Assembly (NCBI GenBank): GCA_902580215.1
Contig: CACHJT010000002.1
Location: forward strand, 1 to 64,000
Reading direction: 5' to 3'
Source of the DNA: an uncultured Candidatus Actinomarina sp.
GTDB lineage: Bacteria; Actinomycetota; Acidimicrobiia; Actinomarinales; Actinomarinaceae
DNA: 64,000 nucleotides
Shown: piece after piece, positions 1 through 64,000 of the stretch
How positions within the stretch are numbered: the first letter of the stretch is position 1
Layout of the letters: every line of letters starts with the position of its first letter
The notes under the pieces: generated by a model
Told to the model about the DNA's origin: nothing
Database searches by the model: none
The model's input: only the letters and a program-made list of their open reading frames with translations
Translations under genes and position numbers: made by a program

Positions 1-1
1 C

Positions 2-514
2 TTTTGGTTTGACCCAAATAGAGTCGCCTATGCAGCAGAGTTTATAGAGTCAAAGCTAGTACAGTTTGATCCAAGTAATTCAGCGAACTACGAAGCTGCT
101 GGAGAAGCCTATGTATCAGAGTTAAAAAGCTTAACTAGTCAGGTTTCTCAGTTAATTTCATCAGTGCCTTCACAAAATAGAAAGCTCATAACCACACATG
201 AGTCTTTAGGTTATTTAGAGGCTAAGTTTGGACTCGAAGTATTGTCAACAATTATTCCTGATTTAGACTCTTCAAATGAGATTTCACCATCACAGCTTGT
301 AGGTGTGATTGATGTAATTGAAGATAATAATATAAAGGTAATCTTTATTGAGGCAGAAGCCCCATCAGTTTATGCTGAAACAATTGTGGCTGAGACAGGA
401 ATAAAAGCTGTAGAGGGATTATGGGTAGAAACCCTAAGGCCTGGTCAAACCTATCCAGAGTTTTTGATCACAGCTGTTGAATTAATTGTGGAGAATCTTT
501 CAAATACGGATTAA
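2..514 (+). CDS. Metal ABC transporter substrate-binding protein (ZnuA/TroA-like), 3' part, truncated by window start
   Basis: Open frame 2 from the window edge (FWFDPNRVAYAAEFIESKL...THESLGYLEAKFGL...); followed by cognate ATPase and permease. The ORF track starts internally at 164. Confidence 0.85.
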   Translation, partial: FWFDPNRVAYAAEFIESKLVQFDPSNSANYEAAGEAYVSELKSLTSQVSQLISSVPSQNRKLITTHESLGYLEAKFGLEVLSTIIPDLDSSNEISPSQLVGVIDVIEDNNIKVIFIEAEAPSVYAETIVAETGIKAVEGLWVETLRPGQTYPEFLITAVELIVENLSNTD

Positions 515-558
515 GTTGATTGTAGATAACTTTCAGCTATCTAAGGAAAGATATCACA

Positions 559-1347
559 ATGAAAACAACTGAAAATATATTTGATGACACAGCAATCATT
601 GTTTCAGATGGTTGCTGTGTTCAACTCGCAAACAATCCTGCATTGGATGATGTCACTTTTGAAATAAAAAAAGGAAAAAAAGTAGCAGTCGTCGGTCCAA
701 ATGGAGGCGGCAAATCTACCTTATTTAATGCTATTGCAGGGCTGGTCCCCGTAATCAACGGTTCCCTCAAAATTAATGGAATGAGCCCAAAAGATGCAAA
801 AGGGACAATAAGCTACGTTCCCCAAAGAGACTTAATAAATAGAAATTTTCCACTTTCTGTGAAACAAGTCGTTGAAATGGGTTTAATTAACAAAAATACT
901 TTGAATCTGTTTTCAAGAAAAGAAATAAATTTAAAAATTAAAGAAGCACTTACAAACGTTGGGCTTTCAGAAAAGATAAATGAAAATATAAACAATTTAT
1001 CTGGTGGACAATTTCAAAGAGTCTTAATAGCAAGAGGTCTGGCCCAAGATGCAGATATTTTACTATTAGACGAGGCATTTAGTGCGGTTGATGTAGGAGC
1101 CCAAGAAGACATAATGAGTTTAATCAATGATATAAACTTAGACGGAAAAACTATATTAGTAGCAACTCATGACCTAAATAACCTTGAAAAAAATTTTGAC
1201 GAAGTGCTATGTCTTAACAGGCATTGTTGCGCATACGGAGATCCCGCCGAAGTTTTAACTGAAGACGTAATTGAAGAAATGTATGGGTCACATTACGAGA
1301 TGTTTAAATATCATGCATCAGAAAACCATGAGAAAAATAATGATTGA
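559..1347 (+). CDS. Metal ABC transporter ATP-binding protein (ZnuC/MntB-like)
   Basis: Walker A GPNGGGKST, signature LSGGQFQR, Walker B DILLLDEAF. Confidence 0.93.
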   Translation: MKTTENIFDDTAIIVSDGCCVQLANNPALDDVTFEIKKGKKVAVVGPNGGGKSTLFNAIAGLVPVINGSLKINGMSPKDAKGTISYVPQRDLINRNFPLSVKQVVEMGLINKNTLNLFSRKEINLKIKEALTNVGLSEKINENINNLSGGQFQRVLIARGLAQDADILLLDEAFSAVDVGAQEDIMSLINDINLDGKTILVATHDLNNLEKNFDEVLCLNRHCCAYGDPAEVLTEDVIEEMYGSHYEMFKYHASENHEKNND

Positions 1348-2164
1348 AGTTTTAGTTGAACCCTTTAAGTATGAATTTATGATTCGCTCAATCATTACTG
1401 CTGTAGCATCTGGAATAATGCTATCAACATTAGGGCCCTTTGCCATAAATAGAAATATGGGTTTTATGGCTGACGCAATGGCTCATGCAACACTTCCAAT
1501 TATTGCTGTAGGTGTGTTTTTTGGATTTAGTATCTCCGAGTTGGGGGTTCCTGCATCTGTTCTTATTGCGTTTTTTTTAGGTTACATTATTAAAAATTCA
1601 AATGTTGGCGAAGATACCGCTATAGGAATAATTTTCTCTTCTTTTTTTGCTCTTGGGTTTGTCCTCATATCAGTACTCAATGTAACAATAAATTTAGAAG
1701 ATTTACTGTTTGGGCAGATACTAGCAGTTAGTCGGTTTGACGTCTTTATAGTGGTTTCAATGTGTGTTGTAGTAGTTGGCTTGATGGTTGTCTTCTTCAA
1801 GCAGTTGCTGTTCTACTCGTTTGATCCAATCGGTGCTGAAGTCAAGGGGCTAAACACAAATTTTTTGAATTATCTTTTTCTTGTAGTTTTATCTGTAGCA
1901 ATTGTTGCTTCTCTTCAAACAGTAGGAATTATTCTGGTCTTAAGCATGCTCTTGATACCTGCTGCTGCATCAAAACTAGTAACAAATACATTTGTCTTTT
2001 CAATATACGTAAGCATTATTTTTGGAACATTTTCTTCAGTTTCTGGACTTTACCTATCGTATTTTTACAACCTGCCCTCAGGCCCAACAATGTCTCTGGT
2101 TGCTACTGGAATTTTTATAATTTGTTTTTTTGTAAATAAATTAAAAAAAGTAAAAATTCAATAA
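1328..2164 (+). CDS. Metal ABC transporter permease (ZnuB/MntC-like, ABC-3 family)
   Basis: Hydrophobic; FMADAMAHATLPIIAVG, DPIGAEVKGL and LLIPAAAS motifs. Likely start at 1328 or 1340, overlapping the ATPase, rather than 1271. Confidence 0.9.
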   Translation: MRKIMIEVLVEPFKYEFMIRSIITAVASGIMLSTLGPFAINRNMGFMADAMAHATLPIIAVGVFFGFSISELGVPASVLIAFFLGYIIKNSNVGEDTAIGIIFSSFFALGFVLISVLNVTINLEDLLFGQILAVSRFDVFIVVSMCVVVVGLMVVFFKQLLFYSFDPIGAEVKGLNTNFLNYLFLVVLSVAIVASLQTVGIILVLSMLLIPAAASKLVTNTFVFSIYVSIIFGTFSSVSGLYLSYFYNLPSGPTMSLVATGIFIICFFVNKLKKVKIQ

Positions 2165-2167
2165 CAA

Positions 2168-2635
2168 ATGTACTCAATTTGGCTTCAGAATTCTACACAT
2201 AATGACAAAATTTACAACTTAATTGAACGATACGCTAGAGATGAAAAAAAAGATTCATTTTTTCCACACGTAACTTTAGTTTCAAAAATTAATTCACATG
2301 AAAAAGCTATGGGGGTGCTTCAATTGCTCTCCAATAAAAAATGTAATATTACTTTCGATAAGATATCTACTGGAGAAACTTACTTTCAAAAACTGTATCT
2401 AGAATCATCAGACAACTCATACTTTTTTAATGCTGTTTCAAAAATAGAAGGTTGGCCAAGTCTTTGGGTACCCCATATGTCATTGTGTTACGGGGATGAG
2501 TTACCTAAATCTTTCGACTTAGGGGAGCTTAATAAACTCATCCCTATAACACTCACTTTTGACACTATTGCTGTTTACAAAACAGGCCCTAAAGTGTCAG
2601 AGTGGAAGGAGATAACCACTCTTTTTTTGGATTGA
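2168..2635 (+). CDS. 2H phosphoesterase / 2'-5' RNA ligase-like (cyclic phosphodiesterase) protein
   Basis: Two HxT/S motifs: FPHVTLVS and VPHMSLCYG. Confidence 0.7.
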   Translation: MYSIWLQNSTHNDKIYNLIERYARDEKKDSFFPHVTLVSKINSHEKAMGVLQLLSNKKCNITFDKISTGETYFQKLYLESSDNSYFFNAVSKIEGWPSLWVPHMSLCYGDELPKSFDLGELNKLIPITLTFDTIAVYKTGPKVSEWKEITTLFLD

Positions 2636-2664
2636 TTCCAAAACAACAAATATATTTTAAATAT

Positions 2665-4899
2665 CTAAACAATTGCAAAACTTTCATTTGAAAAATCTAT
2701 TGATAAGCTTTGTGATGTAGATATTATTGAAAAATTATTTTCACCAATACCAAGAATTGCTGGAATTCTATGTTCAGCACACCTTATTGCCATGTGAGAG
2801 TTGGGACCTCCATACTGGGTAATCAATGATTTGATTTTATAATTAAAAATCCAATCCCATCCTGGGTCTGCTGCTGGGATAACTACTATCTTATTATCAA
2901 GGTCGTAAGGTTGGTTTGAATGATGGTCAAGTAGCAAAATTTCTCCAGAAACTGTTCCTTGTCCAATGTAATTCCCTTCTTTGCTCATTTCCTCATATAA
3001 ATAAAAATCATCGGATGACGAGATTAAGTCAGGCATTAATGTGTTTTTAAGATCTAAATTAATTGTATTTTCTTGGCTAAATTCAATATTAAGTCTTTGA
3101 AAAAGTTCTTCATCACTTATATTTTGCTCCTCTATTTCATTTAAAATACCGTCAATTCCTTTTGTATAATAAAATTTTGAATTTTCTCTTGTTGCAATAG
3201 CAGTCTGAAACATTTCAATCCACGATGATGCTGTGTATGGAATATTGTTAAATTTAAAATATTTATCAATATTTGTAAATATAGCTTTTTGCAATGAAAT
3301 ATTTTCATCATGTATTTCACTATTTTGAATCAACAGCTCAGTGAACTCTAAATTATTTCTTAAATTAGATGAAGATAAATTATAGTTACCTGCCCTAATG
3401 TGTCCATAAATGTCTAAAAAGCTATCAAGACTTTGTTTTCCAATTTTGACCTGATAAGCGTCCGCCTTCATTTTCGTACTTATCGACTTTACTGATAACA
3501 ATAATGAGTTTTTATGTGCTTCGGTAATTACTTCTTTTCTCAAAAGATTATTTAATTGAGCAAAATACACAAACCCCAATCTTGAATGATGTGTAAATGG
3601 CAATGCCATATTGTCTCTAATAAATTTTATATTTTCTTTTTTAGAGTATTCAAAATTCCCATCAAGCAAAGAGAACGCATTCAACATAGTCTTATTGTTT
3701 TTTTCTAGAGTTGATTTGTTAAAGCTATCAATATCAATTAAATCTTGATGCCATTTCTCAATCTCTTCTGACCTAATAATTTTTTTATATTCAATTGCGA
3801 ACTCATCTTCAGAGTCAAACACATATGATGATCGAGAGATATTAAATTCAATTGAATCATGTAAATGCGGGTTTTCTTTCAATTTTTCTAATTGATGCTG
3901 TATTATTTTTTCACAGCTATCGACTTGTAAGCTTCGAGTTAAAAAACTATTTAAACTATGGTTAACATTTATGTAGGGCACATTATTGAAAAGCTCCATT
4001 AATTTAGCCGGTTTATATTTTCTATAACCAAATTCACCGCGCTGTATATTCCATGTTGAGTCTGTAAACATAAATTTATATAAGCCAAATGCAACATTGT
4101 CAGGTTTTTTTCCAATCATTTCTGCTGGATTCATGTCCGACATATTGCTAAAAAGGTGATTTATGCCAAAACGATCATCCGTAGTATCTTTTAAAGCCTC
4201 AAATTTTTTTATATTCTGCTCAATTATTTTTTTCTCTGTAAAGATCAAATCCTTATCAACTTTTCTCTCCATCAGAGGCCGTACTTGCAAAAGCAGTGGA
4301 GAAGAATTGTTATTCAAAACCATTTCAATGTCCAAATGTTTGTTCCCAAATAAATCTTCTAATTTTGTCAAAATATTTAGATATATAGAATATTCATCAT
4401 ATTTTTTTGGTAACTTGTTTATTGATCTATGAACATAAAAATTTTTAATCTGATTGTACTTTCCAGATGTAACAGCATCAGTTTCTGGACCACTATAAAT
4501 TGAAAATGATCTGTAAAGAGAGTCTGTCCCAACCTTAAAAGATGTAAGCACAGATACGCTTCTTGCATTTTTTACATAATCTTGCAAAATCACGGTCTGA
4601 TTCACATCTTTTTCGTAGCTATTTAACACTTGATTCCATGATTCTTTAATATCATTTATTCTTTTCTTGCTGATTGGTCCGATGGAAAGATATTTACCTG
4701 CATTAGAAGAGCTCTCTAAGTCTTCATTAGAACTATTGCTTCTTATCATTATTTCTTCTGAAAAATCATTGAGAATCTCGTTAATATTTTCTAAATCTTT
4801 CAAAGAAAGCTCTCTAAAGTATGGAATTTCTATATCCGTATGGTTTGCTACAAACTCTAGGTTTTTAGCTTTATTACCATAATTTATTTGATCATCCAT
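2665..4899 (-). CDS. PEP/pyruvate-binding, PEP-utilising enzyme (PEP synthase/PPDK-like)
   Basis: N-terminal IRSNSSNEDLESSSNAGKY (PPDK N-like) and C-terminal GGPNSHMAIRCAEHRIPAILG (PEP-utiliser mobile domain with catalytic His). ATG at 4899 or GTG at 4905, immediately after the trpB2 stop. Confidence 0.75.
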   Translation of the reverse strand: MDDQINYGNKAKNLEFVANHTDIEIPYFRELSLKDLENINEILNDFSEEIMIRSNSSNEDLESSSNAGKYLSIGPISKKRINDIKESWNQVLNSYEKDVNQTVILQDYVKNARSVSVLTSFKVGTDSLYRSFSIYSGPETDAVTSGKYNQIKNFYVHRSINKLPKKYDEYSIYLNILTKLEDLFGNKHLDIEMVLNNNSSPLLLQVRPLMERKVDKDLIFTEKKIIEQNIKKFEALKDTTDDRFGINHLFSNMSDMNPAEMIGKKPDNVAFGLYKFMFTDSTWNIQRGEFGYRKYKPAKLMELFNNVPYINVNHSLNSFLTRSLQVDSCEKIIQHQLEKLKENPHLHDSIEFNISRSSYVFDSEDEFAIEYKKIIRSEEIEKWHQDLIDIDSFNKSTLEKNNKTMLNAFSLLDGNFEYSKKENIKFIRDNMALPFTHHSRLGFVYFAQLNNLLRKEVITEAHKNSLLLSVKSISTKMKADAYQVKIGKQSLDSFLDIYGHIRAGNYNLSSSNLRNNLEFTELLIQNSEIHDENISLQKAIFTNIDKYFKFNNIPYTASSWIEMFQTAIATRENSKFYYTKGIDGILNEIEEQNISDEELFQRLNIEFSQENTINLDLKNTLMPDLISSSDDFYLYEEMSKEGNYIGQGTVSGEILLLDHHSNQPYDLDNKIVVIPAADPGWDWIFNYKIKSLITQYGGPNSHMAIRCAEHRIPAILGIGENNFSIISTSQSLSIDFSNESFAIV

Positions 4900-4905
4900 T
4901 CTCAC

Positions 4906-6261
4906 CTATTTGTTTACTGACTCCAAAGCTACTTGAACTTTTTCAGACGGAAATTCGTAGTCAACCATCTGTCCACTCAAAAAGTTTTCATAAGCTTTCA
5001 TATCAAAGTGACCATGTCCACACATTGCTGTCAATACAGCAATACTTTCAGAATTTTGGTCGGCATCTTTCACTGCCCTAATTGCTGACGCAATTGCATG
5101 AGTTGCTTCAGGAGCAGGAACTATGCCTTCTGTTTTAGCAAATAGTTGACCAGCCTCGAAACACTCTTTTTGTCCTATTGCTTCTGCTTCGATTAATTTC
5201 TCTTCATACATTGCACTGACTAAAGGTGCCATTCCGTGGTATCTTAAACCTCCAGCATGAATTGGATCAGGCACAAAAGAATGACCAAGGGTATGCATTT
5301 TGACTACGGGGGCCATTCCTACTGAATCCCCAAAATCATATGCATACGTTCCCTTAGTCAAAGATGGACAAGCCTGTGGCTCAACAGCTCTAATAATCGT
5401 AGACTTGTTATTTTGTATATTTTCTCTAGCAAAAGGTGTAAAAAGACCGGCAAAGTTAGAACCACCGCCAGTACAGCCAACTATTACATCTGGATAGTCG
5501 TCAGCCAGTGCCAATTGTTTTAGGGCTTCTTCTCCAATAATAGTTTGATGCATTAGGACGTGATTCAACACACTTCCTAGTGCGTATCTTGTTTTTTCAT
5601 CTTTTGCTGCAACTTCAATAGCTTCTGAAATTGCAATACCAAGACTTCCAGGAGTTTCAGGGTCTTCCGAAAGAAACTTTTTACCAATATCTGTTCTTTC
5701 AGACGGGCTTGAATATACCTTTGCGCCGTATATTTCCATCATGGTCTTCCTGTAAGGTTTTGCTAAGTATGATGCAGCTACTTGAAATACCTCTAACTCA
5801 ATTCCAAAAGCCTGACATGCAAAAGCCAAAGCAGAACCCCACTGACCAGCACCTGTTTCCGTAACCATTTTTGTAACACCTTCTTCCGCGTTATAAAACG
5901 CTTGGGGGATTGCAGTGTTAGGTTTATGCGAGCCAGACGGGGATCCACCTTCGTATTTGTAATATATTCTTGATTTTGTACCTAGAGCTTTTTCAAGTCG
6001 AACTGCTCTAAATAAAGGGGAAGGTCTATAAAGCTTATATAAATCTAAAACAGGCTTTGGTATATCTATAAAAGAATCTTGAGACACTTCTTGTAAAATC
6101 AAACCCATTGGAAATAAGGGAGCTAAATCCTCTGGACCAATTGGCTCCATTGTTTGCGGATTCAATGGTGGTGGTAGTGGATTTGGCAAGTCCGGAATGA
6201 TGTTATACCACTGTGTTGGCATCTCAGATTCTGATAATAAAAATTTATATTGTTCGCTCAT
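4906..6261 (-). CDS. trpB: Tryptophan synthase beta chain, TrpB2 type
   Basis: About 450 aa; N-terminal WYNIIPDLPNPLPPPLNP typical of TrpB2; GSHKPNTA PLP-lysine motif; ETGAGQWGSAL; GCTGGGSNFAG. Confidence 0.9.
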   Translation of the reverse strand: MSEQYKFLLSESEMPTQWYNIIPDLPNPLPPPLNPQTMEPIGPEDLAPLFPMGLILQEVSQDSFIDIPKPVLDLYKLYRPSPLFRAVRLEKALGTKSRIYYKYEGGSPSGSHKPNTAIPQAFYNAEEGVTKMVTETGAGQWGSALAFACQAFGIELEVFQVAASYLAKPYRKTMMEIYGAKVYSSPSERTDIGKKFLSEDPETPGSLGIAISEAIEVAAKDEKTRYALGSVLNHVLMHQTIIGEEALKQLALADDYPDVIVGCTGGGSNFAGLFTPFARENIQNNKSTIIRAVEPQACPSLTKGTYAYDFGDSVGMAPVVKMHTLGHSFVPDPIHAGGLRYHGMAPLVSAMYEEKLIEAEAIGQKECFEAGQLFAKTEGIVPAPEATHAIASAIRAVKDADQNSESIAVLTAMCGHGHFDMKAYENFLSGQMVDYEFPSEKVQVALESVNK

Positions 6262-6276
6262 TGTTCCTCCTAAAAT

Positions 6277-6300
6277 AAAAAAACCGGGCTGTGCCCGGCT
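6277..6300 (-). terminator. Intrinsic terminator of the trp attenuator
   Basis: Minus strand AGCCGGGCACAGCCCGGTTTTTTT: CCGGGC/GCCCGG stem with 3-nt loop and U-run, between the leader peptide and trpB2. Confidence 0.88.
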
Positions 6301-6326
6301 TTACAAAACAACATAGAACTAGGCAC

Positions 6327-6371
6327 CTACATATGTAGCGTCCACCAGTTCCAGTTTGTTACTTTATACAT
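6327..6371 (-). CDS. Trp leader peptide MYKVTNWNWWTLHM
   Basis: atg tat aaa gta aca aac tgg aac tgg tgg acg cta cat atg tag; three Trp codons in a four-codon stretch, upstream of terminator and trpB2. Confidence 0.82.
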   Translation of the reverse strand: MYKVTNWNWWTLHM

Positions 6372-6483
6372 TGTTATTAATGTAGATGTTTTTTTTAAAA
6401 TTTCAAAATTATAATTGTAAATTTTTTGTTAACAGAAAATGTCGAAATATCAATATATCCATTCATAACCTAGTATTGGGTTC

Positions 6484-7212
6484 ATGAATAAAATAATTCA
6501 CTCTATTGATTTAACAAAAATTTATGGAGAAAAAGAAACAAGTGTCACAGCGTTAGACAAAATCAATGTCGAGTTTAAAGAAAACGAATTTACAGCAATC
6601 ATGGGTCCATCTGGCTCTGGAAAGTCAACATTACTTCATTGTTTAGCAGGATTAGACAGACCAACATCTGGTCAGATATTTCTAAAAGAAGATGACATAT
6701 CAACTTTAAATGATAAACAATTAACAAAAATTAGACGAGACAGCTTTGGCTTTGTATTTCAGGCTTTTAACCTAATCCCAACTTTAACTGCTGAAGAAAA
6801 CATCACATTACCAGCATCTATTGCTGGAAGAAAGCCAGATATGGACTGGGTAAAACAAGTAATTGAAACAGTAGATATAGGAGACAGGTTAACACATAGG
6901 CCCAATGAATTATCCGGTGGACAGCAACAGAGAGTAGCAGCTGCTAGAGCCATGGCTACAAAGCCTGAAGTAATTTTTGCAGACGAGCCATCAGGAAATT
7001 TAGATTCAAAATCAAGCAAAGAACTTTTAAGTTTCATGAAGTCCGTAGTTGAAGAGCTTAACCAGACAATCATTATGGTTACACACGATCCCTACGCTGC
7101 TTCCTATGCCAATAGAGTAATAATGCTTAAAGATGGAAGAATTGCTAGTGACTTAGAACAACCAACACAAGAAGAAATTGTTGCAGAGGTTACAGCTTTA
7201 ACTAACATCTGA
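6484..7212 (+). CDS. ABC transporter ATP-binding protein (MacB/LolD-like)
   Basis: GPSGSGKST, LSGGQQQRVA, VIFADEPSGNLD. Confidence 0.93.
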   Translation: MNKIIHSIDLTKIYGEKETSVTALDKINVEFKENEFTAIMGPSGSGKSTLLHCLAGLDRPTSGQIFLKEDDISTLNDKQLTKIRRDSFGFVFQAFNLIPTLTAEENITLPASIAGRKPDMDWVKQVIETVDIGDRLTHRPNELSGGQQQRVAAARAMATKPEVIFADEPSGNLDSKSSKELLSFMKSVVEELNQTIIMVTHDPYAASYANRVIMLKDGRIASDLEQPTQEEIVAEVTALTNI

Positions 7213-9827
7213 TGTTTGGATTTACAAAGCGCCCCCTTTTTCTGATAGCCTGGAAAAACTTAAAAACCTATCCGGTAAGAATATTTTTAACAACATCATC
7301 GATCATTCTTGGTGTAGCAGTCATTATTGCTTCGAATATTTTTTCGGAAAGTAATAAATCTGCATTTGATAATTTATTCTCAGGCATTTACGAGGGAGTT
7401 GACTTAGTAGTACAGCCAATACAAGAGGATTTTGCCGAGGGATTTAGTGGTGATGGTGGTCAAGGGCCAATTTCGTTTGAAGTTAAGAAAATACCTGATG
7501 AAAGAATTGATGAGATTTCAAATCTACCAAGTGTAAAAGCGGCTTGGGGTGAAGTATTGGGTTTTGCTCAGTTCATAAAAATTGTAGATGGCGAAACAGT
7601 ATTAATTTCTAATGGATTTGCTCCAACATTTGGAGCTGCTTGGGATAGCAATCCATATGCAGCGCAATGGTCATTAGTTGAAGGAGAGGCTCCAACTAAT
7701 ACAAAAGAAGTAGTCATGGATGTTGTAACTGCAGAAAATCATGATTTTTCTGTTGGAGATAGAGTGACAGTTTTGGCTGGTGCAACTCCTGCATCATTTA
7801 CAATTGTGGGAATTGCAGAGTTTGCTAATGTAGGTGCACCAGGTGGGGCAACCTTTGCATTGTTTGAATTTAGGACTGCTCAAAAATTATTAGATTCAAG
7901 AGGCGAAGTAGATTTAATAAATGTAGTTATAGAAAATAATTTTGACATTAATGATGTTAAAACTGAAATAACAAACTTAGATTCAGAAAATTTAAATGTA
8001 ATAAACGCTCAAGAAGCTGCAGCTGAACAAGCTGATTCTATCAAACAAGGCTTAGATTTTTTTAATACAATACTCAATGTATTTGCTGGTATCGCAATAT
8101 TTGTTGGCGCCTTTATCATTCAAAATACATTTCGAATCCTTTTACTCCAAAGAACAAAAGAGCTTTCGCTACTTAGAGCTCTAGGTACATCAAAAAGACA
8201 AATTTATAGATTAGTAATTTCTGAATCTCTGTTTATGTCTGTAATTGGATCTGGTTTGGGTATTGCTCTTGGTATTGGTTTAGCTGTTGCAGTGAAAGAA
8301 GGATTGCAATATTTTGAGTTTGGACTACCAGACGGACCACTAGTTTTAACAACAGAAGCTGCAATAACAGGATTAATTATTGGAATAACAGTTACAATTT
8401 TGTCCTCTTTACTTCCAGCTAGAAAAGCCTCTCAAGTAAGTCCAATGGAAGCCATTAGAGACAGTGTTTCAACACCTAGAAGGAAATCCTTACTTATTCG
8501 ATTAGTTTTTGGTTCGCTCATTTCTGTTGCTGGGTTTGGAATGTTATTTGGTGTTTTGTACGATTTCTTAGATTTACCAACCTTGACCTCTCTACAACAA
8601 GTAGGTTTTGGTGCAGGCGTAATTTTTATTGGAATCTCTGTAATAACCCCATCGATTACAAAACCTTTTGTTTTTCTTTTTGATAAAGCTTATAACTTAG
8701 TTTTTGGAATTCTTGGTAAATTGGCTACTGAGAATTCAAAAAGAACACCAAGAAGAACTGCTTCAACAGCATCAGCTTTAATGATCGGGCTAACATTGAT
8801 ATCTTTGGCAAATGTTATAACGACTTCATTTAAGGCACAGGCTGAGTCCCTAATAAGTGAGGTAATACTTGCGGACTATCAAGTAAGTGCTTCTAATGTG
8901 TTTGTTTCACCTGGAATTCCGACAGGTTTATCGGAAGAGCTTCTAGAGCTAGATGAAGTAACAAAACTTTCCAGAACAAGAGCTACTGTTGTTGGCTACA
9001 ACCAGCGACCACTTATTCTTGGTGCCGTTGACGAAACTGTCTTTGATCTTGTAAAAACAGACGATATATCCGGAAATAGAAAAGACTTTCTAAAAAAAGA
9101 TGCAATAGGAATACTTAAACAAACAGCAGAAAGAGAAGAGCTCTTTGTAGGGGATGAGGTTGTATTAACAATTCCTGAAGAAGGAGAAAAAACTTTTACT
9201 GTCACCTATATATTTGACTGGACCACTCAACCACCGGCTGAATTTTTTGTACTTCTTGAAAATAACACTTTTTTTGCTGACGAATCACTTGATACAGAAT
9301 TGTATTTCAATGTAAATAAAAAAACTCCGGAACTAGAACAGAAAATAAACGCAATTGTTGATGAATACCCTGGCGTTGAAGTAAGAGATGAAGATGGTTT
9401 AGTTGAAGAAGCTAACAATCAAATACAATTACTTCTTAACGTAATTTATGGATTCCTTTCCATATCTATTTTTGTAGCTCTATTTGGTATCACAAACACA
9501 CTCTCTTTATCAGTGTATGAAAGAACAAGAGAAATAGGGTTAATGAGGGCAATCGGAACTTATAGAAAACAAATACGAAGAATGATTTTTATTGAGTCTT
9601 CTATTATTTCAATATTTGGTGCAGCTCTAGGTACAGGATTAGGAATATTCTTTGCTTGGAGTTTGATTCAGACATTAGCCGATGAAGGATTTACTGTATT
9701 TGCAGTTTCCATTCAGCAAACATTTTTGTGGATTGGTATTGCAATAATTGCGGGAGTAATTGCAGCAATACTTCCTGCTATTAGGGCAGCAAGACAAAAC
9801 ATACTCGAAGCTATCTCCTACGAGTAA
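7212..9827 (+). CDS. ABC transporter permease with two FtsX-like domains
   Basis: 871 aa, MacB-PCD-like periplasmic regions, repeated RTKELSLLRALGTSKRQI / RTREIGLMRAIGTYRKQI FtsX motifs; ATGA overlap with the ATPase. Confidence 0.9.
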   Translation: MFGFTKRPLFLIAWKNLKTYPVRIFLTTSSIILGVAVIIASNIFSESNKSAFDNLFSGIYEGVDLVVQPIQEDFAEGFSGDGGQGPISFEVKKIPDERIDEISNLPSVKAAWGEVLGFAQFIKIVDGETVLISNGFAPTFGAAWDSNPYAAQWSLVEGEAPTNTKEVVMDVVTAENHDFSVGDRVTVLAGATPASFTIVGIAEFANVGAPGGATFALFEFRTAQKLLDSRGEVDLINVVIENNFDINDVKTEITNLDSENLNVINAQEAAAEQADSIKQGLDFFNTILNVFAGIAIFVGAFIIQNTFRILLLQRTKELSLLRALGTSKRQIYRLVISESLFMSVIGSGLGIALGIGLAVAVKEGLQYFEFGLPDGPLVLTTEAAITGLIIGITVTILSSLLPARKASQVSPMEAIRDSVSTPRRKSLLIRLVFGSLISVAGFGMLFGVLYDFLDLPTLTSLQQVGFGAGVIFIGISVITPSITKPFVFLFDKAYNLVFGILGKLATENSKRTPRRTASTASALMIGLTLISLANVITTSFKAQAESLISEVILADYQVSASNVFVSPGIPTGLSEELLELDEVTKLSRTRATVVGYNQRPLILGAVDETVFDLVKTDDISGNRKDFLKKDAIGILKQTAEREELFVGDEVVLTIPEEGEKTFTVTYIFDWTTQPPAEFFVLLENNTFFADESLDTELYFNVNKKTPELEQKINAIVDEYPGVEVRDEDGLVEEANNQIQLLLNVIYGFLSISIFVALFGITNTLSLSVYERTREIGLMRAIGTYRKQIRRMIFIESSIISIFGAALGTGLGIFFAWSLIQTLADEGFTVFAVSIQQTFLWIGIAIIAGVIAAILPAIRAARQNILEAISYE

Positions 9828-9853
9828 ATATTTTTTAACCTTACAATATTCCT

Positions 9854-11152
9854 ATGGCTCAAGAAGAAATAGTTAAGTTATTATCTGAAATGGTAGAGAT
9901 AAAATCTATCAGCTCTGACAAAAACCATAGAGATGATGTTGATGCTTCAGCACAATTTGTACAAAACTTATTTGCAGATCTGGGATTAAACACTCAAGTT
10001 ATCAAGGTTGCAGGAGGAATGCCAGCTGTTGTAGCTCACACAGAAATTGACCCCTCTAAAAAAACCGTTCTTCTTTACGCTCACCATGATGTACAACCAG
10101 TAGGGGATGTAGATTTGTGGGACACTGAACCATTTGACCCTGTAGTAAAAGATGGAAGACTTTATGGCAGAGGTTCAGGTGATAACAAATCAGGAGTAGT
10201 TGTCCATTACAATGTTGTAAAACAACTCTTAAGCGATTTACCAGTAAATATCAAAATTTTTATTGAGGGAGAAGAAGAAATTGGATCTCCTACAATGTCA
10301 GACTTTATTGAACAGAATAGAGAAGCTTTAGAAGCTGACGTCATTGTTATTGCTGATTCAGGAAACGTAAAAATTGGCGTTCCAACTATTACGACCACAT
10401 TAAGAGGCCTAGTTGATGCAATTATTGAAGTTGATCAACCAATGAGACCGATACATTCTGGCGTTGGCGGAGGGGTTGTTCCCGATGCTTTTATGGTGTT
10501 AAGTAGAGTTATTGCCTCATTCCACAATGAAAAAGGAGAACTTATGATCGAAGGTTTAACTCCTACAGATATGCAGGTAACTGAGCTAGAAGAATCGTTT
10601 TTGAAAAAAATGCTTGGATCAGATGAAATAAACCTCTTTGATACAGAAAGTATCTCAAAAAGACTCTGGTTAGAGCCAGCATTAGATGTTCTAGCTATTG
10701 ATGCACCTCCTGTTAAGGACGCAGTAAATTTAGTTATTCCTAAAGCAAGTGCAAAAATCAGTTTAAGACTTCCCCCTACTGAAGACCCAGAGCATGCTAT
10801 GAAAATGCTTGAAGAGCATGTAATGAGAAACATTCCATGGAATGCTTCTGTTAAATTTATTCCAAACTCCAAAGGATCGGGTGTAGTTGCAGATCCTAAT
10901 AAACCATTTACAACAGAATTAGTTAACAGTTTTAATTCAATCTGGGAAAATGAGACTGCTTACATTGGTGTTGGTGGCTCTATTCCTTTTGCAAATGATT
11001 TTGTTAGAGAGTTTCCTAATGCAGAATTGGTACTAGTTGGCGCTGCTGATGAAGAACTAGGAAATGCACATGCACCAAATGAAAGTGTCCAAATTGACCA
11101 TATTGAAATGCTCATAGAAAGTCTCGTACAAACTTTAAAAAATATTTCTTAA
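9854..11152 (+). CDS. M20 family metallopeptidase / dipeptidase
   Basis: YAHHDVQPVGD, GRGSGDNKSG, EGEEEIGS motifs. Confidence 0.92.
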   Translation: MAQEEIVKLLSEMVEIKSISSDKNHRDDVDASAQFVQNLFADLGLNTQVIKVAGGMPAVVAHTEIDPSKKTVLLYAHHDVQPVGDVDLWDTEPFDPVVKDGRLYGRGSGDNKSGVVVHYNVVKQLLSDLPVNIKIFIEGEEEIGSPTMSDFIEQNREALEADVIVIADSGNVKIGVPTITTTLRGLVDAIIEVDQPMRPIHSGVGGGVVPDAFMVLSRVIASFHNEKGELMIEGLTPTDMQVTELEESFLKKMLGSDEINLFDTESISKRLWLEPALDVLAIDAPPVKDAVNLVIPKASAKISLRLPPTEDPEHAMKMLEEHVMRNIPWNASVKFIPNSKGSGVVADPNKPFTTELVNSFNSIWENETAYIGVGGSIPFANDFVREFPNAELVLVGAADEELGNAHAPNESVQIDHIEMLIESLVQTLKNIS

Positions 11153-11157
11153 TTTTT

Positions 11158-12189
11158 ATGGAAATAGGTATAGATTCATTTGCAAAAAAAACTCAAACTA
11201 ATGAAGGTGGTACTGTTCAGGACGATGCTCGTGCTATGTCTGAGCTAATTGAGAGAATAGTCCATGCAGACAAAGTAGGTTTAGATGTTTTTGGTCTCGG
11301 AGAACACCACAGAGAAGAGTTTTTAGACTCGGCTGCACATAATATTCTTGCAGCTGCAGCAGCAAAGACAGAAAACATTAGGCTAACCAGTGCAGTTGCT
11401 GTAATAAGCGCAATGGATCCAGTAAGGTTGTTTCAAAACTATGCAACATTAGATTTAATTTCAAATGGAAGAGCAGAGATTGTCGCGGGAAGAGGCTCAT
11501 TCACAGAAGCGTTTCCTCTTTTTGGTTTAGATTTTAATGATTATGACGACCTCTATGCCGAAAAGCTTGACCTTCTGTTAAGAATTAGGGATGAAAACAA
11601 AGTTACTTGGTCTGGAAAATTTAGACCTCCTCTAGAAAATCAGACTGTGTATCCAAGACCATTGCAAGAAAAACTGCCCGTATGGGTTGGAGTTGGTGGA
11701 ACACCAGCATCTTTTGTAAGAGCAGGAACTCTTGGTCTTCCTTTAATGGTTGCTGTTATAGGTGGAGAAACTCATAGATTTAGACCACTAATTGATCTAT
11801 ATTATGAAGCTGCAGAAAAAGCAGGCCATGATAAAACCTCTCTAAAAGTTGGTCTTCATTCACTCGGATTTGTAGCAAACTCAAAAGAGGAAGCTATTGA
11901 AAGGTATTATCCAGGATATAGAATTTGGTTCAATCAAATTGGAAAAGAGCGTGGCTGGCCACCAGTTACTATGGAGAGGTTCGAGCAACAAATCGGCGAC
12001 TTGGGTGCATATGTTATTGGTGGACCAGAGGAAGTAGCAGAAAAATTAGTTAGACATAGTGAAGCTTTAGGAGGCTTATCTCGTTTTACTTTTCAGATAG
12101 ATAACGCAGGTCTCACACATGAAGATTTAATGGAAACTTATACATTAATTGGAGAAAAAGTAAAACCTTTAGTTTTAGACAGACTCTAA
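11158..12189 (+). CDS. LLM-class flavin-dependent oxidoreductase
   Basis: Luciferase-like: FGLGEHHREEF, LISNGRAEIVAGRGSFTEAF, PVWVGVGGTPAS. Confidence 0.88.
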   Translation: MEIGIDSFAKKTQTNEGGTVQDDARAMSELIERIVHADKVGLDVFGLGEHHREEFLDSAAHNILAAAAAKTENIRLTSAVAVISAMDPVRLFQNYATLDLISNGRAEIVAGRGSFTEAFPLFGLDFNDYDDLYAEKLDLLLRIRDENKVTWSGKFRPPLENQTVYPRPLQEKLPVWVGVGGTPASFVRAGTLGLPLMVAVIGGETHRFRPLIDLYYEAAEKAGHDKTSLKVGLHSLGFVANSKEEAIERYYPGYRIWFNQIGKERGWPPVTMERFEQQIGDLGAYVIGGPEEVAEKLVRHSEALGGLSRFTFQIDNAGLTHEDLMETYTLIGEKVKPLVLDRL

Positions 12190-12801
12190 ATAATCAGGTA
12201 GATCAATATCAGCAGAATGATTTTTATCAACTTCTGGTGTTACAAATTTAGTTTCTACAGGTACTACTCCTGACCAAATTGGAAGGGTTTTATCTGACTC
12301 TTCTTCTTTAGGCATACCAGTGCGCTGTTTTAGTGAAAATTCATCAATTGTAAATTCAAGCATTGCAGTTTGCAGCCATTCATTTTTTGTAGGCTTTCTT
12401 GCATCTTCAAACCTTCCTTTAAAAAATCTATCAACCATATTTTCAAAAGCAGCATACATAACTGTTTCATCACTAATTCTTTTAGTATTACCAAACACAA
12501 CTGCTGACTGATAATTCATAGAAGAATGGAAAAGACTTTTAGATAAAACTATTCCATGAACATCTGTTGCAGACAACGTTACATTTGAATTATTTGACAA
12601 TTCTTTAGTAATTCTTGAGCCAACAGCAGCATGAAGATAAATTTTTTCATTATAAATTGCATGTAGCATTGGAATAGAAAACACAGTTCCTTTCTGGTTA
12701 AACGACACAGTTACAAAATATGTTTTGTTCAAGAATGAAAAAAGTTCATTTAGGTCATATGAAGCACGTTCTTTTAATCTTCTTACTTTAGATTTATCCA
12801 C
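12175..12801 (-). CDS. Pyridoxamine 5'-phosphate oxidase family protein (NimA-like)
   Basis: PMLHAIYNEKIYLHAAVGSR...; C-terminal LEFTIDEFSLKQRTGMP and WSGVVPV. Confidence 0.75.
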   Translation of the reverse strand: MDKSKVRRLKERASYDLNELFSFLNKTYFVTVSFNQKGTVFSIPMLHAIYNEKIYLHAAVGSRITKELSNNSNVTLSATDVHGIVLSKSLFHSSMNYQSAVVFGNTKRISDETVMYAAFENMVDRFFKGRFEDARKPTKNEWLQTAMLEFTIDEFSLKQRTGMPKEEESDKTLPIWSGVVPVETKFVTPEVDKNHSADIDLPDYLESV

Positions 12802-12954
12802 ACTTAAATAGTAAACAAATTGTTAACGGAAGCTATAAAATTTTGTATTTTTAATACATCGACAAAGTTTACTTATTAGAATTGCCTTGTAATTTAAGGA
12901 AGTTAAATTGCATCACAATTAAATAAAGGGAGCTTATGGAAGGTAGGTTAACTT

Positions 12955-13518
12955 ATGAAAAAATTTTTCACACAGCCAATTGGTGATTTAGCTCGACAAA
13001 ATGCGCTAACTTTTTTAGTAATTAATTTGGTTGGTATCGGAGTCGAGTTATCAGGGTCAACAGCTTTAGATGCAGTTGATAATTTGTTTAGCTTTATATG
13101 GGGATTTTCACTAATCTCTATTATTATTGCTGGCTATTATCTTGCAGAAGGCTATGTTCCAGAATATTGGAAAATGGCAACAACTATATTAGCTACAGTT
13201 ATTATTTTTGGTACTTTTCTTGAAATTACTGAACTTGAAGATGGTTTTTTACCAATTTACTTTTTTTGGGCATTTAACTCATTAATTTATGGATTAACTT
13301 TAAGAGGAAGTGGTATCTTTCGCCCAATTTATGAATACCTAACCATCTTTGGTGCGTTAATCATAACTATTGGAACTTCAGCAGATTTATTTTTTGACTA
13401 TGAGCTTCCAGAAGCAGTACAGATAGTAGGGCTTTTTGGATGGTTGTCTTTGGTAGTTGGAACAAGTGTAGGTAACTACTTTGCTTGGGGTGATAAAGCT
13501 GCCTCAAGCGCAGAATAA
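12955..13518 (+). CDS. Uncharacterised multi-pass membrane protein A1
   Basis: About 6 hydrophobic segments; shares FFDYELPEA motif and layout with the next gene. Confidence 0.75.
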   Translation: MKKFFTQPIGDLARQNALTFLVINLVGIGVELSGSTALDAVDNLFSFIWGFSLISIIIAGYYLAEGYVPEYWKMATTILATVIIFGTFLEITELEDGFLPIYFFWAFNSLIYGLTLRGSGIFRPIYEYLTIFGALIITIGTSADLFFDYELPEAVQIVGLFGWLSLVVGTSVGNYFAWGDKAASSAE

Positions 13519-13535
13519 AAGAAAGGAAATAAATT

Positions 13536-14075
13536 ATGAAATCATTTTTTGCATCAACAGATAAAGAAAATGCACAACAGGCAGGTTACTTATTTCTAAT
13601 AGTTAATATTTTAGGATTTGTAACTACAGGATTAATGGGAATGGAAGCTCCTCCTGGAGAAAAATTAGTAAATTTCTTCTGGGGTTTAAGCCTAGCTGGT
13701 GTTTTTCTAACCATTAAACCATTGCTTGGTGACAATGTACCAGAAAATTGGAGAGAGGGAACAACCTTTCTTGCTGCAGCGATCTTTACCGCTAACACTT
13801 TACTATTAGGAAGTGATGGAAATGAATTTGCTCCATTTTTCTTCTTTATATGTTTAAATATGATTGCTTTATATGCGGTATCAGAAGGTGTAATTGGTAA
13901 TATTTATCGATACAGCCTCTTAGTGGGTGGAGCCATTGGAATGGTAATCTCAGGTGCTGGCGCATTTTTTGACTACGAGTTACCAGAAGCATTAATGCCG
14001 ATTGGATTAGTCATTTGGCTTGCATTCATTTTAGGCCTAGGTGTTGGACCATTGCTAGCATGGCGAGATAGATAA
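13536..14075 (+). CDS. Uncharacterised multi-pass membrane protein A2 (paralogue of A1)
   Basis: FFDYELPEALMPIGLVIWLAF aligns with A1 FFDYELPEAVQIVGLFGWLSL. Confidence 0.75.
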   Translation: MKSFFASTDKENAQQAGYLFLIVNILGFVTTGLMGMEAPPGEKLVNFFWGLSLAGVFLTIKPLLGDNVPENWREGTTFLAAAIFTANTLLLGSDGNEFAPFFFFICLNMIALYAVSEGVIGNIYRYSLLVGGAIGMVISGAGAFFDYELPEALMPIGLVIWLAFILGLGVGPLLAWRDR

Positions 14076-14716
14076 TGTATGTAAGACTAGGATTAGCTAA
14101 CCCTAAAGAAGGGATGACAGAAGACGCCTTAAATTACTTTAGGGATGTAGCAATACCTGTATACGATCAAGTAAGTGGACTTCTTGGTGCTGCAGCTTGC
14201 ATTAATAATGCTGGCCAGCTTATGGCATGGACTACTTGGGCGAACAATGAAGCAAAAGAAGCTGCAATGTCAGAGTTTCAACAAAACCTTTCAGGATTAG
14301 CCGATTTCATTACAGAGCCTCCAACAATACTTGAAGGGCCAATGGTTGCAGGACAACAATACATTATGGTTCCAAAAGATGGTGAAGAACCATTTTTTGC
14401 AAGATTTGTATTAGGCGGTGGAACTCAAGAAGGTAAAACTTATGATGATGTTGCAGAGTTTATGACAAACACTGTTTATCCCGCATATGAAAATGTTGAT
14501 GGCATATTTGCTACTGCCGCATGCAAAGTTGACGACAACAGTGGTTTTAGTTTCAATTTTTGGATTAGTCATGATGCTGCACATGCAGCATCTGATGTAA
14601 TTGCAGATGTTGTACAAGATGCAGTTACAAATCTAATTAAAGAAGCACCTCAAGAATTAACAGGAGAATGCAACGTTTGGAAAAACTATGTTGATTTTCC
14701 TGTAGGAAAAATATAG
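14075..14716 (+). CDS. Internally duplicated ABM-like (dimeric alpha/beta barrel-type) protein B1
   Basis: Two similar halves: ALNYFRDVAIPVYDQVSGLLGAAACI... and VAEFMTNTVYPAYENVDGIFATAACK... Confidence 0.65.
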   Translation: MYVRLGLANPKEGMTEDALNYFRDVAIPVYDQVSGLLGAAACINNAGQLMAWTTWANNEAKEAAMSEFQQNLSGLADFITEPPTILEGPMVAGQQYIMVPKDGEEPFFARFVLGGGTQEGKTYDDVAEFMTNTVYPAYENVDGIFATAACKVDDNSGFSFNFWISHDAAHAASDVIADVVQDAVTNLIKEAPQELTGECNVWKNYVDFPVGKI

Positions 14717-14726
14717 AAAGGAAATT

Positions 14727-15344
14727 ATGTTAACTAGTAAAGAAGCTCAACTTGGTAGTTTAATGGCAAGAATTGCTGCATTGGGAACCATTGTTGTATT
14801 TGCAGTTCAAGCATTGCTTATTGGACCAGATCAGGTTGGCTATAGTACTCAGTACGGAGCTATTGTAGATATAGTTTCATTTGTTCAAACTTTTGGAATT
14901 TTGTTTACAATTTCGTTAACTCAAAAATTATTTGGAGACAACAATCCATACTTTAGGATTGTCAGTGCAATACTATTTGTTGCTGCAGTAATTCAACTAA
15001 CAGGATCACTGTCATCAACAGGTAATGCAAACAGTGTCTTTGACTCTGTTTTATCGCCAGACCAAGCAAATGCTGTTGCAAATAATGGACAGCTTGTCAC
15101 ATTCCTCTTATATGGAATATGGGCCTTATGTTTAATAAGTGCTGATGTAAATAATCGTGTTCCATCGTGGGGAAGAATGTCAGGACAAGGCGCTGCTTAC
15201 CTTGTGATAGCTGTTCAAATTGGAGCATTGTTTGGTTTGATACCACTAGCTGCTTTTGTTCCAGTATTCATACTTGGAGGAGTAGTTCTTTTCCCTGTTT
15301 TTGTATATGGAATAAGCATTGCATTTAGTGGAGCAGGTGAGTAG
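14727..15344 (+). CDS. Uncharacterised multi-pass membrane protein C
   Basis: About 6 hydrophobic segments, 205 aa, same operon. Confidence 0.7.
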   Translation: MLTSKEAQLGSLMARIAALGTIVVFAVQALLIGPDQVGYSTQYGAIVDIVSFVQTFGILFTISLTQKLFGDNNPYFRIVSAILFVAAVIQLTGSLSSTGNANSVFDSVLSPDQANAVANNGQLVTFLLYGIWALCLISADVNNRVPSWGRMSGQGAAYLVIAVQIGALFGLIPLAAFVPVFILGGVVLFPVFVYGISIAFSGAGE

Positions 15345-15347
15345 ATC

Positions 15348-15983
15348 GTGTATTTTAGAATAACAATACCTTCTCTACAAGACGGAAAAAAAGATGAAGC
15401 AATTTCTTTTGTTAAAGAAAATGTAATGCCAGAGTTTGATGGCACACCTGGACTTCTAACAATGATGGCAGCTATTACAGGTGAGACTTCTGGTATTAAT
15501 ATGGCTGCTTATGAAAGTAAAGAAGCTGTAGAAGCAGTAGAAGAAAAAATACAAGGAGTATTGTCAGAAGCAGCTGGCATGATGGCAGCACCTCCTGTAG
15601 TTTACCAAGGTGATGCAGTTTACGGCAAGGTCTACCAGACCATGGCCAAAGAAAGCACAAGACCAAGCTATTTAAGGCTGGTTGTTGGTGTTGCGAAAGA
15701 CACAGATGCAGTCTTAAGCTTTCTCAAAGAAAAAGTGGAACCAATCTATGAAGAGTCAGAAGGCCTTCAAGTAACAGGAGCTATTTTTGATGGAAGCAGC
15801 GCAATTAGCTGGAACTTTTGGGATTCTGAAGAGGACATGAATTCAGCTGTTGAAAAACTACAAGCAGTGTTGGACAGCGAATCAGAGACCGAACTGTTTG
15901 ATGGAAGCACTATAGCGTATATGGGACCTGTTTATGCAGGCAAGTTGTTTATAGATTTTAATGAAGGAGACACTCCAACATAA
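15348..15983 (+). CDS. Internally duplicated ABM-like protein B2 (paralogue of B1)
   Basis: AISFVKENVMPEFDGTPGLLTMMAAI / VLSFLKEKVEPIYEESEGLQVTGAIF; GTG start likely. Confidence 0.65.
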   Translation: MYFRITIPSLQDGKKDEAISFVKENVMPEFDGTPGLLTMMAAITGETSGINMAAYESKEAVEAVEEKIQGVLSEAAGMMAAPPVVYQGDAVYGKVYQTMAKESTRPSYLRLVVGVAKDTDAVLSFLKEKVEPIYEESEGLQVTGAIFDGSSAISWNFWDSEEDMNSAVEKLQAVLDSESETELFDGSTIAYMGPVYAGKLFIDFNEGDTPT

Positions 15984-16008
15984 ATCTTTGTGAATAGATA
16001 ACGCATAG

Positions 16009-16044
16009 AAAAAAAGGGATTTTTAAAAAAAATCCCTTTTTTTT
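16009..16044 (+). terminator. Intrinsic terminator after the five-gene cluster
   Basis: AAAAAAAGGGATTTTT...AAAATCCCTTTTTTTT inverted repeat with T-run. Confidence 0.75.
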
Positions 16045-16070
16045 ATATTGAAAATATTTAGCATATTTCT

Positions 16071-16196
16071 ATGTTTAGAAAAATAACTCCAACAAGAGTG
16101 ATTTTAATTTTACTGCTTTTGTACATACTTTTTTCAGAAGATGATACGGCAAGAAGATTTAAACAACTTCCTGAACTATTGTTAAATTATTTTTAA
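16071..16196 (+). CDS. Possible 41-aa single-pass membrane micro-protein
   Basis: MFRKITPTRVILILLLLYILFSEDDTARRFKQLPELLLNYF; no obvious Shine-Dalgarno. Confidence 0.35.
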   Translation: MFRKITPTRVILILLLLYILFSEDDTARRFKQLPELLLNYF

Positions 16197-16205
16197 AATG
16201 AATTT

Positions 16206-16583
16206 ATGAATCTTAAAGATTTCACTGGTGTTGAATATATAAATCTTATAACTTATAAAAGAGATAAAACACCTATCACAACTCCAGTATGGGTTGCAGA
16301 TTTTTCTAATTCACTAGTTATAACAACAAGTCAAAATGCAGGAAAAGTGAAGAGGGTTAGAAACAATGGCCAAGCAACAATTTACATTACTAACCAAAGT
16401 GGTTCTAAAAAGCTATCAGAAAGCATAGACTTAAAAGCATCACTCATAGAGGATGTAGATCTAAAAAAGCAGGCTGCAGATTTAATTAGAAAAAAATATG
16501 GAATGATGGCAAAAATGATTATGAAAGGACCCGATGAAAATAGGGCAATTATCAGATTAGAAGAAAAGGGAGGTGAAAAATGA
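16206..16583 (+). CDS. PPOX-class (probably F420-dependent) oxidoreductase
   Basis: YINLITYKRDKTPITTPVWVADFSNSLVITTSQNAGKVKRVRNN. Confidence 0.8.
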   Translation: MNLKDFTGVEYINLITYKRDKTPITTPVWVADFSNSLVITTSQNAGKVKRVRNNGQATIYITNQSGSKKLSESIDLKASLIEDVDLKKQAADLIRKKYGMMAKMIMKGPDENRAIIRLEEKGGEK

Positions 16584-16618
16584 TGTGTCCTGAATGCGGA
16601 TGTGAAGACGAAAGTTAA
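16580..16618 (+). CDS. 12-aa Cys-rich micro-peptide MMCPECGCEDES
   Basis: GGGAGGTGA Shine-Dalgarno a few nt before ATGATG; ATGA overlap with the PPOX gene; CxxCGC motif. Confidence 0.55.
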   Translation: MMCPECGCEDES

Positions 16619-18483
16619 GTTAAATTATCTTTGTGCCATTTTATGACGTGATCAAATCTTTGTTTTCTGTGATTTGGCGTTCCAGATCTAGAAAGTTCAT
16701 GACTTTCACCTGGAAATCTTAGCATTGCTGTTTTCACACCTCTTCTTTTAAGGTTAGAAAATAACTGCTCCGCTTGCTCTATTGGACACCTGTAGTCTTC
16801 TTGTGAGTGAAGAATGAGGGTAGGAGTTTTAATATTTGATGCATAAGTGATAGGACTTTTTTTTCTGTATAAATTTATATTTTTATCCATATCATCGAGC
16901 AAATACATCTCAGGAAAACCTATTCCTATATCTGATGTTCCAACCATTGTTTCCCAATTGAGAAGCGCTCTTTCAACAATTGCAGATTTAAACATACTCG
17001 GATGATGACTAATAATCCAAGACGTCATGAAACCACCATATGAGCCGCCCATAATTCCGTCATTTTTATTTGTAATACCCATTATTTTTTTCATACTTTT
17101 AAATGAAGTAATAACATCGTGCATATCAGTTACACCCCATTTATTTCCACAAACGTCTCTTAAGAAATCGTGACCCCTTCCACTTGACCCTCTTGGGTTA
17201 CAAGCAATAACATTAAAACCAGCCGAAGCATAAGTTTGAAACTCATCAAAAAAGGTAAATGCATACTGGCTTGCAGGTCCACCGTGTATATTTAAGATTG
17301 TTGGCTTATCTTTACCTACAAAAATTCCCCAAGTATCTATCTCAGATTTTCCAGTATCAATTCTTTGATGTTGACAATCCCAAGTTTTAACTTTTTTAGT
17401 AAAAAATTCATTAGCTTTAGAAATTTTTGTAAGTTGACCATTATTCAACTCGTATATTTCATCAGGATTTGAAAATGAATTTGCTATTACGAACGTTTGT
17501 TCATTGTTAAAAGCAAAATCTTTAATGGTAACTTTTGAATTTATTAGATCTACATTGTTTGTTCCATCTCGTAGTAAAGTTTTTCCAGAATCTTCGTACA
17601 AGAAATAGAGGATAGCTTCATTCACTTCTGCTTTAACTATATTTCTATCAAATAAACGATACTTATAAGATACTTTTCCAGTGTTTGAAATTTTTAAAAC
17701 AGTAGTATTTGTAGGCCAGTCAAATCTTTTTCTCATGCCTACTGCATGAAGTCCATCTTCGTAATAGAAAAGATTTCCCATACTGCCTTGCGAATAAATT
17801 TCTTTAATTTTTGAACCCTCTATTGCTCCAATTTTCTCTTCTAGCATGGTTCCTTTAGAGTTGTACTGGTCAAAAGAAAGCACTAAACCTTTCTCTCCCT
17901 CCACCATTGATTCAATAGAAATAATATCTTTCGCATCACCATCAACAATTTTGGTAAATTTCTTAGTTTGAATGTTTACTTTATAGACGTGAGATCTTTT
18001 ATTGTAAATTATGCCTCTTGTATCAAATCGAAAAGGAAGGTTTTCATAGTACATAGGCTCGGAATTTTTATCTTCAATATTTTTAAACTCCTTACTCCAC
18101 TCACTTGTAATCACATACATTGACTTTCCATCTTTACTTAGTGAATAATTACTTATACCTCCTTCAACTTCAAAGATAGTATCTATAGACCGGCCTACTT
18201 GCATATGGATTGTTGATAAGGCTTTTTTTGATCTACTTTTATCTTGAACAGACCTATTTGTTTTTATATAAAAAACGGTATTTTCTTTATCCCCAAATTT
18301 TGGATTACTAAAGTTATTGTTACCTGTCTTAAAACTTTTCCACTGTCCATTACTTCTTTTCCATAGTTCACTTATATAGGTGTTTGTTTCAAAGTCCATT
18401 CGAGTGCTTTGTACCACTAAAGTGGTACCTTTCCCAACTAGGTTAGACAAGGTATTGAAAGAGTTTAAATCAGTAGGCTTCAT
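16615..18483 (-). CDS. S9 family prolyl oligopeptidase-like peptidase
   Basis: Beta-propeller N-terminus; HGGPASQY, GGSYGGFMTSW catalytic Ser, HSQEDYRCP, GESHELSRSG. Confidence 0.93.
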   Translation of the reverse strand: MKPTDLNSFNTLSNLVGKGTTLVVQSTRMDFETNTYISELWKRSNGQWKSFKTGNNNFSNPKFGDKENTVFYIKTNRSVQDKSRSKKALSTIHMQVGRSIDTIFEVEGGISNYSLSKDGKSMYVITSEWSKEFKNIEDKNSEPMYYENLPFRFDTRGIIYNKRSHVYKVNIQTKKFTKIVDGDAKDIISIESMVEGEKGLVLSFDQYNSKGTMLEEKIGAIEGSKIKEIYSQGSMGNLFYYEDGLHAVGMRKRFDWPTNTTVLKISNTGKVSYKYRLFDRNIVKAEVNEAILYFLYEDSGKTLLRDGTNNVDLINSKVTIKDFAFNNEQTFVIANSFSNPDEIYELNNGQLTKISKANEFFTKKVKTWDCQHQRIDTGKSEIDTWGIFVGKDKPTILNIHGGPASQYAFTFFDEFQTYASAGFNVIACNPRGSSGRGHDFLRDVCGNKWGVTDMHDVITSFKSMKKIMGITNKNDGIMGGSYGGFMTSWIISHHPSMFKSAIVERALLNWETMVGTSDIGIGFPEMYLLDDMDKNINLYRKKSPITYASNIKTPTLILHSQEDYRCPIEQAEQLFSNLKRRGVKTAMLRFPGESHELSRSGTPNHRKQRFDHVIKWHKDNLT

Positions 18484-18495
18484 GTATAACTAATT

Positions 18496-19860
18496 CTATT
18501 TGATTACTTTATCTGCCACAAGTGTAATAACCATTGAGGAAAGCAAACCAATAGCAAAAGTGTTTAGGTCAGCTAGGCCGTAAAGGTCTGTAGGAATAAA
18601 TACTCCACCTGGGTTTACTTGGAGGTCTATAAATAAATACCTATAGACGTAAACGAAAATCAAGGATCCGATAAATGGAATTATAAGCAGAATATCCTTG
18701 CTAGATTTTTTTATTCTATAGAAAGCTGGAAACACAAGGCAAGCTGCAAACAAATCGGCTACTAAAAATACATTAAATATACTCGTTACTTCAATTGAAA
18801 TCACTAACGCAATACATACAACTAATAAAGTAATTAATTTAGCTTCTTCAGATTTTTTCTTAAGAATATCTAGAGAAATAGTTGATGCAATTGCATTTTC
18901 CAAAGTATCAATACTCGATGTTACAAGCAGCGTTGCCAGGGAAACGAGCAATATAATTGTAAAATTATTTAAATCAAGCTGTTCAATGAAGCTTAATGCA
19001 GGTGATTCTATCCCTTTTCCTGCACCAACTGCACCACCAATTCCTAAAATTAGAATAGTTAAAAATGCACCGATTCCAGAAAAAATACTTGCTTGTTTTA
19101 TCGCTTTTGAGTTTTCTGCTGAAAAAGTTCTCTGCCAATAACCCATCGAAAAAACCTCAGCTGCAGTTACAGCAATTATTACAGCTAATGCAGATTTGAG
19201 ACTAAAAGTTTCAAAAGAGCCAAGTCCTCCTGCATTTGCATAAGTGACTAATTTAGAAAGACTATTCTGACTTAACCAAATGGTAAGAACAATGGCTAGT
19301 AGTAAAATTATTCCATAACTTTGAAGCTTATCAGTAAAATAAGAAGCTTTAAAACCATGTCTGAACAGGTATGCAAGTGTAGTTATTGCAATAAGCAAGC
19401 TTATTAAAATTCCACGTACAGACGATATAGATTCAAAAACAAAACTAATTGAGGCAAACTCAGCTATTAAAAAAGCCCCCATATATATCACTGCTACTAT
19501 TGAAACAATTTTTTGAGCAATATTGCCATATTTAGTTTCCACAAATTGTGCAAGGGTGGCTCCTTTCGGCAACAAATCTGCAATTTTAGGACCAAAGATA
19601 TAAATCAATATAAAGGGTGTGGCTGCTGAAAGAGCATAACCATAAATGTCATATCCTAATCCATACCACGCAACTTCAGCTGGAGAGGTCAGAATCCAAA
19701 GACCCATTCCACTTGCGTAAAAACTTAAGCTTAAGCCGAGTACACCCTCTGACTTATTTAATACAAAATACTCATCTTCACTGGACTTCAAACTTCTTGT
19801 TTGAAAGTAGATCCAAGTCAATATCAATACAACTATTAAATAAACTACATTTGCGTTCAT
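18496..19860 (-). CDS. Sodium:solute symporter family transporter (candidate thiamine-precursor/HMP transporter, ThiV-like)
   Basis: SSS-type multi-pass protein directly downstream of a TPP riboswitch on the same strand. Confidence 0.8.
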   Translation of the reverse strand: MNANVVYLIVVLILTWIYFQTRSLKSSEDEYFVLNKSEGVLGLSLSFYASGMGLWILTSPAEVAWYGLGYDIYGYALSAATPFILIYIFGPKIADLLPKGATLAQFVETKYGNIAQKIVSIVAVIYMGAFLIAEFASISFVFESISSVRGILISLLIAITTLAYLFRHGFKASYFTDKLQSYGIILLLAIVLTIWLSQNSLSKLVTYANAGGLGSFETFSLKSALAVIIAVTAAEVFSMGYWQRTFSAENSKAIKQASIFSGIGAFLTILILGIGGAVGAGKGIESPALSFIEQLDLNNFTIILLVSLATLLVTSSIDTLENAIASTISLDILKKKSEEAKLITLLVVCIALVISIEVTSIFNVFLVADLFAACLVFPAFYRIKKSSKDILLIIPFIGSLIFVYVYRYLFIDLQVNPGGVFIPTDLYGLADLNTFAIGLLSSMVITLVADKVIK

Positions 19861-19902
19861 ACATACCTCATTCCTATAAAAGTAATGGGATTTGAGTCCG
19901 AG

Positions 19903-19976
19903 TTCCCTTCGTTAGCATTACCTAACAGGTTCTTACGGTCGGTCTTTTAAACCCTCTCAGCTTTTGCTCCCGTTAC
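19903..19976 (-). promoter_or_regulatory. TPP (THI-box) riboswitch
   Basis: Minus strand ACGGGAGCAAAAGCTGAGAGGGTTTAAAAGACCGACCGTAAGAACCTGTTAGGTAATGCTAACGAAGGGAA; CTGAGA and AACCTGNNNGGTAATGCNNNCGNAGGGAA signatures. Confidence 0.95.
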
Positions 19977-20037
19977 CCAAATACTACTAGCAATTGTAAG
20001 TAAAAGTTATCTTTTAAGACACATTACTATCTCAATA

Positions 20038-20952
20038 ATGAACTCAACCAAAACAACTAACTTAAAACAACCAACTTTGCTACAGGCTACATGTGCAATA
20101 TTGGTTGCTGCTGTTATGTGGGGTTCAGGAAATGTACTCTCTAGAAGCTTATTAATTGAAGGCATAAATGAAATATTCTTAGTTACATTAAGAGTTACAC
20201 TAATTGGTACAATATTATTTTTAAATTATTTTTTATTCATACGAGAAAAATTTCAAATAACGATATTTAAAGAAGCAACTATAACTGGAACTTTTTCTGT
20301 TTTTTCTGTAAGTTGGTTTTTTATTTATGCATTACAATATATTTCTTCTGGACTCGTAACTCTACTTATTAGCTCTGCTCCTATATTCACCGCTCTATGG
20401 CTGAAAGTACTTTTAAAAGAAGAAAAAATTTCAAAACTTAGATATATTGCTATCGCAACTGGGTTTGTTGGGATTTGTTATTTATTTGTAACAGGCGAAA
20501 CAGGATTGTTAAATGATGGAAATATCCTCCTTGGAGGAAGTCTCGCCTTCTGTGGGGTACAGTGTATTGCTCTAGCGACAGTACTTAATAGAAAATATGC
20601 CCCTAAATATAAAGTTGCGACGTGGCTCACATATCAATATCCTTTAGTAATTATCTTGAGTATCGCTGCTTATCTAATTTTTGACATTTCACCACAGCAA
20701 TTATCAACTTCTCAAATTATTAGAGTTGCAGCATTAGTTGTATCAAACCTAAGTGCATTTACTGCTTTCACCTGGCTCATTAGACGAGTCAGTGCATTAC
20801 AAGTTGCATCTGTAGATTATTTAGTACCAATTGTTGGAGTGACAGCAGGAGTTGTTTTTTTAAATGAATCTTTTAATTCAAATGTAATTGTGGCTGCAGT
20901 GTTTATATTTATATCTTTGTTAATAAACACTAAAGAAGAATTTTCAAACTGA
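20038..20952 (+). CDS. EamA/DMT superfamily transporter
   Basis: Ten-TM layout, VAAVMWGSGNVLSRSLL, duplicated EamA-like repeats. Confidence 0.85.
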   Translation: MNSTKTTNLKQPTLLQATCAILVAAVMWGSGNVLSRSLLIEGINEIFLVTLRVTLIGTILFLNYFLFIREKFQITIFKEATITGTFSVFSVSWFFIYALQYISSGLVTLLISSAPIFTALWLKVLLKEEKISKLRYIAIATGFVGICYLFVTGETGLLNDGNILLGGSLAFCGVQCIALATVLNRKYAPKYKVATWLTYQYPLVIILSIAAYLIFDISPQQLSTSQIIRVAALVVSNLSAFTAFTWLIRRVSALQVASVDYLVPIVGVTAGVVFLNESFNSNVIVAAVFIFISLLINTKEEFSN

Positions 20953-21522
20953 GCTAATTTCTTTTTTGACTTTTTTTAGATCTTGCCAAGTCAACCATTT
21001 TGGTTTACCTTTTTCTTTTGAAGGATTTCGCAAAAGATATGATGGGTGAAAAATTGGCATATACTTGATATCTTCTCTAACTATCCATGTACCTCTTAAT
21101 TTAGAAATTGGCTCATCAATATTTAGGTACGATTGAACTGCTGTAGATCCAGCCAAGACTATAACCTTTGGTTTAATCAACTCAATTTGCTCATTTAACC
21201 ATGGCAAACACTCTGCGACTTCATTTGCTGACGGCTTTCTATTATTTGGTGGTCGACACTTTACAATATTTGATATATAACAGTCCTCATTAGTGTCAAT
21301 TCCAACAGACTGAAAAGCACTGTCTAGCATTTTTCCAGCCCTTCCTACAAATGCTAATCCTTGCTCGTCTTCTTGCTGACCAGGTCCTTCACCTATCACA
21401 AAGAGTTTCGAGTTTGGATTACCCCTTCCAAAGACAACATTATTTCGAGTTTTAGACAAAGAACATTTAACACAGGCGCTACATTCATTCTGTAAAATTT
21501 GGAATTTATTTTGGTTCACCAT
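20944..21522 (-). CDS. Family 4-type uracil-DNA glycosylase
   Basis: GEGPGQQEDEQGLAFVGRAGKMLD, NIVKCRPPNNRKP, HPSYLLRNPS; Cys residues for FeS cluster. Confidence 0.93.
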   Translation of the reverse strand: MVNQNKFQILQNECSACVKCSLSKTRNNVVFGRGNPNSKLFVIGEGPGQQEDEQGLAFVGRAGKMLDSAFQSVGIDTNEDCYISNIVKCRPPNNRKPSANEVAECLPWLNEQIELIKPKVIVLAGSTAVQSYLNIDEPISKLRGTWIVREDIKYMPIFHPSYLLRNPSKEKGKPKWLTWQDLKKVKKEISSV

Positions 21523-21858
21523 TTTATAAAAATATTAGCGAGTTTTCTAAAATTGAACACCCCAAGAGACAAGGTTCCTGGGATTTTTGTATACCAACAA
21601 ATAAGGGAGCATTTGTTTTGATAACTGAACATATTATGTATTAGAGAATTAAATACTAAGTAAACACATTTTAAACGGTAAGGAAATTCAGAAACAGTCA
21701 GTAAATGAGAAAACCCTTGAAAACTCCGCAATCTGTTTCCAGATTTCCTGTCTCAAGGGTTATCTCGTTATACTTCTTATAATGATCATCTATAAAGATT
21801 TTCTTCATAAAAAGTAATTTAAATCTATCTAAAAAAGATTAAAAAATCAAAAAAAATT

Positions 21859-22794
21859 TTAGGAATTTTTCCCACTCTTTCTTCTGGAAATAATCAAATT
21901 AAACATGATTGCCAAAACAGTGACACCAAGTAAAGCACTAAGAACAGTTGATATAAAATCATTATTTATAGCACTAATTCCATAGTCATCAAGAAGCAAA
22001 ACTATTCCATCTGTTTGTGTAAAGCCAAACTCTTCCGCGACGGATTCTAAGCCATCTGGAGATGACGATGCAAAAGGTGTGACAAGGCTTAAAAGTAAAA
22101 TAAGAATAATAAATAGACCATAGAAAGATACTTTGGTTGTGTTTTCATCACTTCTCTCATATGCATAAATTAAATCAGGTCTTACTCGAATTAAAAGAGT
22201 GATAATAAGAGCTGTAATTACTCCCTCACCGAAACCAATGATGAAATGTGTTGTGACCATGGCCAACAAAACTGTTCCTACCGGTATTGATATTGTTCCA
22301 CCAATTGCATATTGGATTGTAAAAGCTATTGATGAAAACACAACACTCAAAATTCCTGCAAGTACACTAACAGAGACAATAGAGGTTTTATTTTTTCCAA
22401 TGAACTTTATCCAGTACTTAACAATAAACCAACTAGTTGCACTAGTTACAATTGCCATATTTAAAACATTCACTCCTAAAGCACTGAGACCCCCATCAGC
22501 AAAAAGTAGAGATTGAATAATAACTACTACTGATAGACAAATTAATCCCAATCTTGGTCCTAAAACTATAACTGCGAGCGCACCACCAAGTAAATGGCCA
22601 CTTGTACCAGCGGCTATAGGGAAGTTTATCATTTGAAGAACAAATATTAATGCAGACATCATTCCTGTTAAGGCAATAAATTTATCTGCAATTAAATCTT
22701 TTGCTGATCTAATGTATGCCCACAATGTGCCAAAACTGATTACTCCAGTAGCGGCAGACATAGTTACATTCATAAATCCGTCAGGTACGTGCAT
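21859..22794 (-). CDS. CbiM/NikM-type cobalt/nickel ECF substrate component with fused C-terminal PDGLE (NikN/CbiN-like) domain
   Basis: N-terminal MHVPDGFMN; GTSGHLLGGALA; SSPDGLESVAEEFGF. Confidence 0.9.
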   Translation of the reverse strand: MHVPDGFMNVTMSAATGVISFGTLWAYIRSAKDLIADKFIALTGMMSALIFVLQMINFPIAAGTSGHLLGGALAVIVLGPRLGLICLSVVVIIQSLLFADGGLSALGVNVLNMAIVTSATSWFIVKYWIKFIGKNKTSIVSVSVLAGILSVVFSSIAFTIQYAIGGTISIPVGTVLLAMVTTHFIIGFGEGVITALIITLLIRVRPDLIYAYERSDENTTKVSFYGLFIILILLLSLVTPFASSSPDGLESVAEEFGFTQTDGIVLLLDDYGISAINNDFISTVLSALLGVTVLAIMFNLIISRRKSGKNS

Positions 22795-22819
22795 AGGAAA
22801 AAGTATAAGCCCTTAGTAT

Positions 22820-22846
22820 CCTTATTGCAAGTGTTTTGCAATAAGG
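22820..22846 (-). terminator. Hairpin after alpha/beta hydrolase, upstream of cbiM
   Basis: CCTTATTGCAAgtgttTTGCAATAAGG, 11-bp perfect arms. Confidence 0.5.
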
Positions 22847-22849
22847 AAC

Positions 22850-23587
22850 TTAAATCAGATTATTTTCTTTAAACCAATAATGAATTTCACTCAATACAAA
22901 AGTTCTTGTATCTTGATTCAAAATTTCATGTTTTGAGTTTTCGACGATTATAAATTTCACATTTTCAAGTTTAGATATATTTTCACTCGCTTTAATTGGA
23001 ACAATCTTATCTTTATCTCCATGTAGAACTAATGTAGGAATCTTTAGTTTTTCTATATTTTCATTAACAAAATTTTGTTCAGTAGTTATTTCATTACCGA
23101 ATTTAAAAGTCAAACTTCTAAAAACTAGCGGATCATTAAAGTAACTATCTACGGTTTCTTTATCGGTAGACAAATTTCTCTTATTTACTGGTGAAGGCGC
23201 ACGTAATTTTGGAAAAACCTTGGCCATAGCACCAGACATATTCTTAACGAATTTTGGATAATTATCATCAAAATGAGGCGCTGACAGTATTAGGTAATCA
23301 GGGTCAATTTTTTCTCTAAGAATTGCAGATACTGACACAAGAGAGCCATAGGAATGAGCAAAAATGATTTTTATATCTTTGTTTACAATTTTATTGTAAG
23401 CAATAACTAACCCTTCAATATTTTCATCCCAAGTTTCTATATGACCTTTTTCATCGATGTCACCATGCCCAGGAAGATTCAATGAATACGTTTCAATACC
23501 TAAGTTTTTTAACCACTCAACATTGTCTTTGTGACGTCCTTCATGTTCAAATAATCCATGAACTACTAATGCTCCTAAATTAGACAC
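22850..23587 (-). CDS. Alpha/beta hydrolase (monoacylglycerol lipase-like)
   Basis: VVHGLFEHEGRH, FAHSYGSLVS nucleophile, VLHGDKDKIVP. Confidence 0.88.
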   Translation of the reverse strand: MSNLGALVVHGLFEHEGRHKDNVEWLKNLGIETYSLNLPGHGDIDEKGHIETWDENIEGLVIAYNKIVNKDIKIIFAHSYGSLVSVSAILREKIDPDYLILSAPHFDDNYPKFVKNMSGAMAKVFPKLRAPSPVNKRNLSTDKETVDSYFNDPLVFRSLTFKFGNEITTEQNFVNENIEKLKIPTLVLHGDKDKIVPIKASENISKLENVKFIIVENSKHEILNQDTRTFVLSEIHYWFKENNLI

Positions 23588-23619
23588 AAGCTCCCCTTTT
23601 TTTTATTAAATTTATATTA

Positions 23620-24330
23620 ATGAATATTGACTTCATAAAAGTACCATTTTCAAACAATCCGTCTATGCAAAAATATGATGGTCCACTTTTTAATACATAT
23701 CCAAATGAGAAATATCTGTCTGAGAAACAACTACAGCTTGAAAAATATGGAAAAGATTTATATGGACAAACAGAACAATTTGAAAATTCTGATTTAAACC
23801 AAAAAGTCAGTCAAACCTTGGGGCTAGAAGCAACCGAATCTTTATACGAAACCGCAGTGCAAATAGAAGAGGATTTAGCTGTCATGCATAATGGAAAGCT
23901 TGAAGCTATATGTTTTTGTTTTCCAAGTGGCTGGATACCAGGAAGAGAGTTAAAAGCAGATCTTTCTAAATTACACCAACCAGTTGCAGATAACGACCTA
24001 TTACTTAAATCAAGTGAGAAATTATCACAACATATGAACAAGCAAACTATACGAAGATGGGTGTGGAATGTAACTACTGTTCCTGGGCTAAGTAATCACC
24101 CTAGTGAAGGAAGACCGCTATTAAATGATTTTGAAAATTTATATTTCAGATTAGAAACACAAATTTCGACACCATTAGATGAATCTTCAAGTTTATTTTT
24201 AGTAAAGGTAGATGTGGTCCCCCTAAAAAATGTATGGGATGAAGTAATTCTAGAGAGTATAAATTCAATGAGTGAAGACGTTTTAAATTATAAGAATTTA
24301 TCTGAAATTAAAAAATTTTTAAATAGTTGA
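23620..24330 (+). CDS. DUF3445 / heme-dependent oxidative N-demethylase-like protein
   Basis: CFPSGWIPGRELKADLSKLHQPV and RRWVWNVTTVPGLSNHP. Confidence 0.8.
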   Translation: MNIDFIKVPFSNNPSMQKYDGPLFNTYPNEKYLSEKQLQLEKYGKDLYGQTEQFENSDLNQKVSQTLGLEATESLYETAVQIEEDLAVMHNGKLEAICFCFPSGWIPGRELKADLSKLHQPVADNDLLLKSSEKLSQHMNKQTIRRWVWNVTTVPGLSNHPSEGRPLLNDFENLYFRLETQISTPLDESSSLFLVKVDVVPLKNVWDEVILESINSMSEDVLNYKNLSEIKKFLNS

Positions 24331-24582
24331 TCTTTTCTCTTTCACAATAAGAAAAAGAATTAGCCCAGTCAGAATCGTTGTCATCGAGTTTGTAGCCATT
24401 AATGGAATGTCGTTTAAATAATTGCCATATAGAAACCAAGATAGGGACCCTAGAAATAAAAATAGATAAGTAATTAACGACAAGTCTTCAACTCTTCTTG
24501 TTTTTAATGTTTTTATCGCTTGAGGTAAAAAAGAAACAGTAGTAAAAAAAATTGCAAGGTAACCCATTATTTGAAAACTCAT
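24319..24582 (-). CDS. SemiSWEET/PQ-loop family transporter
   Basis: LAIFFTTVSFLPQAIKTLKTRRVEDLSLITYLFLFLGSLSWFLYG. Confidence 0.88.
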   Translation of the reverse strand: MSFQIMGYLAIFFTTVSFLPQAIKTLKTRRVEDLSLITYLFLFLGSLSWFLYGNYLNDIPLMATNSMTTILTGLILFLIVKEKRSTI

Positions 24583-24624
24583 GGCAACAGTATATAAGAG
24601 GATTAGTTTAAATAAGGGTACTCG

Positions 24625-24699
24625 TGGGCCTAGTTAGATTTGAACTAACGACCTCATCCTTATCAGGGATGCGCTCTAACCAGGCTGAGCTATAGGCCC
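24625..24699 (-). tRNA. tRNA-Ile(GAT)
   Basis: Cloverleaf gggcctatagctcagcctggttagagcgcatccctgataaggatgaggtcgttagttcaaatctaactaggccca; anticodon GAT. Confidence 0.95.
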
Positions 24700-24787
24700 A
24701 TACGTCTAATTAACAATAGTCTATCAATGGAAATATTTAAATTTTTTTTTCATTTACTGTAAGATTCAGTGCATAATATAAATGCGA

Positions 24788-24860
24788 GGGGATGTAGCTC
24801 AGCTGGAAGAGCACCTGCTTTGCAAGCAGGGGGTCGTGGGTTCAAGTCCCATCATCTCCA
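24788..24860 (+). tRNA. tRNA-Ala(TGC)
   Basis: ggggatgtagctcagctggaagagcacctgctttgcaagcagggggtcgtgggttcaagtcccatcatctcca; anticodon TGC. Confidence 0.95.
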
Positions 24861-24880
24861 CAATAAGGTAACCTAAATAT

Positions 24881-25066
24881 ATGGATAAAAAAGATTTAGA
24901 AAACTTGTCTGTTAGTGAGCTATTAAAACTTAAAGAATCTATTAATGATGAAATTGAAAAAAAGCGTACCCAACAGACACTTTCTAGTGCTAATAGAAAA
25001 GGACTATCTTTAGTTTGGATAGCAGTAGCAATTGCAATTGCTGTATTTAGGTACTTTAGTTCATAA
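24881..25066 (+). CDS. Small hypothetical protein with C-terminal TM
   Basis: Charged N-terminus plus hydrophobic tail; overlaps next gene by TAATG. Confidence 0.6.
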   Translation: MDKKDLENLSVSELLKLKESINDEIEKKRTQQTLSSANRKGLSLVWIAVAIAIAVFRYFSS

Positions 25067-25296
25067 TGGAATATTTAATTGCTTTATTTATCGGAGTAGT
25101 AATTTTTAGATTTTTAAGAAACTCCATTTCATCATTAGCCAGCATACCTCCTGAATTAGATACAGATGATGTTGTTGAAATATCGCAATCTTTTATATGC
25201 AACAAATGCGGCACAGAGTTAACTATAAATAGGCAGTCTGTTGTGGCAAATGAACCTCCAAAGCACTGTAAAGACCCCATGGAGCCATTAGATTAA
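25066..25296 (+). CDS. Small membrane-anchored zinc-ribbon-like protein
   Basis: N-terminal TM; CNKCGTEL...HC motif. Confidence 0.6.
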   Translation: MEYLIALFIGVVIFRFLRNSISSLASIPPELDTDDVVEISQSFICNKCGTELTINRQSVVANEPPKHCKDPMEPLD

Positions 25297-26759
25297 TGAA
25301 CTTTTCAAGACCTGAACAGTTACAGGAGCTTGAAAGTAAATCAGAATTCGATTTACTTATTATTGGAGGTGGGATTGTTGGATCAGCTGCTCTTGAAATG
25401 GCAGCTTCAAGAGGGCTAAGTTCAATTCTTTTAGAGAAAAATGATTTTGCATCAGGTGCATCCGGTCGAAGTACAAAACTTTTACACGGCGGTATTAGGT
25501 ATCTTCCTCAGCTACAGTTTGGCCTAGTTAGAGAAAGCCTGCAAGAACAAAAAATATTAATCAAATTACTTGGGAGGCTTTATAAGCCCCTCAAGCTGCT
25601 TGCTCCAATTTATAAAGATGATGGTTTTTCAGACCTCCCTAAAATGCTCCAATATAATTTCATTTCTTCGTTTGCTTTCAAGCTGGGGTTAACCCTGTAT
25701 GACTTACTTGGAAGCAGAAATAAAAAACAGAGACATATAAATTTTGATAAATCAAAAACAAAGGAAATGTTTCCTTTACTTAAACAAGAAAAATTAAAAA
25801 GAAGCTTTATTTTTCAAGACGCACAAACAGACGATTCAAAATTAGTAGTTACATTATTGAGGAATGCAGTGGAAATTAATAATGCTATTGCAATAAACTA
25901 CATGGAAATTACAGGCATCAAAAAACAATCTTCAAAATATCAAATAACAGCAATTAATAAATTAAATGGCAACAAACATATGTTTGTTGCAAATAAAATT
26001 ATTGCGGCAACAGGGGTACACGCTTTGCCAGGTGATTATTCTGTAAAGTCTTCTCACATTAAATTTAGTGGAGGAGCTCATCTTATCCTTAAAGATGATC
26101 CTCTAAAAATTAATGGAAACGGTATCTTGCTTCCAAAAACTGAAGACAACAGAATCATGTTTGTTTTGCCTTGGTTTGGTAACACTATAGTTGGCACAAC
26201 AGATACCGAAACTTTTTCGGGAACACTAGACAGGCCATATGCAAATAATGATGACAAAGAATACATTATTAGACACGTAAAAAAATATTTCAATGTTGAT
26301 AATGTTGAATACATATCATCTTGGTCAGGCATACGTGCTCTTATAGATAATCAACTAACATCGACAAAAAATGTTTCTAGGGGTCATTTTTTTAACAATG
26401 TCGATGAAGGATTTATTCAAATTTCAGGAGGTAAACTTACAGGATTTAGACTTATAGCTAAAGAGAGTTTGGAATTATTGTTTAGTGATAATTTTGAACT
26501 GACACCTCTAAGCTTTGTTGATGAGGTTCTAGATTTATCAAATAAATTTAATGAAAATGATTTAAAGAAATGCTTCGAACACTACTGTATTGCTAAACCA
26601 ACAGACTACATGCTTAGAAGAACTCATTTAAGTTGGTTTAGTGATAATGGCGGCAAGAGTGAAATTTCAAAAATAATAGAAAATTTTGATATAAATGGAA
26701 TTGAAAATGATACTTTTGAGGAACTAATTGATGAGGGTCTTTTAGATAAAACTTACTAG
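25296..26759 (+). CDS. glpD: FAD-dependent glycerol-3-phosphate dehydrogenase
   Basis: LLIIGGGIVGSAALEMAASRGLSSILLEKNDFASGASGRSTKLLHGGIRYL. Confidence 0.93.
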   Translation: MNFSRPEQLQELESKSEFDLLIIGGGIVGSAALEMAASRGLSSILLEKNDFASGASGRSTKLLHGGIRYLPQLQFGLVRESLQEQKILIKLLGRLYKPLKLLAPIYKDDGFSDLPKMLQYNFISSFAFKLGLTLYDLLGSRNKKQRHINFDKSKTKEMFPLLKQEKLKRSFIFQDAQTDDSKLVVTLLRNAVEINNAIAINYMEITGIKKQSSKYQITAINKLNGNKHMFVANKIIAATGVHALPGDYSVKSSHIKFSGGAHLILKDDPLKINGNGILLPKTEDNRIMFVLPWFGNTIVGTTDTETFSGTLDRPYANNDDKEYIIRHVKKYFNVDNVEYISSWSGIRALIDNQLTSTKNVSRGHFFNNVDEGFIQISGGKLTGFRLIAKESLELLFSDNFELTPLSFVDEVLDLSNKFNENDLKKCFEHYCIAKPTDYMLRRTHLSWFSDNGGKSEISKIIENFDINGIENDTFEELIDEGLLDKTY

Positions 26760-27010
26760 TTGTAGTTAGTAGTCATTAAAAAACCTGCACCAATCAACCC
26801 CAGCCCACTCCACAAATACCATCTTGAAACAGATCCAGGTAGCAAAGTTAAATAGTTAAGAACTATTAAAAGAACTCCAACAATCATCAGGGTCGACATT
26901 AAAACTGTATACCATCGAGGTGAAGGAGCATTACTTGTTGACATTTGACTAGAAATCTTTTTTGACTGCGTAGGTCTGCTATTTTGTTTTCTTTTTTTTG
27001 AAACTGGCAT
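26756..27010 (-). CDS. crgA: CrgA-like cell-division protein
   Basis: Basic N-terminus, SPRWYTVLMSTLMIVGVLLIVLNYL, two TMs. Confidence 0.8.
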   Translation of the reverse strand: MPVSKKRKQNSRPTQSKKISSQMSTSNAPSPRWYTVLMSTLMIVGVLLIVLNYLTLLPGSVSRWYLWSGLGLIGAGFLMTTNYN

Positions 27011-27032
27011 ATTTTACAAATTAGTATTAATT

Positions 27033-27860
27033 CTAATTTATTTCAATAATATTATTTTTCTTAAACTTTATTAAGTTGTCTTTTTTCAACCCTTCTAGAG
27101 CTTTTTGGACCTTGTCAGAATCCTCATTAATTTCTTCAAAAAGTTTTTGATTTTTTATTTGGCCATTGTTTATTAAGAGTTTAATTATTTTTCCTCGAAC
27201 TTCTCTGTTTGAACCTTTGAATTTTTCTTTACCCCTTTTATTAACAGAAAAATGTTTACTACAGCTATTTTCTATTGGGCAAATGTTACATCTCGGGTTA
27301 GAACTTTTACAAATAGAGCTCCCAAAATCCATAAATGCTTGGTTAATATCTCTTGAATCTACATTAAGTAGAAAATGTTCAAAATTTTCTTTGAAGAAAT
27401 CTTTTGTATCATTTAATCCAAAATATCTTTGACAAATTCTTACTGTGTTTGTGTCAACAGCAAGAACCTTTTCCCCATAAGCAAATGAAAGAATTGCATT
27501 TTTTGTATATGGACCAACTCCAGGTAGAATCTCAAAATTTGGATAAATCTGATCAAAACCTTTCTTTTCGATAATTTTAGAAGCTTCAAAAAGCCTTTTG
27601 GCACGATTGTTATATCCTAGCCCTGACCACATTTTTAAAATTATTTTTAACGAAGAATTCGCCATAGACTTTGGCGATGGAAATTCTATAAAGAATTTTT
27701 CAAAATATAAGTTAGCTCTTTCTAACTGGGTTTGCTGAGATAAAGTCTCAATTAATAGAATTTGCCAAGGGTCAGTTGTATTTCTCCATGAAAAGTCTCT
27801 TTTATTTTTTTTATACCAATTAATTAAATCAATTTTTAATTTTTCAATTTTAGTTTTCAA
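27033..27860 (-). CDS. mutY: A/G-specific adenine glycosylase (MutY), no evident NUDIX domain
   Basis: DPWQILLIETLSQQTQ, LPGVGPYTKNAILSFAYGEKVLAVDTN, FeS C-x6-C-x2-C-x5-C. Confidence 0.88.
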   Translation of the reverse strand: MKTKIEKLKIDLINWYKKNKRDFSWRNTTDPWQILLIETLSQQTQLERANLYFEKFFIEFPSPKSMANSSLKIILKMWSGLGYNNRAKRLFEASKIIEKKGFDQIYPNFEILPGVGPYTKNAILSFAYGEKVLAVDTNTVRICQRYFGLNDTKDFFKENFEHFLLNVDSRDINQAFMDFGSSICKSSNPRCNICPIENSCSKHFSVNKRGKEKFKGSNREVRGKIIKLLINNGQIKNQKLFEEINEDSDKVQKALEGLKKDNLIKFKKNNIIEIN

Positions 27861-29619
27861 AAGTCAACTCTACAACACCTTCTGGTTCTAAGAATTCACC
27901 TTTTCTAGGTATTTGCTTTCTAACAATACCGTTAGTATCTCCACTTACTGTCGCAACTAAGCCAAGTTCTTCAAGAACACTTAAAGCTTCTTCATAGCCA
28001 AGCCCTTCGACTTCAGGTACTTCAATTTTTATCCCAAGAGACACCACTACTTGAATTAATTCATCTGGGGTTACAATTTCTCCAGCTTCAGGTATTGTTC
28101 CTGAAACCAATCCAATTTCTACATCCTCTGAATATTCCTCTATTAGTTCATATTCAAATCCCAAAGTTTCTAAAATTTGAATTGCGTCCTCTGGTGATTT
28201 TCTTGAAAGATCACTAATCACTATAAGACTAGGGCCCTTAGAAACAACTAGGTCAACAGTGGTACCGGGACTCATTTTTGTTCCAGCTAAGGGATTCTGA
28301 GAGATAACAAAACCTCTTGGTATGTTCTCATCATTTACTTCAAGTACTTGACCTAACGTAAAGCCACTTTCTTCTACAATATAAATTGCTCTTTCTGATT
28401 CTATATCTAATATATAGGGAATTGGAAACGCTTCAGGACCAACAGAAACAATAATTGTAACCAGTGAGTCGGGATTTACGACTGTATTGGATGGAGGTTG
28501 AGTTCTAATTACAGAACCAGCTGGCACAGAGGCGTCGGCGGAATTTTCAATACCTACTTTAAATCCTAAGTTTTGAAGGTCAGTAAGAGCTTGTGCTTGC
28601 TCGCTTCCAGTTAGATCAGGAACTTCTAAAAGAGTAGGTGCTCCACCATCTACAGGTAGACCATCAAAAACCTGTGTCAATGTCCAAATTGTTCCAATAA
28701 CAACTCCTATAGAGATAATTAGAGCAGGTAAAGTAAATCTTAATTTCACTTTTGGATTTGTAAGATCAACTAAATTTTCTCTTGTTTGTTCAGACTGCAG
28801 TGCTTTTCTTTGCTGAAGCAGTGTTGCCCTTAAGTCTTCAGCAGATTTAAATCTGTCATAAGTAGCTTTTTCAAGAAGCTTTAAAATTGCACTTTCAACA
28901 CCTTTTGGCAGATCACGCCTAAACAATGATGGCTTTTCTGGCTTTTCTGTTAAGTGCTTTGTTGCAGTTGAAATTGGAGAATCACCACTAAAAGGTGCTT
29001 TACCAGTAATTAGTTCATAAAGAACGGTTCCTAGAGAATAAAGATCGGACTCAATAGAAACTGGCTTTCCCTGTGCCTGTTCTGGCGAAATGTAACTTGC
29101 GGTACCGAGTACAGAGCCAGTTTTTGTAATATCACTTTCTTCATTTTGAAGTGAAACAATACCAAAGTCTGTAACTTTCACTTTTCCTTCCGGAGTTATC
29201 ATTATATTTCCTGGCTTGATATCTCTATGAACAAGTCCTTTCTGATGAGCAGCATGCAAACCGCTAGACACCTGTGCACCAATAAATAAAATGTCACTTA
29301 AACTAATCGTTCTATTTTTCGAAATAATTGAGGTTAATGTGTTTCCCTCTATATACTCCATTACAAAGTAAGGTTCGTCTTCAATTCCCCAATCAAAAAT
29401 CTGTACAATATTTGGATGATTTAAGTTAGCTGCTGTTTTTGCTTCCCTCTTAAAACGATCTACAAAAGTTTCTTGATTTACATAATTTGGTTTTAATGTT
29501 TTAATTGCAACAAATCTCTCAAGCTGCATATCACGAGCTTTATAAACAAAAGCCATTCCACCCTCTCCTAAAATTTCGAGGATTTCGTATCGTTCTTTTA
29601 CTATCTGTCCAATTTTCAT
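27850..29619 (-). CDS. pknB: Serine/threonine protein kinase with PASTA repeats (PknB-like)
   Basis: LGEGGMAFVYKARD, VHRDIKPGNIM, DFGIVSL; single TM; about four C-terminal PASTA repeats. Confidence 0.95.
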   Translation of the reverse strand: MKIGQIVKERYEILEILGEGGMAFVYKARDMQLERFVAIKTLKPNYVNQETFVDRFKREAKTAANLNHPNIVQIFDWGIEDEPYFVMEYIEGNTLTSIISKNRTISLSDILFIGAQVSSGLHAAHQKGLVHRDIKPGNIMITPEGKVKVTDFGIVSLQNEESDITKTGSVLGTASYISPEQAQGKPVSIESDLYSLGTVLYELITGKAPFSGDSPISTATKHLTEKPEKPSLFRRDLPKGVESAILKLLEKATYDRFKSAEDLRATLLQQRKALQSEQTRENLVDLTNPKVKLRFTLPALIISIGVVIGTIWTLTQVFDGLPVDGGAPTLLEVPDLTGSEQAQALTDLQNLGFKVGIENSADASVPAGSVIRTQPPSNTVVNPDSLVTIIVSVGPEAFPIPYILDIESERAIYIVEESGFTLGQVLEVNDENIPRGFVISQNPLAGTKMSPGTTVDLVVSKGPSLIVISDLSRKSPEDAIQILETLGFEYELIEEYSEDVEIGLVSGTIPEAGEIVTPDELIQVVVSLGIKIEVPEVEGLGYEEALSVLEELGLVATVSGDTNGIVRKQIPRKGEFLEPEGVVELTFEN

Positions 29620-29621
29620 AG

Positions 29622-30275
29622 TTAAATTATATTTATAATAATGGCAGTTATGTTATCTTTAGGTTCTTGGAGTAAAACTTCACTGACTAAAGTTTCTGCA
29701 CTAATGCCTTCTTGTAATTTTTTTTTCAGATATTCTTCTCCCAACTCGTTGTAAAGTCCATCTGTACACAGTAAAACCACATCTCCTTTGAATAATTTAA
29801 TATCTTTAGTCTGAATTGATAGCTTCTTTTTTGTCCCCAAGGCTTGTAATAAGACGTTTTGATAACCTGGAACGTTCTCATCTTCTGTTAATTTAATTAA
29901 ATTTCTTTTTGAGAGAACATAGCATCTTGAATCTCCTACGTGAGCAACATGCAAAACACCACCTTCATCAATCTTTATTGCTGTCATAGTTGTTCCCATA
30001 CCCTCAGAGTCTTTATTGTTCTCTTGATATTCATAAATTGCTTTATTAGCTTTTTCTACGTAGGTAATAAGGTTTTTATAATCTTCTTCCATAACAGAAG
30101 ACGCTAACTCACTAGCAACTTCGCCTTTTTTGTGTCCACCCATGCCATCAAATACACCAGCTTTAAATGGCACAAAACCACTTCCAGATACATCTGGAAA
30201 AACGGAATCTTCATTCTTTTTTCTTATTGGTCCACATTCGCTTTTAACAGACCATACAATTTTTAATTTTTCCAC
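29622..30275 (-). CDS. pstP: PP2C-family protein phosphatase (PstP-like)
   Basis: GVFDGMGGHKKGE, HVGDSRCY, CTDGLYNEL. Confidence 0.93.
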   Translation of the reverse strand: MEKLKIVWSVKSECGPIRKKNEDSVFPDVSGSGFVPFKAGVFDGMGGHKKGEVASELASSVMEEDYKNLITYVEKANKAIYEYQENNKDSEGMGTTMTAIKIDEGGVLHVAHVGDSRCYVLSKRNLIKLTEDENVPGYQNVLLQALGTKKKLSIQTKDIKLFKGDVVLLCTDGLYNELGEEYLKKKLQEGISAETLVSEVLLQEPKDNITAIIINII

Positions 30276-30373
30276 TTATCAACAATCTTAGTTGTGAAAT
30301 GTAATTGTTTTCTTACACTTAATAAAGAAGTAGAATGTCTCACAAGTAGGTATTTGTTAAAAAGTGATTTTAA

Positions 30374-31354
30374 ATGAGAAATAGTTTAAAAAATGTATTA
30401 TTAATAGTTTTTGCATCAATTATTTCTTTGGGGTTATATCAATACTATCAAAACTACAATGAGGCCAGATCATTTAATAATTTTTTAGACAGTGCTGCTC
30501 TTGTGTCTTCGCTTCACCTTGAAGCTTCTGAAGAATTTAAAAATCTTTTAGATTTTTCTGAGATTAGTCGAGAAGATTTTGAAAACAAGATAGATAAAGT
30601 AGTTTCTAACTCAAAAGAAGCATATGAAATAATTAATAACACTGACGTATCTTTGACCCTTAAAGAAAAAGAACTTTTATCTTTAGCTACATCATATTGG
30701 CTACAGGGTCTTGAGATGTTTGAAGTTTCTATAATTACTTTGATAGACAATCCTAATTCAGAAAAAATTCAAGAATCTATTGCTCAAAGTATTTCTGATT
30801 TATCAATTGGAGACAGGTCTTACTCTGAATTCTTATTTTTAACAAAGCAAAATGCAACCTCAGAAGGTACGTTTCTTCCGGTGCTTTATGAAATTGAGTA
30901 CGTAGGTCTAGAAGATAATTCATTTAGATTTGCTGATTTGCTTGTTGAAAAAGCTAAATCTAGCACAGGTGGATTATTTTTAGTAAGAAATTTATCAATT
31001 TCAGGCGCTGAGTTTCAACCCAATCCAATTGCAGTTACAGAGGAAGATTATTCTGTACTACTAAATGAAAAAATAGAACTTCAAGTAGTCCTTACAAACG
31101 AGGGAAATGTTGACGCTTATGATGTAGTTATTTTAATTTTAGTAACAGATGAATTTGGAGAAACTATTCATGAGCAGCAATCAAAAATTGATTCGATAGG
31201 TCCTCAAGAAAGCAGAATTTTCTATAGTGATGCAATTAATATAGAAGCAGGTGTATTACATGAATGGTTTATTAAATTAGAAGAAGTAGAAAAAGAGGAA
31301 AACCTAAATGATAATTTATATAGTATCTTTGGTTTTATACCTCCAGAAGGATAA
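30374..31354 (+). CDS. Secreted/membrane-anchored hypothetical protein with CARDB-like C-terminus
   Basis: N-terminal TM; ELQVVLTNEGNVDAYDVVILILV resembles CARDB/Ig-like. Confidence 0.6.
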   Translation: MRNSLKNVLLIVFASIISLGLYQYYQNYNEARSFNNFLDSAALVSSLHLEASEEFKNLLDFSEISREDFENKIDKVVSNSKEAYEIINNTDVSLTLKEKELLSLATSYWLQGLEMFEVSIITLIDNPNSEKIQESIAQSISDLSIGDRSYSEFLFLTKQNATSEGTFLPVLYEIEYVGLEDNSFRFADLLVEKAKSSTGGLFLVRNLSISGAEFQPNPIAVTEEDYSVLLNEKIELQVVLTNEGNVDAYDVVILILVTDEFGETIHEQQSKIDSIGPQESRIFYSDAINIEAGVLHEWFIKLEEVEKEENLNDNLYSIFGFIPPEG

Positions 31355-31357
31355 CTT

Positions 31358-32608
31358 ATGTTAGATCCCGCAATATTAAAAGATAATTTAGAAGTTTTAG
31401 AATCAAATATATCAAGAAGAAATTTAGATATAGATGTGAATCATTTAATTTCTTTAAATGAAGAAAGAAAATCTTTACGGTTTAATGCAGAACAAAAACG
31501 TTCTCAACAAAAGGAATTAGGTAAACAAATTGCAAATGCTGAAAAAAATGAAAAAGAAGAACTATTAAACAAAGCATCAGAATTAAGTGATGAAGTAAAG
31601 TTATTGTTTGAACAAGTTGATAAAAAAGACGAAGAGTTCTTAAATCAATGGGTAAAAATTCCTAATTTAATTTCCAAAACTTCTCCTGATGGAAAATCTG
31701 ACAAAGATAATTTAGAAATTAAAAAAGTTGGAAATGTTAAAGAAATATCTAATCCAAAAGATCACTTAGAAATTGCCTCGCAATTGAACTTAATTGACGT
31801 TGAAAAAGCTTCTGAAGTCTCAGGTTCAAGGTTTGCATATTTATTTGGAGATTTGGTAAAAATTGAGTTTAATTTAGTCTCTTGGGCATTAAATAAATTA
31901 TCAGAGAAAGGATTTACTCCTACAGTTCCTCCAGTTTTGGTGAGAGAAAATGCTTTGTATGGTACTGGGTTTTTTCCTGATGACGCAGAGCAGGTTTATG
32001 AAATTCCAAATGATGATTTGTATCTAGTGGGTACTTCTGAAGTTCCCCTTGCTGCACTGCATACAAATGAAATAATCAATATGGAAGAATTGCCAATAAG
32101 GTATGCAGGATTTTCAACATGCTTTAGACGAGAAGCTGGTACTTATGGAAAAGATACAACAGGAATATTTAGAGTTCATCAATTTGATAAAGTTGAGATG
32201 TTTTCCTTTTGTAATCCTGAAAAATCTGAAGCCGAACATGAATTTATTCTTTCAGTAGAAGAAGAACTGTTACAGTCCTTAGAGATTCCATATAGGGTTG
32301 TAGATGTTTGCGCAGGAGATTTAGGTGCTTCTGCAGCTAAAAAATATGATATTGAAGCATGGATACCAAGTCAAAATACATATAGAGAGGTTACATCTTG
32401 CTCTAACACAACTAGCTTTCAAGCTAGAAGACTAAATATAAGAGCAAAGTCAGAAGGAGAAACTAGTATATTACACACTCTTAATGGAACAGCTATTGCA
32501 GTTGGAAGAATTTTAATTGCTATAATTGAAAATAATCAAACTGAAGATGGAAAAGTTGAGTTCTCTGATAAAGTTGCTGAAATTATTGGTGTTAAAAACC
32601 TAGGCTAA
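31358..32608 (+). CDS. serS: Seryl-tRNA synthetase
   Basis: TSEVPLAALHTNEI, STCFRREAGTYGKDTTGIFRVHQFDKVEMF, LNGTAIAVGRILIAIIEN. Confidence 0.97.
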   Translation: MLDPAILKDNLEVLESNISRRNLDIDVNHLISLNEERKSLRFNAEQKRSQQKELGKQIANAEKNEKEELLNKASELSDEVKLLFEQVDKKDEEFLNQWVKIPNLISKTSPDGKSDKDNLEIKKVGNVKEISNPKDHLEIASQLNLIDVEKASEVSGSRFAYLFGDLVKIEFNLVSWALNKLSEKGFTPTVPPVLVRENALYGTGFFPDDAEQVYEIPNDDLYLVGTSEVPLAALHTNEIINMEELPIRYAGFSTCFRREAGTYGKDTTGIFRVHQFDKVEMFSFCNPEKSEAEHEFILSVEEELLQSLEIPYRVVDVCAGDLGASAAKKYDIEAWIPSQNTYREVTSCSNTTSFQARRLNIRAKSEGETSILHTLNGTAIAVGRILIAIIENNQTEDGKVEFSDKVAEIIGVKNLG

Positions 32609-33154
32609 TAACAAACTGGCAATCATACTCAAGCCGAGCACCACGTACGTTGCACGAGCTACTCTTTTATTTTTTTCTAAACTATTTTGAAGTTGTTCTC
32701 CGAGAATCAACCATATGCCAACACAAAAAGGTAAAACTAGAAAATAAATAAAAGCACCTTGGTTGTTTGTAATATTGAAGGCAGTCAGTCCTGACACAGC
32801 CATGACAACCCCTTTTGGATTTATCCACTGGAAAAGACATGCTTGTAAGAAAGTAAAAGGTTTATCAACAGAAGAGTTTTCTTTATTCGTATCCAAAGAA
32901 GTTGTGGCAATTCTATAGGCAATATAGGTGATAACTGCGTAACCAAAGTACTGGAGGTAATCAAAAATTTGAGCAGGAACATATGAAAGTAAAAACCCAC
33001 CAACAAAAAATAAAAAAGTAAATCCCAACCAGATACCAAGAAAATGGGGTATTGAAGCTTTTCTACCAAACTTTATTCCAGAGGCCATAAGCATTGAGTT
33101 ATTTGGTCCTGGTGTGATTGCAGTTACAAATGCAAAAATGAAAAACTCAAACAT
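32600..33154 (-). CDS. LysE/RhtB-family exporter
   Basis: TPGPNNSMLMASGIKFG, WINPKGVVMA. Confidence 0.88.
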   Translation of the reverse strand: MFEFFIFAFVTAITPGPNNSMLMASGIKFGRKASIPHFLGIWLGFTFLFFVGGFLLSYVPAQIFDYLQYFGYAVITYIAYRIATTSLDTNKENSSVDKPFTFLQACLFQWINPKGVVMAVSGLTAFNITNNQGAFIYFLVLPFCVGIWLILGEQLQNSLEKNKRVARATYVVLGLSMIASLLLA

Positions 33155-33194
33155 TTGGTTATATTAACATCAACACTTGAGATAATTAAATTAG

Positions 33195-33653
33195 ATGAAA
33201 TATATATCAGACGAAGAGAAGATGAGAGTAGCTCTTAATGAAGCAAAAAAAGCTCTTGATGTTGATGAAGTACCTATTGGTGCAGCAATATTTGATAAAG
33301 ACGATAAATTAATTTGTGCAAATCACAATAGAAGAGAATTAGATCAAAACCCAACGTCTCATGCCGAGATATTAGTTTTAGAAGAGGCATCGCAAATCCT
33401 AGGTACTTGGAGACTAGAAGAGGCAACAATAGCGGTAACTTTAGAACCAGACGCTATGTGTGCGGGAGCAATTGTAAACGCTAGAATTAGAAAACTTATT
33501 TATGCAGCTCCTAACCTTAAAGCAGGTGCTGCATATTCATTATATAATATCCCACAAGACCCTCGACTTAACCATCATGTCGAGATAAAAGATAATATTC
33601 TTTCCCATGAATCTGAAGCTATATTATCCTCTTTCTTTGACAGTAAGAGATAA
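33195..33653 (+). CDS. tadA: tRNA adenosine deaminase
   Basis: TSHAEILVLEEAS and PDAMCAGAIVNARI deaminase motifs; tRNA-Arg(ACG) nearby. Confidence 0.85.
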   Translation: MKYISDEEKMRVALNEAKKALDVDEVPIGAAIFDKDDKLICANHNRRELDQNPTSHAEILVLEEASQILGTWRLEEATIAVTLEPDAMCAGAIVNARIRKLIYAAPNLKAGAAYSLYNIPQDPRLNHHVEIKDNILSHESEAILSSFFDSKR

Positions 33654-33680
33654 CTAAAATAGAATCTCAGGTTTTTTTTC

Positions 33681-33769
33681 GGAGGGATCGCATAGTCTGG
33701 CCTAGTGCGCACGCTTGGAAAGCGTGTAAGGGTTTATCCCCTTCGAGGGTTCGAATCCCTCTCCCTCCG
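33681..33769 (+). tRNA. tRNA-Ser(GGA)
   Basis: Long variable arm; anticodon loop TTGGAAA; acceptor ggaggga/tccctcc. Confidence 0.95.
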
Positions 33770-33789
33770 CAAAAAGAAAGAAACCATCT

Positions 33790-33875
33790 GGAGGGATGGC
33801 CGAGCGGACGAAGGCGATAGTCTTGAAAACTATTGTATGTATTCCATACCGTGGGTTCGAATCCCACTCCCTCCG
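33790..33875 (+). tRNA. tRNA-Ser(TGA)
   Basis: Long variable arm; anticodon loop CTTGAAA; acceptor ggaggga/tccctcc. Confidence 0.95.
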
Positions 33876-33882
33876 CTGACTT

Positions 33883-33969
33883 GGAGAGGTGACTGAGTGG
33901 CCTAAAGTGCTCGCCTGCTAAGCGAGTGGGGAAGAAATTCCCTCGAGGGTTCGAATCCCTCCCTCTCCG
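33883..33969 (+). tRNA. tRNA-Ser(GCT)
   Basis: Long variable arm; anticodon loop CTGCTAA; acceptor ggagagg/cctctcc. Confidence 0.95.
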
Positions 33970-33973
33970 CAAT

Positions 33974-34047
33974 GCGCCCGTAGCTTAACTGGATAGAGCA
34001 TCTGACTACGGATCAGAAGGTTGGGGGTTCGACTCCCTCCGGGCGTG
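33974..34047 (+). tRNA. tRNA-Arg(ACG)
   Basis: gcgcccgtagcttaactggatagagcatctgactacggatcagaaggttgggggttcgactccctccgggcgt; anticodon ACG. Confidence 0.95.
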
Positions 34048-34058
34048 CATTAAAAACC

Positions 34059-34721
34059 TTAGTAACTCCAAAGAGGGTCTTCTAAGTTCCAATTAGTTTC
34101 ATTACCCCAAGTATTTAGATATGTAACTTCATCCACAGGATTTCTATCAGCCACACCCCATTTTCCTAATGGATAACCAGCAGTGATTACGGCATCAATT
34201 TTCCAGCCTCTATCATTAGGTATATTTAGAATCTCAAAAGCTTTTTCTGGTTTAAACATCCCAAGAACAGTTGTTAAACATGTACCAATTCCGTGTGCTC
34301 TACCTGCAAGCATAATGCTCCAAATAGCAGGATAAATCGATGATCCTGTTGGATCATTTCTTGAGAGCACAACAAACATAGCTGGTACTTTATGAAAATT
34401 TTCAGACAACCATGCAGCTGACTTACTAATTCGAACAACTTGTTCAGCTTTTTTGTCATTTGGAACATTGGACGCACCCATATCTGCACTTCCTCCATAA
34501 AATTCTTTTACATAAAAATCCCATGCTTCTCTGTATGAATCTCCAAGTTGATTTTTAATTTCTTGATCAGTGACGACAATAAACTTCCAGCCTTGACGAT
34601 TAGAACCGCTAGGAGCTCTAATTCCAGCATCAACCATTTGTTTTAATATATCTTCTGGAATGGGATCTTCGCTGACTCTGCGCATTGCCCTAGTTGTATA
34701 TAAAGCTTCGAATACATCCAT
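34059..34721 (-). CDS. Nitroreductase family protein
   Basis: TTRAMRRVSEDPIPEDILKQMVDAGIRAPSGSNRQGWKFIVV. Confidence 0.9.
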   Translation of the reverse strand: MDVFEALYTTRAMRRVSEDPIPEDILKQMVDAGIRAPSGSNRQGWKFIVVTDQEIKNQLGDSYREAWDFYVKEFYGGSADMGASNVPNDKKAEQVVRISKSAAWLSENFHKVPAMFVVLSRNDPTGSSIYPAIWSIMLAGRAHGIGTCLTTVLGMFKPEKAFEILNIPNDRGWKIDAVITAGYPLGKWGVADRNPVDEVTYLNTWGNETNWNLEDPLWSY

Positions 34722-34747
34722 TAGACAATCTTACTAAGATAATATAA

Positions 34748-35557
34748 ATGGAAGACAAATTATTAAAAGAAATAAAAAACAACGTTGGGTATGTTTGGAT
34801 AAATCGCCCAGATAAAAAAAATGCTCTAGATGCTGATGTTTGGTTCGGGTTACCAGAAATTATAAATGAACTTGATTCTGATGATGAAGTCAGATGTATA
34901 GTAGTTGCAGGCAAAGGAGATTCATTTTCTGCTGGGATTGACATAACCATGTTTATGTCAGATTTTCAAATCAATGAAGACATGTCTTCCACTCCTAGTG
35001 ACAGAAAGAAACTACAGGCTCAAATTAAAAAAATGCAAGACTCTTTTACTGCATTATCAAAAACTTCTGTACCAGTTATTGCTTTAGCCCATGGTCACTG
35101 CATTGGGGGAGCAACTGCTTTAATATCAGCATGTGATATAAGAATTTCTACTGTAGATGCAAAATTTTCAATTGGGGAAACAAAATTAGGACTAGTTGCA
35201 GATGTTGGTATTTTACAAAGAATGCCAAAAATTGTATCTAAGGGAGACGTTCGGGAACTTGCTTTCACAGGTCGAATATTTGATGGAGAGTATGCAGAAA
35301 AAATAAGGTTTGTAAGTAAAACTTATGAGAATTTTGAAGACTTATTTAAGGCTGGTGTAAAGCTAGCCGAAGAGATTGCAAGCAACGCTTCAAGTATTGT
35401 ACAGGGAACTAAACAAGTTCTTGATAAAGGTGAAGATTTGACAACTGATCAAGCATTAGATTTTGTTCAATTGTGGAATACAAGTTTTTTATTAACTGAG
35501 GATTTAAGAGAGGGAGTCACTGCCTTTATGGAAAAAAGAAAGCCTAAATTTAATTAA
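34748..35557 (+). CDS. Enoyl-CoA hydratase/isomerase family protein
   Basis: NRPDKKNALDADVW, GDSFSAGIDITMF, GHCIGGATALISACDIRI. Confidence 0.92.
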   Translation: MEDKLLKEIKNNVGYVWINRPDKKNALDADVWFGLPEIINELDSDDEVRCIVVAGKGDSFSAGIDITMFMSDFQINEDMSSTPSDRKKLQAQIKKMQDSFTALSKTSVPVIALAHGHCIGGATALISACDIRISTVDAKFSIGETKLGLVADVGILQRMPKIVSKGDVRELAFTGRIFDGEYAEKIRFVSKTYENFEDLFKAGVKLAEEIASNASSIVQGTKQVLDKGEDLTTDQALDFVQLWNTSFLLTEDLREGVTAFMEKRKPKFN

Positions 35558-36530
35558 TTTTTTCAAAAGCAGAGATAGCAAATCTGTCAGTCATTCCTGC
35601 AACGTAGTCTACTGAGTTAGCTATGTCGCTTTGATTTTGAACATAATTTTTTGGAAGTTTATCTGGATTCTTTTCGTAATAGACAACCAAGGCTTCAACG
35701 ATATTCTTTGCTTCAGACCTTTGAGATAAAGTTTCTTCTCTTAAATATACTTTATCAAACATAAACTCTCTTAATTCATTCATCACATTTAAAATTTCTT
35801 GGTCCATTTGTAAACTACCACCCGAAGAAGCCTTGAAAACACCAGATATTAATGAATTGATCCAGGTCTTACCTGGTGAACCTAAAACAGATGTAATGCT
35901 TTTAGGTATATCGGACTCTTTTAAAACATTTGCTCTTATTGCATCTTCTACATCATGAGAAAGATAAGCAATTCTATCAGCAAATCTACAAATTAAACCT
36001 TCAGGAGAAAAAGGTGGTTCTTCATATCTCCAAGGATGTTTTTCAATACCATTTATAGTTTCTTTTGTTAGGTTAAGAGGTTCTATTACAGACAACATTC
36101 TCACAGAGTTTTCAGAGTGGCTCCAGCCACCGTCTAGCATATCATTTAATACATCTTCACCAGTGTGACCAAATGGTGAGTGACCTACATCATGTCCTAA
36201 ACAAATTGCTTCGGTCAAATCTGGATTTAAACCTAATGTTTTAGCAATAGACCTACCAATTTGGGTCACATTAAGTGTATGAGTCATTCTTGTTATAAAA
36301 TGATCACCATCAGGGTTTATAAAAACTTGTGTTTTATGTTTTAATCTTCTAAAAGTTTTTGAGTGAATAATTCTATCTCGATCTCTCTCAAAACATGTTC
36401 TGAACGCATCTGGTTCTTCATCCACGTATCTCCCTAAAGAGTTGGAGGCAAAAGTAGCATTGCTGGATAGAGTAACTCGCTCATTCTGCTCTCTCCATAT
36501 CCTATCTCTAAGGATAAATGAATCGTTCAT
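35550..36530 (-). CDS. dgt: dGTPase-like dNTP triphosphohydrolase
   Basis: HD motifs: RRLKHKTQVF, RMTHTLNVTQIGRSIAKTLGLN, AICLGHDVGHSPFGHTGE. Confidence 0.93.
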   Translation of the reverse strand: MNDSFILRDRIWREQNERVTLSSNATFASNSLGRYVDEEPDAFRTCFERDRDRIIHSKTFRRLKHKTQVFINPDGDHFITRMTHTLNVTQIGRSIAKTLGLNPDLTEAICLGHDVGHSPFGHTGEDVLNDMLDGGWSHSENSVRMLSVIEPLNLTKETINGIEKHPWRYEEPPFSPEGLICRFADRIAYLSHDVEDAIRANVLKESDIPKSITSVLGSPGKTWINSLISGVFKASSGGSLQMDQEILNVMNELREFMFDKVYLREETLSQRSEAKNIVEALVVYYEKNPDKLPKNYVQNQSDIANSVDYVAGMTDRFAISAFEKIN

Positions 36531-36539
36531 ACAACTACT

Positions 36540-37091
36540 TTACAAGTTGTAGCTCTCTAGTAAAGAGCTTAATTCCATCCAGTCGTTTAAATCTTTTGTT
36601 CCAGTAACTGGTCTATTATAAGGTCGAACAAATCTAAGAATTAATTTTTCAGGTACATGTTTAACAAAGTTTTCTAACTGATGAGGCGCATCATCAATAT
36701 ATACATCACAGTTTATGTTCCATTTATCTTCAATAAAATGAATTTCTTTAGAAGGAATTTTATTTTCTCCTAACCAAATAAGTGTATCGTGAATTGACCA
36801 CCATGGTTTAGAGGACAAGATTACAATTTCATGACCTGCCATGGACAACTCAATTAGTACCTCAACTGCGTTGTCGTATGTTCTTAAATTTCTAAATATA
36901 GAAGAACCATTAAAATCTTTTGCCCAATTCCAAAAATCAATTTCTTCCTCGAAGTGAGTGAGAGGTTTTGATAATCCCCATTCGGTAATATCTTTTTCTA
37001 GAATTTCTTTACCGAAGTCTTTTTTGTATTGAGATGTCCATCCATGAGTAAAGTCTGCCACAACCCCATCTAAATCAACACCTATTCTCAT
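36540..37091 (-). CDS. HAD-like 5'(3')-deoxyribonucleotidase-type protein
   Basis: MRIGVDLDGVVADF; IVILSSKPWWS; CDVYIDDAPHQL. Start chosen at 37091 because the longer ORF overlaps dnaX. Confidence 0.75.
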   Translation of the reverse strand: MRIGVDLDGVVADFTHGWTSQYKKDFGKEILEKDITEWGLSKPLTHFEEEIDFWNWAKDFNGSSIFRNLRTYDNAVEVLIELSMAGHEIVILSSKPWWSIHDTLIWLGENKIPSKEIHFIEDKWNINCDVYIDDAPHQLENFVKHVPEKLILRFVRPYNRPVTGTKDLNDWMELSSLLESYNL

Positions 37092-37151
37092 TTGACTTAG
37101 TCTAATTGTATGATGCATTATGGAAAGTAAAAGATAGTAACATTTATTTAT

Positions 37152-38693
37152 ATGCAAGAAGCACTTTACAGAAAACATAGACCCAGCTCTCTAGAGGAGT
37201 TAGTAGGGCAACCTGATGCTGTACAACTTATTAGTGAACAAATAAAAAATAGTAACTTGAGTCATGCCTACTTGTTTTCAGGACCAAGAGGGGTCGGCAA
37301 AACTTCTTTAGCACGTATTATTGCAACAACAATTGGATGTGATCCAGTATTTGATATTACAGAAATAGATGCAGCTTCTCACAATAAAGTAGATGATGTT
37401 CGAGAGCTTAACGATAGTGTTAATTTTATTGCAAGTAGTCCAGGAAAGAAAAGAGTATTCATCCTAGATGAAGTGCATATGCTCTCCAATGCTGCTTCGA
37501 ATGCATTTTTAAAAACTCTTGAAGAGCCACCCGAGCATGTAATTTTTATACTTGCAACAACTGAACCAGAAAGAGTCATTGAGACAATTAGAAGCAGAAC
37601 TACACAGATAGCATTTAAAAGAATAAAAAATACTGACATTATAACTTCACTTGAAAAGATCAGTAAGGCTGAAAAGATCAAGTTATCTAGAGATGTTTTA
37701 GAGTACATTGCCAACCAGAGTGATGGTTCATTAAGAGATGCCATTAATCTTTTTGAACAGACTTTTTCAACCTTTGGCAATAAAGCTACCATGGAACAAC
37801 TTTATAGTATTTTAGGAAAGGTTACGATATCTGATTTACTTCAAATATTAGAAGCTATGGGAACTCAGGACACTGCAACTGTTCTCAAAGTGCTAAGAGC
37901 AAATTATAAAAATGGATTACAGGCAATTGATATCTTAAATTCAATAACAGATCTTTTTAGAAATTTATTTTACTTTAAGTATCTGCCTGAAGATGAAAAC
38001 TTCACCTCATTAAGTGATTCTGAAAAAGAGTTAATTAAAAATTGTAATGATATTATTTCTGCAAAAGATTTATCAAGAATTTTAGATATGCTTGATGAGA
38101 TTAATCAAAGTATTAAAACTTCACCGTCACAAGAATTAAAATTGGAACTATTTTTAGTAAAACTTATTAAACCACAATTGGCGATAGATATTAAGTCTGT
38201 GAGTAGAAGAGTTGATATGCTAGAAGAGCATGGTGTAACAGAAAAAATTTCTGAAGAGCAACAAACATCTCCAGATAAAAAAAAACTAGGTAATGAAAAA
38301 GTAGCTAAAGATAAACCTACAAAAGAAAATACCAAGAAACCAATTGTTAAAAATGATATTGAGAACTTTGATGTTTATTGGCCAAAAATTCTAGAGGAAG
38401 CTAAGGAAATTCTTTCACCAAGAAAATACTCTTACCTAACACTTGTAAAACCGGAGGTTATAGATTCCAATAATTTAACTCTATATATAGATAGTGAAAA
38501 CGAATATTTGATATCTGAACTTCGTAAGTCAGATGAAATTATTGAATTAATTAAATCAAATGTTATCCAGAAAATGGGAGTAGAAGTAACTGTTGCTGTA
38601 CAGCCGCATGAAGGGCTTCAAAATAACAATCAAACAAGTAAAGATGTACAAAGTAACATTAGTGAAATTTTTGATGTTGAGAGTATTGATTAA
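37152..38693 (+). CDS. dnaX: DNA polymerase III subunit gamma/tau
   Basis: YRKHRPSSLEELVGQ, GPRGVGKTSLAR, EIDAASHNKVDDVREL, ILDEVHMLSNAASNAFLKTLEEPPEHVIFILATTEP. Confidence 0.95.
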   Translation: MQEALYRKHRPSSLEELVGQPDAVQLISEQIKNSNLSHAYLFSGPRGVGKTSLARIIATTIGCDPVFDITEIDAASHNKVDDVRELNDSVNFIASSPGKKRVFILDEVHMLSNAASNAFLKTLEEPPEHVIFILATTEPERVIETIRSRTTQIAFKRIKNTDIITSLEKISKAEKIKLSRDVLEYIANQSDGSLRDAINLFEQTFSTFGNKATMEQLYSILGKVTISDLLQILEAMGTQDTATVLKVLRANYKNGLQAIDILNSITDLFRNLFYFKYLPEDENFTSLSDSEKELIKNCNDIISAKDLSRILDMLDEINQSIKTSPSQELKLELFLVKLIKPQLAIDIKSVSRRVDMLEEHGVTEKISEEQQTSPDKKKLGNEKVAKDKPTKENTKKPIVKNDIENFDVYWPKILEEAKEILSPRKYSYLTLVKPEVIDSNNLTLYIDSENEYLISELRKSDEIIELIKSNVIQKMGVEVTVAVQPHEGLQNNNQTSKDVQSNISEIFDVESID

Positions 38694-39031
38694 TTTTCTT
38701 TAAGATTTAATTCACTTAATGCAACTGTTATTCTTCTTGAGCCTTGATTTTGAGCACTTTTACATAATTCAATAAAGCTCCTTAACTCACCAGTTCGAAA
38801 TTTCTTTAACTCATCACCAGATTCGATTTTTGTGTTTCTTTCTCTTTCCAAAAGTTTTATTTCTATCTCTTTTGCTCTAGCCAGGTAAGTACTGCTAACC
38901 TCGAATAAAGTATCTACACCATCAGCTATTGGTGGGTTGATATGTCCCATAAGAACATCAATGTACTCCTTAATTTCATCGTGCAAATCTTGGGCACTAG
39001 AGAGACCTTTTTTTAATGGAAATTTTTGCAT
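38690..39031 (-). CDS. Hypothetical protein
   Basis: ORF tightly packed with murJ start (4-bp-type junction). Confidence 0.55.
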   Translation of the reverse strand: MQKFPLKKGLSSAQDLHDEIKEYIDVLMGHINPPIADGVDTLFEVSSTYLARAKEIEIKLLERERNTKIESGDELKKFRTGELRSFIELCKSAQNQGSRRITVALSELNLKEN

Positions 39032-40509
39032 TATCTTCTTTTAGCTATATTAATATACTCAAAGTTTAGCAAGTTTAATGAGACAAAAATCACTACAGGT
39101 ATAAGTAACAAGCTAAAAATTAAATTTAATATTCCAGAGAGTGAAACTGCGACACCAAAAACAAAATAAATTAAAAAAAGAATCAAGATAATTTTAGAAA
39201 ACTCAACTACTAAATTTTTATTAAATATTTTTTCCGAATTAAATTTAATCGATACGAGTAGCACTATGCAGTATATGTATAAGGAGAAAATTATAATCCA
39301 TGCATATGTCTGAGAATTACTTGCAGCATTAAATAGTATGATTGAAGTTAAAAGAGTAATAAAGCTACCCGTTACTACAGGAAACCAAAATTTTTGCTGG
39401 ACATAATACGATCTTGTAAGAATCTGGTTGATAGACCAAGGAATTGTTGCAAGAGAAATAATTACAAATACTCCGCTAACTCGAGCTGTATCTGTACTTG
39501 TAAAAGCTCCTCGTTCATAGATTATTTTTATTAAGTAATCTGCATTTATAATTGCACCAACCATCAACGACCCACCAATTAGAAACAAATAAGATAGCTG
39601 TTTTTTTACTAGTTTAGATAATTCATCAATTTCATTTTTTTGATATAGCCTAGAAAGCAAGGGATAGCTTGCCACTCCAACTGCCTGAGCAACAATACCA
39701 ACCGGAAGAAGGGCTATCCTCCTTGCGTATCTAAACGTTGCAACACTTCCAGCCGTAAGAAATGTACCAAAAATTCTAAATAGCTGCTCATCAATTACTG
39801 CAATTGATTGACCAATAATTAATGGGAATGAAATAACAATGTATTCTCTCAAGTGTTTTATTTTTGGAAAGAGAAAATAAAAATTTAATCCTGATTTCTT
39901 TGCACCATAAATCTGAATTATAAAATGACCTATTATTGAACCAATTAATGTTCCAAGAGCAAAACCTTCAACAGTTGCTTCGGGGGATGATGAATTTATC
40001 CATCCAAATAAAATAATTGTTGAGTTATAAATTACTGGCGCAAGTGCCGCATATTTAAAGCTGTCATGAAAATATTGATACGACATAAGTATTGCTCCAA
40101 TAAAGAAAAATACCTGGCTAAAGATAATTGGAGTAAATACTTTTGTAAAAAAATCTAATGACTCGATCTCTAAAAACTCTGCAAATTGAAATCTTAAAGA
40201 GTATGTTATCACTGAAAAAAGCACAAAAACTATTGAAAGTCCGTAAAGAATCGAAAGGAAATATTTTTCTAACTCTTCATTGTCTTTTTTACTCATTATT
40301 GGTATCAATGTGATTGCTAGATAACCTCCAGCAGAGAGATAGAAAAGAAAGTCGGGAATTATAAATGCTAAGTCCAATGTATCTGTAGCTTCAGACACTC
40401 CTGCCCAATTAGCTAGGAGTATTTCCCTAAAAAATCCAAGCACTCTACTTGCTGCATAAGAAAAAGTTATTATTGAGATAGATCCAATTAATTTTTTATA
40501 ATTTTGCAT
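39031..40509 (-). CDS. murJ: MurJ-like lipid II flippase (MVF family)
   Basis: ASRVLGFFREILLANWAG, FLTAGSVATFRYARRIALLPVGIVAQAVGVASYPLLSRL. Confidence 0.9.
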   Translation of the reverse strand: MQNYKKLIGSISIITFSYAASRVLGFFREILLANWAGVSEATDTLDLAFIIPDFLFYLSAGGYLAITLIPIMSKKDNEELEKYFLSILYGLSIVFVLFSVITYSLRFQFAEFLEIESLDFFTKVFTPIIFSQVFFFIGAILMSYQYFHDSFKYAALAPVIYNSTIILFGWINSSSPEATVEGFALGTLIGSIIGHFIIQIYGAKKSGLNFYFLFPKIKHLREYIVISFPLIIGQSIAVIDEQLFRIFGTFLTAGSVATFRYARRIALLPVGIVAQAVGVASYPLLSRLYQKNEIDELSKLVKKQLSYLFLIGGSLMVGAIINADYLIKIIYERGAFTSTDTARVSGVFVIISLATIPWSINQILTRSYYVQQKFWFPVVTGSFITLLTSIILFNAASNSQTYAWIIIFSLYIYCIVLLVSIKFNSEKIFNKNLVVEFSKIILILFLIYFVFGVAVSLSGILNLIFSLLLIPVVIFVSLNLLNFEYINIAKRR

Positions 40510-41374
40510 GCAACTCTTTCATTTTAGATAGTAATTCATAGGGAACCTTTATTGGGGAATTTTCGTACCCTATACCTAATAGATTGTTTGGTTTCCTACT
40601 TCCATGAAAATCACTACCACCTGATACTAAAAGATTTTGATTTTCACACACTTCTAGCAATGTATTGATGGTGTTATGAGAGTATCCTGGATAATAAACT
40701 TCAATTCCGTCAATATCCATATCTTTAAGCGTCTGAATATAATTATGAAATTTATTATCTATCCAGTTGTCTGACTTGGAATATAATTTATTGCTCATAA
40801 GAGTATGAGGATGAGCAAGAAACACTAAAGATTTTGATTGCTTTGCTAAATTTATAATTTCTTTGATGCCCAACTGGTGATTATCAATCCCATCTATTTT
40901 TCCATTACCAAGATATTTTGAAAAAGCCTCAGAAATGTTTGAAACATAATTTTTTTTAACCATAAGTTCTGCAATATGAGGCCTTCCAGGTACCTTTGTC
41001 TCTAAGCTATCAAGATCTTTTTTATCAATATAAATTTCAAATTCTTCCAAATTATTAATAATTGAATAATTTCTTTCAATTTTATTTTGCCTCAATTCAA
41101 TGAGTTTTTTATCTAAGGGGGACTCTTCATTAAGAAAATATACCAACAAATGAGTACCGCCAAATTTGTTAGTATCATCAAGAAGATCCCAACTTACACT
41201 TATTTCTACACCTTGGATTATCTCTATATTGTTTTGTTGAGGAACCTTAGTGAGGTATTCATGGTCTGAAATACAAATAGCCTCTAATTGTAGTTCGATA
41301 GAGGATTCAATAATAGCTTCAGTTGAATCAGTTCCGTCAGAATTTACTGAATGAACATGTAAATCTATACTCAT
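40496..41374 (-). CDS. PHP-domain phosphoesterase
   Basis: DLHVHSVNSDGTDS, ISDHEYL, LAHPHTLM, GSDFHG. Confidence 0.92.
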   Translation of the reverse strand: MSIDLHVHSVNSDGTDSTEAIIESSIELQLEAICISDHEYLTKVPQQNNIEIIQGVEISVSWDLLDDTNKFGGTHLLVYFLNEESPLDKKLIELRQNKIERNYSIINNLEEFEIYIDKKDLDSLETKVPGRPHIAELMVKKNYVSNISEAFSKYLGNGKIDGIDNHQLGIKEIINLAKQSKSLVFLAHPHTLMSNKLYSKSDNWIDNKFHNYIQTLKDMDIDGIEVYYPGYSHNTINTLLEVCENQNLLVSGGSDFHGSRKPNNLLGIGYENSPIKVPYELLSKMKELHAKL

Positions 41375-41420
41375 AAAACTAGAGTACTAGGGTCTTTAAT
41401 TCTTTAATAAATTAATTAGA

Positions 41421-42641
41421 ATGTTTCCAATGAGTTTAATAGTACAAAAATTTGGCGGTACGAGTGTCGCAGATACAGATTCACTCAGAATTGTTGCTGA
41501 GAGAATTATCGATTGCAAGAAAAACGGTAATGAGATAGTAGTTGTTCCGTCTGCAATGGGTTCAAGTACAGATGAATTAATTCAACTTGCTAACGATCTC
41601 TCAGAAAACCCAACACCAAGGGAACTGGATATGCTCCTGTCAGCAGGTGAGAGAATCACAATGTCTTTATTGTCAATGCATCTAAACAGTCTTGGATACA
41701 GCTCTTTTTCTCTTACTGGTTCACAAGCTGGGATAATTACAACATCTAGACACGGACAAGCTGAAATAGAGGAAATAACTGGTGAAAGAGTTAAAGAAGG
41801 CTTAGAGAACGGCGACATTGTAATTGTTGCTGGGTTTCAGGGGTTTAACAGAGACACTAAAGAAATAACAACTTTAGGGAGAGGAGGTTCTGATGCGACT
41901 GCAGTTGCACTTGCTGCTGCTCTTGGAGCAGAGAGATGCGAAATATTTACTGATGTAGAAGGAGTATTTACTGCAGATCCGAGAGTAGTCAACTCTGCTG
42001 AATTAATTCCAGAAATTACCTATGAAGAAATGTTAGAAATGGCTTCTTCAGGCGCTGGAGTTTTAATGGCTAGGTCTGTAGAATTCGGCAGAAGGTATAA
42101 TGTACCAATACTTGTAAAATCAACGTTTACAAATAATGAAGGTACTGAAGTAAAAGAGAAAGTTATGGAAGAAGCATTAGTTAGCGGAGTTACTCATAAT
42201 ACTAAAGAAGTTAAATTTACTCTTTTTGAGGTACCAGATCAACCTGGAATTGCAGGAACAGTTTTTGGTTCATTATCCGAGATAGGTATCAATGTAGATA
42301 TGATTGTTCAAAATGTGTCCAAAGACTCAATAACCGATATTTCATTTACCGCACCTACTGAACAAAAGGATGCTGTTGAAGACATGTTAAAAAATATTGC
42401 TATAGAACTTAAAGCCAAAGGTTATGATGTTGATGAAAATGTCGGAAGAGTTTCAATAATCGGTGCTGGGATGAAATCAGAATCAGGGGTCGCATCGAAA
42501 ATGTTTAAAATACTAGGGGAAAACTCAATAAATATTTCAATGATTTCAACATCCCCTATCAGAGTTTCTTGTGTAATTGACAGTAAAGATATAAACGCTG
42601 CTTTGGAAGCTTTACATAAGGAATTCATAGAAAAAGAATGA
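41421..42641 (+). CDS. lysC: Aspartate kinase
   Basis: VQKFGGTSVADTDSL, TTLGRGGSDATAVALA, two ACT domains. Confidence 0.97.
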   Translation: MFPMSLIVQKFGGTSVADTDSLRIVAERIIDCKKNGNEIVVVPSAMGSSTDELIQLANDLSENPTPRELDMLLSAGERITMSLLSMHLNSLGYSSFSLTGSQAGIITTSRHGQAEIEEITGERVKEGLENGDIVIVAGFQGFNRDTKEITTLGRGGSDATAVALAAALGAERCEIFTDVEGVFTADPRVVNSAELIPEITYEEMLEMASSGAGVLMARSVEFGRRYNVPILVKSTFTNNEGTEVKEKVMEEALVSGVTHNTKEVKFTLFEVPDQPGIAGTVFGSLSEIGINVDMIVQNVSKDSITDISFTAPTEQKDAVEDMLKNIAIELKAKGYDVDENVGRVSIIGAGMKSESGVASKMFKILGENSINISMISTSPIRVSCVIDSKDINAALEALHKEFIEKE

Positions 42642-43624
42642 AGATAGCAATTGTTGGTGCAACAGGCCTTGTTGGCACAAATATTATAAATTTATGTGAA
42701 CAGTATTTCGATGTAGGTATTGAATACTCACTTTTTGCTTCAAAATCCTCAGAAGGAAAGAAAATAAAAATTAACGACAAAGAACTAACCGTTAAAGAAC
42801 TTAATAAAGAAAATATTGGAGAATACAACATTTCACTATTTTCAGCCGGTGGTGAAAGGTCTAAAGAATACGCAACTAATTTCATAGACAATGGTTCGTT
42901 TGTTATAGACAACTCATCTGTTTTTCGAATGAACGATGAAGTTCCTCTTGTGGTGTATGGAATTAATGAAAACATAATTACAAAAGAATCAAAACTAATA
43001 TCTAATCCAAACTGTACAACAATGGGATTAGTAATGGCTTTAAAGCCCCTACATGATAGGTACACTCTATCTTCCATGACCCCTGTTGCTTATCAGGCAG
43101 TGTCTGGATCAGGGTCTGAAGCTATAAAATCATTGGAAAAAGAGAACTTATTAGGTGATAAGCTAGATGCAAATTATCAACAGGCTTATTATACAAATCC
43201 AATAGCTCGGAACGTTATTCCTCTTGCAGGAAGCTTAACTGATAACGGATACTCTGATGAAGAAATGAAATTTGTCCATGAATCAAGAAAAATATTATCG
43301 ATTCCAGATTTAGTTGTTGAACCATCTAATGCAAGGGTTGGAGTAAGAACAGGTCATGGAACTTTTTGCTCTGCAGTGTTTGAAAATGAAGTTGACCTGG
43401 AGGAATGCACTGATTTACTAAATAATTTTGAAGGTGTAGAAGTCTGGAATGATTCATTACCAACACCAATAGATGTAGAAGGCAAAGACGAGGTCTTGGT
43501 TTCAAGACTTAGACAAGGTCTTTCATCAAAAAATATTTTAAACTTTTGGGTAGTCTCTGACAACCTTTTAAAAGGTGCTGCTTTAAATGCAGTGCAGATA
43601 GCTAAGTTTGTGGAAAAATTATGA
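42638..43624 (+). CDS. asd: Aspartate-semialdehyde dehydrogenase
   Basis: VGATGLVGTN, SNPNCTTMGLVMALKPLHD, YQAVSGSGSEA, RVGVRTGHG. Confidence 0.96.
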   Translation: MKIAIVGATGLVGTNIINLCEQYFDVGIEYSLFASKSSEGKKIKINDKELTVKELNKENIGEYNISLFSAGGERSKEYATNFIDNGSFVIDNSSVFRMNDEVPLVVYGINENIITKESKLISNPNCTTMGLVMALKPLHDRYTLSSMTPVAYQAVSGSGSEAIKSLEKENLLGDKLDANYQQAYYTNPIARNVIPLAGSLTDNGYSDEEMKFVHESRKILSIPDLVVEPSNARVGVRTGHGTFCSAVFENEVDLEECTDLLNNFEGVEVWNDSLPTPIDVEGKDEVLVSRLRQGLSSKNILNFWVVSDNLLKGAALNAVQIAKFVEKL

Positions 43625-44271
43625 TTTCTACGAATGAAAAACTAGCAAAAAAACAAAGAAAAATATTAGGTCCTCTAGGAAGGTTGTTACTAAAAGTTTT
43701 TAGATGGGAAATTAAAGGAAAAATTCCTGATTTGGAAAAAATGATACTTATAGGCATTCCTCATACAGCTATGAGAGATGCCTGGTATGCGTTACTAGCT
43801 GTATGGGCATTAGATTTAAAAGTAAATTTTTTTGGAGCAGCTTGGGTATTTACGAGGCTTCCAAGTTTATTTACTATATCTAAAAATTTAGACAGGCAGG
43901 GTATTCCCTGGCCATTCTGGTGGTTACAAAAGTACTTGATGCTAAAGCTCGGTGGTATACCTGTTTATCGTGTTAACTCCAAAGGGCTAATTAGAGGAGC
44001 TGTTGAAGAATTTAAAACTATTAATAACTACATTTTAGTTATAGCTCCAGAAGGGGGAGTTGAACCTGTTAAGCAATTTAGAAGTGGCTTTTATTATTTA
44101 GCAAAAGGATTAAATATTCCTTACGTACCAATTGAAATTGATTTTAAAAATAGGTGTTTTGCAATTCAAGAGCCTAAATATATAACTGGAACCTTTGAAC
44201 AAGAATCAGAAAAAATAGCAAGTTTGTTTAGTGGAGTTGAAGGAGCAACTAGAACTTTTAAAATGTTATAA
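43621..44271 (+). CDS. PlsC-like 1-acyl-glycerol-3-phosphate acyltransferase
   Basis: LIGIPHTAMRDAWY and IAPEGGVEPVKQFRSGFYYLAKGLNIPYVPIEID. Confidence 0.8.
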   Translation: MISTNEKLAKKQRKILGPLGRLLLKVFRWEIKGKIPDLEKMILIGIPHTAMRDAWYALLAVWALDLKVNFFGAAWVFTRLPSLFTISKNLDRQGIPWPFWWLQKYLMLKLGGIPVYRVNSKGLIRGAVEEFKTINNYILVIAPEGGVEPVKQFRSGFYYLAKGLNIPYVPIEIDFKNRCFAIQEPKYITGTFEQESEKIASLFSGVEGATRTFKML

Positions 44272-44941
44272 AGAAGGGAACAAATAGACTCAATATATAG
44301 TTACCAACTGGTATTTGCTTTAATCCCAAAAGATTAATTCCAACACCTACAAGTAAAACTCCACCAATACCTGCAATTGAATCTGCTACAACTTGGTCTA
44401 TAGAACCCCCAAGACCTAATGCGCACAACGTAAAAAACCCTTGATAGATTAGAATAGAAATTCCAGAGTATCCGGCTCCTTTTCCACCACTTGAAGTTAG
44501 AAAAAGCACAAGAAAACAATCGAGTGCTGTTTTAATTAAAAGTAACTCTATATTCCCTTCGACTACATCTAGAAAGGGGCCAACTATAGCAAGCGGCCCA
44601 GTAACTACTATTAAAGATGCAGTTAAATAGCTTTCAATAAACTTACTTTTTTCTGAACTATCTTTTTCAAATTTATTATGTAGATATTCTCCAAAACTTT
44701 TTATTCTCTCTTCTATTCTTAAGAAAGAACCTATAATTGCACCAATTAATACTGCTACTAATGTCAGTAAAAACTCGGGACTTTTTAGCGACTCCCTTAT
44801 TCCAAGTGTTAGAACAAGAAGACCAAGTGGTAATAAATTGTTTTCGAAATTTTTAATTTCTTTTTTTACGAAAAACCTTGTTAAAATTCCAACACCAATT
44901 ACAGCAAAGGAATTTATTAGTGTACCTATTCCTGGAATCAT
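44258..44941 (-). CDS. DUF554-family membrane protein
   Basis: IPGIGTLINSFAVIGVGILTRF, LIGAIIGSFLRIEERIKSFGE, Gly-rich TMs. Confidence 0.8.
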   Translation of the reverse strand: MIPGIGTLINSFAVIGVGILTRFFVKKEIKNFENNLLPLGLLVLTLGIRESLKSPEFLLTLVAVLIGAIIGSFLRIEERIKSFGEYLHNKFEKDSSEKSKFIESYLTASLIVVTGPLAIVGPFLDVVEGNIELLLIKTALDCFLVLFLTSSGGKGAGYSGISILIYQGFFTLCALGLGGSIDQVVADSIAGIGGVLLVGVGINLLGLKQIPVGNYILSLFVPFFITF

Positions 44942-45504
44942 TATTTTTTAAAGTCAGTATGACTTCTACTTGGAGTGGGCCCTTCTTGCCCTTGGTACTT
45001 ACTACCATAAGTTTCTGATCCATATTCAGACTCTGAAGGCGAATTCAAATAATAAAAAGAAATTTGACCAATCTTCATCTCAGGGTAAATTTTTATCGGA
45101 AGATTTGCTACGTTTGAAAGTTCAAGTGTTAAGTATCCAGAAAATCCTGGATCAACAAAACCTGCAGTAGAGTGAATTAATAAACCAATTCTTCCAAGTG
45201 AACTTTTTCCTTCGAGTCTGGCAACAACTTTATTTGAAAGAGAAACTTTTTCAAACGTAGTTCCAAGTACAAATTCACCAGGATGAAGTACAAATGGTTC
45301 TTCAATCGTTGCAGTTACCAGTGAAGTTAGATCATCTTGTTGAGCTTTTGGGTCAATATGTGAATATTTGTGGTTTTCAAAAACTCTAAAATCAGCTCCT
45401 ACTCTTAGATCTACACTTGAAGGTTGGATATAATCCTCAATCAATGGAGATATTTCAATATCATTATTTTTAATTGAGTTTTTTATGTCTATATCTGATA
45501 ACAT
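44941..45504 (-). CDS. dcd: dCTP deaminase (DCD-DUT type)
   Basis: [66 protein letters not shown]. Confidence 0.95.
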
Positions 45505-45547
45505 TTTTCCCCTTACTCTTTGAATATATTAATCGTTTTATAAAAAA

Positions 45548-45748
45548 TTATCTGTTTATTAAAGATGCAATAGACCAGATAGTTATTAAAAGACCAACAC
45601 CAGTTAAAAAAATAGTTCTTCTTAAATACATATTTTCTCTTTTATGATTCTTGTTAAAAAAAGCTGCGAGGTTTCCTGCAACCATAGCTGCTCCAACACC
45701 TAGCAAAAGAAGAATAATTGTTAAATCAAGTGCAAATGGATCGTTCAT
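45548..45748 (-). CDS. Small hypothetical membrane protein
   Basis: Two hydrophobic segments; fills gap between dcd and a divergent gene. Confidence 0.5.
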   Translation of the reverse strand: MNDPFALDLTIILLLLGVGAAMVAGNLAAFFNKNHKRENMYLRRTIFLTGVGLLITIWSIASLINR

Positions 45749-45758
45749 AACTTATATT

Positions 45759-46616
45759 ATGATAATGAATATGATCAAAGCTAGTGAAGTGATTGAAATA
45801 TTTTTAAAGTATGGCATTTCAAATTCAAAAGATGAAAGTAAATATGAGATTTCAGAACTAGACGGCATTACAAATACAAGCTATGTAGTAGATCTGGATA
45901 GTGAAAAGTATGTTTTAAGAATACCTGGTGATAACCCAGATGTAATTAATAGAAAATCTGAAAAACAAAATACATTAAAGGCACAGGAATATGGATTGAC
46001 TTTACCTTATATAATTTTTGATGAAAATACAGGTGTTAAAATTTCCAAATATTTTGATATATACACATATAAATCTTCTGATTTTAAAAACGAAAATATG
46101 AGAAAGGAAGCCTTCAAAAAGCTGTTTGATTTACACAATTCAGATTTAGTTTTTGAAAATAATTTTTCACCTCTCAATGTGTTTAGCGAAATTGCTGATA
46201 TTTCTAATTCAATCGAGAGAGATGCAAAAGAAGTTGGTTTTGAGATTATTGAAAAAATTAAAGAAATTGGTATTAATAATGAACCTTGTCACCAAGATCT
46301 TTATTCAGGTAATTTTGTAGTATATGATGACCAAACATACCTAATTGACTGGGAATATTCATCGATGGGAGACAAGTATTTTGATTACGCAGACTTATTT
46401 TGGCAAAATGAGTTCGACTTAGACAAGAATATGCGTCAACAGGCACTCAATGAAATTAATATTCAAAAAAAAGATGAAATCGAAAAGTTTGAATATTTTG
46501 AAATACTATCAATGATTACTTGGGGATTATGGGCATTAAAACGTTCTCCAGAGGACAATGATGGTAAAAACGCTTTATTAAAAGCAATAAATCTTGGTAC
46601 TGATAAAAAACTTTAA
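45759..46616 (+). CDS. Choline kinase-like / phosphotransferase family protein
   Basis: GITNTSYVVDLDSEKYVLRIPG, CHQDLYSGNFV, YLIDWEYSSMGDKYFDYADL; internal ATG chosen. Confidence 0.88.
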   Translation: MIMNMIKASEVIEIFLKYGISNSKDESKYEISELDGITNTSYVVDLDSEKYVLRIPGDNPDVINRKSEKQNTLKAQEYGLTLPYIIFDENTGVKISKYFDIYTYKSSDFKNENMRKEAFKKLFDLHNSDLVFENNFSPLNVFSEIADISNSIERDAKEVGFEIIEKIKEIGINNEPCHQDLYSGNFVVYDDQTYLIDWEYSSMGDKYFDYADLFWQNEFDLDKNMRQQALNEINIQKKDEIEKFEYFEILSMITWGLWALKRSPEDNDGKNALLKAINLGTDKKL

Positions 46617-46687
46617 AAAGATTTTCAATTAATCATGAAAATCCGTTAGACTTTCGCAGTTAGGAAAAAAGGAAAAAAATTTAATTT

Positions 46688-46783
46688 ATGGGATCTTTGA
46701 TTAAAAAAAGACGTAAAAAAATGTCAAAACATAAATATCGTAAACGTCGTAAATCAAATAGACATAAGAAGAAAAGCGTTTAG
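46688..46783 (+). CDS. AURKAIP1/COX24-type (bS22/mS38-like) small ribosomal protein, 31 aa
   Basis: MGSLIKKRRKKMSKHKYRKRRKSNRHKKKSV; KKRRKKMxKHKYRKRRKxxR signature; absent from ORF track because it is short. Confidence 0.88.
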   Translation: MGSLIKKRRKKMSKHKYRKRRKSNRHKKKSV

Positions 46784-47632
46784 TTAAATTTCTCTCTCTT
46801 CATTTAAGAAATCTTCAATTTGTTGAACAAGATTATCTTCTGAAAAATTATCTTCGATACTAACATCAGCTTCTTCTAATTTAGAAACGTACTCTGCTAA
46901 ATCTTGAGAGTTTTCCATAGCCTTGTTAATTTTTAGTTCAAACTGTTGTCCTTCACTTTGAATTCCAGAATCATCAATATCAATTTTTAAGATATCGGAA
47001 GTTTTATTTAACAGTGCACTCATTCCTTTAGGATAACCACCACTACTTAGGTAATGAGGAACAGCTGCCCAAAGTCCTGCAGTCTCGATACCGTTATCTC
47101 TGAGTGTTTGCCCAACAACACTAGTGATGCCTGTAGGTCCAGAATAATTTGGATTTAAGACATTGTATCTTGAATGAAATGTTGGATCTCCACTAACACC
47201 AAATATTGGTACAGGAAGCGTGTGTGCAACTTGTCCAAAAAAAGCACCTAAAGTTACTGCTTTTTTTACTCCAAGCTCAAGCAGCGTATCCGAAATGTTT
47301 CTTGAGTAATCTTTCCACTTCATTGATGGTTCTTCACCAAAAACTAATATCAAATCACTTTTTAACTTGTAGTCTTCAATTGAGTAAAAAGATGTTTGGG
47401 GCCAATGAAAGTTTCTTTCTCCAAAGTCTTTAACTTCAACAATTGGCCTTCTCATTTGGTAGTTATAATATGAATCTGAGTTTAATTCTGCAAACGGTTC
47501 AACGTCATACGTACTGCTCAAGTTCTCAACACAACCGGTGGCAGTGTTGCCAGCATCACTCCAACCTTCGAATGCAAGTATTGCAACAGGTTCTGATAAA
47601 AGTGGCTTTCTATACCAAACTACATCTTCCAT
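46784..47632 (-). CDS. PAC2-family protein
   Basis: ILAFEGWSDAGNTATGCVENL, GAFFGQVAHTLPVPIFG. Confidence 0.88.
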   Translation of the reverse strand: MEDVVWYRKPLLSEPVAILAFEGWSDAGNTATGCVENLSSTYDVEPFAELNSDSYYNYQMRRPIVEVKDFGERNFHWPQTSFYSIEDYKLKSDLILVFGEEPSMKWKDYSRNISDTLLELGVKKAVTLGAFFGQVAHTLPVPIFGVSGDPTFHSRYNVLNPNYSGPTGITSVVGQTLRDNGIETAGLWAAVPHYLSSGGYPKGMSALLNKTSDILKIDIDDSGIQSEGQQFELKINKAMENSQDLAEYVSKLEEADVSIEDNFSEDNLVQQIEDFLNEEREI

Positions 47633-47675
47633 ATTTGAAGAATAATGTTGCGATAGATTTATTTAAGATTAATTT

Positions 47676-49754
47676 TTAGAGTTTTCTTGAAGAGTTTATA
47701 ACAACCGAAATACTAGAAAGTGCCATTGCTAGTGCTGCCAAATTCGGTGTAATTAGGCCAACAACTGCAATAGGTATCATTAGTGTGTTGTATATAAAGG
47801 CGAGAAAAAGATTTTGATATATTCTATGTTTTGATTTTTTTGAAAGATTAAATACTTCACTAAGAGTTTCTAAACCTCCTTTGTGGATTAATATATCTCC
47901 AGAAACTTGTGCAATCTGGCTACTAGAAGAGGTAGTTACTCCAACATCAGCTTGTTTAATTGACGGTGAATCATTAACTCCATCGCCAACAAAAATTACC
48001 CTCTCGTCTTTTTGGATGTCTTTTATAAAATCAAGTTTTTCCTCAGGACTTTTATCAGAATAAAATTCTTTTATGTTTTGTTCTTCAGCAAATTTTTCTA
48101 CATTAACTTTTTTATCACCAGAGAGAATTACGATATTCTTCTCTTCTTTAAGTTCTTTTAAAAAATTGTTAGACACGGATGATTCCTCTTCTAGGTATAA
48201 AAAATAATCCAGATCATTTATTGAAACTATAAGTGAAGAGTCATTTTTCTCTTTGTTTTTTTCAATTTTAATAAGTTGCTCTTCAACAATGCCTTCAATT
48301 CCAACGCCGGGTTTTTCTTTTATATTTGAAGCAGGAAGAAGTGTTAAATCCTCTAACTCTGCTTGATAAACAATACTTTTTGCAATTGGGTGTTGAGAAT
48401 AGTTTTCAAGACTTGCAATCAACTGCAATACAGTACTTTTTGGAATAGTTTCATTAGGCATCTGAATTTCTTTAATTTTAAAGATACCGGAGGAAAGAGT
48501 ACCCGTTTTGTCGAAAACCATTGTATTTATGTCTCCAAACTTTTGAAGAATATCAAAATTCTTAAAAAGAAAGCCTTTTAGTTTGCTGACTGTTGCAGTT
48601 TTAAATAAAACTATTGGGGTCGCTAGTCCCAGTGCACATGGACATGCAATAACTAATACAGCTATTGCATTTTTTAAGGCGTCTATCAAGGCAACATCTT
48701 GAATTAGATACTTGAAGGCAAAAGTGCTAAAACTAGTAAATAAAACAACCGGTACAAAATACTGTGTAATTGTGTCGAGTGATTTTTGAATGTCTGGCTT
48801 AGTTCCCTGAGCATTTCTGATTAAGTCTTCGATAATGTTATAAGTTGATTTTTGGTAAGATTCTTTTACTTCAATCTCTATATTTCCTTGTAAATTAATA
48901 CTTCCTCCAACAACCTGATCTCCTCTTTCCTTTGTTAAAGGAATAGACTCTCCAGTAAGAAGGCTTTCATCAACAGTAGTTTCACCTTCAATAATCTCAC
49001 CATCAACGGGAATAATGTCACCGACCATTACATTGAAACGATCTTTTTCTTTAACATCTTTTGTAGGTATTTCAATTCTGCCTTCATCTCTATTTACTAT
49101 CAAAGTTTTTGGCATACGACTTTTTATTGACTCTGATGTTTTCACAGACTCTTCTATTACTCTATCTTCTACTGCTTTACCAATAAGCAAAAAAGACACA
49201 ATAAAAGCTCCAGTATCAAGAAACATTTTATTTCCACCTGATGTAGAACTCACTGAAGAAACCAGCTCAGCAGGTAATAGAGAAATTAACAAAGAACTCA
49301 AACTTCCAAGCGAAATCAAAGTGTCCATATTGAAATCAAGATTTTTAATTTTTTTAAATGCAGATATATGGAAATTTCTTCCAAGAATTAAAATAACAAA
49401 AAAACCTATAAGGTAGGAAATTAAATCTAGGCCTGCTTCAAAAAAATACCTAAGAGAAACAGTCATTAATAATGAAGCTATTGGGGTAAATATTTTAAAT
49501 TTGATATTTTTTTCAGTGTTATCTTCAGCAGCTTCTTTTGCTTTATAGCCAATCTTATTTACTGATTTAATAATTTCATTAAAATCAACACCTTCATCAT
49601 CTGCGATATCTACAATTGCAGATTTTAAAGGAAAGCTCACTGATGCATCTAATACATGTTCATTTTTTGTTAGTACACGCTCAACTCTTGCAGCACAAGC
49701 CGCACAAGTCATACCATCAATATCTAAATTGACAGATTTAGCTTGATTCGACAA
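47676..49754 (-). CDS. copA: Copper-type P1B ATPase
   Basis: N-terminal GMTCAACAARVER, CPCALGLATP, FDKTGTLSSG, GDGVNDSPS. Confidence 0.95.
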   Translation of the reverse strand: MSNQAKSVNLDIDGMTCAACAARVERVLTKNEHVLDASVSFPLKSAIVDIADDEGVDFNEIIKSVNKIGYKAKEAAEDNTEKNIKFKIFTPIASLLMTVSLRYFFEAGLDLISYLIGFFVILILGRNFHISAFKKIKNLDFNMDTLISLGSLSSLLISLLPAELVSSVSSTSGGNKMFLDTGAFIVSFLLIGKAVEDRVIEESVKTSESIKSRMPKTLIVNRDEGRIEIPTKDVKEKDRFNVMVGDIIPVDGEIIEGETTVDESLLTGESIPLTKERGDQVVGGSINLQGNIEIEVKESYQKSTYNIIEDLIRNAQGTKPDIQKSLDTITQYFVPVVLFTSFSTFAFKYLIQDVALIDALKNAIAVLVIACPCALGLATPIVLFKTATVSKLKGFLFKNFDILQKFGDINTMVFDKTGTLSSGIFKIKEIQMPNETIPKSTVLQLIASLENYSQHPIAKSIVYQAELEDLTLLPASNIKEKPGVGIEGIVEEQLIKIEKNKEKNDSSLIVSINDLDYFLYLEEESSVSNNFLKELKEEKNIVILSGDKKVNVEKFAEEQNIKEFYSDKSPEEKLDFIKDIQKDERVIFVGDGVNDSPSIKQADVGVTTSSSSQIAQVSGDILIHKGGLETLSEVFNLSKKSKHRIYQNLFLAFIYNTLMIPIAVVGLITPNLAALAMALSSISVVINSSRKL

Positions 49755-49947
49755 CCGTATAGCCTTGTTCGTCGAGCATGTTAGAAACTAGAGACAAATC
49801 TAGATCTGAGGAAGACTTAACTTCTACTGATTTTTGATCAATATCAACATTGACAGCTTCAACATTTTCGAGACTATTTACAGTTGACTCAATTGTTTCT
49901 TTACAGTGTCCACAACTAATTTCAGGTACAGTAAATTTTGTTTCCAT
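49738..49947 (-). CDS. copZ: HMA-domain copper chaperone
   Basis: ISCGHCKETIESTVN; overlaps copA by 17 bp. Confidence 0.9.
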   Translation of the reverse strand: METKFTVPEISCGHCKETIESTVNSLENVEAVNVDIDQKSVEVKSSSDLDLSLVSNMLDEQGYTVVESS

Positions 49948-49980
49948 AATTAAATAATAATAATGATGTGTTTATAAAAT

Positions 49981-50004
49981 AAGCCCCTATTTTCATAGGG
50001 GCTT
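49981..50004 (-). terminator. Intrinsic terminator hairpin downstream of the 64-aa gene
   Basis: AAGCCCCTAT/ATAGGGGCTT with 4-nt loop; T-rich tail on minus strand. Confidence 0.7.
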
Positions 50005-50050
50005 ATCGGAAATCTCATGGGGGAGATTTCATTAGGGGGGAGTTTAAAAC

Positions 50051-50245
50051 TTAAGCAGTTTCTTGGAGAATTCTGCCTCTAACTCTAGGATATTTCACTG
50101 GAGCGTGATTGAAGCAATGATCTCTTTTGTTATATATACTTAGTTGAGTACTGCAAGATTCATCTTTACATACTCTGCCCTGGTCAAAACTTTTTGATGG
50201 CCTTATTCCGCCCTTAATTTGACTAGCTTTTAATCCGTCTGTCAT
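50051..50245 (-). CDS. 64-aa conserved-looking zinc-knuckle-like protein
   Basis: RVCKDESCSTQLSIYNKRDHCFNHAPVKYPRVRGR: C-x4-C...C-x2-H spacing. Confidence 0.65.
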   Translation of the reverse strand: MTDGLKASQIKGGIRPSKSFDQGRVCKDESCSTQLSIYNKRDHCFNHAPVKYPRVRGRILQETA

Positions 50246-50263
50246 TTTATTCCTTTATATACT

Positions 50264-50281
50264 TTGTGAATATATTCACAA
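50264..50281. promoter_or_regulatory. Perfect 18-bp dyad resembling a CRP/FNR-family site
   Basis: TTGTGAATATATTCACAA (TGTGA-N6-TCACA), 19 bp upstream of the 64-aa gene. Confidence 0.5.
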
Positions 50282-50310
50282 GCTTAACACTTTTATTTTA
50301 GATGGCAACT

Positions 50311-52209
50311 TTATTTTGACAAGTTTTTTTGGGATAAAAAGGCTTCATCATTCCATTTTCTACCTAAAAAGTCCTTAACCATGTTCTCAGCAGGTACAGT
50401 TCCTCCAGGCTTTAGAATTTTATTTTTATAGTCAACACCAACAGAATTAGACAATACCCCTTCATTTTCAAATCTACTAAATAAGTCATCACCGATTATT
50501 TCAGCCCACAAATAACCATAATAAGCCGCATCATACCCACCAAGTAAATGTCCAAAAGCTGCTAGATGATTGATATCTTTCGGATATGTTATTGTTGTAA
50601 CTTTTTGAGCTGCATGCTCTATTTCTAAAAGGCTGTCTTTAAAGTTTTCACCATGTAAATGCTGATCTGCAAGACCAAATGAAACCTGCCTGAGTGTAAG
50701 TAAACTAACTCCAATATTTTTTGATTTATTTAATTTTTCACATATTTCTTCAGACAATGATTCACCAGATTCAATATGCGTTGAAATTCTTTTCATACAT
50801 TCTACTTTCCATACCCAATGCTCCATAATTTGACTCGGTGCTTCGACGAAGTCCCATTCACAGTTTGCACCAACAAATCTCGTATATTTTGATTTTCCAA
50901 TTCCGTTGTGTAGAACATGGCCAAATTCGTGAAAAAGAGTTTCAACTTCATCGAAAGTCATTAACCCATCTCCTGTGTTCGGGTTTGGAAAATTTGCAAC
51001 CATTGAGCATATTGGCAACTCTTGTCTGCTAGATCCACCAGAAGATATATCGAATACTGCAGCATGTGTAAATTTTCCTTCTCTTGGATAAAGGTCTAAA
51101 TAAAAATATGCTAACTGTTGACCATTTTTTTCCCATAAAGACCAAAGCTCAACATCTTCATGCCATGCAGTTTCATTCGATTCAGGTTTTATATGCAAAT
51201 CAAATACTTCTTCACAAACTTTAAACATTTCAGTTTTCACATCATGTATGTAAAAGAATTTTTTTAATTCACTATTTTCAATGCTGCTTACTTTACTTCT
51301 TTCTTTTGAAATAAAATAGCGTATATCCCAAGGAGTTATATCAGAAATTTCGATGTTATCTATAGCAAGTTCAATTTTTTCTACTTCAGCTGCTTTTTGT
51401 AATTTTGGAATCAAGCTCTCATACATTGAAGCTACATTTTTTGGTGACTTTGCCATCCTGTTCTGCAATCTATATTCAGCCCAAGTTTTAAATCCAAACA
51501 ACAAAGCTTTTTCATTTCTTAGTTGAACAGCTTTTTCAAGAATTGGACTATTTTCTTTTACAGCTCGATTGTTAAAAGCTTTCCAAACAATTTCTCTAGT
51601 ATTTCTCACACTGCAGTTTTCCATAACAGCATTAATGTCTGGATATGCCATTGTTATAACAAAACTATCATTATTTTTCTTCAAGTTTTTAAGTTCGTTT
51701 TGACTCAGACCTTTTAGTTCTTCTTCCAAAAACATGACTTCAGTTTTGTCCTTTGCAATATTTTCTGAAAAAGAAATGCTGAGATCTATAAGCTTTTTTT
51801 CGATTTCTGTGAGCCTATCCTTTTTTTCATCTGATAGACCATGTCCTGCATCTTTGAAGTCAATTTCTAAATCTCTATAAAATGTTTTCGATTCTACATC
51901 TAAATTTTTAGTTTCTATTTCTTTAAACTTTTCGTATAGATCTTGATCTTTAAATATTTCAAGTTCAAGATTTTGTATTTTTGAATCTGCTTCATTTCCA
52001 AAATCTCTTATTTTTTCATCTGGATGTACATCTCCCATAAACGCAATGCGTCCAGAAAGATCATAAATTGCACTCTCCAGCTCATTAAAATTCGATAAAT
52101 CGATATTTTCAGAAGATTTAATATTACTAACGAAATCTTTACATTCTTCGATTGTATTTTTTAAGTCTTCTTCTAATTTTCCTAAAGATATATCTGAATA
52201 GTTATACAC
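50311..52209 (-). CDS. M3 family oligopeptidase
   Basis: FDEVETLFHEFGHVLHNGIGK zinc site; typical M3 layout. Confidence 0.93.
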   Translation of the reverse strand: MYNYSDISLGKLEEDLKNTIEECKDFVSNIKSSENIDLSNFNELESAIYDLSGRIAFMGDVHPDEKIRDFGNEADSKIQNLELEIFKDQDLYEKFKEIETKNLDVESKTFYRDLEIDFKDAGHGLSDEKKDRLTEIEKKLIDLSISFSENIAKDKTEVMFLEEELKGLSQNELKNLKKNNDSFVITMAYPDINAVMENCSVRNTREIVWKAFNNRAVKENSPILEKAVQLRNEKALLFGFKTWAEYRLQNRMAKSPKNVASMYESLIPKLQKAAEVEKIELAIDNIEISDITPWDIRYFISKERSKVSSIENSELKKFFYIHDVKTEMFKVCEEVFDLHIKPESNETAWHEDVELWSLWEKNGQQLAYFYLDLYPREGKFTHAAVFDISSGGSSRQELPICSMVANFPNPNTGDGLMTFDEVETLFHEFGHVLHNGIGKSKYTRFVGANCEWDFVEAPSQIMEHWVWKVECMKRISTHIESGESLSEEICEKLNKSKNIGVSLLTLRQVSFGLADQHLHGENFKDSLLEIEHAAQKVTTITYPKDINHLAAFGHLLGGYDAAYYGYLWAEIIGDDLFSRFENEGVLSNSVGVDYKNKILKPGGTVPAENMVKDFLGRKWNDEAFLSQKNLSK

Positions 52210-52246
52210 TCAACTCCTTTAACTTTTTATATGATAGTATTTAGTT

Positions 52247-52483
52247 ATGGAAATCAAACTTGAATTTTGTGTAGTTTGAAACTACACACCTCGTGCAGTT
52301 GGTACGATTGAAGATATCTTAGAAGTTTACGGTAACAAAGTTACAAACATTCAACTAATTCCAAGTGGTGGTGGAGTATTTGAATTTCATTTAAATGAAA
52401 AATTATTATTTTCAAAAAAAGAACTTGGAAGACACTCAGAAGATGGAGAAATTCTTAAATTAATTGAAGAAGATCTTGGTTGA
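52247..52483 (+). CDS. SelW/Rdx-family protein, candidate selenoprotein with in-frame UGA (Sec) at codon 11
   Basis: MEIKLEFCVVUNYTPRAVGTIEDILEVYGNKVTNIQLIPSGGGVFEFHLNEKLLFSKKELGRHSEDGEILKLIEEDLG; U = TGA at 52277-52279; Rdx hallmarks CxxU, PRA, PSGGGVFEF, LLFSKKELGR. Confidence 0.88.
52291..52307 (+). promoter_or_regulatory. Candidate bacterial SECIS hairpin
   Basis: UCGUGC-AGUUG-GUACGA: 6-bp stem (one G-U), 5-nt loop with G in second position, loop starts 17 nt after the UGA. Confidence 0.6.
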
Positions 52484-53214
52484 ATCTACCGTTTGACTTA
52501 ACGCTATTTGAAGTAATTTTTATTGCAATATTACTTTTTATTGGCTCTGCCGTTCAAGGCGTTTTGGGTTTTGGCTTTGCTGTTATTGCTTCACCAATAA
52601 TTGTTCAAATTGAGCCTAGTCTGGTGCCTCAACTGCTCGCGTTACTTGGTTTGCCACTTGCTTTAAGAGTTTTTTACCGAGAAAAAGACGAAGTTGATTT
52701 ATCTAAAGTTAAGCCACTTATTCTAGGTCGATTAATAGGAGGACCAATTGGACTCTTATTATTATTAAACTTATCCGAAAAATATTTATCAATCTCTGTA
52801 GGGCTTATTGTTTTTATAGCAGGTGCAGGCTCTTTTTTTGGTTGGGAAATTAACAGAAATACTTTGAATTCCTTTTTTGCAGGTACTTTTTCAGGTATTT
52901 TTGGGATGATTGCAGCCATTGGTGGTCCTCCTGTAGCTTTGCTTTATAGGAATACTAAATCTCAGGAATTTAGGCCATCTCTCAATAGTGTATTTAGCAT
53001 AGGCATTTTGATTACATTGTCTCTTTTAATTTTTAGTGACAATCTTTATGTTGACCACCTACTTTTATTTATGTTATTTCTTCCAGTTGTTTTGGTAGGC
53101 ATTAGAGTTTCTAGCTCGCTTTTCTCAAAAGTCTCTGACAGTTTTATTGCCCAGTCGGTAACTTATTTTTCCATTATTTCTGGGCTTTATGTTATTTTGA
53201 GAAACATAAATTAG
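52480..53214 (+). CDS. TSUP (TauE/SafE-like) family membrane permease
   Basis: SAVQGVLGFGFAVIASPII, AAIGGPPVALLY; TTG start overlaps the upstream stop (TTGA). Confidence 0.85.
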   Translation: MNLPFDLTLFEVIFIAILLFIGSAVQGVLGFGFAVIASPIIVQIEPSLVPQLLALLGLPLALRVFYREKDEVDLSKVKPLILGRLIGGPIGLLLLLNLSEKYLSISVGLIVFIAGAGSFFGWEINRNTLNSFFAGTFSGIFGMIAAIGGPPVALLYRNTKSQEFRPSLNSVFSIGILITLSLLIFSDNLYVDHLLLFMLFLPVVLVGIRVSSSLFSKVSDSFIAQSVTYFSIISGLYVILRNIN

Positions 53215-53251
53215 TTTATTTCAACTAGGGGGATTATTAACATATAAGCAT

Positions 53252-54739
53252 ATGTTTATGAACGCCATTATTGCCGGCTTGCTCTACTTCTTAAGTTTCC
53301 CTCCTTATGATTTTTGGTATTTAATATTTCCTGCACTTTATTTTTTTTATTATTCATTGCTTTCAAGTAAAAAATCTTTTCTGTCAGGGTTTATCTTTGG
53401 GTGCGTTGCTTACGGCGTGATTCTATTAGGAATTCAATCAATAGGACTTGAAGCCTGGATACCGTTGACATTTTTAATGGGGTTGATGTATGGAGTATTC
53501 TCAAAATTATTTTCTTATCTAAATACAAAATCTGGAAATAATTTCTATGTATTGTTGGCAGCGTTAGCAGTCTTTGATTTGATCAGAGCATATTTTCCTT
53601 TTGGAGGATTTCCTTGGGGTTTTCCATCAACAGTTTTACTGACAGGCCCTATAGATAGCCCATTATTTTTTGAAGTACCTTTGACATTCAGAAACTTTGG
53701 ACCAACGGGATCTTCGCTTTTACTACAATCTCTTCCTTTAGTAATTGCACTTGGTGTTTTTTCAAAAAGCAAACCAAAAAATTACTTAAAGGATTACAGC
53801 ATATTTTTATTAATAATTTTCACAATATTCATTTCAAATTATGTTGTTAATGACTATCAATACACTCAGTTAGAAACATCAGAACTTAACATTACAATCG
53901 TTCAAGGAAACAGCCCTTGTCCTGGTGCAAAAAACAGATGCATCAATGAAAGACAAAAAATTTATGATAGCCATTTAGCTCAAACCCAATCTCTCGAAGG
54001 GAATTTTGATTTAGTAGTTTGGCCTGAGAGCTCAACAGGATTTAACAATGATCCGGGAGTACACAGTAGAGTTCAAAATGACGTTTCTACTCAAGCTTTG
54101 AGATTAGATTCATATTTTTTAATTGGGGGAGACAGACCTGTACAAAAAGAATATTTCGAAAACTACGGAATCTTTATTAACAGAGAGGGAGAGATTGTGG
54201 ATCAATATCTAAAACAGCATCCAGTACCATTTGGAGAATATATCCCTTTTAGAAAATATTTAGATTGGATTCCCCCACTAGCACTGGTTCCTCGTGACAT
54301 GATTAGGGGAGATGGTCAAAAAATATTTATGGTTAATGATACAAAAATATCAACTGTTATTTCATTTGAAGGTTCTTTTCAAAGATACATTAGGAACAGT
54401 GTCTTGGACGGTGCAGAGTTGGTTGTAATCCTTACTAACCAAGCAAGCTATGGAGAAAGCGGGATGTCGGACCAATTTATATTAATGTCTAGGGCAAATG
54501 CAATTTCAAACGATAGACCAATTGTACATGCAGCAATTACAGGTAAATCAGCGTTCATAGATCACAATGGAAAAGTTGTTTCTAAAACTGAATTATTTGA
54601 AACAACAACATTAAATGAAAAACTTGAGGTAAAACAAACAAAAACTCTATACAGCAAATACGGAAATTATTTAAATTATATTTTTATAATATTTGGAGTT
54701 CTTATCTTTGCTAGAAGATTTATTCGTCCAGTTGATTAA
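53252..54739 (+). CDS. lnt: Apolipoprotein N-acyltransferase
   Basis: FLSFPPYDFWYL, FPFGGFPWG, VVWPESSTG, KQHPVPFGEYIPFR, nitrilase-like domain. Confidence 0.93.
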   Translation: MFMNAIIAGLLYFLSFPPYDFWYLIFPALYFFYYSLLSSKKSFLSGFIFGCVAYGVILLGIQSIGLEAWIPLTFLMGLMYGVFSKLFSYLNTKSGNNFYVLLAALAVFDLIRAYFPFGGFPWGFPSTVLLTGPIDSPLFFEVPLTFRNFGPTGSSLLLQSLPLVIALGVFSKSKPKNYLKDYSIFLLIIFTIFISNYVVNDYQYTQLETSELNITIVQGNSPCPGAKNRCINERQKIYDSHLAQTQSLEGNFDLVVWPESSTGFNNDPGVHSRVQNDVSTQALRLDSYFLIGGDRPVQKEYFENYGIFINREGEIVDQYLKQHPVPFGEYIPFRKYLDWIPPLALVPRDMIRGDGQKIFMVNDTKISTVISFEGSFQRYIRNSVLDGAELVVILTNQASYGESGMSDQFILMSRANAISNDRPIVHAAITGKSAFIDHNGKVVSKTELFETTTLNEKLEVKQTKTLYSKYGNYLNYIFIIFGVLIFARRFIRPVD

Positions 54740-55940
54740 ATGGTAAGTTTTTCATAGCCACAGCCTCTATTACACCACTTTGGAAAACTCGTAATCCAAA
54801 TTTTGGAAGAATTGCAAATAAGTGATCAAAAATGTCTGATTGTATTTTTTCATAAGCAACCCACTCTGTTGTGTTCGTAAATGTATATATTTCTATAGGT
54901 ACTCCTTCAGGAGAAGAGGGTAATTGACGAACTAAAAAAGTCATGGTGTCAGTGTTTAAATTTTGACTTTGCTTCAGATAGTTCTCAACATACGCTCTAT
55001 AAGTTCCGATATTTGTTAATCTCCTAGTTTCTAATTGGTTAGAAGACTCACTGTTTAATTTATTAAATTCTTCTAACTCCTTATTTTTTTCTGAAATATA
55101 GCTCTTAATTGGTGAAAGCTTTTGAAGTTCGACTGTTTCTTCTGCTGTTAAAAACTTGATACTAGAAATATCTATTAATATTGATCTTTTTATCCTCCTC
55201 CCTCCATACTCAGACATTGCCCTCCAGTTTTTCACAGAAGTATTAACAATTTTTGATGTAGGTATTGTTGTAATTGTTTTGTCCCAATTTTGCACTTTTA
55301 CAGTGTGAAGAGCTATATCTACAACATCTCCATCTGCACCAAACTCGGAAACCTCTATCCAGTCACCAATCTTAATTATGTCATTTTGACCAATTTGGAC
55401 TGATGCTACAAAAGAAAGAATTGTATCTTGAAAAACTAACAACAATACTGCAGTCAAAGCTCCAAGACCACTTATGTAATAAGCCACTGATTGACCAGTT
55501 ATTATTGCAAAAATAATTATTGCAATGAATGATGCGATAATTATTTTTATTATTTGAATATATCCTTTGATAGGTTTATTTTTTAATACATCTATATTTT
55601 CAGAAACTTTATTGAACACAGTAAGCATTTCAAGAATGGTAAGACCGACAAACAAAGTCAGTAATGAATCAAGAAGTCTTGAAATTAATGGATTTGAAAA
55701 TATTTCAAGATTAAATCTAGGAGATGAGGTCAAAAAGGTAAAAACTATAATTACTAGAACATATGAAAGTCGATTCAGAAATTTTTTTTCCAGAAATAAA
55801 TCATCAATAAACGTTGATGTTCTTTTTGCTATTTTTTTTAATGTAGGAAAGAGGATGCTTCTCAATACAAAATAAGTAATGATTAAAATCCCAAAAATTA
55901 TTGCAAGAGACGAGAGTTCAGAGGTTGATAAATTATTCAT
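54720..55940 (-). CDS. MscS-family mechanosensitive channel
   Basis: QIGQNDIIKIGDWIEVSEFGADGDVVDIALHTVKVQNWDKTITTIPTSKIV. Confidence 0.92.
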   Translation of the reverse strand: MNNLSTSELSSLAIIFGILIITYFVLRSILFPTLKKIAKRTSTFIDDLFLEKKFLNRLSYVLVIIVFTFLTSSPRFNLEIFSNPLISRLLDSLLTLFVGLTILEMLTVFNKVSENIDVLKNKPIKGYIQIIKIIIASFIAIIIFAIITGQSVAYYISGLGALTAVLLLVFQDTILSFVASVQIGQNDIIKIGDWIEVSEFGADGDVVDIALHTVKVQNWDKTITTIPTSKIVNTSVKNWRAMSEYGGRRIKRSILIDISSIKFLTAEETVELQKLSPIKSYISEKNKELEEFNKLNSESSNQLETRRLTNIGTYRAYVENYLKQSQNLNTDTMTFLVRQLPSSPEGVPIEIYTFTNTTEWVAYEKIQSDIFDHLFAILPKFGLRVFQSGVIEAVAMKNLPFNQLDE

Positions 55941-55954
55941 AGTAAAATTTTACC

Positions 55955-56635
55955 TTAAAATCCTTTTTGTTGGCTGATCCAAGGTTCAGGTGAATCATTT
56001 ACGAATTCGTCAACACTTGGACCATTTAAATTTTGTAAACTTCTTTGACCGACAATATATGAAATTACTAAAAGAATTAAGGTGCTTTGATTAGATGTTG
56101 CAAGTTTGATTACAACCAGTATTTCAGGATTGTTAAAGAAGTAAATTTGTAAACCAGCCTTTAGAGACAAATAAATGGTCCAAATAATAGCAACTTTTGT
56201 ATAAGCAGGGCGTACTTTTGGGTGAAAATACCACCCTTTAGGCCAATTCCTAAATGCTTTTGAACTATATATGGTAAATGGTTTTCTTATTAGTATCGAA
56301 ATTAATCCAAAGATTGCAATTGTTGCGTCTCTTATAATTCCAGGAATGAAAAATCCAGAAGCACTTCCTTGAAGTCTTGCCAGAAGTAGTGCAATAGCAG
56401 ATCCAACAAATCCATAAAAAACAAACTTTAAATCTTGTTTTCTTAGTCTTCTGTAAATTAGAAAAACAATAAGTAATCCACCTGTACTAAAGATTGCTGT
56501 ATTTAAATCAACAAAGTTAGCCAACACAACAAAAAACACTGGAGCAATTACGGCATCAATTACACCTTCATTGTTTGGAAGTAAATCTTTTACTTCTTCT
56601 CTTATTTCAAGAAATTTTGATTTGAATTTATCCAA
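55955..56635 (-). CDS. DUF3159-like membrane protein
   Basis: PVFFVVLANFVDLNTAIFSTGG, SGFFIPGIIRDATIAI. Confidence 0.7.
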   Translation of the reverse strand: MDKFKSKFLEIREEVKDLLPNNEGVIDAVIAPVFFVVLANFVDLNTAIFSTGGLLIVFLIYRRLRKQDLKFVFYGFVGSAIALLLARLQGSASGFFIPGIIRDATIAIFGLISILIRKPFTIYSSKAFRNWPKGWYFHPKVRPAYTKVAIIWTIYLSLKAGLQIYFFNNPEILVVIKLATSNQSTLILLVISYIVGQRSLQNLNGPSVDEFVNDSPEPWISQQKGF

Positions 56636-56636
56636 T

Positions 56637-57899
56637 TTATTTAAATTTGTCTTTAAACGTTTTTTCGTCGACGTTTTTATTAACTTGATTTTTTAAATCT
56701 GGAAATTCTAGTTTAAATTCTTTTTCAAGCTCTTTTTTTAATTCTTCAGCAGATAAATTGTTAAAAATTTCTTCTTGAATTTTTCTATAAGCTGTATCTC
56801 TATCAACCCCGTTATTCACAAGATATGAAAGATATTTTTGACTTACAGATTTATTTTTTGCATCTTCAAGGTTCAAATTTATTTGTTCATAATTTATAAC
56901 TAGGTGTTTTAGTATTGAATTCAACTCAATACTCATAAAACTAATAAGGTGAAAAGCATCTGGGAGCATAATCCTTTCAACTGAAGAATTAGAAATGTCT
57001 CTTTCGTTCCATAAAACCATATTCTCTAAGCTAGTGCTCACATAAGATCTCATTATTCTTGCTAACCCGGTTATTCTTTCGCTACCAATAGGATTCTTTT
57101 TGTGTGGCATTGCTGAAGAACCTTTTTGCCCATCTTTAAATGATTCGTACATTTCAGATATCTCAGAACGCTGATAGCTACGTATGTTTGTAGCAATCCT
57201 CTCAAAAGTAGATGCGAGTATTCCAAGTGAGCTAACAACCTCTGCATACCTGTCTCTACTTACAATCTGATTTGCAAACTGTTCAGGTTTTAAATTCAAT
57301 TTTTTAAGTGTAAGCTTCTCCATTTCCGAAGTTACTACTGAGTGGTTTCCAACTGGGCCACTTAATTTACCAAAAGAAATATTATTTTTAGAATTTTCAA
57401 GTCGATTCAATCCTCGAGCAATTTCTAGATGCCAGTTGCCAAAGATATTTCCTAAAAAAGTTTCTTCTGCGTAAACACCATGAGTTCTTCCAATAATCAA
57501 GGTATCTTTTTCTTGCACAGCTTTTTCCTGTAAAGTTGAAAGCAAATCGTTTACTAAATCCTTAATATAATCAAGTGACTGCATAATTAAAACGCTATTT
57601 GCAGTATCTACTATGTCCGAGCTTGTTAATCCATAATGTATCCAATTAGAACCTTCACCAACTTTTTTTTGCAATATATCAACAAATGAAGCTAAGTCAT
57701 GGTTTGTAATCTCCTCTTGTTTATACACTTCATTCTTTTGAACAACTGATTGATTTATTTTTTTAGCGATTCCATTTTCAGCTACGTCTAACTCCTCTAG
57801 TGTCTCAACATATTTTTCTTGAACCAATTTCCATGTATCGAATTTGTTTTGATCGTCCCAAATAGAATTAATTTCTGGATTTAAATATCTCTCAATCAT
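56637..57899 (-). CDS. purB: Adenylosuccinate lyase
   Basis: WIHYGLTSSDIVDTA, GRTHGVYAEETFLG, GSSAMPHKKNPIGSERITG. Confidence 0.97.
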   Translation of the reverse strand: MIERYLNPEINSIWDDQNKFDTWKLVQEKYVETLEELDVAENGIAKKINQSVVQKNEVYKQEEITNHDLASFVDILQKKVGEGSNWIHYGLTSSDIVDTANSVLIMQSLDYIKDLVNDLLSTLQEKAVQEKDTLIIGRTHGVYAEETFLGNIFGNWHLEIARGLNRLENSKNNISFGKLSGPVGNHSVVTSEMEKLTLKKLNLKPEQFANQIVSRDRYAEVVSSLGILASTFERIATNIRSYQRSEISEMYESFKDGQKGSSAMPHKKNPIGSERITGLARIMRSYVSTSLENMVLWNERDISNSSVERIMLPDAFHLISFMSIELNSILKHLVINYEQINLNLEDAKNKSVSQKYLSYLVNNGVDRDTAYRKIQEEIFNNLSAEELKKELEKEFKLEFPDLKNQVNKNVDEKTFKDKFK

Positions 57900-57900
57900 T

Positions 57901-59172
57901 TTAAATTACTATATTTTCTGTTCTCTCAGGCCCAACAGAGATGAACGTAATGGGTACTTCAATAAAGTCTTCAATTGCTTTTATATAAGTTTGTGCATTT
58001 TTTGGCAAGTCTTCAAAATTCTTTACAGAGGAAATATCTTCTGTCCAGCCATCAAAAGCTTGATAAACAGGCTCAGCTTTATAATGAATACTCTCTTTAT
58101 ATGGATAATCTGTAAAAAGCTCATTTTCATATTTATATCCAATACATAAATTTATTTCTTCTAGTCCTGAGAGAACGTCAAGTTTAGTTATAAATAGCTC
58201 AGTTAAAGAATTAACTCTTACTGAATACTTCAAAGAAATTAAATCAAGCCAACCACACCTTCTTCTACGACCCGTAACTACACCAAACTCTGCACCTTTT
58301 TCGATTAGGTAGTCACCAATCTCATTTTTTTGTTCTGTAATAAATGGTCCACTTCCAACTCGAGATATATAGGCTTTTGTTACTCCAACAATACGGTCTA
58401 TATTTTTTGGACCAACTCCGGATCCAGTAGCAGCGTTTCCTGCAGATGTATTTGAGCTAGTTACAAATGGATAAGTTCCATGATCTATGTCGAGAAGTGT
58501 ACCTTGGGCCCCTTCAAATAAAATTGTTTTATTCTCTTTAATAGCATTTTCAATTAAAAGTGAGGTGTCTTTTATATGGTTATTAACAATATCTTTATAA
58601 CCATTAAATTCTTCAATTATTTCCTCAGCTACCAAAGGAGGTCGTTCGTAGATTTTTGTAAGAGTGAGGTTTGTTTCTTCGATATTCGATTTTACTTTTT
58701 TTTCAAATACTTCTTGGTCTAACAAGTCTTGTACCCTTATGCCACGTCTCTGTATTTTGTCCGCATAACAAGGGCCAATACCTTTTTTTGTAGTTCCTAT
58801 TTTGTTTTTTCCTAAACTTTCTTCGATTAACTCATCAAGTAATTTGTGATAGGGCATTATAAGATGAGCGTTTGGTGAAATAGCTAACTTCTCAGTATCT
58901 ATGTTTTTTTCTTTTAACATTTTGAGCTCTTGTTTTAAAAAGCCCAAGTCTATTACACACCCTGAACCGATTACTGGAACACAGTCGGGATATAGAACTC
59001 CAGAAGGTGTTAAAGACAAAGCAATTTGATCTTCTCCAACTACAATTGTGTGACCAGCATTGTTTCCACCTTGAAATCTGACAACAAAATCAGCTGTTGA
59101 AGCAAAAAAATCTGTGACTTTACCCTTACCTTCATCTCCCCACTGGGCGCCGAGAACTACGGTAGTGGTCAA
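57901..59172 (-). CDS. purA: Adenylosuccinate synthetase
   Basis: GAQWGDEGKGKVTDFFA, FQGGNNAGHTIVV, FEGAQGTLLDIDHGTYPFVTSSN. Confidence 0.98.
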   Translation of the reverse strand: MTTTVVLGAQWGDEGKGKVTDFFASTADFVVRFQGGNNAGHTIVVGEDQIALSLTPSGVLYPDCVPVIGSGCVIDLGFLKQELKMLKEKNIDTEKLAISPNAHLIMPYHKLLDELIEESLGKNKIGTTKKGIGPCYADKIQRRGIRVQDLLDQEVFEKKVKSNIEETNLTLTKIYERPPLVAEEIIEEFNGYKDIVNNHIKDTSLLIENAIKENKTILFEGAQGTLLDIDHGTYPFVTSSNTSAGNAATGSGVGPKNIDRIVGVTKAYISRVGSGPFITEQKNEIGDYLIEKGAEFGVVTGRRRRCGWLDLISLKYSVRVNSLTELFITKLDVLSGLEEINLCIGYKYENELFTDYPYKESIHYKAEPVYQAFDGWTEDISSVKNFEDLPKNAQTYIKAIEDFIEVPITFISVGPERTENIVI

Positions 59173-59372
59173 TTTTTTCTCCTTAGATACAACATAAAAT
59201 AATAATGCGGTTTTCTTCTAAACAGTAGGAGTTTCTTAGCGAATTTATATTAAATTGCAAACAGTTTGTTTATTAACATAATTTTTCGTTGATACATATA
59301 TGTAACTATATTAAATTAATAACATACGGCTTCTAATGAAGCTGTCTACTTTTAATTAAAAGGAGATAAACA

Positions 59373-60452
59373 TTGAATAAAAAAGCAATTGTTTTTCTTT
59401 TAGTATTTGCAATGGTAATCGTCGCTTGTGGAGACACAACCGAAGAAGCTGCTGTTGAAGCTACTGAAGAAGAACATGACCACGAAGGGGAATCAACTCT
59501 TGAACAAGTTCAAGAAAGAGGATTCCTTAAGTGCGGTGTTAGCACTGGTGCAACTGGATTCACTGAAGTAGGGGACGACGGTTCTTATTCAGGATTTGAC
59601 GTTGACTACTGTTATGCAGTTGCTGCTGCTGTTTTCGGCGATTACAGTAAAGTTGAGTTTAAGCAACTTACTGCTGCTGAAAGATTCACAGCACTTAGCG
59701 CTGGTGAAATCGACGTGTTAATAAGAAACACAACATGGACTCAAAGCCGAGACACTGAGCTTGGTAATGATTTTGGACCAACAACTTACTTTGACGGTCA
59801 ACAATTAATGGGTAGAGTTTCTGATGGACTTTCTTCATCTTCAACTCTTGCTGACATTGATGGTCTAAGAGTATGTACAAATGCTGGTACAACCACTGAA
59901 AAGAATATTACAGAAGGTGCTGGACTTGTAGGAGCTACTATTGAGCTCGTTACAGTTGAAGCATTCTCAGAAGCAATTGACAAGTTCATTGCAGGTGAGT
60001 GTGATATTGTAACAACAGACGGTTCAGGATTAGTTGGTAGAAGAGCAGTTAATGATGCTCTTAATGACTGGGCAATTTTCCCACAATCACCAATTTCTAA
60101 AGAACCATTAGGTCCAACATACAGATCAAATGACAGCCAATGGGCTGACATCATTAACTGGGTTGTTTATGCAACAATCATTGCTGATGAGTATGGAGTT
60201 ACAAGAGCTAACATCGACTCATTTGACTATGATGCTGCACCAGAAATGGGTAGATTATTTGGTAAGAATGACGGAGAGCTTCAAACAAAGATGGGTCTTA
60301 GTGCTGATGCGTATTACAACGTTGTTAAGCAAATCGGTAACTACGACGAAATCTTCTCACGAAACCTAAATCCATTAGGTCTCTACAGAGAAGGTGGAGC
60401 TAACGCTCGCTGGACAGAAGGCGGATTAGTTTACGCACCACCAGCAAGGTAA
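59373..60452 (+). CDS. General amino-acid ABC transporter substrate-binding protein (AapJ-like lipoprotein)
   Basis: Lipobox-like VFAMVIVACG; RGFLKCGVSTG, GFDVDYCYAVAAAVFGD; TTG start. Confidence 0.9.
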   Translation: MNKKAIVFLLVFAMVIVACGDTTEEAAVEATEEEHDHEGESTLEQVQERGFLKCGVSTGATGFTEVGDDGSYSGFDVDYCYAVAAAVFGDYSKVEFKQLTAAERFTALSAGEIDVLIRNTTWTQSRDTELGNDFGPTTYFDGQQLMGRVSDGLSSSSTLADIDGLRVCTNAGTTTEKNITEGAGLVGATIELVTVEAFSEAIDKFIAGECDIVTTDGSGLVGRRAVNDALNDWAIFPQSPISKEPLGPTYRSNDSQWADIINWVVYATIIADEYGVTRANIDSFDYDAAPEMGRLFGKNDGELQTKMGLSADAYYNVVKQIGNYDEIFSRNLNPLGLYREGGANARWTEGGLVYAPPAR

Positions 60453-60474
60453 TTTTTACCTATTTATAATTAGT

Positions 60475-60498
60475 AAAAGGGGCTTTTAGCCCCTTTTA
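60475..60498 (+). terminator. Hairpin between substrate-binding protein and permease genes
   Basis: AAAAGGGGCTtttAGCCCCTTTT. Confidence 0.75.
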
Positions 60499-60535
60499 CT
60501 TTGAATAACAAAACTGAATCTGATAGGATTTATTT

Positions 60536-62335
60536 ATGAAAAATGTGCTTAAGACACTCTCGTTTTTTAGGAACGTAGTATTTCTTAAGTGGGCTTCACA
60601 AATAGTATTTTTAGTAGGTCTTCTTTATATCATCTGGAGCTATATCCAAAATGCAGTTGTTAATCTTGAACAAACTAATATTGCTTTTTCATGGGGATGG
60701 TTAGGAGAAACACCAGGGGTTTCGATTGCAGAAGGAATGTACACCCTTCCTAATTCAGGTCGACAGATGATCCAAGTCGGGATGCTAAACATGTTAAGGG
60801 TCACAGTTACAGGTATATTTGCAGCAACATTTTTGGGTACATTTCTTGGTATTGCTCGTTTATCAAAAAACTATATAGTAGAAAAGACTTCAACAGGTTT
60901 ATTAGAAGTTGTTCGTAATGTTCCTCTGTTAGTACAAATTTTCTTTTTTCAAGCTTTTGTATTAACTTTTCCTAGATTAGAAGTTTTTGATGTAGGAACT
61001 TACAATCTACATGTAAGTGCAAAAGGTATCGCATTTCCTTGGTTAAACAGACAACCTACAGCATATTTATTCTGGGTTTATTTACTAGCTATTTTTATTT
61101 TGGCCAACAAAATTTATAAGTGGAGAGTACAAATCCTTGAAAGAGAAGGTAGAGAAACTAGGCCTTTTCTTTGGTCAGTTGGAATCTTTTTTGGATTACT
61201 GGTTGCTGGCTGGTATGGAGGATATCGAGTTATGGGCGTTATCGGATTCTTAGCTGGATATATTTCAACTGGCGTTGATCTTTTACCTGCTATTTTTTAT
61301 CAGATACTTTTTTCTTCGGTTGCTGTATTCATTGGTTTTAGGACTACAAAGAAGTTTATTGATAGCAAAAAATCAGAAGAAGCACAGGGAATTTATAGCG
61401 ATGACGATTACTTTAAAATTATATTAAATGTAGTAGTCGTATTGCTAGTCGTTGTCTTAATGTTTTCTTCTGTAGGGTTAGGACTTTCTAACTTCTTAGT
61501 TGGTGACGAAATTGTTTTCAAAGCAGATTGGGGGGTTCCTCAATTTTTTGAAGGAGTTAATAATAAACTATATTGGAACCCAGAGGCAAAAATTGTATTA
61601 GAACCTCAGTTGGATGGTATGAAGAGAGCTGAGATCATAGATTGGATTGCTGTTCCTGGTACAGAAGTTAGAAAAGGTGATGTTGTAGCAAGAGCTACTG
61701 CAAAAGACCTGAAAGGTGATTTAAATCAAGAGATTTCAATTTATGCAAAATATACAGGTGTCATCGAAGAGGTTTTTGTATCTAATGGAGATACTGTAAA
61801 AGTAGAAGAAAAAACTTATGATATTCGAGTAACAGATAGTAAACCATTAGAACTATCAAGACCAAAAGTCGAACAAATTGGAACTACTAAGTTTAAAAGA
61901 TATGCTGAAGGATTCGGCAAGAGCCTGTCTGTGGGGTATTTTGCTATTTGGCTTGGCGTCGTTCTCTATACTGCGATATTTATTTCTGAAGTAGTAAGAG
62001 CTGGAATAATGGCAGTTTCAAAAGGACAATCTGAAGCAGGTCTATCTCTTGGACTTGGACGTGGTGCCTTATTGAGGCTAGTAGTTTTACCACAGGCAAT
62101 TAGAGTAATGCTTCCTCCAATGGGCAATCAGTATCTAAACCTTGCCAAGAACACGTCTTTAGGTATAGCAGTAGCATATCCAGAAATTGTTGCAGTAGGT
62201 CAAACTTTATATAACCAAGAGGGACAGACACTACCAGTATTTTTAATCTGGATGGCGTTTTACAGTACAGTAAGCTTGACTATTTCAACAATAATAAATT
62301 ATTACAATAGAAAAATGAAGATAGTGGAGAGGTAA
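60536..62335 (+). CDS. Amino-acid ABC transporter permease (AapQ-like) with inserted biotinyl/lipoyl-like domain
   Basis: C-terminal EVVRAGIMAVSKGQSEAGLSLGLGRGALLRLVVLPQAIRVMLPPMGNQYLNLAKNTSLG EAA loop; insertion about 61511-61890. Confidence 0.9.
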   Translation: MKNVLKTLSFFRNVVFLKWASQIVFLVGLLYIIWSYIQNAVVNLEQTNIAFSWGWLGETPGVSIAEGMYTLPNSGRQMIQVGMLNMLRVTVTGIFAATFLGTFLGIARLSKNYIVEKTSTGLLEVVRNVPLLVQIFFFQAFVLTFPRLEVFDVGTYNLHVSAKGIAFPWLNRQPTAYLFWVYLLAIFILANKIYKWRVQILEREGRETRPFLWSVGIFFGLLVAGWYGGYRVMGVIGFLAGYISTGVDLLPAIFYQILFSSVAVFIGFRTTKKFIDSKKSEEAQGIYSDDDYFKIILNVVVVLLVVVLMFSSVGLGLSNFLVGDEIVFKADWGVPQFFEGVNNKLYWNPEAKIVLEPQLDGMKRAEIIDWIAVPGTEVRKGDVVARATAKDLKGDLNQEISIYAKYTGVIEEVFVSNGDTVKVEEKTYDIRVTDSKPLELSRPKVEQIGTTKFKRYAEGFGKSLSVGYFAIWLGVVLYTAIFISEVVRAGIMAVSKGQSEAGLSLGLGRGALLRLVVLPQAIRVMLPPMGNQYLNLAKNTSLGIAVAYPEIVAVGQTLYNQEGQTLPVFLIWMAFYSTVSLTISTIINYYNRKMKIVER

Positions 62336-64000
62336 TGGTTGATTTAATAAAAAAGAACGCAAAGTCATTACAAGAGAGCTTGTTCTCCTCAGTTGGATCT
62401 GCAGTTTTAACTGTTGCTACAACTTATCTTGTAATTAATTTTTTCAGAGGCATGCTTGGTTTTGCATTAACATCGGATAAAGATTGGCTTGCGGTTTTAA
62501 ATAATATGCAGCTCTACATGGTTCAAGCATATCCAGAGGAAGATTTCATTAGAGTTTGGCTGTCAGTTGGACTTACTTTTGTTCTTGCAGGATTATCTAT
62601 TGGTATTTGGAGAAGTGATGATAGGGTAAAAAGCTCACAAGTCTTCAATTCATTTTTTAAAGGGGGATTAGGTGTATTGTTCTTTACAATTATTGCTCCA
62701 ACAAATGCAAGCTTCATGGGAAATGACGGATCGGTCATAACAGAAGAAGTCTTTTCTATGGATACAAGGTTAGGAATCTTAATTCCGGTTGCTGTTTTCT
62801 GTGTAATATTTTTTAGTATTCGCTTTACAAATATTAAGTTTACTGTAAACAGCTCTGACATGGTTTTCTTTTATTTATTTATTCCAGTAGCACTTCTTTG
62901 GTTTGTAAAACTTCCTACTATTCAACTTGATCAAAATAATGAAAGAATTATTCCTGACCCTGTTATGCCTATAGCTGATACTACAAAAATTCCTTGGACA
63001 GTTATTTTTGTATCATTTTTACTTAGTTATTTTATTGGGATGTATCTTAAAAATATAAAAAGTATTAAGTCAATCATGTCTTTGTCTTGGTTTCTATTAC
63101 CTCTTTTAATTTTTTCTTGGATTTTTAAAAAACCACAAATTGATATGTCAGTTGTGCTTGGCAGTGACCTTCCTATTTTTGGCGTTTTCTTACTTTGGGG
63201 CTTTCTAGTGATTACTTTTGTAAACAACTCTATATTTAAAAAATATTACTCAACCTACTTAGGAGTAACTTTCCTTCTAACACTTGTTGGAGTGTTCTCT
63301 GGTTTACCAATGTTGGCTAAAACTTGCTTACTCTTGATTGCGTTATTCTCAGTTGTGGTTCCAGCTGTATCAACCTCGTCACAGGGTAAAAGAAGTCTTT
63401 TGATCGTGTGGGCGGTTGCATTGGTTACTCTTACCTTCTTACTTAGAGGAGGAGCATCAGATACTGGTATAGTTGTTCCCGGTTCAAGTATTTTCGGAGG
63501 CTTCTCATTAACATGGCTTCTTGCCATATTTGGAACATATGTCTCATTCCCGCTTGGAGTTTTATTGGCTCTGGGAAGAAACTCAAAACTACCAATAATT
63601 AGAATTGTTTGTACTGGAATTATTGAATTAACTAGGTCTGTGCCTTACATCACCTGGTTATTTTTTGCAAGCGTTACGTTAGCAGTGTTTTTACCTGCAG
63701 GAGTTGAGTTCAACTTAATAGTTAGAGTCTTGATGGTGACAGCTTTTTTCAGTGGAGCATACTTTGCAGAAAATATTAGAGGAGGTTTGCAATCCATTCC
63801 TAAAGGACAATATGAAGCTGCTGATGCAATAGGAATGAGTCCATTTCAAAAGATTTCTTTAATTATTATGCCTCAGGCCCTAAGAGCAGTTATACCTACT
63901 CTTGTTAGTAGTGCTATAACAGCTTTTAAAGATTCAAGCCTTGTAACAATTATTGGATTATTTGACTTTCTTACTATAGGAAAAACTGTTATCGGAAATC
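62335..64000 (+). CDS. Amino-acid ABC transporter permease (AapM-like), truncated by window end
   Basis: Open to the window edge; GLQSIPKGQYEAADAIGMSPFQKISLIIMPQALRAVIPTLVSSAITAFKDSSLV; TAATG overlap with previous gene; not in ORF track. Confidence 0.9.
   Translation, partial: MVDLIKKNAKSLQESLFSSVGSAVLTVATTYLVINFFRGMLGFALTSDKDWLAVLNNMQLYMVQAYPEEDFIRVWLSVGLTFVLAGLSIGIWRSDDRVKSSQVFNSFFKGGLGVLFFTIIAPTNASFMGNDGSVITEEVFSMDTRLGILIPVAVFCVIFFSIRFTNIKFTVNSSDMVFFYLFIPVALLWFVKLPTIQLDQNNERIIPDPVMPIADTTKIPWTVIFVSFLLSYFIGMYLKNIKSIKSIMSLSWFLLPLLIFSWIFKKPQIDMSVVLGSDLPIFGVFLLWGFLVITFVNNSIFKKYYSTYLGVTFLLTLVGVFSGLPMLAKTCLLLIALFSVVVPAVSTSSQGKRSLLIVWAVALVTLTFLLRGGASDTGIVVPGSSIFGGFSLTWLLAIFGTYVSFPLGVLLALGRNSKLPIIRIVCTGIIELTRSVPYITWLFFASVTLAVFLPAGVEFNLIVRVLMVTAFFSGAYFAENIRGGLQSIPKGQYEAADAIGMSPFQKISLIIMPQALRAVIPTLVSSAITAFKDSSLVTIIGLFDFLTIGKTVIGN

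Follow-up and report, generated by a model that had tools for sequence, protein, structure and literature searches.

The question raised by this locus is whether an ORF of 12 codons at the 3' end of a PPOX gene, found in a 64,000-nt stretch of Candidatus Actinomarina DNA (the whole stretch analysed, hereafter the window, from a genome of 1 Mb), is a gene, and what its product may do. The ORF is 39 nt long, ends after 12 codons and reads ATG ATG TGT CCT GAA TGC GGA TGT GAA GAC GAA AGT TAA (16580-16618); its ATG overlaps the stop codon TGA of the PPOX gene (16581-16583) as ATGA. The features of the region are collected in Table 1. In the initial annotation the letters quoted from the Shine-Dalgarno (SD) sequence to the ORF were right, except that the three-base spacer AAA, which separates the SD from the peptide ATG, was missing.

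Table 1. Position of the features described at the PPOX locus and of the adjoining gene
Feature	Position	Strand	Basis or remark
Terminator-like hairpin and T tract	16008..16044	+	read from sequence
41-aa single-TM microprotein MFRKITPTRVILILLLLYILFSEDDTARRFKQLPELLLNYF, first cistron	16071..16196	+	upstream of PPOX at all 33 loci
PPOX/FDOR-like split beta-barrel protein, 125 aa, second cistron	16206..16583	+	Pfam, NCBIfam, AlphaFold, Foldseek
SD GGGAGGTGA, within PPOX C-terminal codons	16568..16576	+	anti-SD pairing, -14.9 kcal/mol
12-aa tri-cysteine peptide ORF MMCPECGCEDES, third cistron	16580..16618	+	sequence, genus conservation
Cys codons of the peptide	16586-16588, 16595-16597, 16601-16603	+	
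S9 peptidase gene, convergent, stop codon overlapping that of the peptide	16615..18483	-	outside the unit, differs in other genomes

The pairing of this SD with the anti-SD (-14.9 kcal/mol) is the strongest in the window, the best of the 59 window genes reaching -10.2 kcal/mol, and the near-ideal SD at an overlapping start that had been pointed out from the sequence is upheld by this comparison. By the same measure, the PPOX gene itself has almost no SD. At the 25 loci of the genus which carry the peptide ORF, pairing energies range between -15.2 and -4.9 kcal/mol, and an AGGA/GGAG core is kept at all 25, despite the differing C-terminal residues of PPOX. The start codon is ATG in 22 cases and GTG in 3, and is placed at -4, -1 or +2, counted from where the PPOX stop ends.

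These data bear on the possibility that the codons serve as a C-terminal extension of PPOX, produced by -1 frameshifting. The peptide ORF does lie in the -1 frame at 24 of 24 loci with an intact PPOX, and SD-like sequences are able to stimulate frameshifting; yet both the start codon and the SD are kept, in many cases a TGA of the -1 frame immediately precedes the start (GGTGA), no slippery heptamer is common to the loci, and at several of them 2 nt lie between the PPOX stop and the peptide start. The extension, rejected on the placement of the stops and on the conserved start and SD, is therefore extremely unlikely.

Conservation was analyzed in a sample of 42 Candidatus Actinomarina genomes. 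PPOX homologs are present in 34 of them, one being marginal, and the 33 clear loci are the basis of the counts. The peptide ORF directly follows PPOX at 25 of the 33, where both the reading frame and the three cysteines are kept; it thus withstands the refuting check that the initial annotation had proposed. Length is fixed at 12 residues in all 25 peptides, whose consensus is M/V-[MFIYA]-C-P-[ED]-C-G-C-[EGS]-D-[ED]-x-stop; residues C3, P4, C6, G7, C8 and D10 are invariant, while residues 2, 9 and 12 vary. At one locus (L033, genome G025) the PPOX frame is broken and the peptide ORF MYCPDCGCSDDE is intact, reflecting either an assembly error or a real change.

Among the 25 peptide ORFs 20 distinct DNA sequences are found, in which the third position is variable in every codon from 2 to 12, and the first or second in few codons. 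Variable sites are distributed as 3, 3 and 11 over the three codon positions, with a hypergeometric chance of about 6e-5. Over codons 2-12 the pN/pS ratio amounts to 0.23, and over the core (codons 3-11) to 0.11; PPOX of these genomes has 0.32. Purifying selection acts almost certainly on the 12-residue peptide, and from these comparisons we infer that the ORF is translated. Among the features by which translated small proteins are generally recognized, codon-level purifying selection, an SD, and conserved start and stop codons are present, and the proposal of a free-standing short coding ORF is borne out by its conservation, its codon-level selection and its exceptional SD. Comparative evidence alone thus shows selection on a bacterial gene which has its own translation start and no more than 12 codons.

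That the ORF is an untranslated coincidence, as its length of only 39 nt might suggest, is hardly credible in view of its conservation, its codon pattern, its recurrence across the genus and the absence of strict matches outside the genus in 257 Gb of sequence; a chance ORF was rejected on the strict scan, the codon pattern and pN/pS, the last of which practically excludes it. An RNA element was rejected as well, on the lack of covariation and the presence of 4 weak invariant pairs, and Rfam gave no match near a gathering cut-off at the peptide locus.

According to another reading, the ORF would be regulatory: its three Cys codons would sense the cysteine supply and control the mRNA, the peptide itself being inert. 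Cys-rich short ORFs reportedly act as attenuators in mycobacteria, in work by Canestrari (2020) which PMC7790235 cites, and the ORF described here is likewise a Cys-rich short ORF of an actinobacterium. The mycobacterial polycysteine ORFs are, however, leaderless 5' attenuators, upstream of the genes that they control, whereas at the loci examined the peptide ORF is an SD-led 3' cistron, the last one, followed by a convergent gene and selected at the peptide level. Moreover, P4, G7 and D10 are conserved as strongly as the cysteines, TGT and TGC replace each other freely as Cys codons, and there is no covarying structure. A regulatory role is accordingly quite improbable.

The coding pattern was searched at two levels of stringency. 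The strict pattern, a motif with a fixed distance to the stop, so that relatives of other tail length would escape it, was found at 24 loci in 84,980 species genomes (257 Gb), all of them in Candidatus Actinomarina/OCS155 or Actinomarinales-type records. Within the genus sample a strict coding pattern gave 24 matches, all 24 behind PPOX. A looser, start-anchored pattern, applied to 395 genomes of the class, matched 25 genus genomes and 13 others, the reversed control giving about 15; none of the 11 non-genus loci inspected shows a short SD-led ORF of this kind, and these matches look like chance. The peptide ORF was also absent behind each of 10 distant PPOX homologs inspected in the class, the closest non-genus homologs in the sample being not above about 38% identity. 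Other CPECGC ORFs, lacking the D-E-x-stop tail, are contained in phage contigs. Many viral contigs (L161, L174, L176, L196, L206 and others) show a recurrent ORF stretch, VLCPECGCVHPSAAVCGV, probably located inside a longer gene and unrelated in context to the peptide locus.

Within the genus, the presence and absence of the peptide on the PPOX tree require two changes. In a clade nested among peptide-bearing genomes (G022, G026, G033), ORF and SD are both lost, cleanly deleted, and the PPOX stop abuts the next gene. In a second clade (G012, G002, G011, G003, G016) the absence may reflect either a loss or a gene never gained. The 8 genomes of the two clades keep the membrane microprotein and PPOX alone; PPOX can therefore persist without the peptide, which would modify the enzyme rather than enable it. 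On the other side of the ORF, four unrelated convergent genes were found in different genomes. The peptide's association is therefore with PPOX, and a link to the downstream gene, which has four alternatives, was rejected. The stop codons of the convergent genes lie no more than 4 nt from that of the peptide, as expected of a true gene in a genus with a median intergenic spacer of 2 bp (PMC7771536).

The same distribution has to be weighed when considering whether the peptide, though encoded in the PPOX operon, acts apart from PPOX as a free metal or thiol buffer, i.e. a minimal metallothionein or thiol reserve. Three cysteines and acidic residues within 12 aa, a strong SD implying much product, and the clades with PPOX and no peptide would all agree with such a function; on the other hand, the 24 genus matches are all located at PPOX and never apart from it, though the downstream genes change. 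We consider a free buffer rather unlikely.

The upstream 41-residue membrane microprotein, the operon and the restriction to the genus were missing from the initial annotation and are added here. The microprotein is encoded just upstream of PPOX at 33 of 33 loci, and a profile search of the 395 class genomes recovered it in the same 33 PPOX genomes and in 0 of the 362 others. It has no Pfam match, and features one hydrophobic stretch and a conserved tail, ARRxxQLP[ES]LLLN[YN]F, in which QLP and LLLN are invariant. The hairpin listed in Table 1 probably separates the unit from the preceding gene (15348-15983), and the three ORFs likely form an operon of a membrane microprotein, a split-barrel FMN/F420-type enzyme and a tri-cysteine peptide.

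PPOX scores 28.0 bits against Pfam PNPOx_N (cut-off 28.1) and 75.1 bits against NCBIfam TIGR03666, the Rv2061-type F420 PPOX family, under the cut-off of 84.9. Its AlphaFold model (pLDDT 91.4) is a split beta-barrel, and the nearest solved relatives of the model in Foldseek include HutZ, Rv1155-F420, Rv2074-F420 and Ddn, with E values down to 5e-7. The predicted structure thus places the protein within the PPOX/FDOR superfamily, with a fold like that of FDOR-B/PPOX proteins (the Rv2061-like TIGR03666, Rv2074 and Rv1155); it differs from TIGR03666 in scoring below the cut-off, and the cofactor would accordingly be one among FMN, F420 and heme. F420 is available, CofH being over its cut-off in 37 of the 42 genus genomes, and its synthesis in the genus has been described (PMC7771536). 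No conserved cysteine is present in PPOX of the genus.

An enzyme of this superfamily next to a short peptide recalls RiPP biosynthesis, in which the peptide would be a precursor modified by PPOX/FDOR or by an enzyme encoded elsewhere. FDOR-B enzymes, of which TpnL is an example, act as tailoring enzymes on ribosomal peptides (PMC8498797), and RiPP precursor genes adjoin those of their enzymes. A chain of 12 aa, however, leaves no room for a leader, and neighbours differ between genomes: only PPOX and the TM microprotein are constant, with no other enzyme gene and no evident dedicated modification cluster. A RiPP precursor appears very improbable.

A role connected to PPOX itself is the reading that we prefer, and we give an even chance to the peptide, encoded by the third cistron of the operon, being translated and serving the membrane-tethered PPOX as a metal- or thiol-binding accessory. 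The roles in metal binding or as a redox partner suggested in the initial annotation are thus plausible. Ribosomes ending PPOX would re-initiate at the overlapping peptide start, aided by the very strong SD; such coupling would yield the peptide at least in step with PPOX, possibly in excess. The reactive groups that never change in the peptide comprise three thiols and one acidic side chain, and through C-P-[ED]-C-G-C it may bind Zn, Fe or Ni, or cycle as a thiol. Since PPOX lacks a conserved cysteine, the peptide could supply the thiolate or metal site of the unit, which the microprotein may tether to the membrane. This scheme presumes a common transcript, a membrane tether, chemistry at a metal or a thiol, and contact with PPOX; a 12-mer could, on the other hand, be quickly degraded.

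One form that the accessory might take is a PPOX dimer with two peptides, whose two CxxCG knuckles would build a split rubredoxin-like centre. The CPxCG knuckle is common to the peptide and to rubredoxin and zinc-ribbon proteins; the peptide differs from rubredoxin in having one knuckle per 12-mer chain, not two. METP, a designed 11-residue peptide, forms a 2:1 dimer round the metal with a rubredoxin-like site (PMC10130062), and so demonstrates that an assembly of this type is chemically feasible. Compared with METP and with the rubredoxin knuckle, the peptide is natural and genome-encoded, with an extra third Cys and a putative metal site. The iron form of METP shows no reversible cycling (PMC10130062), and this would speak for a partner protein. 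A true split metalloprotein, with the peptide as a detachable metal-site subunit docking on the membrane-tethered flavin/F420 split-barrel enzyme, and with a rubredoxin-like or Ni/Fe thiolate centre made from two peptides, is a tentative and rather unlikely extension; if true, few known metalloprotein subunits in nature would be as small as this peptide, which belongs to a lineage abundant in the ocean. As a purchasable 12-mer it is a cheap object to test, and MFCPECGCEDEN is the sequence named for its synthetic form.

The resemblance of CxxCGC to the nickel-binding N-terminus of HypB, also part of the initial annotation, did not hold as kinship. The C-x-x-C-G-C spacing near a protein N-terminus is shared, and the CXXCGC terminus of HypB binds Ni at subpicomolar Kd, employing Cys2 and the N-terminal amine (PMC7055735). 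The peptide, by contrast, is a free-standing 12-mer without GTPase domain, and carries Cys at 3, 6 and 8 in 25 of 25 cases, not the HypB pattern of Cys2, Cys5 and Cys7 with the N-terminal amine; hypB (TIGR00073) was found in 0 of the 42 genus genomes.

A peptide acting like the HypB N-terminus could nevertheless handle nickel and feed Ni-SOD, which is found in 34 of the 42 genus genomes. Besides the CxxCGC motif, this would agree with a CbiM-type Ni/Co uptake protein 5 kb away, and with the lack of detectable Ni-SOD in the peptide-loss clade G022, G026, G033 (loci L023, L022, L028), although the joint loss is a single event and may be a coincidence. Against it, G012, G002, G011 and G016 have Ni-SOD without the peptide, as do most PPOX-less genomes of the genus; HypB is absent from the genus, and the first Cys, at residue 3, stands behind a bulky residue in most peptides (residue 2 being M, F, I, Y or A). 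Nickel handling is therefore improbable.

The comparisons confirm, at the level of sequence, a lineage-restricted and evidently selected 12-codon gene within an undescribed three-part unit of Candidatus Actinomarina, made of a membrane microprotein, an FMN/F420-type enzyme and a Cys peptide, in a streamlined ocean lineage which keeps almost no spare DNA.

Some further genes of the window were noted. Upstream of the unit, 12955-15983 (+) holds small families repeated in an array and reshuffled from genome to genome; its members include putative membrane proteins of 179-187 aa and 205 aa, and proteins of 211-213 aa weakly like ABM monooxygenases, below cut-off. A second PPOX-like protein, with weak NimABCDEF and TIGR03666 matches, is encoded at 12175-12801 (-). 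The CbiM-type cobalt/nickel uptake protein, at 21859-22794 (-), is fused to a PDGLE/CbiN-like domain.
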